A stretch of 36,375 nucleotides of DNA. Source: a virus. Below, piece after piece: positions 1-36,375 of the stretch. The DNA is taken from IMG/VR virus record IMGVR_UViG_3300030118_002701, positions 1 to 36,375 of that record; one strand, 5' to 3'. Each line of letters begins with the position of its first letter. Within the stretch, counting starts at the first letter, position 1. The position numbers and the translations under genes were made by a program. The notes below the pieces were generated by a model, which was not told the DNA's origin, searched no databases, and worked only from the letters and a program-made list of their open reading frames with translations.

Positions 1-173
1 CCAACGCAGAGACAAAAACCATTATCAATATCCCAACGAACAGAGCGGATAGACCTTGAGTAAAAATGATGAGCATTAAGAGGCTTAGTCTTGTGGCAGT
101 ATTCACACATTCCATATTCTTTAACTTTGTCTGCCCATGCATGGTCTAGTTTCTTTGATAATGATTTTTTCAC
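1..173 (-). CDS. HNH-type zinc endonuclease-like protein, 3' end cut by the window edge
   Basis: Only the first 57 or so codons lie in the window; the rest runs off the left edge. The visible part matches the N-terminus of the complete copy at 35136-35498 apart from a few substitutions. It shows the CEYC zinc pair, the NAHHFYSRS histidine motif and the second cysteine cluster FCLCVG. The start codon is GTG, as in the right-hand copy. See the complete copy for the functional reading. Confidence 0.8.
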   Translation of the reverse strand, partial: MKKSLSKKLDHAWADKVKEYGMCEYCHKTKPLNAHHFYSRSIRSVRWDIDNGFCLCV

Positions 174-184
174 AGAGGGATTAA

Positions 185-700
185 TTAGAATGGCATATCA
201 TCATTCACTACAGGATCATCAGAAGAAGTTAAACCTTTAACTTTTTCGCTGTACTCCAATATGTCTAATAATGCCAAAGTATTTGCTTCGATGATTGACA
301 CATCTTTACCCGAAAGTATATCGCCTTTCTTAGTACCAAATAACTCAACAGCTAACTTCAAGCATACCTGTTTATGTATGTCGTGAGTCCTATCATCTAT
401 TGTTCTTGTGGTATTAGTGGTAGGGGTAGATGCAGTTGTACCTTCTAAAGGCTTAACTGTCCAAGCTGATTTACCAGGAGCATACTCCTCTTTTTGTATG
501 CTTAACTTTGCACCTTGACTATAAGCTGATAACTTCTTATGTAGTGCATCTGTTGCAAAAAAGCTAGTCTCTACACCATCTTTTCTCACACCATACAAGA
601 ACCAATCTCCATAATTATTAGTACCTGTTTTAGGTTGGTTGTAAAGCAGCTCTACAACATTAGCATCAGTTGGGTTTAATTTGAATGTATTATTTTCCAT
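185..700 (-). CDS. Single-stranded DNA-binding protein (SSB-like)
   Basis: A 171-residue protein that probably coats single-stranded DNA during replication and recombination. Residues about 25-85 (WFLYGVRKDGVETSFFATD and following) have the alternating pattern of an OB fold. The C-terminus is an acidic tail ending DDMPF, closely matching the DDDIPF tip with which bacterial SSBs bind partner proteins. A low-complexity Thr-rich linker joins it to a helical segment (about 103-155). The start is chosen for an AAGGAG site 10 bases upstream, and it overlaps the previous gene by 11 bases. The linker is the most diverged part relative to the second copy at 35510. No sequence search was made; the call rests on the fold pattern and the tail. 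Confidence 0.8.
   Translation of the reverse strand: MENNTFKLNPTDANVVELLYNQPKTGTNNYGDWFLYGVRKDGVETSFFATDALHKKLSAYSQGAKLSIQKEEYAPGKSAWTVKPLEGTTASTPTTNTTRTIDDRTHDIHKQVCLKLAVELFGTKKGDILSGKDVSIIEANTLALLDILEYSEKVKGLTSSDDPVVNDDMPF
228..241. promoter_or_regulatory. Dispersed palindrome, copy 1 (GTTAAA-CC-TTTAAC)
   Basis: Perfect 6+6 dyad with a 2-base spacer, followed by CTTTTTCGC. It lies inside the SSB gene, coding part of the KVKGLT stretch just before the acidic tail. It is one of seven perfect copies in the window counting its duplicate at 35553. Confidence 0.6.
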
Positions 701-953
701 TCTTTTTATTCTCCTTTATTGTGTTTTTTATTGTTTCTGTTAAATCCTTGTATTCAACAGTTTTCCTACCATCCCTATACTCTACACTAGCACATTCTAG
801 ATAGGGATGCCTTGATTCAAAAGTATGAAGATAGTCTTGTACACCCTCAATCAAATCAGTAATATTCATCCTAGTAATCGTTCTGTCTCCTTGAGTGTAC
901 TCGTCAATACCATCCCAACCTATAGTAGCGTAATATATAGCATCACTCTTCAT
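690..953 (-). CDS. Conserved phage protein of unknown function, 87 aa
   Basis: Not recognised. It is a small mixed-charge protein with a lysine-rich C-terminus (TIKNTIKENKKNGK) and no membrane segment. It lies directly upstream of the SSB gene with an 11-base overlap, so the two are probably co-translated. Its own start (953) overlaps the end of the 45-codon gene 943-1080. A nearly identical copy is at 36030-36293; keeping the reading frame in both alleles supports a real gene. Confidence 0.75.
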   Translation of the reverse strand: MKSDAIYYATIGWDGIDEYTQGDRTITRMNITDLIEGVQDYLHTFESRHPYLECASVEYRDGRKTVEYKDLTETIKNTIKENKKNGK

Positions 954-1080
954 GTTCTGAAATCTTTCTTAGAGTGCATGAATGCCTCTCTAATAATTTA
1001 AATAGCTGATTCCTTACAAAAGTGATCTCTTCACTATTTGCATCTTCAGGGAACTCAACTCTTATTGTCTCTCTTTTCAT
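943..1080 (-). CDS. Small protein of unknown function, 45 aa
   Basis: A short ORF starting MKRETIRVEFPEDANSEEI and ending RKISEHEE. It has an AAGGAG ribosome site 9-10 bases before the ATG and overlaps the next gene by 11 bases, the usual pattern of this operon. It is charged and probably helical. Most of it is repeated at 36283-36375 with the frame kept. No function can be assigned. Confidence 0.6.
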   Translation of the reverse strand: MKRETIRVEFPEDANSEEITFVRNQLFKLLERHSCTLRKISEHEE

Positions 1081-1111
1081 ATCAGAAGTTACTCCTTTCC
1101 TTTGATATAAA

Positions 1112-1876
1112 TCAACCTTTGATTAACTCTCCCCATAATGAGGTTTTACCATCGACAATCTGAACTAGATGTACAGTAAAAAATCCATTATTATAAAAGT
1201 CTACTATGGCAAAAGCATGTTGCCAATTATGTGCCCTGTTACCAAGCCACTCATTAGCCTCTGCACTCATATCTTTTAAGCATCCAATAGACCATGCAGA
1301 CTTAACACCATCAATGTGAGTTACACTAGACTGCTGTATATCGTGATGATGACCATACATAACATTACCACCCATTCTAAGTAAGTGGTTTCTAGTATGT
1401 TGGATACCTGCATAATGATGTCCGTGATAAAAATTTAATTTACCAATCTTTAACATTTTACCTAATCTATGATACTTATAACCACGCTCTTTCAATCGTA
1501 AAGCATTAGGTACTTTATATTTACTAGCCAAGTAAGGATTCTCTTCTACAAATCTATTTAACCAATCCTCATGGTTACCTTCAATAAAATGCCTTATCTT
1601 TACATTAGCTTTATCTAGTGATTCATCTATTATATCCATACCTTTATTAACTTGAGCAATCTCTTCATCAACAAATGGTATCTGATATTCTAGTGGTGGT
1701 CTTTTCTTTTTCTTCCACTGCCAATGACTCACGGAATGCCACTCTCCTGTGTCTCCTAAATCTATATATCCGTCTGGTTTTATAATCTCTATAGCTTGAC
1801 AAACAACGCTTATAGCTTTCATGTCAGCCATAGGAAAATGTTTATCTGGGGTTACTATATATCGTTTTACTTTCAT
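1112..1876 (-). CDS. Calcineurin-like metallophosphoesterase
   Basis: A 254-residue phosphoesterase. The metal-binding motifs come in family order: PDKH near residue 10 (first Asp/His), GDTGEWHS at 41-48, GNHED at 100-104, YHGHHYAG near 165 and YGHHHD near 190. The family hydrolyses phosphomono- or diesters with two metal ions; the substrate cannot be read from sequence, with nucleic acid ends or nucleotides the likely options given the replication genes around it. The ATG at 1876 is preferred over one seven codons earlier because GGAG lies 5 bases before it and because it forms an ATGA overlap with the stop of the upstream gene. Confidence 0.85.
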   Translation of the reverse strand: MKVKRYIVTPDKHFPMADMKAISVVCQAIEIIKPDGYIDLGDTGEWHSVSHWQWKKKKRPPLEYQIPFVDEEIAQVNKGMDIIDESLDKANVKIRHFIEGNHEDWLNRFVEENPYLASKYKVPNALRLKERGYKYHRLGKMLKIGKLNFYHGHHYAGIQHTRNHLLRMGGNVMYGHHHDIQQSSVTHIDGVKSAWSIGCLKDMSAEANEWLGNRAHNWQHAFAIVDFYNNGFFTVHLVQIVDGKTSLWGELIKG

Positions 1877-2100
1877 ATTAACTCCGCATTTATCCACTTA
1901 TCCAATGCTTGTTCCCATTGATTATATGTGGCTTTGTTGTTGTTATACTTAATCCAAATCTCATCAAACTCTTCTGCTAGTCTGTTACGCATATGCCTTA
2001 TATGTCTTTCTTTACTTTGATTCCTGTATTTCTCATTATTTATAGCTGAGGTTTTATTCAAAAAGATTTTCTTTAAATTGGGTTTCTTCAAAGTACTCAT
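1873..2100 (-). CDS. Hypothetical protein, 75 aa, lysine/asparagine rich
   Basis: Not recognised. A basic, mostly helical protein (MSTLKKPNLKKIFLNK at the start, aromatic-rich toward the end). The start at 2100 is a guess: an ATG four codons earlier (2112) is equally open and neither has a clear ribosome site. The gene begins inside the 3' end of the primase-helicase gene (47-base overlap) and ends on an ATGA overlap with the phosphoesterase, so translation is probably coupled at both ends. Confidence 0.55.
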   Translation of the reverse strand: MSTLKKPNLKKIFLNKTSAINNEKYRNQSKERHIRHMRNRLAEEFDEIWIKYNNNKATYNQWEQALDKWINAELI

Positions 2101-3736
2101 AATATCTACCATTAGTCAAATTGTATTTTAGTTTTGCAGGATGACCTTGATTGGGTTTACCATTCTTATATTGAAACCTAATCTTATGAACATGAATACC
2201 TGCATAATCATCTTCATCTGTTTTATGTCTGTGTACAGTAATTGCATTATCGCATTTATTAAACCAATTAGCTGAACCACTTATATCATATGGAGTAGGC
2301 ACAACAGGTTTCCTATCAACACCATTCTCCATTTTTCTTGGATGTGCTACTAACCATATATGTAACTCATTCACTTTGGCAAACGCACTAAGCTGTGAAA
2401 GTACTCTTGATATATATAAAGTCTCATTCTCTCCATCTCCATATTTATGTTCAATCGTGTTCCACGGATCGATAACAAGACCATTTAGACCAAATCTATA
2501 GTTAAGTATCTTAGCTTGTTCCATTATAGATTCAATAGTTACAGAGTCCTCTTGTGTGCCTATGAATTTAATATGGTCGTTAAGTATCTTCATAGAACTT
2601 CGTGCTGTCTCTTCATTTAGTTTATCTTCTCCCCAAAATGCCTTACCCGAAAACTTACCTACCAGTTTAAGTAAATGATGCTCAACTGGAAAATTCTCTG
2701 CTGAGAATATACCAAATCTCCAGCCATATGATTGAATCATATTAATCATTAACGCATCCATCCACTCTGATTTACCCATATTAGGTACACCTGTAACCAC
2801 TGTAACCTCTGATGGACTAACCAAATAATGAGGATCAACAGCACTCCAACCTGTAGATAAACCTTTATGTTGAGGCTTTAATAATAAATCAATAGCATCA
2901 TCTTCAATATCCTGTACCATTACAACACCATCAATAGGATACGGATGTGCGTTAGATACTATATTCTGAACCTCATCTTCTCCATGCTTTACAAGTACAT
3001 CATTCATATCCTTACATCCATCGGGATATGTAATCCTAAAACACTTCTCTCTACCTATTCTTCTTGATAACTCATCCCTAAGAAACTTACCTGCACTATC
3101 TGAATCAGTGCATAATATAATCGTTTCTGCATTCATTAGATGTTCTTCTGCTGATAACAGGTAGCTAAACTTCTTATCTGTTGGATTTGAGCCACTTGCA
3201 GGGGCACCATCGGGTACTGATACAACATTCATAAAACCAGCTTGTACAAGCGATAAAGCATCCATTTCGCCCTCAGTAATTATAATAGTCTCCATACCTT
3301 TCATAGAATCAAATCTATAAAAACACTTCTCAGCATTCTTAGATTGTTTAAATCTTTTATCTGCTGTCCGTGATTTAATATTAACCACTTCTTCATCTTT
3401 ATAAAAGGGAAAGTGTATCCACCTATTTTCATATCCTATTTTCTCTGCATCAACCACTGCCCTAGTTATACATCTATCTTCAAACCACTTATAAACTTCT
3501 TCAGGTAGTTCTGTTTTAGGTGGAGTAGGTTTTTCAATCGGTGGTAAAGTTAAATGTTTAACTTTTTCTTTTAGTGATCCCTTCCAACTACAATGATGAC
3601 AATGCCACACACCTTCATCAACATTTACTGATAAACATGTATCGTATGATTTCTTCCTACCCTTACTACATTTAGGGCAAGTAGTCTTTACCTGTCCACT
3701 GCCACTCACAAATATTCCGTTCTCCTCAAAGGTCAT
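2054..3736 (-). CDS. Bifunctional primase-helicase (T7 gp4-like)
   Basis: A 560-residue replicative enzyme that should unwind the fork and make primers. Domains in order: a zinc-binding primase domain with C20, C23, C46 and C49; a TOPRIM domain with ITEGEMDA near 153-160 and the LCTDSDSAGK aspartates near 208-217; then a RecA-type hexameric helicase with Walker A GVPNMGKS (316-323), Walker B LVIDPWN and the H3-like WLVAHPRK. Length and order fit the T7 gp4/Twinkle family. An AGGAG site lies about 10 bases before the ATG, which overlaps the upstream stop by one base (TAATG). No DNA polymerase is recognised in the window, so it presumably works with the host polymerase. Confidence 0.92.
   Translation of the reverse strand: MTFEENGIFVSGSGQVKTTCPKCSKGRKKSYDTCLSVNVDEGVWHCHHCSWKGSLKEKVKHLTLPPIEKPTPPKTELPEEVYKWFEDRCITRAVVDAEKIGYENRWIHFPFYKDEEVVNIKSRTADKRFKQSKNAEKCFYRFDSMKGMETIIITEGEMDALSLVQAGFMNVVSVPDGAPASGSNPTDKKFSYLLSAEEHLMNAETIILCTDSDSAGKFLRDELSRRIGREKCFRITYPDGCKDMNDVLVKHGEDEVQNIVSNAHPYPIDGVVMVQDIEDDAIDLLLKPQHKGLSTGWSAVDPHYLVSPSEVTVVTGVPNMGKSEWMDALMINMIQSYGWRFGIFSAENFPVEHHLLKLVGKFSGKAFWGEDKLNEETARSSMKILNDHIKFIGTQEDSVTIESIMEQAKILNYRFGLNGLVIDPWNTIEHKYGDGENETLYISRVLSQLSAFAKVNELHIWLVAHPRKMENGVDRKPVVPTPYDISGSANWFNKCDNAITVHRHKTDEDDYAGIHVHKIRFQYKNGKPNQGHPAKLKYNLTNGRYYEYFEETQFKENLFE
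3550..3563. promoter_or_regulatory. Dispersed palindrome, copy 2 (GTTAAA-TG-TTTAAC)
   Basis: Perfect dyad followed by CTTTTTCT, located within the 5' third of the primase-helicase gene (coding KVKHLT). The orientation of the T-rich flank is the same as in copy 1. Confidence 0.6.
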
Positions 3737-4524
3737 TATGCTTCACTCCTATATTTAGTTAGTAGATTATTCCATTTAGTAAAACCATTATCTGATTTCT
3801 TCCTTAGAGTTTTCAAAGATATTAAGTTCTTATGCCAAAATCTATCTTGTAATGCCCAATATATAACATCCTTAATTAACTTATAATCTACCTTATCTAA
3901 TCTTATCAAATCATAAATCATATTGATTGATTTATTTATTAAATCATCATCACTTTTCCAATCAGAGTATAGATGTGGAAACTTTTTACTTTGCCTATCA
4001 TAAAAATGATTTACAATGTTTTGTATGTATTCTAATTGCTTATCATTTATGCTATCATTTAATTGGGTGTGCCTAATATTAGGTTCTATCTTATTAGTTA
4101 CTATAGTATTATTATTATATAATAATGTAGCCAATATACCACTAGGCATTTCCAAGTCTTTTAGAGGAGAAGAGTCTGAAACCCCATTTAGATTATCGGC
4201 ATGGGTAAAATGAGAAGATTGTCTTACCCCCTCCGAAATATAGGTAGGGATAGGTGTAATAAATCTCTTTATAAATTTATGAGTTTGTTCCTCCACATCT
4301 ATTTGAACATGTATAAAACCATGCTCTCTTAACTCTTTTAAAGCACTATTTACTGTACTTATGCTTATGTTTAAAGCCTTAACAAAATGTGAATTTCGTT
4401 TTATACACTTGCCTTGCTCATTAAGTGTAGATGTTATTTCAGCATACAACAATTTTGAGATTGGTTTTAAATCCTTGTGATGCCTAATTGGTAATGGTAT
4501 TGAACCATAGTATGTACTATTCAT
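3736..4524 (-). CDS. Replication initiator / helicase-loader-like winged-helix protein
   Basis: A 262-residue protein. The N-terminal 90 residues look like a winged helix: LSKLLYAEITSTL-type helix, then SISTVNSALKELREHGFI as a recognition helix. A low-complexity Ser/Asn linker follows. The C-terminal domain ends with FWHKNLISLKTLRKK and GFTKWNNLL, a pattern common in phage O-like and DnaD-like replication proteins that bind the origin and deliver the helicase. Its position directly upstream of the primase-helicase supports that role. Start chosen for a strong AAGGAGG site. The family assignment is from memory of the C-terminal pattern. Confidence 0.65.
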   Translation of the reverse strand: MNSTYYGSIPLPIRHHKDLKPISKLLYAEITSTLNEQGKCIKRNSHFVKALNISISTVNSALKELREHGFIHVQIDVEEQTHKFIKRFITPIPTYISEGVRQSSHFTHADNLNGVSDSSPLKDLEMPSGILATLLYNNNTIVTNKIEPNIRHTQLNDSINDKQLEYIQNIVNHFYDRQSKKFPHLYSDWKSDDDLINKSINMIYDLIRLDKVDYKLIKDVIYWALQDRFWHKNLISLKTLRKKSDNGFTKWNNLLTKYRSEA

Positions 4525-4534
4525 TTTTCCTCCT

Positions 4535-4750
4535 TTAGAAACCTGCTGTTTTTCTTACTATATTATCATAATATTGGCACTCTTCTCCGTTAGCGATCTT
4601 ACAGGGTTTATTATAATAATCCTCATCAATATACTGCTTGAGGTCTTTATCAATCATAATACCACTGCATTTGTAACCTGCATCATAATTTGCACAATAA
4701 TTTTTTACGGATGTCTTTATTGTATTTTTTTCTCGGTTCATCCTTAGCAT
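4535..4750 (-). CDS. Small cysteine-rich protein, 71 aa
   Basis: Not recognised. It has five cysteines (NYCANYDAGYKCSG, NKPCKI, EECQYY), spaced as in a small metal-binding domain, within an otherwise charged protein. AAGGAG lies 7 bases before the ATG. It belongs to the leftward operon just upstream of the replication initiator-like gene. A structural zinc site is inferred, not shown. Confidence 0.6.
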   Translation of the reverse strand: MLRMNREKNTIKTSVKNYCANYDAGYKCSGIMIDKDLKQYIDEDYYNKPCKIANGEECQYYDNIVRKTAGF

Positions 4751-4767
4751 TATTATTCTCCTTTTTC

Positions 4768-5058
4768 TTAGGACATAAGTTCATTGTAAAGGGATATGGC
4801 ATATTTTCTCCAATGTTTTAACGGAACTATTAACTTCTTTTCTCCACCTAGATTTTTATAAAATCCATTAGCAAGTGCATATTCTGTATCTATATCGTAG
4901 ACATACTGCCTTGTAATATAACGAATAGTATGATACTTTGCAAGTGGAAATTTTTCCACATTAATTGTCCAACTGCCACCAGACATTCTAAGTTTTCCAG
5001 ATTCTTTTTCATGTTTAAATAAAACATGATTCTTAATATATACTCTAGGCATTTTCAT
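4768..5058 (-). CDS. Hypothetical protein, 96 aa
   Basis: A basic, aromatic-rich protein (many Tyr, Lys, His), probably globular and possibly nucleic-acid binding by charge alone. The ATG at 5058 has GGAG 8 bases upstream, and the gene overlaps the 59-codon gene 5045-5224 by 14 bases. No family recognised. Confidence 0.65.
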   Translation of the reverse strand: MKMPRVYIKNHVLFKHEKESGKLRMSGGSWTINVEKFPLAKYHTIRYITRQYVYDIDTEYALANGFYKNLGGEKKLIVPLKHWRKYAISLYNELMS

Positions 5059-5224
5059 ATTTTGCTCTCCTACTTTTTTCTTGTGATCGTATTAGTATTT
5101 TAATCAACTCATCATCGCTGTGATTTATAAAGTCAAATAAAAATTCATAAATATCTCTACGCTCTGATATTGCTAATCCTATCATCATTTGCTGTATTTC
5201 AGCTAGTATTTTACTCTTTGTCAT
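5045..5224 (-). CDS. Small helical protein, 59 aa
   Basis: A short ORF starting MTKSKILAEIQQMM, strongly helical and charged. It is preceded by a GGGAGG site 9 bases before the ATG. It overlaps the genes on both sides (14 bases each), as expected for this densely packed operon. Function unknown. Confidence 0.6.
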   Translation of the reverse strand: MTKSKILAEIQQMMIGLAISERRDIYEFLFDFINHSDDELIKILIRSQEKSRRAKYENA

Positions 5225-5339
5225 CTTTTAATACCTCCCTTGCTATTTTTCTTAAATAAATTGGGTTTGCTTGGTCTGAGCAATTAGCTATTTCTTCTAA
5301 GACCTTTTTATAAGATAATAACTTTGTATAAATTATCAT
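5211..5339 (-). CDS. Small protein, 42 aa
   Basis: Starts MIIYTKLLSYKKVLEE. The ATG follows a near-perfect AAGGAGGTG site that lies inside the end of the methyltransferase gene, and the two share a one-base TAATG overlap. Helical and charged; function unknown. Confidence 0.6.
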   Translation of the reverse strand: MIIYTKLLSYKKVLEEIANCSDQANPIYLRKIAREVLKDDKE

Positions 5340-5962
5340 TACACCTCCTTATTTGATAATATCTCAAGACATAAATCTTGAGGAACTATACTACGTTCAT
5401 AATTATTCTTTAGACCTTGTGTTCCTGTTCTACTGCCTCTTGGTGCAGGTTGGTGGTGGCAATCCTTGTTTCCATTTTTACATACAGGCTTTGGAATCCA
5501 AGACTTGTCATTAGTCCACAAATCCGTTGGCTTGGCTCTGTCGTCTCCGTACTGACAATACCATATAGTATGTCTAGGTAGGTCTTGCATAAATTCCATT
5601 TTTCTTAATAAGCCTCTAGGATTCTCAATATAATAATACTTAGGATTGAAGTGATTTATAATCTCTATAGTTTTTTTAGCTATAGCTAATCCCATGTATG
5701 CACTTGAGGTTTTAGGTATATAACTTCTGTTGCCCCCTTTCCAATGATGACCTATAGATGCTACACTAAATGTATAGCAAGGTACAGATGCCCATATAAA
5801 GTCGGGTTGAAATGGTACTTTCTTAGGGTTGAAGTCCATTATATTAGTTACATAATCAATCTTATCAAAGTTATTTATATCAGATGCAAAGGTATTATGA
5901 CCTAATTTTTCTGCAACTTTTGAAAGTGATCTTGAACCTGCGAACAATTCTAATACATTCAT
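5339..5962 (-). CDS. DNA (cytosine-5) methyltransferase-like protein
   Basis: A 207-residue protein with the key C5-methyltransferase motifs: LELFAGSRS at 4-12 (SAM-binding motif I), SVPCYTFS at 59-66 with C62 as the attacking cysteine (motif IV), and IENPRG at 112-117 with E113-N114 (motif VI). A GDDRAKPTDLWTN stretch follows. At 207 residues it is short for the family and the target-recognition part is small. No restriction partner is seen, so it is an orphan enzyme, perhaps protecting phage DNA from host restriction. The start forms an ATGA overlap with the upstream stop. Confidence 0.85.
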   Translation of the reverse strand: MNVLELFAGSRSLSKVAEKLGHNTFASDINNFDKIDYVTNIMDFNPKKVPFQPDFIWASVPCYTFSVASIGHHWKGGNRSYIPKTSSAYMGLAIAKKTIEIINHFNPKYYYIENPRGLLRKMEFMQDLPRHTIWYCQYGDDRAKPTDLWTNDKSWIPKPVCKNGNKDCHHQPAPRGSRTGTQGLKNNYERSIVPQDLCLEILSNKEV

Positions 5963-6285
5963 GCAATCGCCCCTAAATCCTCAATGAATTTATAATCATT
6001 GCACTCATGCTCTATGCCACAATTATCCATTATAGTATCTTTTATACTTTCAACAAAAGCATCTACAGATTCTTCACTTTTTATAAGATGATGTTCAAAG
6101 TAATTACTGATGTGATGTATTAATATAGTAGGTAACACAACCTCAGAAAATTTATCAAACTTTAATTGGCTCATGTTATTTACATAATCAGATAATAAAT
6201 CACACAGTTCTTTATTAAACTCAGTACAATCTTTTTGGTACTGCTTTGTTTCAAGATATGCTATCTTTTGTTTTTCCTTTAACAT
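5959..6285 (-). CDS. Hypothetical protein, 108 aa
   Basis: An acidic, predicted all-helical soluble protein. It has an AGGAG site 7 bases before the ATG and its stop overlaps the methyltransferase start (ATGA). The leader just upstream contains the palindrome at 6303-6316, close enough that a protein bound there could affect its expression. No family recognised. Confidence 0.65.
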   Translation of the reverse strand: MLKEKQKIAYLETKQYQKDCTEFNKELCDLLSDYVNNMSQLKFDKFSEVVLPTILIHHISNYFEHHLIKSEESVDAFVESIKDTIMDNCGIEHECNDYKFIEDLGAIA

Positions 6286-6302
6286 TATTGTTCTCCTAAT
6301 TA

Positions 6303-6316
6303 GTTAAACGTTTAAC
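6303..6316. promoter_or_regulatory. Dispersed palindrome, copy 3 (GTTAAA-CG-TTTAAC)
   Basis: Perfect dyad followed by TTTTTATT. On the transcribed strand it spans the stop region of the zinc-ribbon gene and lies a few bases upstream of the ribosome site for the gene at 5959-6285. Confidence 0.6.
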
Positions 6317-6572
6317 TTTTTATTATTTCATATAAGACAAAATCTCTAAGCATTTGTGCATGTGATGTTCTACCTTCACAAACAGGGCAAGTAACTTTAG
6401 CCTTACCATATGTTACAAAGTCCTCATAAAACGTAACATACTTATTTATTGTTTGCCCACCTAGCCTAGACTTTTCAATATCCATCCTTTCCCAGCACTT
6501 ATTGCATTTCTTACAATGCTTGATAGTCTGGTCAGCTTCTTTGTCTCTCCATTCTCTACATGCATTCTTCAC
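6312..6572 (-). CDS. Zinc-ribbon protein, 86 aa
   Basis: Two cysteine clusters, HCKKCNKCW (C20, C23, C26) and CPVC (about 62-65), make a likely zinc ribbon. The rest is basic and aromatic. Zinc ribbons in small phage proteins often bind nucleic acid or host transcription proteins, but nothing specific is visible. The start is a GTG that overlaps the upstream TAG by one base, with GAGG 10 bases before it. Confidence 0.65.
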   Translation of the reverse strand: MKNACREWRDKEADQTIKHCKKCNKCWERMDIEKSRLGGQTINKYVTFYEDFVTYGKAKVTCPVCEGRTSHAQMLRDFVLYEIIKS

Positions 6573-6742
6573 TATTCATTATCCTCATCAAACTCAAGTT
6601 TAATATTATAATCATTAGCCACTTTTTTAAGTAGTATCTCAGTATAATGTCGCTTATCGCTAGTCATTTCTAAAGTATAACCCATAGTAAATAAATACTC
6701 GATAGCCTCCATGCATTCTTTTTTTGTAACTTTGTTTAGCAT
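6572..6742 (-). CDS. Small protein, 56 aa
   Basis: Starts MLNKVTKKECMEAIEYLF and ends with an acidic tail (FDEDNE). AGGGGG lies about 9 bases before the ATG. It is joined by one-base overlaps to the genes on both sides. Function unknown. Confidence 0.6.
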   Translation of the reverse strand: MLNKVTKKECMEAIEYLFTMGYTLEMTSDKRHYTEILLKKVANDYNIKLEFDEDNE

Positions 6743-6888
6743 TATTTAATCCCCCTAATTTGATGGTTAAGTTTGAGAGAATAATACCTATAAATATCTA
6801 CCTTTGCTCTCTCAATGTTTAAGTCTGTTTTCAATTTAGCAACCCATATTATAAGTGCCATAATAGATAACATTAATATAATCTCCAT
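6742..6888 (-). CDS. Small single-pass membrane protein, 48 aa
   Basis: The start is placed at 6888, not at the longer upstream ATG, because AGGAGAACTT immediately precedes it. Residues 2-17 (EIILMLSIMALIIWVA) form one hydrophobic membrane segment, followed by a basic tail that should stay in the cytoplasm. Function unknown; an accessory or host-takeover role is a guess. Confidence 0.55.
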   Translation of the reverse strand: MEIILMLSIMALIIWVAKLKTDLNIERAKVDIYRYYSLKLNHQIRGIK

Positions 6889-6947
6889 AAGTTCTCCTAT
6901 TGTTAGATTTAAGTTACATATAATATAAATTATAGTCAAGTAATATT

Positions 6948-7145
6948 CTAAGACCTTTCTGTTTTATAACTAATCTCAACTTTATCTTCTCCGTCAGTTA
7001 TAAACTTAACAATCTTAACTAGCACTTGGTCATTTAAACCACTTGCATTATCTGCCATCTTTCTAATTAATAAAGATTGTTTTATATCTTTAAAAACGTT
7101 TTCAGATATATTTAATTCTATTTTTTTATATTTTATTTCATTCAT
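6948..7145 (-). CDS. Hypothetical protein, 65 aa
   Basis: A small lysine- and isoleucine-rich protein, separated from the nuclease gene by a single base. The ribosome site is weak, so coupling to the upstream gene is likely. The 60 bases after its stop hold an AT-rich stretch with a TTGACT box (minus strand near 6934) that might be a secondary promoter. Function unknown. Confidence 0.55.
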   Translation of the reverse strand: MNEIKYKKIELNISENVFKDIKQSLLIRKMADNASGLNDQVLVKIVKFITDGEDKVEISYKTERS

Positions 7146-7146
7146 T

Positions 7147-7578
7147 TTAAAACTCAGGATTTATATAATCTTGCCAATCGTGAATTAATTTTCTTTGCTT
7201 GTCGTTTGATTTATTTCCAATCCTCATACTAATTTGCCAACGCTTATTATAACGCTTGTTTTTTACATACATTACAATAGCACTTGATAAGCCATTAGGT
7301 TGTTCAATCTCATGTACTAATGCAACCCAATCGGCTCTAGTCTTTTTTATATCAAATACTACAGAATCTGTGCTGTCATAAGTAGTCCTGTATTTGACCT
7401 GCAAAGTAAATGTTTTAGATTCAGTATATAAACCTTTTCCAATTTTTTGTGGTTTTTTCTCCACAATAAAATCTACTCCATCATCATCTAACTCTACTTT
7501 GTGAGGATATAAACCACGCTTAATTAAGTCAATTTTTGTAAACGACTCTCCAATTATACCTTTTCTAACACTATTCAT
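7147..7578 (-). CDS. PD-(D/E)XK nuclease-like protein
   Basis: A 143-residue protein with the spacing of a small PD-(D/E)XK nuclease: GIIGES with E11, then GVDFIVEK with D36, then LQVKYR with Q60 and K62 (E...D...QxK). This resembles archaeal-type Holliday junction resolvases and related restriction-like nucleases. In this operon it could resolve or trim replication and recombination intermediates, or attack host DNA. GGAG is 8 bases before the ATG. The call is by motif only. Confidence 0.65.
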   Translation of the reverse strand: MNSVRKGIIGESFTKIDLIKRGLYPHKVELDDDGVDFIVEKKPQKIGKGLYTESKTFTLQVKYRTTYDSTDSVVFDIKKTRADWVALVHEIEQPNGLSSAIVMYVKNKRYNKRWQISMRIGNKSNDKQRKLIHDWQDYINPEF

Positions 7579-7741
7579 ATTTTAAACTCCTTAATTTTTT
7601 GATCAGTAAACTTAACATGTAAATCCAAAATAAACTAGGAAATAATAAATTAAGATATATGAGGAAATAATGACCACCTAATATAAAGAAGCCAAAAATT
7701 GATCCTATACAAATAGCTAGAAAAACAGATAAATGATTCAT
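7571..7741 (-). CDS. Small two-segment membrane protein, 56 aa
   Basis: Starts MNHLSVFLAICIGSIFGFF. Two hydrophobic stretches (about 4-21 and 26-47) are separated by GGH, and the tail is basic. An AAGGGGGG run precedes the ATG, and both ends overlap neighbours by 4-8 bases. The topology would fit a class II holin or another small membrane effector, but it lies among early genes far from the endolysin, so a lysis role is not favoured. Confidence 0.55.
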   Translation of the reverse strand: MNHLSVFLAICIGSIFGFFILGGHYFLIYLNLLFPSLFWIYMLSLLIKKLRSLKYE

Positions 7742-7908
7742 TTTACCCCCCTTAGTTTTTCAACCTGTAAATAAAACTCATGCCTAGAATCGTATTCATC
7801 CCATTCCCAATTATCACAAAACTCATTGGCATCTTCAATGGAATCAAACAACCCATAAACCACAGAATCACATGAGTCCCAATTAGCAATTACTACAAAC
7901 TTATCCAT
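7738..7908 (-). CDS. Small acidic protein, 56 aa
   Basis: The start at 7908 is chosen for GGGAG 7 bases upstream; a longer reading from 7959 has only a string of Met codons and no ribosome site. Begins MDKFVVIANWDSC. Acidic and tryptophan-rich, of unknown function. An acidic decoy or inhibitor is possible, but nothing in the sequence proves it. Confidence 0.55.
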   Translation of the reverse strand: MDKFVVIANWDSCDSVVYGLFDSIEDANEFCDNWEWDEYDSRHEFYLQVEKLRGVK

Positions 7909-8098
7909 TGATATACTCCCTTGCCAATTCGATACCACCAAGTAAATCATCATCATCAAACCTAAAACCCATGTCTTTCATTAGTTCGGGTTCATCCCAA
8001 CCCGAATTATAAAACACACCTGTGTTTATAAGTTCCTCAATCTCATCTAAAACAGCTAAAGCTATTTTCTTTTGCATATCTGTTACTACTTTATTCAT
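7901..8098 (-). CDS. Small acidic helical protein, 65 aa
   Basis: The start at 8098 (MNKVVTDMQKKIALAVL) follows AAGGAA by 6 bases and is preferred to an ATG nine codons upstream. The protein is helical, with an acidic second half (RFDDDDLL). It overlaps the next gene by 8 bases. No family recognised. Confidence 0.55.
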   Translation of the reverse strand: MNKVVTDMQKKIALAVLDEIEELINTGVFYNSGWDEPELMKDMGFRFDDDDLLGGIELAREYING

Positions 8099-8111
8099 TG
8101 TTTTTCCTTTC

Positions 8112-8681
8112 TTAGAAATCAAAGTTCATTACGTCATCAAAGGCATTAGAAAAAGTTTGACGTTTAACTTTTTCGCCTGTTTTTTCAATTTTATAAATAG
8201 ACGTTGCTCTATGTTTTTTGCCATCTGTCCAATCTTCCACAATACCTCTATTTATCCCAATTACATGACCGCTTACCCCCATTATATAATTACCTATGGG
8301 CAATACTTGGTCTTGGTTGTTTGGGGTTATGTGTCTACTAACAACGCATAATTTCTGTTTATTATCGGGTTTGAATTTTGCTCTAAATCTAACACCCCTT
8401 GAATAGTCATTAGCACCCGATACCCATTTACGAATATTAGAATTTTCTTTTATAACAGGCTTAAATAAAGTTACTTTGTAGCCTTCTATTTCAGCTAGTT
8501 TTCTAATTATTCTTTCTGTATCAAATGGCATTAATCCTCGATGTTTTTTTCTTCCATTATCTAGGTAAAATTGATGTATCTTTTTATAATCAATATTAAA
8601 CGCAACGGAACTAGCAACTACAGTGCATTGATTCCAATCTGTTTGATATTCTCTAGTTTGTTGTATGTCTTTAAATTTCAT
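8112..8681 (-). CDS. Papain-like (C39-like) cysteine protease-like protein
   Basis: A 189-residue protein with the order of a papain-fold active site: NQCTVVASS with C19, then GVSGHVIGI with H139 and VEDW with D150. The sequence around them (Cys on an N-terminal helix, then a strand with Gly-His-Val) resembles the C39-like fold. It might cleave or deamidate a host protein, or have a non-catalytic role. Its ribosome site GGAGG, 5 bases before the ATG, sits immediately after the hammerhead ribozyme at 8689-8750, so its mRNA would acquire a new 5' end 16 bases before the start codon. The family call is tentative. Confidence 0.45.
   Translation of the reverse strand: MKFKDIQQTREYQTDWNQCTVVASSVAFNIDYKKIHQFYLDNGRKKHRGLMPFDTERIIRKLAEIEGYKVTLFKPVIKENSNIRKWVSGANDYSRGVRFRAKFKPDNKQKLCVVSRHITPNNQDQVLPIGNYIMGVSGHVIGINRGIVEDWTDGKKHRATSIYKIEKTGEKVKRQTFSNAFDDVMNFDF
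8155..8168. promoter_or_regulatory. Degenerate copy of the dispersed palindrome (GTTTGA-CG-TTTAAC)
   Basis: The right half-site is perfect and followed by TTTTTCGCC, as in copy 1; the left half has two mismatches. It lies inside the cysteine-protease-like gene near its 3' end. Confidence 0.35.
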
Positions 8682-8688
8682 AATTCCT

Positions 8689-8750
8689 CCAAATTATAGA
8701 CAGGGATTATAAAACCCCTGTTTCGGCTTCGCCTCATCAGTATAATTTAG
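8689..8750 (-). ncRNA. Type I hammerhead ribozyme (HHR1)
   Basis: Read on the minus strand, all hammerhead parts are present in order. Stem I 5' strand AAAUUAUA (8748-8741), core CUGAUGA (8740-8734), stem II GGC-GAA-GCC (8733-8725), core GAAA (8724-8721), stem III CAGGGG/UCCCUG closed by an AU-rich loop (8720-8701), then UC with cleavage predicted after C8699, then stem I 3' strand UAUAAUUU (8698-8691). The A15.1-U16.1 pair, the G-C pair closing stem II and the A-U pair closing stem I are all as required. Stem I can extend by U-G and C-G pairs into the GG of the next gene's GGAGG site. The stop codon of the upstream gene (8747-8749) lies in stem I. Confidence 0.9.
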
Positions 8751-9319
8751 GCTACTTTTTCTGTCTCTAGTTCCTCCATTATTTGCTGTGGGGTTAATTG
8801 AGTATTCAACCAAACCAATAAATCCTGTGCAAATTTATCATGCTTAGACATTAGTTTAATTAATTCCTCTTCAAACGTCTCTTTCTTAGCTACCTTTTTT
8901 GCCTCAACAACTACTTTAAATAGACCTAAATCAGCGTCTTTGAATTTGTCTTTATTAAGGCATTTATCCCCATCTAAAACCCCGTTATTAATCTTTTTAA
9001 TTGTGATTAATTGAGTCTTTGAGTTTTCACCCAATAACCTACGCTGAACAGATTTAGCCTTAACTAGGGTTTGAAGTCTAGTTTTAACCCATTTTTTAGT
9101 ATTGGCTATTACTTCGGGTTCTTCCTCAGCATAAATTTTATTTAGCTTTTTAGTTAGAAGAGTATCAGCATTTTCTTTATTAGCGTGAAAAATATCCCTA
9201 GTAATGATATCCGTCATAAAATCCTCAATTACATTACATTTAATGCCACCCTCAACTACTTTTGTAATATCCTTTTGAGTAGGCTTTTTTGCTCTTGTAA
9301 GCTGTTCTATTTTTTCCAT
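8747..9319 (-). CDS. Hypothetical protein bracketed by two ribozymes, 190 aa
   Basis: Not recognised. A lysine-rich, mostly helical soluble protein. Residues about 75-95 are very basic (KKWVKTRLQTLVKAKSVQRR), a possible nucleic-acid-binding face; the C-terminal third is helical (LTPQQIMEELETE). Its 5' leader begins within a hammerhead ribozyme (9349-9404) and its stop codon lies in stem I of a second one (8689-8750). Cutting at both gives a 656-nt RNA carrying only this gene, with a 35-base 5' leader. The ribosome site is AAAGG, about 12 bases before the ATG. Confidence 0.7.
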   Translation of the reverse strand: MEKIEQLTRAKKPTQKDITKVVEGGIKCNVIEDFMTDIITRDIFHANKENADTLLTKKLNKIYAEEEPEVIANTKKWVKTRLQTLVKAKSVQRRLLGENSKTQLITIKKINNGVLDGDKCLNKDKFKDADLGLFKVVVEAKKVAKKETFEEELIKLMSKHDKFAQDLLVWLNTQLTPQQIMEELETEKVA

Positions 9320-9348
9320 GATTTTAATTTACCTTTCTTATTATTTTT

Positions 9349-9404
9349 GATTCAGACGCTGAAATTAATCAGCGTTTCGGATACAAAACCCTCATCAGTG
9401 AATC
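9349..9404 (-). ncRNA. Type I hammerhead ribozyme (HHR2)
   Basis: On the minus strand: stem I 5' strand GAUUCA (9404-9399), core CUGAUGA (9398-9392), stem II GGGU/AUCC-type helix with a U-rich loop (9391-9379), core GAAA (9378-9375), stem III CGCUGA/UCAGCG with a UUAAUU-type loop (9374-9357), then UC with cleavage predicted after C9355, and stem I 3' strand UGAAUC (9354-9349). All invariant core positions are present. Stem II has one G-U pair and is less stable than in HHR1. The first base of stem I is the last base of the TAG stop of the upstream 45-codon gene. Confidence 0.88.
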
Positions 9405-9541
9405 TATTTTTCTATGTCTAGTAGTACCTCTACAACTGATTGTTTCGGACACAAACCCAATTTTTCAACCATCTCAAAATATTCGTTTTCATCTGTATGG
9501 GATACCATCCACTCAATTAATTTTATTTTTGCCTCTATCAT
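9404..9541 (-). CDS. Small acidic protein, 45 aa
   Basis: Starts MIEAKIKLIEWMVSHTDENE; helical and acidic. GAGG lies 8 bases before the ATG, and an ATGA overlap joins it to the upstream gene. Its TAG stop touches stem I of the HHR2 ribozyme, so ribosomes finishing here would compete with ribozyme folding. Function unknown. Confidence 0.6.
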   Translation of the reverse strand: MIEAKIKLIEWMVSHTDENEYFEMVEKLGLCPKQSVVEVLLDIEK

Positions 9542-9945
9542 TTTGAAGCCTCTTCTATTTCCATTTCTAACCCCATCGGCATGTAATTTCCCTCAGCATA
9601 ATATAGAAATTCTTCTATCAAATTATCTAATATTTCTCTTCTGTTTTTAACTACATTGGCATTGCTGTTGTTAGTCATTAATTCCTTAGCTTTCTTTTCG
9701 TAGTATCTAACTATTTTGTAATTAACATCTTTACCAATCGGTCTATATCCTGTTGAGATTACAAAATATTTTCCATTTACGTTAAATTGGTAATAATCAC
9801 AATTCCAACCATTTACCCTGCTATAAGTGTAAGCAAAAGCTGATTTGTAACCTAATAGATATTGAAGAGAGCAATAACCAACCTTAATTAAATGGTCGGG
9901 ATGTGTACCCTCTTTAATTGATTTGTAAGTGGCTTGTAATTTCAT
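9538..9945 (-). CDS. Hypothetical protein, first gene of the leftward early operon, 135 aa
   Basis: Not recognised. A tyrosine-rich basic N-terminal part (about 10-75) is followed by a helical acidic C-terminus (EMEIEEASK). AAAGG lies 9 bases before the ATG. As the promoter-proximal gene of the early operon it would be among the first products made after infection. A regulatory or host-takeover role is plausible but not shown by the sequence. Confidence 0.65.
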   Translation of the reverse strand: MKLQATYKSIKEGTHPDHLIKVGYCSLQYLLGYKSAFAYTYSRVNGWNCDYYQFNVNGKYFVISTGYRPIGKDVNYKIVRYYEKKAKELMTNNSNANVVKNRREILDNLIEEFLYYAEGNYMPMGLEMEIEEASK

Positions 9946-10018
9946 AATTGTTAACCTTTCTAATTAATTTGAACCCAAAGGTAAAAAATTATCTTTGGAT
10001 GTGTCAAGTAATATTTTA

Positions 10019-10032
10019 GTTAAATGTTTAAC
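10019..10032. promoter_or_regulatory. Dispersed palindrome, copy 4 (GTTAAA-TG-TTTAAC)
   Basis: Perfect dyad in the leftward leader, about 30 bases downstream of a candidate leftward -10 element and about 75 bases before the first early start codon. This is the position expected of an operator or transcription roadblock for the early operon. Confidence 0.6.
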
Positions 10033-10063
10033 TTTATTTTTTTTAAATCCCATTAATGATTTT

Positions 10064-10091
10064 AAAATATTCTAATTTATGAAAAAGTCAA
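10064..10091 (-). promoter_or_regulatory. Candidate leftward early promoter
   Basis: On the minus strand TTGACT (10091-10086) is followed after 16 bases by TATTTT (10069-10064). The -35 is preceded by AC, giving the CTTGAC form usual in alphaproteobacteria. It would transcribe through the palindrome at 10019 into the gene at 9538-9945. The -10 is weak, so this is tentative. Confidence 0.4.
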
Positions 10092-10378
10092 GTATTTTTT
10101 TACACTATTTTCAATTTGTTAAGAAAAAAATTCATTTTATGTAATTTTTTACTTGACTTTCTCAAAAAGTCGTATGATCACGCACAATGGCTCTAAATGG
10201 CTAAAAATTGATTCGTAAGTATCATAACACTAAAAAGGCATAATCTCTTCATTTTGGCTATGTTTTGAACGTTTACTCTCGACAAAATCAATCAATTTCG
10301 CATGAATCCAATCAAGGCACTACTAAATAGACTCCATAACACTAATATAGTACAAAAGCAAGTAGAAAGTGTAAAGAG

Positions 10379-10392
10379 GTTAAATATTTAAT
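10379..10392. promoter_or_regulatory. Near-perfect copy of the dispersed palindrome (GTTAAA-TA-TTTAAT)
   Basis: Eleven of twelve dyad bases match. It lies in the control region, just downstream (leftward) of the TTGACA box at 10410-10415. It could be a weaker version of the same operator. Confidence 0.35.
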
Positions 10393-10434
10393 TAGACTAA
10401 ATTGTAGTTTGTCAAGTGTTTTTTGACTTTAATT

Positions 10435-10464
10435 TGTATACGTCCACACCCCCCACAATGTCAA
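10435..10464 (-). promoter_or_regulatory. Candidate leftward promoter with perfect TTGACA
   Basis: On the minus strand TTGACA (10464-10459) is followed after 18 bases by TATACA (10440-10435). The spacer contains an unusual run of six G. The spacing is at the upper end of the sigma-70 range. If active it would feed the early operon from further upstream. Confidence 0.35.
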
Positions 10465-10549
10465 GTAAAATCTTTTTTTATTTTTTATTTGGTATTGTGC
10501 CTAAAACTTCGTAAGCTTTAGATTTTGCCCAACTTTTTTAAAATAATAC

Positions 10550-10579
10550 TTGACAAGTACCCATAGGCGTATGTAAATT
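10550..10579 (+). promoter_or_regulatory. Candidate rightward promoter for the terminase small subunit gene
   Basis: TTGACA (10550-10555) is followed after 18 bases by TAAATT (10574-10579). Transcription would start near 10587 and give a leader of about 210 bases before the ATG at 10797, enough for the structured element at 10665-10730. Confidence 0.35.
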
Positions 10580-10664
10580 TAGGGGTTGGCGTTAATACGC
10601 ATTCCCCACAAAGTATTGTATAACAAACACTTAGCCCCATCTTGTAAAAAAGTTTTCAAAAGAA

Positions 10665-10730
10665 AGTCCTAATAAAAGCTACGCTTTTATCTTATGTATT
10701 GTATAGTAGTATTATTGCCTTATTAGGATT
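10665..10730 (+). promoter_or_regulatory. Structured leader with two competing stems upstream of the terminase small subunit gene
   Basis: A local hairpin ATAAAAGC-TAC-GCTTTTAT (10672-10690) has 8 perfect pairs. A second, longer-range helix pairs AGTCCTAATAA (10665-10675) with TTATTAGGATT (10720-10730), 11 pairs with one G-U. The two share bases 10672-10675, so they cannot both form fully. That is the geometry of a leader switch, but no ligand or protein is indicated, and the first hairpin lacks a U-tract. Confidence 0.35.
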
Positions 10731-10796
10731 CAGGTAAAATCTCTTGTATAAAAAAATTAAAGTCCGTAGAATATACCATAAAATAAGGATTTTATT

Positions 10797-11411
10797 ATGA
10801 GCGTTACTCTTCCAGTTAAGTGGAAACCAGAGAAATCTATTGCTATAGATATGTTAGTTAGTTCCCCAGAGTCCTCAATACAGGCTGTTGCAGATAAAGC
10901 TGGAGTTACGACAAATACAATACGAAATTGGTTTAAAGATCCAGAGTTCGTAGAAGTTTATTATCAGAAATATATGGTTACATTTGGTGCGAGATTGCCT
11001 AATGTGTTAAATAGTATGGTTCGTGAGGCTGAAGCTGGTAATGTTCAAGCTGGTAGGCTTGTATTAGAACATTCTGGTAAACTTATAAAACGAGTTGAGG
11101 TTAATAATCATCAAAGTCCTTTTGAGAAATTCTTAAATACACAAATTCCAGAAGAGGCTGAAGTAATTGAGGACATTGAAATCTTGCCACAGCGACCAAT
11201 AGTTCCAGAAAATCCTGTAAAAATAAAACTCGAAGAGAAAAAAAGAGAAAAGAAAAATAAAAAAAGACGAGAAGCTCGTAGATGGAGAGAAAGAGCAGAG
11301 GCTGTTAATATTCCCCTACCCAAGAAAGGTAGACAAACACCTAGACAGCGAAAAGAATGGCAGGAAAAAATAAAAAAACGAGAAAAAGCATTAAATATCA
11401 AAGTCCTTTAA
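10797..11411 (+). CDS. Terminase small subunit-like DNA-binding protein
   Basis: A 204-residue protein. Residues about 26-50 (SIQAVADKAGVTTNTIRNWF) form a clear helix-turn-helix of the type found at the N-terminus of phage small terminases, followed by a helical oligomerisation-like region (70-105). The C-terminal third is extremely basic (KKREKKNKKRREARRW). It would recognise the packaging site and load the large subunit. Oddly, it stands alone on the plus strand while the large terminase and portal are on the minus strand, and its end overlaps a convergent gene by 21 bases. A general HTH regulator is the main alternative. Confidence 0.65.
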   Translation: MSVTLPVKWKPEKSIAIDMLVSSPESSIQAVADKAGVTTNTIRNWFKDPEFVEVYYQKYMVTFGARLPNVLNSMVREAEAGNVQAGRLVLEHSGKLIKRVEVNNHQSPFEKFLNTQIPEEAEVIEDIEILPQRPIVPENPVKIKLEEKKREKKNKKRREARRWRERAEAVNIPLPKKGRQTPRQRKEWQEKIKKREKALNIKVL

Positions 11412-11537
11412 AAAACTTCTAGTGTCAAATGACTTGCATTCTGGACATTCTTGATTTCTGTCTGGTTCGACAGATAATACTTCCCAAACCCAATGACATT
11501 TAAGACAAATACACTTTAAAAACCCAAAATCATTCAT
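11391..11537 (-). CDS. Small zinc-ribbon protein, 48 aa
   Basis: Starts MNDFGFLKCICLKCHW. Two CxxC knuckles (CLKC near 11-14 and CPEC near 31-34) make a compact zinc ribbon. The ATG shares a TAATG overlap with the upstream stop and has GGGG 9 bases before it. It is the last gene of the leftward packaging block and converges on the terminase small subunit gene with a 21-base overlap. Function unknown. Confidence 0.6.
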   Translation of the reverse strand: MNDFGFLKCICLKCHWVWEVLSVEPDRNQECPECKSFDTRSFLKDFDI

Positions 11538-11779
11538 TATGATTTTCCCCAAGACTCATTTTCTATAGAATACTTAGATAAATAGGTTTGTATTTCTTTA
11601 TCTACGATATTTTCTTGTGTTTGTTGGTATGGAGCGATAATTTGACTTAAAAATCCTAATAAGTTATTGTTTATAACCATCAAATCTTCTAATTCAAGTA
11701 TTTTTTTGTTTAAATCTACTATATCTGACTCTCTTTGAACCATATAGTCAATTAGTAGCCTTAATAATTCATTATCCAT
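11537..11779 (-). CDS. Small coiled-coil protein, 80 aa
   Basis: Not recognised. Residues 5-40 (RLLIDYMVQRESDIVDLNKK and on) have heptad-like hydrophobic spacing typical of a coiled coil. It sits between the tail-completion-like protein and the zinc-ribbon protein in the leftward packaging block, so it may be a virion assembly accessory protein. No strong ribosome site is seen. Confidence 0.6.
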   Translation of the reverse strand: MDNELLRLLIDYMVQRESDIVDLNKKILELEDLMVINNNLLGFLSQIIAPYQQTQENIVDKEIQTYLSKYSIENESWGKS

Positions 11780-11818
11780 TTATTAATCTATGGATAATAA
11801 CTGATTTAATACAATAAC

Positions 11819-12220
11819 TTATTTTTTAAGAGCTTTGTTTATATTATCTATAAACTTTTTATCAACTTCTTTTTGATAATTTTTTGTTGCCCCAATAAAG
11901 TCTTTTACATTTGTCTCTTTTCTGACATTAGCCCACTCTCCTTGATTATGCTTATATCCATATTCAAGTATAGCTAATTCACCTTGCTTTGACTTTATGC
12001 TATTAAGCATTTTTCCAGAGCTAATAAGGGGTTTTCTACCCTCTTTTTTTGCTGTGTAAGACGTTAATCTTTGTCCTTTGGTACTTACTGAGTTATTAAT
12101 ATTTTCTTTAGTACCTTTTTCTGCTCCAACAGCATAATCAACAGAATACTTTCTAAAAAGCTCTGGTAAATTATTAGCTAGTTTACTAAAACTAAAATTA
12201 GTTGTTATCTTTAATTTCAT
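11819..12220 (-). CDS. Virion morphogenesis / tail completion-like protein
   Basis: A 133-residue protein containing RKPLISSGKMLNSIKSK (about 62-78), which strongly resembles the PLIDTGRLLNSI signature of Mu gpG-type virion morphogenesis and HK97 gp10-type proteins. These complete the head-tail joint. VRKETNVKDFIGATK near 100-113 matches the later part of that family. The gene starts within the end of the portal gene (23-base overlap). Its place next to the portal fits a connector role. Confidence 0.6.
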   Translation of the reverse strand: MKLKITTNFSFSKLANNLPELFRKYSVDYAVGAEKGTKENINNSVSTKGQRLTSYTAKKEGRKPLISSGKMLNSIKSKQGELAILEYGYKHNQGEWANVRKETNVKDFIGATKNYQKEVDKKFIDNINKALKK

Positions 12221-13484
12221 CTAAAGGATTTTCTTGTTCATTAATACTTCTATTTTCATCTATAATGGCTTGTGCTTGGTCTACTGTCAAGTCTTTGTTA
12301 TCACGAACCATTATCTTTGCTCTAGTAATAAGATTATTCTTAATATCAAATTCATCTTTTAATATCTGATCTTGAATAGTCTTTGGGTATTCTACTTCTT
12401 CAAAGTCCACACCAAATTCTTCTGGCAAATTAACACCATTGTAACCAGCAATAGTTCTTTCAACATCATAGAATTGTTTTTCATACATTCTCCAAAGAGC
12501 AATGTCATCATAATAATCTTCTTTTCTCTCCATATCTTTAATCATAAGAGAAATACCACTAGGAACTTCACCACCAGATTCTGCCCAAGTAATCCACAAA
12601 TGATTATTGGTAGCAACTAATTCCATTTGAAACTTAATATTATTTATTGCCTCATCAATGTTTCCTTGTGGGCTAGTAATATTATAAGCTCCTTCTTCTC
12701 CCATATCAAGAATAGTATTAGAACCAGCTCTTAACATGCTTTGGTCAGCATTTAAGCCTGTTACCCACGGTTGCCCAAACATATTAAATCTCATACCAAG
12801 ATTCATTTCAGTTAAGGCAATATTAACTTGCTCATTACAGTTTACAATATCAGATGCTCCTTCAACAAAAAATGAGTCTATCTGATCTTCCCTATGGGTA
12901 AATACAAAAGGAATTATACCATATGGGTTTGCAGATTCAGACATCATATTGCCATCTTCATCCATAACTCCGTACTTTTCAGCATCCCAATACTCCCATT
13001 GTAAAGCCTCTGTATTAGATAAGTCAGATGTACTATTCAATAAAGGATAAACAATAGCATTTGGTTCAAAAGGATTATCACCAAAGTATGTTTCAAAATA
13101 ATAAATAGGTCTATAATCAAAAACTCCATCCATCCAATAAACTCTATTGGCAACAGTACCTAATAATCTAGTCATCCTTTCAGAGTGTTTCATACGAACA
13201 TCTTTAGTAGGGATAAGCTCATTATATCTCTCAGAGTTATCTCCTGCTGTTCTTTTAGCACCTAAACTGTATATTCTGCTGATTTTATTAATAAATTTTC
13301 TTGTAAAGTTTGTAAGAGTTGGAGGGATTTCACTAAAAGCATCGCCATTAAAATAATGGTCAATGTATTGTTCCGTAGAAACACCAGAGTAATAATCTAA
13401 ATGTTTTCTTATCTCTTTCCGTCTTTGATGAGCCATCATTAGTTTTGTTTCTAATAATTTTTCTTTTATCATCTGTTTTGTCAT
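12198..13484 (-). CDS. Portal protein
   Basis: A 428-residue protein that would form the dodecameric ring at the capsid vertex through which DNA is packaged. Evidence: the position immediately after the large terminase with an ATGA overlap, the length, and the portal-like pattern - an N-terminal YYSG...YIDHYFNGDAF region, a central wing ending in NPYGIIPFVFTHRED, a helical stem/crown region, and a C-terminal acidic tail. It is encoded on the minus strand, opposite to the capsid gene. Confidence 0.85.
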   Translation of the reverse strand: MTKQMIKEKLLETKLMMAHQRRKEIRKHLDYYSGVSTEQYIDHYFNGDAFSEIPPTLTNFTRKFINKISRIYSLGAKRTAGDNSERYNELIPTKDVRMKHSERMTRLLGTVANRVYWMDGVFDYRPIYYFETYFGDNPFEPNAIVYPLLNSTSDLSNTEALQWEYWDAEKYGVMDEDGNMMSESANPYGIIPFVFTHREDQIDSFFVEGASDIVNCNEQVNIALTEMNLGMRFNMFGQPWVTGLNADQSMLRAGSNTILDMGEEGAYNITSPQGNIDEAINNIKFQMELVATNNHLWITWAESGGEVPSGISLMIKDMERKEDYYDDIALWRMYEKQFYDVERTIAGYNGVNLPEEFGVDFEEVEYPKTIQDQILKDEFDIKNNLITRAKIMVRDNKDLTVDQAQAIIDENRSINEQENPLDEIKDNN

Positions 13485-14794
13485 CTTTGTATCCTTTTCA
13501 TTTCCTTATTTCTCATTGGGAATCTGTTAATTATAAAATACCTAAAAGCATCGTTTCCGTGATCGTGAAAACCGTCTTTTAATGGTTCTTCTTTAATTGG
13601 TTTGCCATCCTGACTTTCGGGGTATCTATACTCCTCAAAGTCCTCTATCATTTCAGTACATCTTTTATCTACATGTACCCTTCTTAATCCATCAGCACTT
13701 TCAAAGAATCCTCTAGTATGTGCTATACTTGCTACTAAATTTCTGCTTACCCTATCTCTTGCAGATAGTATTCTAATCCCACTTCTTCTAAATATCTCCA
13801 TATCTCCAGCTCCACTTTGTCCCTGCACATTACTTCCAGCAGGATCACCGTAGTATGAAAGAATAGGATAGCCTTTAGTTTTTATCATTTTAATTAAATC
13901 TTCGGTTTTGATATTTTGTTTGTGAAGTATCGTATCAAATATTCTAATATGCTCTGTGCCTCCGTCATATTGTGTCTGAAGAAATAGAACAGCAGGTTGC
14001 CTGTATCCAAAGTCAATACTACAATAAGTAGGCAAATTAGGATCGTACTTATAATCGCCAACATCTAAATCTCTATTAAAATCCCAAACTTTACCCTCAA
14101 ATACAGAAAACTCTGCACCAAATTCCTGTCCAAACAACTCTCTTGACATGTTTCTTTTTCTCTCTATTATAGCAGGATCTTCGATTCCCAATGGAAACTC
14201 ATGCTCATTTACCCAAGATGGAGCAGTATGACTTTCCCACATAGGATCGTCTCTACCTAATTTAAACAAATCATATATCCAATTTCTACCTTCTGGGGTA
14301 GTTATAAAAATAACTTTTCCTTTTCTACCTGCTACAGTAGGAGATAAATACATATCCCAAATTTTTTTATTCATCTTAGCAACCTCATCAATAACGAGCA
14401 GGTCAAGACCTTCTCCCACAAGACTTGATGGGTTATCTGCTGACATACCCTCAACTACTGTACCCCATTTAAAACGAATGTACATATCTTTTTCTGATGC
14501 TTTATCAACATCTTCTGAATGCCCGATAACCATGCGTTGCCAAATCTCACGAAATATTAATCTCGCTTTCTTGTAAGACATCCCAACAACCCATATACGC
14601 TTATTTGGTTGAGATGCTACATAAGTAGCCTCCATAGCACTAGCCCAAGTCTTACCAAACCTTCTCCCACAAACTACGACTTGAAACCTCGCATCCTGTT
14701 TTTCTGGGAAATGTAATGCTACTTGCCCTTGATGTGGTTTGTATCCTAAGTAATCAAACCATTTTTTCTTAAATTCGTAATTTTTTTCTTGCAT
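13481..14794 (-). CDS. Terminase large subunit
   Basis: A 437-residue DNA-packaging motor. The ATPase domain has Walker A CGRRFGKT (42-49), Walker B LLVIDE (132-137) and a coupling motif FITTPEGR. The C-terminal RNase H-like nuclease has its first acidic residue in CSIDFGY (D261), the middle one in YGDPAG (near 325) and the last in DHGNDAFRY (near 413-421). It is leftward and first in its operon; the ATG lies inside one arm of a 9-bp inverted repeat, next to an extended -10 element. The ribosome site is weak. Confidence 0.95.
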   Translation of the reverse strand: MQEKNYEFKKKWFDYLGYKPHQGQVALHFPEKQDARFQVVVCGRRFGKTWASAMEATYVASQPNKRIWVVGMSYKKARLIFREIWQRMVIGHSEDVDKASEKDMYIRFKWGTVVEGMSADNPSSLVGEGLDLLVIDEVAKMNKKIWDMYLSPTVAGRKGKVIFITTPEGRNWIYDLFKLGRDDPMWESHTAPSWVNEHEFPLGIEDPAIIERKRNMSRELFGQEFGAEFSVFEGKVWDFNRDLDVGDYKYDPNLPTYCSIDFGYRQPAVLFLQTQYDGGTEHIRIFDTILHKQNIKTEDLIKMIKTKGYPILSYYGDPAGSNVQGQSGAGDMEIFRRSGIRILSARDRVSRNLVASIAHTRGFFESADGLRRVHVDKRCTEMIEDFEEYRYPESQDGKPIKEEPLKDGFHDHGNDAFRYFIINRFPMRNKEMKRIQR

Positions 14795-14850
14795 TAGATT
14801 ACTTTCATAACTTACATTATACCATATATTAATGCAAGAGTAATTCTTGC
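14788..14850. promoter_or_regulatory. Divergent control region between terminase and scaffold genes
   Basis: Only 86 bases separate the leftward large terminase from the rightward scaffold gene. A perfect 9-bp inverted repeat CTTGCATTA/TAATGCAAG (14788-14796 and 14830-14838) spans the terminase start codon. A second one, GCAAGA/TCTTGC, lies at 14834-14850. On the minus strand TGGTATAAT (14824-14816) is an extended -10 element that would give a terminase transcript with a very short leader. The repeats look like operator sites that could switch both units together. Confidence 0.45.
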
Positions 14851-14880
14851 TATTTCAACTAACTCACTAAAGAGGTTAAA

Positions 14881-15378
14881 ATGTCTGAAGAAAAGACCAT
14901 CGAACCAGATGTAAAAAAGGAATCCGACACACAAGTCGAAAACAATGTACCAATATCAAGGCTTAACGAGGTTATCTCTGAAAGAAATAAACTTCGTGAA
15001 CAAATGGAAGCCTTTAAACAAAGTCAGGAAGATCAAAAGAAAGCTGAACTGCATGAACAAGAAAAGTGGCAAGAACTTAATGCTGAACTTGTTAAAGAAC
15101 TTGAATCTTACAAACCATATAAAGAAAAGTGGGATGCTATGGATACAAGGTTGCGTGAAGATGCTTTTTCTAGACTTCCCGAAGATAAACGAGAAAAATT
15201 CTCCAATGTGGACACTCAAACATTGCTAAGTATCGTGGATGAGTTTGCTATTAAAAAAGAAAACCCACCAGATCGGAAGGGAACTGTCCCTACAGAAAAA
15301 CTAGGGAAAGTTACTGAAATGAGCATGGATGAGAAAAAGCGTAATTGGAGTCAAATATTAGAATCTTACAAGAGGTAA
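14881..15378 (+). CDS. Capsid scaffold-like protein
   Basis: A 165-residue, highly charged protein predicted to be mostly coiled coil (about 25-85), directly before the major capsid gene. That is the usual place and character of an internal scaffold that shapes the procapsid. The helical C-terminus (MDEKKRNWSQILESYKR) could be the coat-binding end. GAGG lies 6 bases before the ATG. No protease domain is seen. The identification rests on context and composition. Confidence 0.75.
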   Translation: MSEEKTIEPDVKKESDTQVENNVPISRLNEVISERNKLREQMEAFKQSQEDQKKAELHEQEKWQELNAELVKELESYKPYKEKWDAMDTRLREDAFSRLPEDKREKFSNVDTQTLLSIVDEFAIKKENPPDRKGTVPTEKLGKVTEMSMDEKKRNWSQILESYKR

Positions 15379-15383
15379 AATAA

Positions 15384-16259
15384 ATGGCTTATGGTAACAT
15401 AGGAGCTGGTAATACTGGCTTAACCGAAGTAAATGTATTTATTCCAGAGCTGTGGAGTGAATATGTGTATGATTATCTACAAAGAAAGTTGGTTTTTAGA
15501 CCATTAGTAGATGATTTTAGTGAACTAGTTCAAGGTAAAGGTGATGTAATTCATGTACCAATGCTTTCTGAAACTGGAGTTGCAACAAAAGCAGAAAACA
15601 CAGCAATTCAATACGATACTGATGCTGGTTCAACATCTGATATTACAATTAATCAACATAAATATGTCTCAAAATTATTTGAAGATATAGCAGTTATACA
15701 GGCAAATCCTGGCATGGTTGAGAAATATTCTCAAGCTTTTGGGTATGCTCTAGCTAAAGAAATCGATGCTCATATTGCTAGTAAGTTGATTACTGTTAAT
15801 AACGGTGCAAGTGATGACACTAACTTAGGAACTGATAATGTCATTTCAGCATCCGAATTGCAAGGTGCATTAGCATCTTTAGGTGAAGCTGACCTTGATT
15901 ATAGAGATGGCGAGTTAATTCTTGCTGTGAACCCAACAGTTTATGCTGATTTATTAAATGAAGATAGACTTGTTAGGTTTGACTCTACTGGTCAAGCAAA
16001 TGGCGGTATGCTTTCTGGAGTTGTTGAAAAAGCATATGGTATGCCTGTAATTATGTCTAACGCTATTGGAAGCGGAGCTAGTGATGTAGCTGGTGTAATT
16101 TTCCACAAAACTACAGTTGGTTTTGCAATGCAACAGGACATTAGAATGCAAAGTGAATACGACATAGATTATCTCGGTACTAAAGTAGTAGCAGATGCTC
16201 TATATGGTTGTGCATTAATCCACTCAACTCGTGGACACATATTCACAAACGCTAATTAG
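15384..16259 (+). CDS. Major capsid protein
   Basis: A 291-residue coat protein of HK97-fold type. The N-terminal VNVFIPELWSEYVYDYLQRK is the pattern of an N-arm and first helix, and RPLVDDFSELVQGKGDVIHV leads into the E-loop region. GYALAKEIDAHIASKL is the long spine helix. The P-domain region contains ILAVNPTVYADLL and a C-terminal TRGHIF. The size, the preceding scaffold gene and the following strong hairpin support the call. It would be the most abundant virion protein. Confidence 0.88.
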   Translation: MAYGNIGAGNTGLTEVNVFIPELWSEYVYDYLQRKLVFRPLVDDFSELVQGKGDVIHVPMLSETGVATKAENTAIQYDTDAGSTSDITINQHKYVSKLFEDIAVIQANPGMVEKYSQAFGYALAKEIDAHIASKLITVNNGASDDTNLGTDNVISASELQGALASLGEADLDYRDGELILAVNPTVYADLLNEDRLVRFDSTGQANGGMLSGVVEKAYGMPVIMSNAIGSGASDVAGVIFHKTTVGFAMQQDIRMQSEYDIDYLGTKVVADALYGCALIHSTRGHIFTNAN

Positions 16260-16282
16260 TAAATAATTAGTTAGTAATAATC

Positions 16283-16307
16283 GTGGGGGTGGATAGTCTG
16301 CCCCCAC
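16283..16307 (+). terminator. Strong GC hairpin after the capsid gene
   Basis: GTGGGGG and CCCCCAC (7 perfect pairs, mostly G-C) enclose an 11-base loop, 24 bases after the capsid stop codon. It is the strongest hairpin I noticed in this AT-rich genome. The following bases are AT-rich but not a U-tract, so it may be a partial terminator or an mRNA-stabilising 3' structure for the capsid message. Confidence 0.5.
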
Positions 16308-16313
16308 ATAATT

Positions 16314-16346
16314 TCACTATGCCAAGTAATCTTGGGCGGTAAGTGA
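16314..16346 (+). ncRNA. Second structured element before the gene at 16367
   Basis: An inner hairpin CCAAG-TAAT-CTTGG (16322-16335) is enclosed by TCACT (16314-16318) pairing with AGTGA (16342-16346). It ends about 12 bases before the AAGGAG site of the next gene. It could control that gene's translation or form a tandem structure with the capsid hairpin. I could not match it to a known RNA class. Confidence 0.35.
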
Positions 16347-16366
16347 TGAGAACACAAGGAGATTAA

Positions 16367-16663
16367 ATGTCAAAGAGACACTTTTCAGTATTAGAATCAA
16401 ACAATGTAGCACTAGGGCAAGGCGGTTGCCTATTTGAAGATGGCACAGATGCTATCACAGGAAAGAAAATAGTAGCTATACAATTTTTAGAGGACTCAAC
16501 CTTTACAACACTAACACCAGCAGACAGCTCTTATATGGGTACAGCAGGTGGTAATGGAGATGCAATAGATTCTTCTAATACATTTCCACAAGGAGTTACG
16601 GTATTTGGTAGTTGGACTGCATTCACATTAGCTAGTGGATCAGTTGTAGCATATTTAGGCTAA
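16367..16663 (+). CDS. Small virion-associated protein of unknown function, 98 aa
   Basis: A compact, beta-rich, glycine/threonine-rich protein (TVFGSWTAFTLASGSVVAYLG at its end). AAGGAG lies 5 bases before the ATG. Its place right after the capsid gene and one base before a LamG protein suggests a head decoration protein or an adaptor for the fibre-like proteins. I recall similar small genes in uncultured marine phages, but no function is established. Confidence 0.6.
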   Translation: MSKRHFSVLESNNVALGQGGCLFEDGTDAITGKKIVAIQFLEDSTFTTLTPADSSYMGTAGGNGDAIDSSNTFPQGVTVFGSWTAFTLASGSVVAYLG

Positions 16664-16664
16664 C

Positions 16665-19208
16665 ATGCTAGGATTATCTAGTAGTTTAGTCAAGGGTGGT
16701 GCATCCCTTTTAACCTTTGTTAAGGACAACCTTAAACTATACCTCGACTTCAAATCTAATAAGTCAGACACGCTAAAGTTCCCATCAGAAGGTTCAACAT
16801 CGTTTGATGGTAGTGATGATTATATCGCACTTAATTCTGATATATCTTTGACAGGTGAGTTTACTTTTAATTTTTGGCTTTCTACTACTACATCTGGAAC
16901 AAGTTATTTAGTAAGTAAAAGCTCTCCAGAAAATTGGATAAGATTTGATATTGCAAGTTCCAATGCAAGATTGGCAATAGATGGAACAAGCTCTTCTTAT
17001 ATAACAAGTTTATCAATTCCAAGTGATGGAAGTTGGTTTCATTTCTCAATTACTCGTGATTCAAGCAATGTTATAACTGCTTATGTTGATGGAGTGCAGG
17101 ATGGAAATACTATAACTCAAAGTGGAACATTTACAATAAATGAAATAGGCAGATTTTTAAGTGTTGAATTTGCAGGTAAAATGGCAAATATGGCTATTTG
17201 GTCAAGGGTACTCGAGCCAGAAGAAATCCAATCCATAATGAACAAATCTTATAGCCAACTAAAGGGTGTAGAAAAAACAAGTTTAGTTAGTTGGTGGGGG
17301 TTAGATAGTCAAAGTAATGGAGTAGTACAACCTGCAACAGGAGAAACATTAGGTACAAATTTATTTACAGATTCTACATTTGATTTAAGTGGTACGCAAT
17401 CTGCATCTACTACAGGAACACATTGGACTACAGGAAGTGCTTGGACTATAGCAAATGGTGAAGCTATTTATGATGCAACTGCCCATGAAAATAGATTAGA
17501 GTTGCCATCAGCAACTTTTCAAAACGCAGGTTTGTATAAATTTAGTTTTACAGTTTCAGATGCAAATACAAAAGCAGGAATTAAAATTAAAGCAGGTGGA
17601 AATGATATTATTCCTACTGCGTATTATGATAATGGCAGTCATGTAATATATTATAATCAAGCAAGTGCTTATGGCTCTGCTAAAACATTAAAGATTGAAG
17701 GAAGAAATGATGTTCATGGTGCTTTTAAATTGCAAAGTGCATCATGGGAACTTGTAACCTCAAATACAGGATTTGTCACAGGAGCAACAACTACCACATC
17801 AGTATATGGTGGCAATGCACCAATCTTACCTCGTGCAGTTGATGTAGCTAAAGAAGGACAAGCAGATGCAATTGGGGATGGAAGTGCTTTGTTTAATGGC
17901 ACATCAGATTATGTGAGTGTTGCTACATCTGCTCATCAAACAACTAAAGGAACAATATCTGGATGGTTTTATCCTGTATTAAATGGTAACCAAACTTTAT
18001 TTAGTGTGGGAACAGCATCAGCAGGTAAAGTAAGGGCTTTATTTTTAAATGGTGCAAATTTAAAATTTATAGGATATAGTGCTGATTGGGATACAACTGT
18101 AGACATTGTGACAAATACTTGGTATCATCTTGGACTTACTTGGGATGGTAATAATGTTGTGGTTTATGTTAATGGTATTGCGTACCCTAATAGTAGTCTT
18201 ACTCTAAATACTCCAGATGGAACAGAATTAAAAATAGGAACTGCTACATGGACAAATAATTTCTATTTTGATGGTAATATATCTCAATTAGGACTTTGGC
18301 AAGGTGCATTAACTCAAGCACAAATACAATCTGTTATGGAATCTACTTCATACTCAAAAATCCCTGCTGATGTAAAGAGTACATTGGGTAATAATGTTGT
18401 TAGTTATAATAGCGTAGATAATGTAAATAATACTTTTGTAAATAATATTGCAACATATACAGCTAATGGTTACATATTTTTTAGTGGTGTTGCACCTGTA
18501 AGCACTTTATTTAAACTTGAATATACTGTTTTAACAAGAACTGCAATTGGTTTAAGACTTGCAGGGGGTAGTTCAGCTTTTGGTGTTGTTGCTTTAGATA
18601 GTAGTGTTGGTACACATAGTTATAATCTTGTATCATCTTCAAATTCAAATGCTAATTATTTATCTTTTAACTCTACAGGTTTTAGAGGAACTATAACAGA
18701 TATATCTGTTAAGCCAATATCTAACGAAATCGTTGCGTACTATCCACTCGATGGTAGTAGTTCAGCAAATGGTGTTACTCAAGATGTAACTACAGGAGAA
18801 ACACTTGGTGCAGAAAGAGTTCTTAATTCAGACTTTTCTGATGGTGAAAATTTATGGACTTTAAATAATGCTAATGTTGTTAATGGAGTTCTTGAAATAG
18901 ATGAAGGTGCATTTAGTTATTATGCACAACAATCAGTAGATGGAGGTGGTTCTAATTATAGGCAATTTGAATCTGGTTATTTAATGAAATTAGAAATTGT
19001 AGTAGATGAATACACATCTGGTGGTACAATTATATATGCTACAGGAAACAACATAGGAACATTTAGTTCAGCAGGTACTCATACTATTTATTATAAACCA
19101 AGTGCAAATGAGTATATTAGATTACGCTCTGATGGTGGAGGATTTGAAGGTAAAATAAGTAGTGTTTCAATTAAAAGAGTAACATCAAACACAGGAGTGC
19201 TTAAATAA
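16665..19208 (+). CDS. Multi-domain LamG (concanavalin-like) surface protein, 847 aa
   Basis: A large beta-rich protein. A first LamG domain (about 43-190) has the signature SFDGSDDYIAL, SGEFTFNFWL-type strands, then GSWFHFSITRD and YVDGV. A second (about 405-550) has ALFNGTSDYVSV, TWYHLGLTWDG and VYVNG. Between and after them are jelly-roll-like modules beginning GTNLFTDSTFDL (about 225-360) and GAERVLNSDFSDG (about 710-840), resembling carbohydrate-binding modules. LamG folds usually bind sugars or cell-surface proteins, so host attachment is likely. No catalytic residues seen. The TAATG overlap with the next gene suggests equal production. Confidence 0.75.
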   Translation: MLGLSSSLVKGGASLLTFVKDNLKLYLDFKSNKSDTLKFPSEGSTSFDGSDDYIALNSDISLTGEFTFNFWLSTTTSGTSYLVSKSSPENWIRFDIASSNARLAIDGTSSSYITSLSIPSDGSWFHFSITRDSSNVITAYVDGVQDGNTITQSGTFTINEIGRFLSVEFAGKMANMAIWSRVLEPEEIQSIMNKSYSQLKGVEKTSLVSWWGLDSQSNGVVQPATGETLGTNLFTDSTFDLSGTQSASTTGTHWTTGSAWTIANGEAIYDATAHENRLELPSATFQNAGLYKFSFTVSDANTKAGIKIKAGGNDIIPTAYYDNGSHVIYYNQASAYGSAKTLKIEGRNDVHGAFKLQSASWELVTSNTGFVTGATTTTSVYGGNAPILPRAVDVAKEGQADAIGDGSALFNGTSDYVSVATSAHQTTKGTISGWFYPVLNGNQTLFSVGTASAGKVRALFLNGANLKFIGYSADWDTTVDIVTNTWYHLGLTWDGNNVVVYVNGIAYPNSSLTLNTPDGTELKIGTATWTNNFYFDGNISQLGLWQGALTQAQIQSVMESTSYSKIPADVKSTLGNNVVSYNSVDNVNNTFVNNIATYTANGYIFFSGVAPVSTLFKLEYTVLTRTAIGLRLAGGSSAFGVVALDSSVGTHSYNLVSSSNSNANYLSFNSTGFRGTITDISVKPISNEIVAYYPLDGSSSANGVTQDVTTGETLGAERVLNSDFSDGENLWTLNNANVVNGVLEIDEGAFSYYAQQSVDGGGSNYRQFESGYLMKLEIVVDEYTSGGTIIYATGNNIGTFSSAGTHTIYYKPSANEYIRLRSDGGGFEGKISSVSIKRVTSNTGVLK

Positions 19209-21988
19209 TGGCTACGACAATTAATTCTGGATACGCAAACTCTCCTAAACTTACTGCTAATATCGCTGATCATGCAGATGTCTATGGTGGCAGAAGTTTG
19301 GTTTTTGACGGCATTTCAGATTATCTTGATTTAGGAACAGTTAATTTAGACACATCAGACTTTACAATTAGTATGTGGATTAATTTTACAAGTATTGGTA
19401 GCTATGAAGATATTTTTGATAATAGAAAAGCAAGTACAAACGGATTTATAATTAGAACATCTGGCGGTGGAAGTGGTATAGAGGTTCTTATTGATGCTCC
19501 ATCAAATTTAAGTATAACCTATAATTATACATCTACAGGACAATGGTTGCATCTATGTGTTTCAGTAGATAGAGATGGAAATATGGTATTGTATGCAAAT
19601 GGCAAAGCTGAAGGCACTACTGATATATCTGCATTATCATCTGGGACATTAAACCATGATGCAGGATGTAGAATTGGAGCTAATGAATCATTAACTGCTT
19701 CGTTTCATGGAAAAATGTGTGACTTTAAACTATTTAAAGGTATTGCATTTAGTGAATCACAAGTACAAGAGCTTTACAAAAAACCAGAATCTAACCCATC
19801 TAATACAACGCAATATTTAGAGCGTTGGTATCCTATGATTGAAAGTAACCCAGAAAGTCCACAATCAATAGTATATGACCATAGTGAGAAGAAGTTGGGT
19901 AGTGAATTAGTAGATAATAATACATCTTCTGGTTGGTTTGATAATAGCGATAGCTCAACTATAACTAACATTACAGATGGTGTGTCTATTGCAGATGATA
20001 GTGGTTTTTCTGATATTGGTTACTTTCGTGATAGTAATCTATTAAATACAGACTTAACTGTTGGTAAGTTATATAAAGTACAAGTTGATGCTTATCATAA
20101 TGGAGTTACTACAGTAGAATTAAGAATTAGAGATGGAGCATCTAATCAGTTAATTAACTTAACAACAACTAATACTACATACACTCGTTATATAGTTGTT
20201 CAAAGTGCAACAAATAGTTCAATTAGAACAAATAATCACGCATCTGGTAGTATAGCTTATTTAACTAATCTATCAGTCAAAGAAGTCCTCATGGGCAACC
20301 ACGCTACTACAAATTTCTTTGGGGATGAGTTACTTACCAATGATAGTACAAATTGGGAAAATAGTGGAGCGTTTGGTTCTGTTGCTTATTATTCAAGTGG
20401 TACAAATAGTGGGGCAGGTAATATAAAGCAAGATGGATTTACTTTATCAGCAGGAAAAACTTATCAATATTCTTTTGCTATCGGTGCAGGTCATCCACTT
20501 CGAACAACATTAAAAAGTTATGATGGGAATGTAATTTATAAAGCAGAAACTGATTATGCACCAAATACAACTCACACAGTAACATTTGTACCATCTTCAG
20601 ATAAAATTGGATTAATGTTTAGCGTTAGTGAAAGTGTAAGTGGAGATTCAAATTTAACTTTAAGTAGTCATACTTTAAAAGAAGTAGGAGTATCCTCATC
20701 TGGATTTGAAACTGCTGTAAATGAACCTGTAGTACCACAAGTACCATTGATGAGATACAATCAAGTAATGTTATTTAATGGAATAGATGATTATATAACA
20801 GGAAGCAGTATTGGAATTAGTGGAAATGCTACTTTTAGCATATCTTTTTGGGCATATTGGAATGGTAACTCTTGGGTTTCAGATTTTACAAGTGTTGTAG
20901 GTAATAGCACTCAAGGTACAGGTCTTGGACTTTCAACAACATTTAATGCAGGTAGACCTGCACTTGATTTTTGGAATGTTAGATATAGAGCAGATAACGC
21001 TTTAGATGTACAAAGGTGGTATCATATCGCTTTTACTAAAACATCTGGTAATATTTCATCAACATCTAAAATTTATGTAAATGGAATAGAGGTTGCAGGT
21101 TCACTTGAACAGCCAGACCAAGCTCCAAATATAACTGATTCAAATATAGTAATAGGAAGATTACATGATGCAACTAATAGATATTGGAATGGTAAAATTA
21201 ATGAAATCAGTATTTTTAATACTGCATTAAATCAAACTCAAGTTCAAGAACTATTTAACGATGGTGTCGCATACGATGCTACTACACATAGTCAATCTGC
21301 AAATCTTATAGGATATTGGCGAAACGATGGTGTAACTACATGGAAGGATAGAAGTACAAATAGTAACGATGGCACAGTACAAAGCACACCAGATTCTATA
21401 ACCATTAGAGAAGGACTTAACTCAAACAGAGATGGACTTGGTTTTTACTTTACTAATCCAAGTAGCAATGTGTTAAGGTTAAATGGTGTTGATGAGTATG
21501 TAGAAGTACCTAAAACTGGCGGTATTAATATGTCTGGTGGTAGACCATTTACTATGTCAGCTTGGATAAAATTAGACAAATTAAATGCAGACCAAGCAAT
21601 AATGTTTAGTGGAGCAGTTTCTTCAAATGCTGAAAACTTATTATATGTTACATCTTCAAATAAAATAGGATGGAATAATCAAGGTAGCAATTTTGCTAAT
21701 AGTTCTGGCACAACTATATCACTTGGAAGGTGGTATCATGTAGCAGTTACTTTTAATGGAACTACTACAATTAAAATTTATGTTGATAACGATTTAGATG
21801 GTACAAAATCAGATTGCTCTGGTGTTGCTATTACAGATACAAGCGTTTTGATTGGTAAAAGGACACATTCAAATGCATTACATTTTAATGGACTTATTGA
21901 TGAAGCGAGAATTTATAATAGAGAACTATCATTAGCTGAAATTCAGAAAAACTATAAACACCAAAAAGGTAAACACAAAAATGACTAA
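19208..21988 (+). CDS. Multi-domain LamG (concanavalin-like) surface protein, 926 aa
   Basis: Like its upstream neighbour, built from repeated LamG modules: about 30-195 (LVFDGISDYLDL, QWLHLCVSVDRDG), about 520-690 (MLFNGIDDYITG, RWYHIAFTKTSG, KIYVNGI) and about 755-915 (LRLNGVDEYVEV, RWYHVAVTFNG, IYVDND). Each ends with a helix of the type LSLAEIQ or LNQTQVQELF. Two carbohydrate-binding-like modules lie between the first and second. The two proteins are probably paralogues from module duplication. Their place between capsid and connector genes leaves open whether they decorate the head or form side fibres. Receptor binding is inferred. Confidence 0.75.
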   Translation: MATTINSGYANSPKLTANIADHADVYGGRSLVFDGISDYLDLGTVNLDTSDFTISMWINFTSIGSYEDIFDNRKASTNGFIIRTSGGGSGIEVLIDAPSNLSITYNYTSTGQWLHLCVSVDRDGNMVLYANGKAEGTTDISALSSGTLNHDAGCRIGANESLTASFHGKMCDFKLFKGIAFSESQVQELYKKPESNPSNTTQYLERWYPMIESNPESPQSIVYDHSEKKLGSELVDNNTSSGWFDNSDSSTITNITDGVSIADDSGFSDIGYFRDSNLLNTDLTVGKLYKVQVDAYHNGVTTVELRIRDGASNQLINLTTTNTTYTRYIVVQSATNSSIRTNNHASGSIAYLTNLSVKEVLMGNHATTNFFGDELLTNDSTNWENSGAFGSVAYYSSGTNSGAGNIKQDGFTLSAGKTYQYSFAIGAGHPLRTTLKSYDGNVIYKAETDYAPNTTHTVTFVPSSDKIGLMFSVSESVSGDSNLTLSSHTLKEVGVSSSGFETAVNEPVVPQVPLMRYNQVMLFNGIDDYITGSSIGISGNATFSISFWAYWNGNSWVSDFTSVVGNSTQGTGLGLSTTFNAGRPALDFWNVRYRADNALDVQRWYHIAFTKTSGNISSTSKIYVNGIEVAGSLEQPDQAPNITDSNIVIGRLHDATNRYWNGKINEISIFNTALNQTQVQELFNDGVAYDATTHSQSANLIGYWRNDGVTTWKDRSTNSNDGTVQSTPDSITIREGLNSNRDGLGFYFTNPSSNVLRLNGVDEYVEVPKTGGINMSGGRPFTMSAWIKLDKLNADQAIMFSGAVSSNAENLLYVTSSNKIGWNNQGSNFANSSGTTISLGRWYHVAVTFNGTTTIKIYVDNDLDGTKSDCSGVAITDTSVLIGKRTHSNALHFNGLIDEARIYNRELSLAEIQKNYKHQKGKHKND

Positions 21989-22523
21989 TACATATTTAAT
22001 ATTAACAAAAGCAAAGTGGGAATCAGCATTACCTGCTAAACTAAAAACTCCTGATAGATTGTCTTGGAATGAGTACACTTATAAAGATGTAGAAAAGACA
22101 GGTAAAAGAATGGTAGATAAATACGATTACTACCCATCAGAGGAAAACACAAAGGCTGAAATAAAAGCGTATATGGACGATTGTAGCGTAGATTATTCAT
22201 CAAGCGATACTAAAGCTGAACTATTAGAAAAGCTCATGTTAGAGCCTCATTCTGTACCACAAGTTGAAGAAGAGTATAAGTATACAGAGCAAGAAGTAGA
22301 TACTACTACATTGCAATCTCCAACATGGAAAGAGTCAGCATTTAAGTTAGGTAAACTTGGTAGTCCAAGATGGAATAATGATGGCAGTAAAGTATTAGTT
22401 AAATATGAACTTGCTATAGCAGATGGCACATTAGATGCAGTAAAAGGTACAAGTGGTATTACTGCTTTGTCGCATAGTGAAGCTATAGCTGAAATGCAAA
22501 AGGATGAATGGTCTAGTGAGTAA
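21981..22523 (+). CDS. Fibre-associated protein with a HeH/SAP-like segment, 180 aa
   Basis: Not firmly recognised. Residues about 52-85 (TKAEIKAYMDDCSVDY, then TKAELLEKL) have the helix-extended loop-helix pattern of HeH/SAP/LEM-like domains, which are common in phage structural proteins. The N-terminus begins TYLILTKAKWESAL, and the C-terminal third is beta-rich then helical. It overlaps the LamG gene by 8 bases and the pilin-like gene by 20, suggesting an accessory of the fibre module. Confidence 0.5.
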   Translation: MTNTYLILTKAKWESALPAKLKTPDRLSWNEYTYKDVEKTGKRMVDKYDYYPSEENTKAEIKAYMDDCSVDYSSSDTKAELLEKLMLEPHSVPQVEEEYKYTEQEVDTTTLQSPTWKESAFKLGKLGSPRWNNDGSKVLVKYELAIADGTLDAVKGTSGITALSHSEAIAEMQKDEWSSE

Positions 22524-23007
22524 TAAAGGTAACAGTCTTGCTGAGTTCGCAGTTACTATGGCTATCATGGCTACTCTTGCAACTACTTCCGCTCCTGCTT
22601 TTAGTAGGATTGGTGAAGGTGCTAAAGCTAAACAAACTAAAGCTAATCTTGAGAAAATTGTTAAAGCATCTCAAATGTGGTATAATCAACAAGTAGAAAC
22701 AAATGGCATGGGTAAGTTCCCATCACAACCTCATAGGACTACAAATATAGGCACATTAGTTGATTACAATAATAACAGAAGAATAGAAGTAGAGGAGCTA
22801 TTAAATGCAGAATTTGTACCAGTTTTTAGCGATACCAGTTTTTTACACTTATTTGATAATGACACAATTAAAAGCCCATATCAAGATGGGTTATATGCCT
22901 ACGCAATTATTGGTGGTAGTGGTACAGGAAACAATATCGTATCTCCCATACTTGTCGTAGTTGATTCAGAAAACATAAAAGATTTTTATAAGTATTATAA
23001 ACCGTGA
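22504..23007 (+). CDS. Type IV pilin-like (pseudopilin) protein, 167 aa
   Basis: The N-terminus reads KGNSLAEFAVTMAIMATLAT and on, the architecture of a prepilin: a short basic leader ending in Gly, then a hydrophobic helix with Glu at +5 (E14). A helical continuation with TKANLEKIVKASQMWYNQQ matches the alpha-1C region and linker of pseudopilins, and a compact C-terminal domain follows. Normal pilins have Phe or Met at +1; here it is Asn. An in-frame GTG at 22516 would give the leader MSNKG and has AAAAGGA 11 bases upstream, so it may be the true start. The role in the virion or infected cell is unknown. Confidence 0.6.
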   Translation: MNGLVSNKGNSLAEFAVTMAIMATLATTSAPAFSRIGEGAKAKQTKANLEKIVKASQMWYNQQVETNGMGKFPSQPHRTTNIGTLVDYNNNRRIEVEELLNAEFVPVFSDTSFLHLFDNDTIKSPYQDGLYAYAIIGGSGTGNNIVSPILVVVDSENIKDFYKYYKP

Positions 23008-23324
23008 GTGATGAAAAGACATACAGGTCATATGGAGTTACAAAACTTGATGATAACTTTCGTATTAGTCTTAACATTAAGTGGCTTATGCAAATTGTCG
23101 TGGGAGTTGGGTTCGTTGTTATGGGCTACCTACGCATTGAAAACAGAATTGCAGATCTTGAGCGAAGAATGGAGTCTGCTAATTCCAGCATTGCAGAACT
23201 TGTAGAAAAACACATAGAGGAGGAAGAAGTCAAAATAACTAAAATGCAAGAACAATTAGAATGGTACGAAACAGAACTAAACTTAAACCCTTTGTCTTGG
23301 GGAAAAAAGAAGAGACGAAAATAG
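23004..23324 (+). CDS. Membrane-anchored coiled-coil protein, 106 aa (short form)
   Basis: Starts at a GTG overlapping the upstream stop (GTGA). One membrane segment (about 26-43, LMQIVVGVGFVVMGYL) is followed by a long charged coiled coil (48-92) and a basic end GKKKRRK. This is the form of a spanin-like or holin-accessory protein near a lysis cassette. At 23303-23309 the heptamer A AAA AAG lies exactly in frame for a -1 slip. Shifted ribosomes would replace the last four residues with 26 others, giving a 128-residue form ending on the start codon of the next gene. Confidence 0.65.
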   Translation: MSDEKTYRSYGVTKLDDNFRISLNIKWLMQIVVGVGFVVMGYLRIENRIADLERRMESANSSIAELVEKHIEEEEVKITKMQEQLEWYETELNLNPLSWGKKKRRK

Positions 23325-23389
23325 TCCTCACTGAAGATGACTTTAATCATAATTACTTTATTAACAGAGAAGTGCGGAGAAAAAAATAA
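23261..23389 (+). CDS. -1 frame extension of the membrane coiled-coil gene (or small overlapping ORF)
   Basis: This frame is open from 23261 and its part after 23309 reads like a real protein (EETKIVLTEDDFNHNYF, then INREVRRKK). It stops with TAA sharing a base with the ATG at 23389. The only ATG in the frame (23261) has no ribosome site, while the A AAA AAG heptamer at 23303-23309 leads straight into it by a -1 shift. I favour a frameshift product, but a separately translated 42-residue protein is possible. Not verified experimentally. Confidence 0.4.
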   Translation: MVRNRTKLKPFVLGKKEETKIVLTEDDFNHNYFINREVRRKK

Positions 23390-23706
23390 TGGATTTTCTA
23401 GCAATATATTCAGAAGCTGGTATGATTGGTGCAGTAGGAGCGATGTTTATGTTCATGGTTTATTCGATGAATAAAAGGGGAAACGAACAAGCTGAGGCAT
23501 TAAAAGAGTTAGAAGTAGAAAACAAAGGGCAAAGTGAAAATTTAGAAAATATAGAAAACATTGTAATCAAACTAATTAACAGATGGAATAAATCAGATGA
23601 TAAGCTAGACAGAAAGTTTGATGGTATTACAAAAGAAATTAATGACCTAGATAATCAAGTATCTGAAATCAAGGGCATTATAAGTAGATTAAATGGTAAA
23701 AACTAA
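23389..23706 (+). CDS. Holin-like membrane/coiled-coil protein, 105 aa
   Basis: An N-terminal membrane segment (about 10-28, GMIGAVGAMFMFMVYSM) is followed by a charged coiled-coil tail with repeating hydrophobic residues (NLENIENIVIKLINRWNK and on). This one-segment-plus-coiled-coil form resembles BhlA/UviB-type holins. It lies about 1 kb upstream of the endolysin. GGAG lies 9 bases before the ATG. A structural role cannot be excluded. Confidence 0.5.
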   Translation: MDFLAIYSEAGMIGAVGAMFMFMVYSMNKRGNEQAEALKELEVENKGQSENLENIENIVIKLINRWNKSDDKLDRKFDGITKEINDLDNQVSEIKGIISRLNGKN

Positions 23707-23719
23707 ATAAGGAAATATT

Positions 23720-23947
23720 ATGGACTTTAAAAAAATAATGTTAGCAGTAGCTGAATCTCAAGCTGATCAATTCAAAGATAAAGCAGTTGCTTGGGTACAG
23801 TCTGAAGAGTTCCAAGATGAACTAGCTAGTAAAATTAATGATAAAATTGACATCCCTTTTGTATCTGAAGAAAAAGAACAAATTTTTTTTGAAAAGTGCG
23901 TTGATTTAGTAGCAGATATAGTAGAGGGTTTATTTAGAGGTAAGTAA
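23720..23947 (+). CDS. Small acidic helical protein, 75 aa
   Basis: Not recognised. An amphipathic helical protein (MDFKKIMLAVAESQADQF and on) ending DIVEGLFRGK. AAGGAAATATT precedes the ATG, and its stop shares one base with the next start (TAATG). It sits between the holin-like gene and the basic proteins. Confidence 0.6.
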   Translation: MDFKKIMLAVAESQADQFKDKAVAWVQSEEFQDELASKINDKIDIPFVSEEKEQIFFEKCVDLVADIVEGLFRGK

Positions 23948-24249
23948 TGCCTAAAAAAAGGAGAAACAAAAGAGATCCCCGATTAGCTAGATATGGGCTT
24001 AGTGGTTATAATAAACCAAAAAGAACACCTAGTCATAGAACCAAATCTCATGTGGTTCTTGCTAAAGTAGGCAGTAAGGTTAAACTTATACGCTTTGGGC
24101 AAAAAGGAGCTAAAACAGCAGGTAAACCTAAAAAAGGTGAGTCTGCAAGAATGAAAGCAAAGCGTAGGTCATTTAAAGCTAGGCATCGTAGAAACATTGC
24201 TAGAGGTAAAATGTCTGGAGCTTACTGGGCAAATAAGGTTAAGTGGTAA
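23947..24249 (+). CDS. Very basic small protein, 100 aa
   Basis: Begins MPKKRRNKRDPRLARYGLSG; over a third of residues are Lys, Arg or His, spread along the chain. A central HVVLAKVGSKVKLIRFGQ stretch looks like a small beta hairpin, and the end FKARHRRNIARGK is basic and helical. I recall related proteins in many marine phage contigs beside a similar basic protein. DNA binding or condensation inside the capsid is inferred from charge only. Confidence 0.65.
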   Translation: MPKKRRNKRDPRLARYGLSGYNKPKRTPSHRTKSHVVLAKVGSKVKLIRFGQKGAKTAGKPKKGESARMKAKRRSFKARHRRNIARGKMSGAYWANKVKW

Positions 24250-24644
24250 TGGCTAGTGCTAAGAAAACAAAACCAGCATTATGGAAACGCATTGTTGCTA
24301 GAGTAAAAGCAGGTAATAAGGGCGGTAGAAGAGGGCAATGGTCTGCTCGTAAAGCTCAAATTGCTACAGCTAGATATAAAAAGGCTGGTGGTGGTTATCG
24401 TGGTAGAAAGTCATCTAAAAATTCACTATCTAAATGGACTAAGCAAAAATGGGGATATGTAACAAAAGGTGATTCCAAAAAGCCTCGTGCTAAAAGAGGT
24501 AGGTATTTACCTAAAAAAGTAAGAGACTCTTTGACTAAAAGTCAAAAAGCATACACAAATCGTAAAAAAAGACAAGCTACTAAAAGGGGTAAGCAAAGAG
24601 CTAAATACACCAAGAAAGTAGCAAGAAAAGTAAGGAGATCGTAA
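24249..24644 (+). CDS. Very basic protein of the DUF5872 type, 131 aa
   Basis: Starts at the ATG at 24249 (TAATG overlap); a GTG two codons earlier is unlikely. The sequence LWKRIVARVKAGNKGGRRGQ, then WSARKAQIA, then SLSKWTKQKWGYVTKGD follows a conserved family I remember as DUF5872, found in large DNA viruses and marine phages. The C-terminal half is almost pure Lys/Arg/Thr. Function unknown; the charge and a possible helical DNA-binding domain suggest a nucleic-acid role. Confidence 0.65.
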   Translation: MASAKKTKPALWKRIVARVKAGNKGGRRGQWSARKAQIATARYKKAGGGYRGRKSSKNSLSKWTKQKWGYVTKGDSKKPRAKRGRYLPKKVRDSLTKSQKAYTNRKKRQATKRGKQRAKYTKKVARKVRRS

Positions 24645-24745
24645 TGCCAAGAGGAAAAGGAACGTATGGTTCTAAAAGAGGTAGACCATCAAAAAAGAAA
24701 AATAAAATGCCTAATTTTATGAAAAAGAAAAAAAAGAAAAAGTAA
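24644..24745 (+). CDS. Tiny basic protein, 33 aa
   Basis: Starts MPRGKGTYGSKRGRPSKKK and ends in a poly-lysine tail. An AAGGAG site precedes the ATG by 7 bases. One-base TAATG overlaps join it to the genes on both sides, strong support for translation despite its length. Third in a row of very basic proteins; the RGRP tetrapeptide recalls AT-hook cores. Function inferred only as nucleic-acid binding. Confidence 0.6.
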   Translation: MPRGKGTYGSKRGRPSKKKNKMPNFMKKKKKKK

Positions 24746-25125
24746 TGTACAGATTTGGTAAGAGGTCAAGAAAAAGACTCAAGGGTGTAAAGCCAGAGTT
24801 AATATTTATCTTAAATGAGCTTATCAAGATAATGGATGTTACTATTATTGAAGGGGTAAGGTCGCAAGAAAGACAAGATGAGTTAGTTGCTAAAGGTGCT
24901 AGTAAGACGAAATATTCAAAGCATATTGATGGTAAGGCAGTAGACCTTGCCCCCTATCCTATTGATTGGGAAGATAGAGATACATTTCATTATATGTGTG
25001 GCATGATTAGAGGTATTGCCCATGTTATGAAGATACCAGTTAGGGTTGGATGTGATTGGGATAGTGATGGGCAAACTAAGGATAATAACTTCGATGATCT
25101 TGTACATGTGGAATTAAAAAGTTAA
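24745..25125 (+). CDS. Endolysin, M15-type peptidoglycan endopeptidase
   Basis: A 126-residue enzyme that should cut peptide bonds in peptidoglycan to release progeny. The LAS-peptidase signature is complete: GVRSQERQDELV (37-48), SKHIDGKAVDLAP with zinc ligands H60 and D67, and DLVHVEL with H121. It matches the L-alanyl-D-glutamate peptidase / VanY-like M15 group in length and motif order. No signal peptide, so a holin would be needed; the membrane proteins at 23004 and 23389 are candidates. Its stop overlaps the start of palindrome copy 5. Confidence 0.85.
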   Translation: MYRFGKRSRKRLKGVKPELIFILNELIKIMDVTIIEGVRSQERQDELVAKGASKTKYSKHIDGKAVDLAPYPIDWEDRDTFHYMCGMIRGIAHVMKIPVRVGCDWDSDGQTKDNNFDDLVHVELKS

Positions 25126-25134
25126 AGGTTTAAC
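25121..25134. promoter_or_regulatory. Dispersed palindrome, copy 5 (GTTAAA-GG-TTTAAC)
   Basis: Perfect dyad with A5 on the left and T6 on the right, making an 11-bp AT-rich palindrome at the end of the endolysin gene and 45 bases before the next gene. It could act as an operator or as a weak bidirectional terminator between the lysis block and the connector block. Confidence 0.6.
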
Positions 25135-25179
25135 TTTTTTATTGTATTAAAATAGATAAGATAGTAATATAGGAACACT

Positions 25180-26130
25180 ATGGCATATTGTACAAATAGA
25201 GATTTAAAAGACATATTCCCATCAATAGATGAGTTTGATACTAAAACAGTATTATATGGTTTTACTGTAGATGCTGGTAGTAGGTATATAGCTAATGATG
25301 TGGGATTAGTAACGCAGTTATTTGCTAATGGAAAAAATTTAGGGGCAAATGAATCTAGTGCATCTAATGTAAATGCTAATAATAAGTGGTACTACGATAG
25401 TTCAAGCGATGCAGTGTACTACTATAATGATGCTACAAATCCCAATGATATGCTTATGGAAAGCGGTGATGATTGGGATGTGTTAAGAACACGATATATC
25501 TCCAATGCTGAAAAATACCTTGATTCTAGGTTAGATGGCAGGTTGCCCCGAAAACAATTCAAAGATAAAGATGGTAACTATGACTATATGATTGTAAGAA
25601 CAACAGCATTATTAGCTTGTTCTTTTTTAATTAGAGCTAACGATCCTACTTCTGAAATAGCAAATGCTTTATTTGAAGAGGCAGATAGAAACATACAATC
25701 ATTAAATGAAGGCTCAACTAAGTTATCATGGCAGGTATCTGGAGACTCTAGTAAAGGAGTTATTAGACAAGTTGCTGTAAGTGGTAATGTAAATCTAGTA
25801 GACACTAGAGGTCATTATACAGGAATATACGATGTAGTAGGTGTAAAGATTACTACAGGTGGTGCTTTAGGTACAGCTAAATATTCTGTATGGAAAAGAG
25901 ACACAAATAATTTAGGCTCTGAGAGAATGAATAATGGAGCAACTGCTGACTATGAAGATACTATTAACGGTCAGTATCAAGAGCTTGTAGGTAATGTAGA
26001 TATTAGATTTGCAGGAGATACAGGAGATACAGCTACTTTAAATGACAAATGGGAAATAGAGTTTTTTGGTAAGAATGAATCCGTAGATGATACAGGTATG
26101 CCTTACTCAATAAGGATGACTCGTAGATGA
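25180..26130 (+). CDS. Head-tail connector-like protein, 316 aa
   Basis: The N-terminus MAYCTNRDLKDIFPSIDEF resembles head completion (HK97 gp6-type) proteins. The region around 108-185 (AEKYLDSRLDGRLPRK, then a helical TTALLACSFLIRAND) matches the alpha-helical connector core. A long insertion (about 25-100) and a beta-rich C-terminal half (200-316) make it larger than usual. AGGAA lies 6 bases before the ATG. Position before the tail genes fits an adaptor beneath the portal, although the portal gene itself is far away on the other strand. Confidence 0.6.
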   Translation: MAYCTNRDLKDIFPSIDEFDTKTVLYGFTVDAGSRYIANDVGLVTQLFANGKNLGANESSASNVNANNKWYYDSSSDAVYYYNDATNPNDMLMESGDDWDVLRTRYISNAEKYLDSRLDGRLPRKQFKDKDGNYDYMIVRTTALLACSFLIRANDPTSEIANALFEEADRNIQSLNEGSTKLSWQVSGDSSKGVIRQVAVSGNVNLVDTRGHYTGIYDVVGVKITTGGALGTAKYSVWKRDTNNLGSERMNNGATADYEDTINGQYQELVGNVDIRFAGDTGDTATLNDKWEIEFFGKNESVDDTGMPYSIRMTRR

Positions 26131-26567
26131 TAACATTTGTCAATATATGGGATGATAAAATATTAGATACTATTCGCTCTTTCCTTAATACGGAGTTTGC
26201 TGGTAGCATTCCTATATATACAGGCGATTTTAAAGACATGGGAAACCAGTCTATAAGACTTAATCCTGTAGGCACAGATTTAATAGAATTAACAAATTTA
26301 AGTGAAGTACGAGACTACATTGTAGATGTGTCTTATACATTTAAAGAAAAAACAGTAAAAAAAGACACTTGGGAACATATTCTAAGACAAGTGTCTCACA
26401 TAGAAGCCTTATTTCAAAACAACGTAAAAGGAGCAGGAAATACTTTCTATAATGGCAGATTAGAGACTTGCAGAATAAACGAAAAGACTGAAGAAGAATC
26501 AGAAATAGAAGGATTGAATGTTATGCGTTGGGAATGGCGAGGGTATTATTTAGGTAACTTAGGATAA
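26127..26567 (+). CDS. Tail terminator / tail completion-like protein, 146 aa
   Basis: Overlaps the connector gene by 4 bases (ATGA). Mixed alpha/beta, with VRDYIVDVSYTFKEK in the middle and RWEWRGYYLG near the end, resembling small proteins that cap the tail tube. Its position between connector and tube protein is where tail terminators are found. Identification is by context; no signature motif seen. Confidence 0.5.
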   Translation: MITFVNIWDDKILDTIRSFLNTEFAGSIPIYTGDFKDMGNQSIRLNPVGTDLIELTNLSEVRDYIVDVSYTFKEKTVKKDTWEHILRQVSHIEALFQNNVKGAGNTFYNGRLETCRINEKTEEESEIEGLNVMRWEWRGYYLGNLG

Positions 26568-26598
26568 CTATGAAGAAACTAAAAAGTTAGGGAATAGT

Positions 26599-26781
26599 AT
26601 GAAATACAAAGCAAAAGAGTCTTACAAGAAACTACCATCTGATAAAAATTATATATCATTTGGCAGTGCTAGTAAGCATTTAAGATTAATGGCAGGTGAA
26701 TCCGTTGAATGTGATCCACCAAAAGAATTATTAGAATATCTACAAGGATCAGGTAAGGAGAAAAAAGATGGCGATAGATAG
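26599..26781 (+). CDS. Small hypothetical protein, 60 aa
   Basis: A short basic protein (MKYKAKESYKKLPSDKNY) with a stretch GESVECDPPKELLEYL near the end. It overlaps the tail tube gene by 14 bases. Small genes at this place in other tail operons often encode tail assembly accessories, but no function can be read here. Confidence 0.5.
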   Translation: MKYKAKESYKKLPSDKNYISFGSASKHLRLMAGESVECDPPKELLEYLQGSGKEKKDGDR

Positions 26782-27760
26782 TAAATTTCAAACAAAAAGT
26801 GATGTAGAAGTATTTATAGGAGATGAAATAACATTAGGTACTGCTACATTAGCTGGTGGGACTTGGAAAAAATTACCTGTAGTAGATTATTCTATAGCAG
26901 ATAAACAAGCTCCTTTAGGAGTAGCTCCACAAAGAGCTAACTCATTTGGACAACAGCAATCAGGAGCAAAGCATAATAGAACTGAGCAGATGTTTGAAAT
27001 ATCTCTTACAATGCACGGTACTGCTGGAGTTATTAATAGAATTTGCGGAGCATTATTTGAAGATGATGATGCAGATAATAGACTACTAGGCTCTTCTCCA
27101 GCTACTGTTTCATTTAGAGATGGTGTTGCTAATGCAGTACCTGTTACAATTTTATTTAAAAATGGTGGTTCAGATGTAGGTACATCAAATGGAGAGCAAG
27201 ATATTCATTATAAAAGTGCAATGTGTACAAGTATGGAGCTATCTTATGGTATAGGTACGGATGGGGGTGCATTAAGTTGTGTAGCTACTTTTGTAACTGG
27301 ATATATCCCAGTAGAAAGCACACTAACTCCAACTGGAAGTAATATTACAGATGTATCAGGTGTAGTATTTAATGCACATGATATTAGTATTAACTCATTA
27401 GGTGGTAAAGATGTATTAATTAATGATTTTTCTCTTAACATATCAAGACCTGTTAATAGAGTTAGCTATCAATCTGGTGCAGAATTTGCACCTTATGGAT
27501 ATTCTATAGGTGCTTATGAAGTTACAGGGACTTTAGGGTGTAAAAGAGATAAAAACTCAGCAGATATTGCTACTAATACTAGCACAGGTATTGAATTAAA
27601 TGTGGGAGACTCTACATTTGAAGTAACTGCTCCTAAAGTTATGGTAGAAAGCATATCTACAGATTTAGCAGATGAAGGTTGGAAACAAGAATTTTCATAT
27701 AGAGCATTCTATGATGATGCATCAGATACCAATCCGATTGTACAGATAGAGACTTCATAA
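26768..27760 (+). CDS. Major tail tube protein
   Basis: A 330-residue beta-rich protein placed immediately before the tail assembly chaperones, as in lambda-like phages. The N-terminus SDVEVFIGDEITLGTATLAG and repeated strand patterns fit a tube subunit fold; the large size suggests an added surface domain (about 180-250). It should polymerise into the tail tube. AAGGAG lies 7 bases before the ATG. The stop shares a base with the next ATG (TAATG). Confidence 0.75.
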   Translation: MAIDSKFQTKSDVEVFIGDEITLGTATLAGGTWKKLPVVDYSIADKQAPLGVAPQRANSFGQQQSGAKHNRTEQMFEISLTMHGTAGVINRICGALFEDDDADNRLLGSSPATVSFRDGVANAVPVTILFKNGGSDVGTSNGEQDIHYKSAMCTSMELSYGIGTDGGALSCVATFVTGYIPVESTLTPTGSNITDVSGVVFNAHDISINSLGGKDVLINDFSLNISRPVNRVSYQSGAEFAPYGYSIGAYEVTGTLGCKRDKNSADIATNTSTGIELNVGDSTFEVTAPKVMVESISTDLADEGWKQEFSYRAFYDDASDTNPIVQIETS

Positions 27761-28023
27761 TGAAAGACATTAAGCTAAGCAGTGGTAAAGAAGTTAAGAT
27801 AAAAGAAATGTCAGTTGATGATATTGATTTTTGTAATGATGTACCTGAAATGAAATACGATGGAGATAATTTAGTTACAATTAAAAATCTCTCAAAAGCT
27901 AGAACAGCTTGGATTCGTAGAGGTGCAGAAGGTGCTGATGATAACTTCATTAAGTCTTTAAATGATGATGATAAAAATGAGTTATCAGTTGCTATACAGG
28001 ACTATCAACGCTTGGGGGAATAG
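27760..28023 (+). CDS. Tail assembly chaperone, short form (gpG-like)
   Basis: An 87-residue acidic protein between the tube and tape measure genes, the standard position of the lambda G chaperone. It ends DYQRLGE-stop, where a G5 run (TTGGGGGAATAG, 28012-28023) precedes the TAG. A -1 slip on G GGG GAA continues into the frame of the next coding region, open from the slip with no interruption. The short form should bind the tape measure protein and guide tail assembly. Confidence 0.75.
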   Translation: MKDIKLSSGKEVKIKEMSVDDIDFCNDVPEMKYDGDNLVTIKNLSKARTAWIRRGAEGADDNFIKSLNDDDKNELSVAIQDYQRLGE

Positions 28024-28466
28024 ATGCCCTCACATTAGAGTACAATATACATGTAACCAATCAATGTGGGGGTTGTATGCACCATACATATCCTTATAAG
28101 GCTCGTATTCCTATCTTAATCGATGGGAAGTATCAAACTCGTACTTTTACATCAGATAGTGATGTTAAAGAAGTTATAGAGCTTTTAATTGACGAAGTTA
28201 AACAAACTAATAAAGAGGGTAGTAGTTTTAACATAGCTGAAGCTGTAGTAAAGCAATTACCCTTTTTTGCTTGTTTAAATGTATTAGTTGATAATCAAGC
28301 ACAAAAAGACATTTCAAGATATGTATATTCCGAACAATTTGGTATTAGTCCATATAAAGGTTCTTATGGGGAACAACCATTTAAATGGGTAGAAAAAAGT
28401 TTTTTAATTAAAAATATAATAGAGCGTAAGAAAGCAGAGGCTATGAAAAATGGCAAACGAAGTTAG
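28017..28466 (+). CDS. Tail assembly chaperone, frameshift extension (gpGT-like)
   Basis: The -1 frame after the G run reads GIDALTLEYNIHVTNQCGGC and continues through the HHTYPYKARIPILIDGK region to 28466. Fused to the short form it gives a protein of about 235 residues. The internal ATG at 28077 has no proper ribosome site (only GGGGG too far away) and would drop the CGGC start of the domain, so I take the frameshift fusion as the real product. It overlaps the tape measure start by 17 bases. Confidence 0.7.
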   Translation, partial: GIDALTLEYNIHVTNQCGGCMHHTYPYKARIPILIDGKYQTRTFTSDSDVKEVIELLIDEVKQTNKEGSSFNIAEAVVKQLPFFACLNVLVDNQAQKDISRYVYSEQFGISPYKGSYGEQPFKWVEKSFLIKNIIERKKAEAMKNGKRS

Positions 28467-30192
28467 AATAAAATTTATACCTGATAGTGATAAACGATTA
28501 GTTAATGCTATTAAAGCATTAGATAGAGCATCTAAATCTCTTACCAACACTCAGTCTCAACTGTCTAGACAAAATGTTCACAATACTAGAACACAAAAAA
28601 AATATAACACCGAAGTTAAAAAAGCAGAAGTAAATACAAGAATACTTGGGGGAACTTTTGCTGTACTAAGATCAAGGTTATTGCTATTTAACTTTGCAAT
28701 GGGTTTAGGAATTAGGCAAGTAGCTAAGTTTGCAGTGCAAAGTGCAAAGGTAGAGTCTATGAATAGGGCTTTTAATACCTTATCTGGAGGAACTGAAGAA
28801 TCTTCAGTAGCTTTTCAAAAATTAAGAGAAGCTACAGATGGAACAATGTCTGAGTTTGATTTATTTCAACAAGCTAATAATGCTATGATACTTGGAGTTA
28901 GTAAAAACTCTGATGAAATGGCTGAAATGTTTGATATTGCACAAAGACTTGGTAGAGCATTAGGTAGAGACACAGCATCATCTGTTGAATCACTTATTAC
29001 AGGTATAGGTAGACAATCAAGATTAATGTTAGATAACATTGGTATTATTGTAAAATCTGATGAAGCATATGCATCTTATGCTGAAAAATTAAATAAATCG
29101 GTTAGTAATCTTACAGATGCTGAGAGAAAACAAGCATTTTTAACTGCTACTATGGAATCTGCCAGAGCTAAAGCAGATTCTTTAGGGAAAGAAACAGAGT
29201 CTACGCAAGATGCATTTGATAGATTATCTTCATCTACAGCAAATTTAGCAACTTTTATAGGGAAAAAATTAAATCCAGTTACAACAACACTAGCTAATAA
29301 CCTATCAGCAATAGCAGATACTGTTAGTGGAGCTAATAATGAAGAGCAAACAAGAGAAGAGAAATTAGCTGAAAAATTATCTTTTAGAGCTAGTTTACAA
29401 GACAATATATTAAATTTAGAAAAACAAAAAGGGATAATAATAAAAAATACTTCAGGAAGATCAACACAAGCATTAGATGATGAAATAGAAAGAACTAAAA
29501 CTGTTATTCAAAATTTAGATATGGAGCTAGGATTATATAATAATTTAATATTTGGAAAAAACAAATTAAATGAAGCTGGATTAATTGAGTCAGGCATTCA
29601 AAATACAGTAACAGATAATTTAGTTAAACAATCAGAGGTAGTTCCTAAATTAGCAAGTGATATTGCATTAACAAATCAAAATTTTAGTTTTTTAAATGCA
29701 GAACAACTTACAGTATTAAAAGGAACTCAGTTATTATCTAACGCATTTGCTCAAGCAACACTACATGGTCAAAACTTTGGAGATGCTGTAGTTAATAGTT
29801 TAAAAGCAATAGCATCGCAATTAATTGCAAAAGCAGGTACATATGCTTTGATGAGTATGTTTGCACCTAGTGTTTCATTAGGTTCATTTGCAAAATTTTT
29901 ATTTGCACACACAGGTGGATATATTAGAGATGATAAAACAATACAAAGATTTGCTACAGGCGGTGTAGTGCAAGGTGAAGATAATGTGCCTATTATGGCA
30001 CAAGCAGGAGAATTTGTAATGTCTCGTAATGCTGTAGAATCTATTGGAATAAATAATCTCGCTAGGATGAATAGGACAGGTAATGCAGGAGTTACAATTA
30101 ATATCCAAGGCAATATGATCGGTAATGAAGAATTTGTAAGAGATACACTAATGCCTGAAATAAATAGAACAGTTAATCAAGGTCTTGCATAA
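28450..30192 (+). CDS. Tail tape measure protein
   Basis: A 580-residue protein. A coiled-coil start (about 10-60) and a hydrophobic patch (LLLFNFAMGLGIRQVAKFAV, about 77-97) are followed by a long helical region with LTDAERKQAFLTATMESA, a stretch often seen in tape measure proteins. The C-terminal part carries GGVVQGEDNVPIMAQAGEFVMS, also typical. It sets tail length; 580 residues predicts a tail of roughly 85-90 nm by the usual 1.5 angstrom per residue rule. It shares one base with the next gene. Confidence 0.85.
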   Translation: MANEVRIKFIPDSDKRLVNAIKALDRASKSLTNTQSQLSRQNVHNTRTQKKYNTEVKKAEVNTRILGGTFAVLRSRLLLFNFAMGLGIRQVAKFAVQSAKVESMNRAFNTLSGGTEESSVAFQKLREATDGTMSEFDLFQQANNAMILGVSKNSDEMAEMFDIAQRLGRALGRDTASSVESLITGIGRQSRLMLDNIGIIVKSDEAYASYAEKLNKSVSNLTDAERKQAFLTATMESARAKADSLGKETESTQDAFDRLSSSTANLATFIGKKLNPVTTTLANNLSAIADTVSGANNEEQTREEKLAEKLSFRASLQDNILNLEKQKGIIIKNTSGRSTQALDDEIERTKTVIQNLDMELGLYNNLIFGKNKLNEAGLIESGIQNTVTDNLVKQSEVVPKLASDIALTNQNFSFLNAEQLTVLKGTQLLSNAFAQATLHGQNFGDAVVNSLKAIASQLIAKAGTYALMSMFAPSVSLGSFAKFLFAHTGGYIRDDKTIQRFATGGVVQGEDNVPIMAQAGEFVMSRNAVESIGINNLARMNRTGNAGVTINIQGNMIGNEEFVRDTLMPEINRTVNQGLA

Positions 30193-32495
30193 TGCCTATT
30201 ACAGAATTTAATAATCTAAGACAATCTAATATTGTAGAAAATTGGTTATTTGATTTTCACAATCAGTCTGGTGCTAATCTATATTTATCTTTTCACGATG
30301 TAACTTATAATAATAATTTTTATCATGGTGTAATTAAAAATAATCCAAGCATAAGAGAGTCTATAGATTTAAAAACATCTACATCAAAATCAAATAATAT
30401 TAACATTATAATTCCAGATTTTAAACATAAAGGAACTAACATATCTGAGGAGTTTTTTGGTGGTAGTAATTATTACATAAATAGAACTGTAAAAGTATAT
30501 TCTAAAATTAACAATGATACTCCTGTAATAATAGCAGTATTTAGATTAATTAATATAGAAACAAATGGAGATGAGATTACATTATCGTTAGTTTCTCAAA
30601 GACCTTGGGATTTTATTTCATTTCCTCAAAATAAACATCCAGAGCATAATGTATTTGAGCCTGTAGTATATGGAGACTATAGTTCTTCTTTAAATGCAAA
30701 TACAGCTAATAGAGCTTACGCTGTTCATGGCTCTGTATTTCCTGTTCCTGTTTTGTATTCTTCGACAGATAAAATATACTCATTAATGCCAAGAGCTTAT
30801 TCTGCTAGTGATAGTGCTTTTATACATAAATATATAGGTTTTAATCAATTTTTACCACTTAGATTAGCAAAACAAGCATTTACAGATAGCTCTAATAGAG
30901 TAGATTCTGTTACAAAACAAAATATAGATAATAGTGGATTAAATATATTAGGCTCTAGAATATTATATAATGATGGTAGTAATGCTTATGGTGCTGAATT
31001 TGAAGGTTATATTATGACTGCACCATCTGATAAAGAAATCAGCGTTACAACCTTTAGTAATCAACAAAAAATGTTTCAATTTAATGTTGGCAATGGAATA
31101 GATTTTAATAATGGTGCTAGTCATTTTTTTGATGGCGTAGATACTGCTTTTGCCTTAATGGTCACACCTAAAAAAGATTTTTCTTTAGAGTTTATAGATG
31201 GAGCTTTAATTTGGGTTAAATTATCTAAATCAGGAGGTGGTAGCATCACACCGCCTCAAATATTTACAATAGATTTTTTATCAAATCAATTTAATAGTAT
31301 TAGTGATGAGTTAGTAAATCCAGACCAGCAAAGAGCATATAATCATAGCACATCAACAGGTATTTCTTTTGGAACTACACCAACTGGTGTAATAGAGTTT
31401 AATGAACCAGCAAATAACTCTCAAGCTAGTTTAGATGGATGTATGGGTGCAGATGAATTATTATTAAAAGTAACAAGTGCTGTTCATGCAGGAGCAATTG
31501 ATAAGACAATGTCTATAGTTGGATTGCAAATGTATTATAGACAAGCCTTACCAAAACTTTTTCCTGCTATACCAGGTGGTAAGTCTAATGAATATGATGA
31601 AACAAAAGGTCATCTTTATAAAAAAACTAATGATGCAGATACAGAAGAAAAAGCAAAAGAACAAGATTTAGAAAAAGTAATGAATGAAGAACATTATTAT
31701 TGTGGTGCAAATGGATTACAGCATGGAATTACTGCTTTATCAGGTAATAATATTACAGAGATACATGAAGCTCATTTAGATTTGCTAAATAGATTTGTAG
31801 GATTAGATGCATCTAATATAAATACAATTGAGGGGTGGTCTGATTTAGATTCAACTAAAGATTGGAAGGTAAGATACTGGAAACTTAAACCTGTAGAACT
31901 TAAAAAAGAATTAGAAAAATTACAATATGAAGGTGGGTTTATATTTAGATATAAAAATGGAGATTCATCAAAGCCTCAGTATATTTTTATTAAAGACTCG
32001 TATTCATCAACAGACCATACTATTACTAAAAATGATTTAAAAGGAGTAAAAATAGAACCTGATGGTTACGATTCTTTATTATCTAAAATGAATATAAATT
32101 ATCAAAAACATCCAGCAGAGGATGGATATATATTTAGGTCATCTTCTTCAAATTCTACTACAAGAACTAATTATGGTATTAATTCAAAGGAAAATATTGT
32201 AGAAGTTAATTTAGATGCGTACTCATCACCTGAAATACCTAGCTCTCCAACTTCTAATCCTAATGATAATTTTTATTCATACTATGATAATATATTTGGG
32301 GATATTAAAATTAACGTATCAGGAACAGTAATTAACCCTAAGTTTTATCAAATTGATATAGGAGATACAGTTTCTTTTAGCGATATGTATCCTGAAAAAG
32401 CATTTGGTAAATCTTTTACAAATGTAATATTTATGATTACTTCTTTATCTAGGTCAAGGGGAGTATTAAAATTTGAAGCTAGAGAAATAGCATAA
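30192..32495 (+). CDS. Distal tail / baseplate hub-like protein, 767 aa
   Basis: A large mixed protein directly after the tape measure, where the distal tail and hub proteins lie. The first 150 residues (IVENWLFDFHNQSGANLYLS and ITLSLVSQRPWDFI) resemble distal tail proteins, and the C-terminal third (IKINVSGTVINPKFYQIDIGD, then MITSLSRSRGVLKFEARE) resembles a tail-tip hub end. The middle is unique and asparagine-rich. It may combine two functions that are separate genes in other phages. No lysozyme-like domain seen. Confidence 0.55.
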   Translation: MPITEFNNLRQSNIVENWLFDFHNQSGANLYLSFHDVTYNNNFYHGVIKNNPSIRESIDLKTSTSKSNNINIIIPDFKHKGTNISEEFFGGSNYYINRTVKVYSKINNDTPVIIAVFRLINIETNGDEITLSLVSQRPWDFISFPQNKHPEHNVFEPVVYGDYSSSLNANTANRAYAVHGSVFPVPVLYSSTDKIYSLMPRAYSASDSAFIHKYIGFNQFLPLRLAKQAFTDSSNRVDSVTKQNIDNSGLNILGSRILYNDGSNAYGAEFEGYIMTAPSDKEISVTTFSNQQKMFQFNVGNGIDFNNGASHFFDGVDTAFALMVTPKKDFSLEFIDGALIWVKLSKSGGGSITPPQIFTIDFLSNQFNSISDELVNPDQQRAYNHSTSTGISFGTTPTGVIEFNEPANNSQASLDGCMGADELLLKVTSAVHAGAIDKTMSIVGLQMYYRQALPKLFPAIPGGKSNEYDETKGHLYKKTNDADTEEKAKEQDLEKVMNEEHYYCGANGLQHGITALSGNNITEIHEAHLDLLNRFVGLDASNINTIEGWSDLDSTKDWKVRYWKLKPVELKKELEKLQYEGGFIFRYKNGDSSKPQYIFIKDSYSSTDHTITKNDLKGVKIEPDGYDSLLSKMNINYQKHPAEDGYIFRSSSSNSTTRTNYGINSKENIVEVNLDAYSSPEIPSSPTSNPNDNFYSYYDNIFGDIKINVSGTVINPKFYQIDIGDTVSFSDMYPEKAFGKSFTNVIFMITSLSRSRGVLKFEAREIA

Positions 32496-32498
32496 AAA

Positions 32499-32512
32499 GT
32501 TAAACATTTAAC
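32499..32512. promoter_or_regulatory. Dispersed palindrome, copy 6 (GTTAAA-CA-TTTAAC)
   Basis: Perfect dyad between the hub-like gene and the last tail gene, preceded by AAAAA; the T-rich flank is thus on the other strand compared with copies 1-3. It lies 10-20 bases upstream of the AAGGA site of the next gene. Confidence 0.6.
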
Positions 32513-32536
32513 TAATTAAGTTAAGGATTTGAACAA

Positions 32537-33574
32537 ATGGCAAACATGAACATAAGAAAACCAAGATTTTATATAGATAGAGTAAATTATTTACTAACAA
32601 GAGGAATTACTAATAACCAATTTTATTTAAATAGTGGAAGTGGTTTATTAAGCACAATAATGAATAGTGGTACAGTATCAGAATTATTTGATATGCGACC
32701 ATTAAATCAAGTAAAATTTAATACTGCCAATAATTCTACTGATCATATTCTTTTATCAGCAGATCAAAACTTTGGCTCTTATAAAACTAATTTTATAGCT
32801 ATATTAAATCACAATATGTTCTCAGCAAAAGCAAGAGTTAAGATAGCATCTTCTGATACGGAAGGTCATGTACAAGCAATAGATATGGGGAGTGCTACTT
32901 CTATAACTAACGTAGAGCAGATTTTAAATTCTGATGGTATAAGCTCAAATGTAATTACACCTGATGCTGATGGACATACTATCTTTACATTTGATGATTT
33001 TACTGATACATATATTGGAATACAATTTGAGGGGACTAATAGTGATGCTTTTGATACAAGTAATAACTTAGTTATAGGATGTATATTATTTGGAGAATAT
33101 TATGACATGCCTCAAAGTCCAGATTTAAATGTGAAAAGAGATATTGTATTTGATAAACAAAACTTACAAGAATCTATGGGTGGTCAAAAATATTCTAACT
33201 TATCTAGTTATGGTAAGCGATACATATCAGCAACTAATAAATCACCATTTCATACATATACAGGGAATGAAGATCGTGGAGTTTATGGCGGTAGAATTAC
33301 ATATGATATGAACTTTAGCTATTTAGACTCCAATAAAGTAATGCCTAGCACCTATCATATACAAAATCAATCAGACGATACTGTTATAAGTGATGTATGG
33401 CATTATACTCATGGCAGTCATATACCATTTATATTTACTCAAGACTGTGATAGTAAAGGTAATAATGCTGAATCAGATTATATATTTGCTAGATTTGCTC
33501 AAAGTGGATTATCAATGAGTCAAATAGCTCCTGATGTATTTAATATATCTTTTAAGATTGAAGAAGAGTTTTAG
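32537..33574 (+). CDS. Minor tail structural protein, 345 aa
   Basis: The last gene of the rightward late block. A beta-rich protein without recognised domain, containing RPRFYIDRVNYLL-type start, IFTFDDFTDTYIGIQF and GKRYISATNKSPF. Its place after the hub-like gene suggests a tail-tip or fibre-attachment protein. AAGGA lies 10 bases before the ATG. Its end overlaps the convergent NinB-like gene by 23 bases, so late and early transcripts collide here with no obvious terminator. Confidence 0.55.
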   Translation: MANMNIRKPRFYIDRVNYLLTRGITNNQFYLNSGSGLLSTIMNSGTVSELFDMRPLNQVKFNTANNSTDHILLSADQNFGSYKTNFIAILNHNMFSAKARVKIASSDTEGHVQAIDMGSATSITNVEQILNSDGISSNVITPDADGHTIFTFDDFTDTYIGIQFEGTNSDAFDTSNNLVIGCILFGEYYDMPQSPDLNVKRDIVFDKQNLQESMGGQKYSNLSSYGKRYISATNKSPFHTYTGNEDRGVYGGRITYDMNFSYLDSNKVMPSTYHIQNQSDDTVISDVWHYTHGSHIPFIFTQDCDSKGNNAESDYIFARFAQSGLSMSQIAPDVFNISFKIEEEF

Positions 33575-33911
33575 TATCAGGTATGACTATATTTAGGTCT
33601 ACAGCACACCATCTAATTATACGCTCTATAAATGTAGCAAACTCTTTAGTAGATAGGGTTTTAGTACTTTGTACATTGAAATGTGCTTTGATTGTTGAGT
33701 GCATCTCTTGAGTTGTGTAGCCTAAGTCATCGGCTATAATCTGAACAATCTTCCAATAATAATTGTTCTGTTGGGCAGAGCGAACTCCAGTTTCGTGAAG
33801 TTCAAGATAATACTCTCCCGAAAGGTTAAGGATAGCACTATCAAACTCTGCCCTGTTTAGGAGAACCAAATTTCCATTTTCTATCTTGCAGGGAAATCGC
33901 AATCTAGACAT
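33552..33911 (-). CDS. NinB-like recombination protein
   Basis: A 119-residue protein with RSAQQNNYYWKIVQIIADDL, then GYTTQEMHSTIKAHF, then LSTKEFATFIERIIRWCAVD and IPDTKTL. This order (RSxxQNxYYW, a helical core, then an IPD end) matches the NinB family of phage recombination proteins, which bind single-stranded DNA. It is the last gene of the leftward early operon after the genome is joined through its redundant ends, not far from the SSB and HNH genes. Confidence 0.7.
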   Translation of the reverse strand: MSRLRFPCKIENGNLVLLNRAEFDSAILNLSGEYYLELHETGVRSAQQNNYYWKIVQIIADDLGYTTQEMHSTIKAHFNVQSTKTLSTKEFATFIERIIRWCAVDLNIVIPDTKTLLQS

Positions 33912-34129
33912 ATCTTCTCATCCCATAGTTTCATATCTGGGCTACTCCACATTTCGCCCTCAAATATATTCCACTTTCTTCTGCATTTAGGACACCAAAA
34001 TAAAGATTCATCTGCCCTAATCTCATCAGTTTTATGGTTCTCTCGTGATCTCTTTTCTATTATAGGGCTATCAAGTGCATCAATAACCCATTGTATAGAA
34101 TCAAGTTTTCGTGTTTTTTCTTTCGGCAA
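33881..34129 (-). CDS. Zinc-ribbon protein, 82 aa
   Basis: Contains CPKCRRKW (about 46-53) and CLDCDF near the end, a typical zinc-ribbon pair. The first half is basic and helical. The only possible upstream start is TTG with GGTGGAA 5 bases before it. It overlaps the genes on both sides by about 30 bases. Function unknown. Confidence 0.55.
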   Translation of the reverse strand: MPKEKTRKLDSIQWVIDALDSPIIEKRSRENHKTDEIRADESLFWCPKCRRKWNIFEGEMWSSPDMKLWDEKICLDCDFPAR

Positions 34130-34421
34130 TTATTCCACCCAACAATAATAAATAGTTTCTTGCATCCTGTATCCTGCCGATTATAGGCTCTTCTGAAGCC
34201 TCTTTACCATTAAGAACATAATTCCTAATAGAGTCCATGTGCTTTAGTAAATAGATCAAAGCAACATGTTCTGCATTTAGCTCCATTCTTTCTCCAATGC
34301 TTTTAAAGTTCTTAAACTTATCTTCATTGGAGACAGTGTACTCTTCTCCTTTTACAAGCATGAGTCTATTCTCTTCTTCTTGCATAGACTCTGCCCATTT
34401 CATAAAGTCTGGTACGTTCAT
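34101..34421 (-). CDS. Conserved helical phage protein, possibly nucleotide-pyrophosphohydrolase-like, 106 aa
   Basis: An all-helical protein with LMLVKGEEYTV, then DKFKNFKSIGERM, then LLKHMDSIRNYV and IIGRIQDARNYLLLLGG. This run of motifs (KGxEY...NF...KHxDSI...RIxDxxNYL) recurs in small phage proteins that resemble DUF1599/MazG-type all-alpha NTP pyrophosphatases. The family link is from memory and unsure; the usual ExxxD metal site is not obvious. Co-transcribed with recombination genes; its start shares one base with the upstream stop. Confidence 0.5.
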   Translation of the reverse strand: MNVPDFMKWAESMQEEENRLMLVKGEEYTVSNEDKFKNFKSIGERMELNAEHVALIYLLKHMDSIRNYVLNGKEASEEPIIGRIQDARNYLLLLGGIIAERKNTKT

Positions 34422-34666
34422 TATGAATACTCCACATCTATTAGTTTTATTTCACTGATTTTACCACATATTCTTCTACTTACTGTACTGACTCCATGTT
34501 CCTCATGTGGCTCATCTACTTGAGTAGACAAAGAAAAATATTGAGGTTTTTCTCCAAAATGCCCTACTACATCAAGTGCTACTACATCATACCATACTCC
34601 ATCAGATAATAAAACTTTATGTATATTATCAATGTCCTCACTAAATAGTTTATGAACTATATTCAT
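34421..34666 (-). CDS. Hypothetical protein, 81 aa
   Basis: The start at 34666 (MNIVHKLFSEDIDNIHKV) follows GGAG by 6 bases and overlaps the upstream stop as ATGA; a GTG seven codons earlier is less likely. Beta-rich in the middle (VWYDVVALDVVGHFG). No family recognised. Confidence 0.6.
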   Translation of the reverse strand: MNIVHKLFSEDIDNIHKVLLSDGVWYDVVALDVVGHFGEKPQYFSLSTQVDEPHEEHGVSTVSRRICGKISEIKLIDVEYS

Positions 34667-34779
34667 TTGTCTCTCCAATATACCCACCTAGACTTAGTGG
34701 TTTCCCAAGCACCACTTTCCCACAAACTACTATTATAGACTACTAATGCTAGTACAAACATTAACATTATTTCTATCAT
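34663..34779 (-). CDS. Tiny membrane protein, 38 aa
   Basis: Starts MIEIMLMFVLALVVYNSSLW: one hydrophobic segment (about 3-16) then a tryptophan-rich basic tail. It has a perfect AAGGAG site 6 bases before the ATG and an ATGA overlap with the next gene, so translation is likely. Function unknown. Confidence 0.55.
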   Translation of the reverse strand: MIEIMLMFVLALVVYNSSLWESGAWETTKSRWVYWRDK

Positions 34780-34805
34780 ATTATTCTCCTTTTTTAGTTA
34801 AAATT

Positions 34806-34899
34806 TTTGCCCTATAATGCAACGCCAACCACATTACTGAAATGCTTTCTTAACACCACTGATTAACTATATCACTTTCAAAACAATTCGTAGGGCAAA
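34806..34899. promoter_or_regulatory. Intergenic element closed by a 9-bp inverted repeat
   Basis: TTTGCCCTA (34806-34814) and TAGGGCAAA (34891-34899) are perfect inverted repeats 76 bases apart, in the 122-base gap of the leftward operon directly after the stop of the gene at 34902. Internal short pairings such as GAAA/TTTC exist. The size recalls a tRNA-like or structured RNA, but no T-loop or anticodon arm is found. It could be an mRNA structure or protein-binding site. Confidence 0.35.
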
Positions 34900-34901
34900 T
34901 A

Positions 34902-35126
34902 TTACTCGCCATATTGTTGCTCCATGCCATCTACACATGTATCACAGACTTCGTAACTACAAACTGAGCAAGTTTTTAATTCTTCTATATCACCAATAAG
35001 TTCATTAACTATATCACTAATCTTATCAATGTGTTTCTTTATACCAGCCTTTGATAAATCATCCATCTCCATTTCAGTATGATTCCAAATGCTCATTACC
35101 TTATCTTTAATCTTTTTTACTTTCAT
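34902..35126 (-). CDS. Small protein with a four-cysteine C-terminal knuckle, 74 aa
   Basis: A helical N-terminal part is followed by CSVCSYEVCDTC (about 53-64), three CxxC-type spacings that could hold a metal ion. AGGAG lies 6 bases before the ATG. Not recognised beyond that. Confidence 0.6.
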   Translation of the reverse strand: MKVKKIKDKVMSIWNHTEMEMDDLSKAGIKKHIDKISDIVNELIGDIEELKTCSVCSYEVCDTCVDGMEQQYGE

Positions 35127-35135
35127 TTAATTCTC

Positions 35136-35498
35136 CTAAAAATCAAATTCTATTTGCCTTAATTTAGTTATAATCTCCTCATAATCGCTATCTAAAAATT
35201 TTACTACTTGGTTCTTTCTTTCTTTTAAAGTCTCGTACCATTGGATGCCACGCTTTTCTATTGCCCATTCAACAAACTCGGCAGGAGTCTTATGGGCAGA
35301 GAATTTGGAGGAGAATACATGGCATCCAACGCAGAGACAAAAACCATTATCAATATCCCAACGAACAGAGCGGATAGACCTTGAGTAAAAATGATGAGCA
35401 TTGAGAGGCTTAGTCTTGTGGCAGTATTCACACATTCCATATTCTTTCACTTTGTCTGCCCATGCTTGGTCTAATTTCTTTGATAATGATTTCTTCAC
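35136..35498 (-). CDS. HNH-type zinc endonuclease-like / NinG-like protein, 120 aa
   Basis: Contains CEYCHKTKPLNAHHFYSRS (C23, C26, H35, H36), DIDNGFCLCVGCH (N51, C56, C59, H60) and a basic helical C-terminus. This is the treble-clef layout of HNH nucleases in which paired cysteines hold zinc; the spacing also resembles lambda NinG/Rap, a junction-cutting recombination protein. With the NinB-like and SSB genes it would make a recombination module. The start is GTG with no clear ribosome site, 9 bases after the SSB-side stop in the operon order. Left-edge copy at 1-173 is partial. Confidence 0.65.
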   Translation of the reverse strand: MKKSLSKKLDQAWADKVKEYGMCEYCHKTKPLNAHHFYSRSIRSVRWDIDNGFCLCVGCHVFSSKFSAHKTPAEFVEWAIEKRGIQWYETLKERKNQVVKFLDSDYEEIITKLRQIEFDF

Positions 35499-35509
35499 AG
35501 AGGGATTAA

Positions 35510-36040
35510 TTAGAATGGCATATCATCATTGACTACAGGATCATCAGAAGAAGTTAAACCTTTAACTTTTTCGCTGTACTCTAATATGTCTAACAATGCC
35601 AAAGTATTTGCTTCGATGATTGACACATCTGCACCAGAAAGTATATGACCTTTCTTAACACCAAACAACTCCACAGCTAACTTCAAACATACCTGCTTAT
35701 GTATATCGTGAGTCCTATCATCAATTTTTTGATAACCCACATCTATTGAGCCTATTACTTCTGGTCTTGATGCAGTTGTACCTTCTAAAGGTTGTACTGT
35801 CCAAGCGGATTTGCCAGGAGAATACTCTTCTTTTTTTATGCTTAACTTTGCACCTTGACTATATACTGATAACTTCTTATGCAGTGCATCTGTTGCAAAA
35901 AAGCTAGTCTCTACACCATCTTTTCTTACACCATACAAGAACCAATCTCCATAGTTATTAGTACCTGTTTTAGGTTGATTATAAAGTAGCTCTACAACAT
36001 TAGCATCAGTTGGGTTTAATTTGAATGTATTATTTTCCAT
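35510..36040 (-). CDS. Single-stranded DNA-binding protein, second allele, 176 aa
   Basis: The same protein as 185-700 except for a few substitutions and a five-residue longer, completely different linker (RPEVIGSIDVGYQ in place of the Thr-rich segment). The OB-like core and the DDMPF tail are conserved. The ATG at 36040 is used because AAGGAG lies 10 bases upstream; an ATG three codons earlier is too close to that site. Confidence 0.8.
   Translation of the reverse strand: MENNTFKLNPTDANVVELLYNQPKTGTNNYGDWFLYGVRKDGVETSFFATDALHKKLSVYSQGAKLSIKKEEYSPGKSAWTVQPLEGTTASRPEVIGSIDVGYQKIDDRTHDIHKQVCLKLAVELFGVKKGHILSGADVSIIEANTLALLDILEYSEKVKGLTSSDDPVVNDDMPF
35553..35566. promoter_or_regulatory. Dispersed palindrome, duplicate of copy 1
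   Basis: Identical to the site at 228-241 in the other copy of the redundancy, including the CTTTTTCGC flank, although surrounding bases vary between the copies. Confidence 0.6.
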
Positions 36041-36293
36041 TTTTTTCATTCTCCTTTATTGTGTTTTTTATTGTTTCTGTTAAATCTTTATATTCAACAG
36101 TTTTCCTACCATCCCTATACTCTACACTAGCACATTCTAGATAGGGATGTCTTGATTCAAAAGTATGAAGATAGTCTTGTACACTCTCAATCAAATCAGT
36201 AATATTCATCCTAGTAATCGTTCTGTCTCCTTGAGTGTACTCATCAATACCATCCCAACCTATAGTAGCGTAATATATAGCATCACTCTTCAT
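36030..36293 (-). CDS. Conserved phage protein of unknown function, 87 aa, second allele
   Basis: Differs from the copy at 690-953 by only two residues (Ser for Gly near 38 and Glu for Lys near the C-terminus). Overlaps the SSB start by 11 bases as in the left copy. Confidence 0.75.
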   Translation of the reverse strand: MKSDAIYYATIGWDGIDEYTQGDRTITRMNITDLIESVQDYLHTFESRHPYLECASVEYRDGRKTVEYKDLTETIKNTIKENEKNGK

Positions 36294-36375
36294 GTTCTGA
36301 AATCTTTCTTAGAGTGCATGAATGCCTCTCTAATAATTTAAATAGTTGATTCCTTACAAAAGTAATCTCTTCACT
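36283..36375 (-). CDS. Small protein (45-aa family), 5' end cut by the window edge
   Basis: Corresponds to 943-1035, the C-terminal two thirds of the small gene at 943-1080. The reading frame is intact to the window end. Confidence 0.5.
   Translation of the reverse strand, partial: SEEITFVRNQLFKLLERHSCTLRKISEHEE

Follow-up and report, generated by a model that had tools for sequence, protein, structure and literature searches.

Two type I hammerhead ribozymes, here called HHR1 and HHR2, lie in series on the minus strand of a tailed-phage genome and frame a single gene, which the self-cleaving pair would release as an insulated monocistronic mRNA. This is the best explanation of the arrangement and probably the correct one. 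The structure and position of the two ribozymes, their conservation and covariation in related phages, and the turnover of the genes upstream of them all bear on this reading, from which we infer cleavage as well as its effect on translation and decay. The framed-gene family bears on the question of why hammerheads are so frequent in phages, an association for which, according to a 2023 paper (PMC10085705), the biological reason is still unknown.

The window, by which is meant the whole stretch of DNA analysed (36,375 nucleotides, IMG/VR record IMGVR_UViG_3300030118_002701), is assigned to a phage by its terminase, primase-helicase, replication and structural genes. The features under discussion are collected in Table 1.

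Table 1. Positions in the window of the two ribozymes, the genes around them and the RNA that they are predicted to release.
Feature	Position	Strand	Remarks
HHR1	9349..9404	-	Type I hammerhead; predicted cut after C9355
HHR2	8689..8750	-	Type I hammerhead; predicted cut after C8699
Framed gene, 190 aa	8747..9319	-	No functional assignment from searches; tailed phage
Predicted excised monocistronic RNA, 656 nt	8699..9354	-	5'-OH at 9354, 2',3'-cyclic phosphate at 8699
Gene upstream of HHR1, 45 aa	9404..9541	-	UAG stop 5 nt before ribozyme core; other genes there in several relatives
Gene downstream of HHR2, 189 aa	8112..8681	-	PHROG 3754 (function unknown)

Sequence and fold of the two hammerheads

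Both ribozymes have the type I order, in which stem I is open, stems II and III are closed and the cut falls after C17. On the minus strand HHR1 (9404-9349) reads GATTCA-CTGATGA-GGGTTTTGTATCC-GAAA-CGCTGATTAATTTCAGCG-TC/TGAATC and HHR2 (8750-8689) reads CTAAATTATA-CTGATGA-GGCGAAGCC-GAAA-CAGGGGTTTTATAATCCCTG-TC/TATAATTTGG, where the oblique stroke marks the predicted cut. Around its CTGATGA/GAAA core, HHR1 has a stem I of 6 bp, a stem II of 4 bp with a UUUGU loop and a stem III of 7 bp. Stem I of HHR2, 10 bp long, takes in the UAA that stops the framed gene as well as the two leading G of the next gene's GGAGG. Its stem II is formed of 3 bp with a GAA triloop, as against the usual 4-bp stem with a UNNNU loop, which is present in HHR1 and in 257 of 464 among the surveyed matches listed; because of this unusual form, HHR2 of the window may be the slower cutter. 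Fast cutting by type I hammerheads at low Mg2+ depends on a tertiary contact between loop II and stem I.

Folded unaided, each ribozyme adopts the hammerhead secondary structure. In a structural scan of the window the two score 17 and 22, whereas 300 dinucleotide shuffles gave a single score of 16, a rate of 0.003 hits per shuffle at 16 or above. That HHR1 and HHR2 are real, lie at the positions in Table 1 and stand far above chance is confirmed, so that the pair put forward in a preliminary description of this DNA is borne out by sequence, folds and shuffles alike. The predicted cut positions and the RNA lying between them, when recomputed, also agree with that description.

The curated Rfam models fare differently. 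RF03152 (RAGATH-1-hammerhead) aligns with HHR2 end to end, yet its 41.4 bits fall below the cut-off of 56.3, and a search of the window with the same model did not report HHR1; RF00163 found neither hammerhead in the window. Since such models overlook these ribozymes, pairs of this kind are probably under-annotated. Neither a covariance model nor the structural scan gave a confident third ribozyme in the window or its relatives' records, and a weak match at +29558 (17.7 bits, E 0.21) is at chance level.

Conservation of the pair in related phages

A search of IMG/VR for relatives of the framed gene gave seven further distinct lineages, or eight with the window, and the framed proteins of the seven are 50-66% identical to that of the window. 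A hammerhead is present at both places in all eight, with 650-656 nt between the cuts. A covariance model built from the HHR1 copies alone detects HHR2 in seven records, while HHR2 of the window, L009, L010 and L013 was detected by the structural scan only.

The three stems all remain paired through many two-sided changes. In the eight HHR1 orthologues stems I and II are 100% paired, with two-sided changes at 7 pairs; overall 93.8% of cells are paired, every unpaired cell belonging to one of the two apical stem III pairs, and 17 cells are changed on both sides as against 5.9 in shuffles. Sliding the alignment by 1-3 columns brings pairing down to 38% or less. In the eight HHR2 orthologues pairing of stem III is 100%, and 3 of its 6 pairs show two-sided changes; 98% of all cells are paired, with 9 two-sided changes against 3.3 in shuffles. 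The core is CUGANGA/GAAA, with UH at the cleavage site, in each of the 16 aligned copies. The sole variation is in N7, which is U, A or G, and in a single U that 7 of the 16 have inserted before stem II; insertions of one or two nucleotides beside CUGAnGA are within the known range (PMC10085705). The preliminary description had looked to related phages for two things, whether the pair is kept around this gene and whether the core drifts without compensatory pairing: the pair is kept in every lineage, with covariation, and no such drift is seen. The compensatory stem changes, together with the presence of both ribozymes in all eight lineages, imply selection on activity.

In L019, a more distant homologue at 33% identity, the framed gene is followed by a similar downstream gene but there is no hammerhead. 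The ribozymes are therefore not essential to the framed gene, and their gain or loss has left the two genes together.

The operon and the turnover of genes upstream of HHR1

The minus-strand operon is packed and includes, further down, a replication initiator and a primase-helicase; sharing its strand and operon with these, the framed gene is plausibly early, as the preliminary description called it. Among 25 mechanically called ORFs of the operon the sole gaps longer than 31 nt are of 84 and 65 nt, and both are filled by the ribozymes. The remaining genes overlap and are probably translationally coupled. Two other signals considered after the framed gene were rejected. Stem III of HHR2 as a transcription terminator is one weak match, in a number equal to chance expectation; a TATAAT after the HHR2 cut is one of a chance number of promoter-like matches in the region, and as a promoter it would place the transcription start on the ribosome-binding site.

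For the framed protein, Pfam and PHROG searches gave no match, and with an AlphaFold2 model of pLDDT 80 the only match of a fold search was BFVD A0A516M4L5, with none in the PDB. In cultured phages neither the framed gene nor its distant homologue had a protein match, and the 24 kb of the window searched (12001-36375) had no DNA match; no relative of the framed gene was found in bacterial genomes. Hits to the window's terminase and primase, all at less than 60% identity, are spread among various hosts. On the plus strand, at 16665-19208 and 19208-21988, proteins of 847 and 926 aa with laminin-G or concanavalin-like domains are encoded among the virion genes.

The DNA upstream of HHR1 was compared in five lineages in which the framed genes share 88-92% DNA identity. 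Over the 250 nt before the ribozyme they are mostly at background, which is to say about 50-60% identity in most lineage pairs, and the ORFs found there, of 150, 101, 147, 43 and 133 aa, represent several unrelated kinds of gene, those of 147 and 133 aa being related. HHR1 nevertheless always starts 5-8 nt past whichever stop codon precedes it, and HHR2 starts 6-12 nt past the stop of the framed gene. HHR1 (window 9349-9404, relatives L010-L017) thus sits at a junction where genes turn over. Between L011 and L017 HHR1 is 88% identical and the framed genes 62%, and HHR1 alleles appear to have been exchanged between phage lineages. This natural comparison, in which the same framed gene and ribozymes stand behind differing upstream genes, points to mRNA insulation and makes that reading directly testable.

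Probable processing and insulation of the framed gene

How would the pair act? HHR1 and HHR2 would cut the long minus-strand transcript during its synthesis, each in the short space between a stop codon and the next Shine-Dalgarno site. Together the two cuts would release the framed gene as the only ORF of its 656-nt mRNA, behind a leader of 35 nt from cut to AUG, and the second cut would provide the next gene with a short leader of its own, the AUG of that gene lying 17 nt after what is then its predicted mRNA start. Hammerhead cleavage leaves a 5'-OH and a 2',3'-cyclic phosphate. The RNAs would then begin without 5' phosphates, and the 3' end would be capped by a hairpin and bear the cyclic phosphate. 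The leader would be uniform whatever sequence precedes HHR1, and the leaders of the framed gene (from HHR1) and of its downstream neighbour (from HHR2) would be independent of the upstream gene. The function would be one of insulation, as in the synthetic RiboJ part, and HHR1, set behind changing stop codons, may be likened to a natural RiboJ insulator.

At HHR2 the cut may in addition free a partly masked ribosome-binding site. When folded in short contexts, the Shine-Dalgarno bases after HHR2 are less often unpaired before the cut than after it in all eight lineages; with longer contexts several of the eight show little or no difference. This weakening of the effect in longer contexts counts against the insulation reading, as do the missing hammerhead of L019 and the lack of the usual loop II in HHR2 of the window. 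AU-rich ribozymes can also fail in cells, as with riboJ57 (PMC7536230).

A wider survey of phage hammerheads

Hammerheads were also surveyed by a custom structural search of pattern-seeded IMG/VR loci, a sample that is biased by the seed patterns, with crude gene calling and partial contigs. From the first three seed patterns come the 128 non-redundant type I clusters listed, while the array counts use all five. In 87 of these 128 an ORF of at least 40 aa ends near the core and a start codon lies within 60 nt of the cut, an arrangement found at 10% of random positions. The cut-to-start distance in the clusters listed has a median of 26 nt, and the distance from stop to core peaks at -4, 0, 5 and 6 nt. 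A stop at -4 is the UGA of the core CUGA itself, which ends the upstream gene in 17 of 17 such clusters among the matches listed. By this survey, a module of stop codon, hammerhead, Shine-Dalgarno site and start codon is common in phages.

Arrays with more than one type I ribozyme number at least 116, and among those listed each keeps to one strand. In L464, for instance, 11 type I hammerheads follow each other on one strand, with every cut 19-26 nt ahead of a start codon that has a Shine-Dalgarno site before it. Other very long arrays are found in viral contigs L576 (9), L447 (7) and L523 (7), and in L523 all seven ribozymes have behind them a second conserved element, about GTCAGGTGCAGACTATAACAGGCAC. 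Across at least 53 array families defined at the DNA level, stem I is identical in 35.5% of pairs within arrays versus 2.7% between them (0 of 2000 permutations), and at least 24 arrays hold members with a common stem I but differing stem III. The 6-nt stem I is often common where stems II and III differ (L447, L464, L523, L202, L211, L216, L227, L339, L351 and others). Since stem I is common to their members, the cut ends of such arrays would be interchangeable. Stem III is likewise enriched within arrays, so duplication contributes to the common stem I, and a permutation at the level of protein families covers 14 arrays only; selection on interchangeable ends in other arrays is thus suggested only. 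In the framed-gene family stem I is not common to the two ribozymes. One further record, G051 (the 347 kb record of L352), holds a hammerhead pair 149 nt apart and encodes RtcB at 28574-29701 (E 5e-131), the sole RtcB among 47 records searched, and is a candidate for true RNA circularisation.

A broader and rather doubtful proposal is that hammerheads are a general phage device for cutting up operons, at the places where genes turn over, into insulated mRNAs of one gene each. The common stem I of many other arrays would then give interchangeable ends, by which pieces could be religated in new orders or into circles, and the family of the window would be a non-interchangeable branch that purely processes its RNA.

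Alternative explanations

The cuts could instead destabilise the RNA, by stripping away stabilising context so that faster decay lowers expression or sets stoichiometry gene by gene. A cut would indeed detach the gene from upstream translation and leave a 5'-OH RNA still open to internal attack, but 5'-OH ends escape 5'-phosphate-dependent decay, the 3' end carries a strong hairpin and a rise in expression has been reported for RiboJ-type parts (PMC6993053); we regard this as unlikely. It is improbable, too, that the ribozymes form a translation-coupled switch, in which a ribosome ending the upstream gene covers stem I and the core and blocks folding, such that cutting reports upstream translation. 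The stops 5-12 nt from the core in the framed-gene family and the stop peaks of the survey are what such a switch would call for, but genome compactness alone gives the same placement.

In a third explanation the product is circular or spliced RNA, with the fragment closed by ribozyme religation or RtcB, or the flanks joined and the gene removed. By established chemistry hammerhead ends are compatible with RtcB, and neighbouring hammerheads in other phage arrays often have interchangeable stem I strands. Here, however, pairings of stem I across the two ribozymes reach 0-2 bp versus 6 bp within each in all eight lineages, RtcB occurs in 1 of 47 records overall and in neither the window nor the relatives searched, and Perreault et al. 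2011, who looked, found neither product (PMC3088659); the explanation is very improbable. A ribozyme-made circular mRNA of the Tornado-like kind requires either ends compatible for religation or an RtcB ligase; in all eight lineages the stem I strands do not match, and the window and searched relatives gave no RtcB. The preliminary description was therefore right to think self-religation unlikely, and its suggestion of RtcB-type ligation into a circular mRNA finds no support in the window or searched relatives; the detached single-gene RNA that it proposed, which presupposes cleavage, keeps the backing of a conserved and functional-looking pair. Finally, that the ribozymes are neutral or selfish elements which persist through recombination without benefiting the phage draws on the seemingly shuffled HHR1 alleles but is set against the selection on activity described above, and is hardly credible.

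The processing of the operon into an insulated single-gene mRNA is thus the preferred reading for the window. If the broader proposal on phage hammerheads holds, RNA pieces from arrays with a common stem I could be reordered or circularised.

Comparison with known systems

The preliminary description took phage hammerheads to have been reported singly near genes, but clusters flanking phage genes, and the same hypotheses, were already published (PMC3088659). Perreault et al. 2011 described clustered hammerheads around single prophage genes, such as the Agrobacterium tumefaciens triple around ardA, and proposed single-gene mRNAs, or circular or spliced RNA; three arrangements were seen to cleave in vitro, and the A. 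tumefaciens triple also within E. coli, while circles and spliced RNA were looked for and went undetected (PMC3088659). The window and its relatives belong with these clusters, having at least two hammerheads on one strand that flank one gene or short block. In both, coding-strand hammerheads in series frame one gene and the same processing is proposed. The differences are that cleavage was demonstrated there, while the window pair is known from its sequence, and that the gene and phage group are other ones, with the pair traced across lineages through upstream gene turnover. The paired layout has thus been known since 2011, and the window adds an example with unusually clear comparative evidence; what is new is that the ribozymes fill the operon's only gaps above 31 nt and that HHR1 keeps its place despite the turnover upstream.

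In haloviruses HF1 and HF2, HHphage is likewise a phage hammerhead just upstream of a start codon, and the 5' end of the mRNA has been mapped to within 3 nt of the cut (PMC3088659). It differs in being a single ribozyme with a core insertion near C3 in a virus of an archaeal host, and HF2 encodes RtcB, unlike the window (PMC7230728). With RiboJ (Lou et al. 2012), a hammerhead just before the ribosome-binding site normalises the 5' end of the mRNA whatever precedes it (PMC6993053, PMC7536230), and insulators of this type cleave to about 0.84-0.94 in cells, apart from a single AU-rich exception (PMC7536230). As in the window, the ribozyme is placed just upstream of the ribosome-binding site; RiboJ, however, is engineered, single and provided with an added hairpin, whereas the hammerheads of the window are natural and paired and would also set the 3' end of the upstream RNA.
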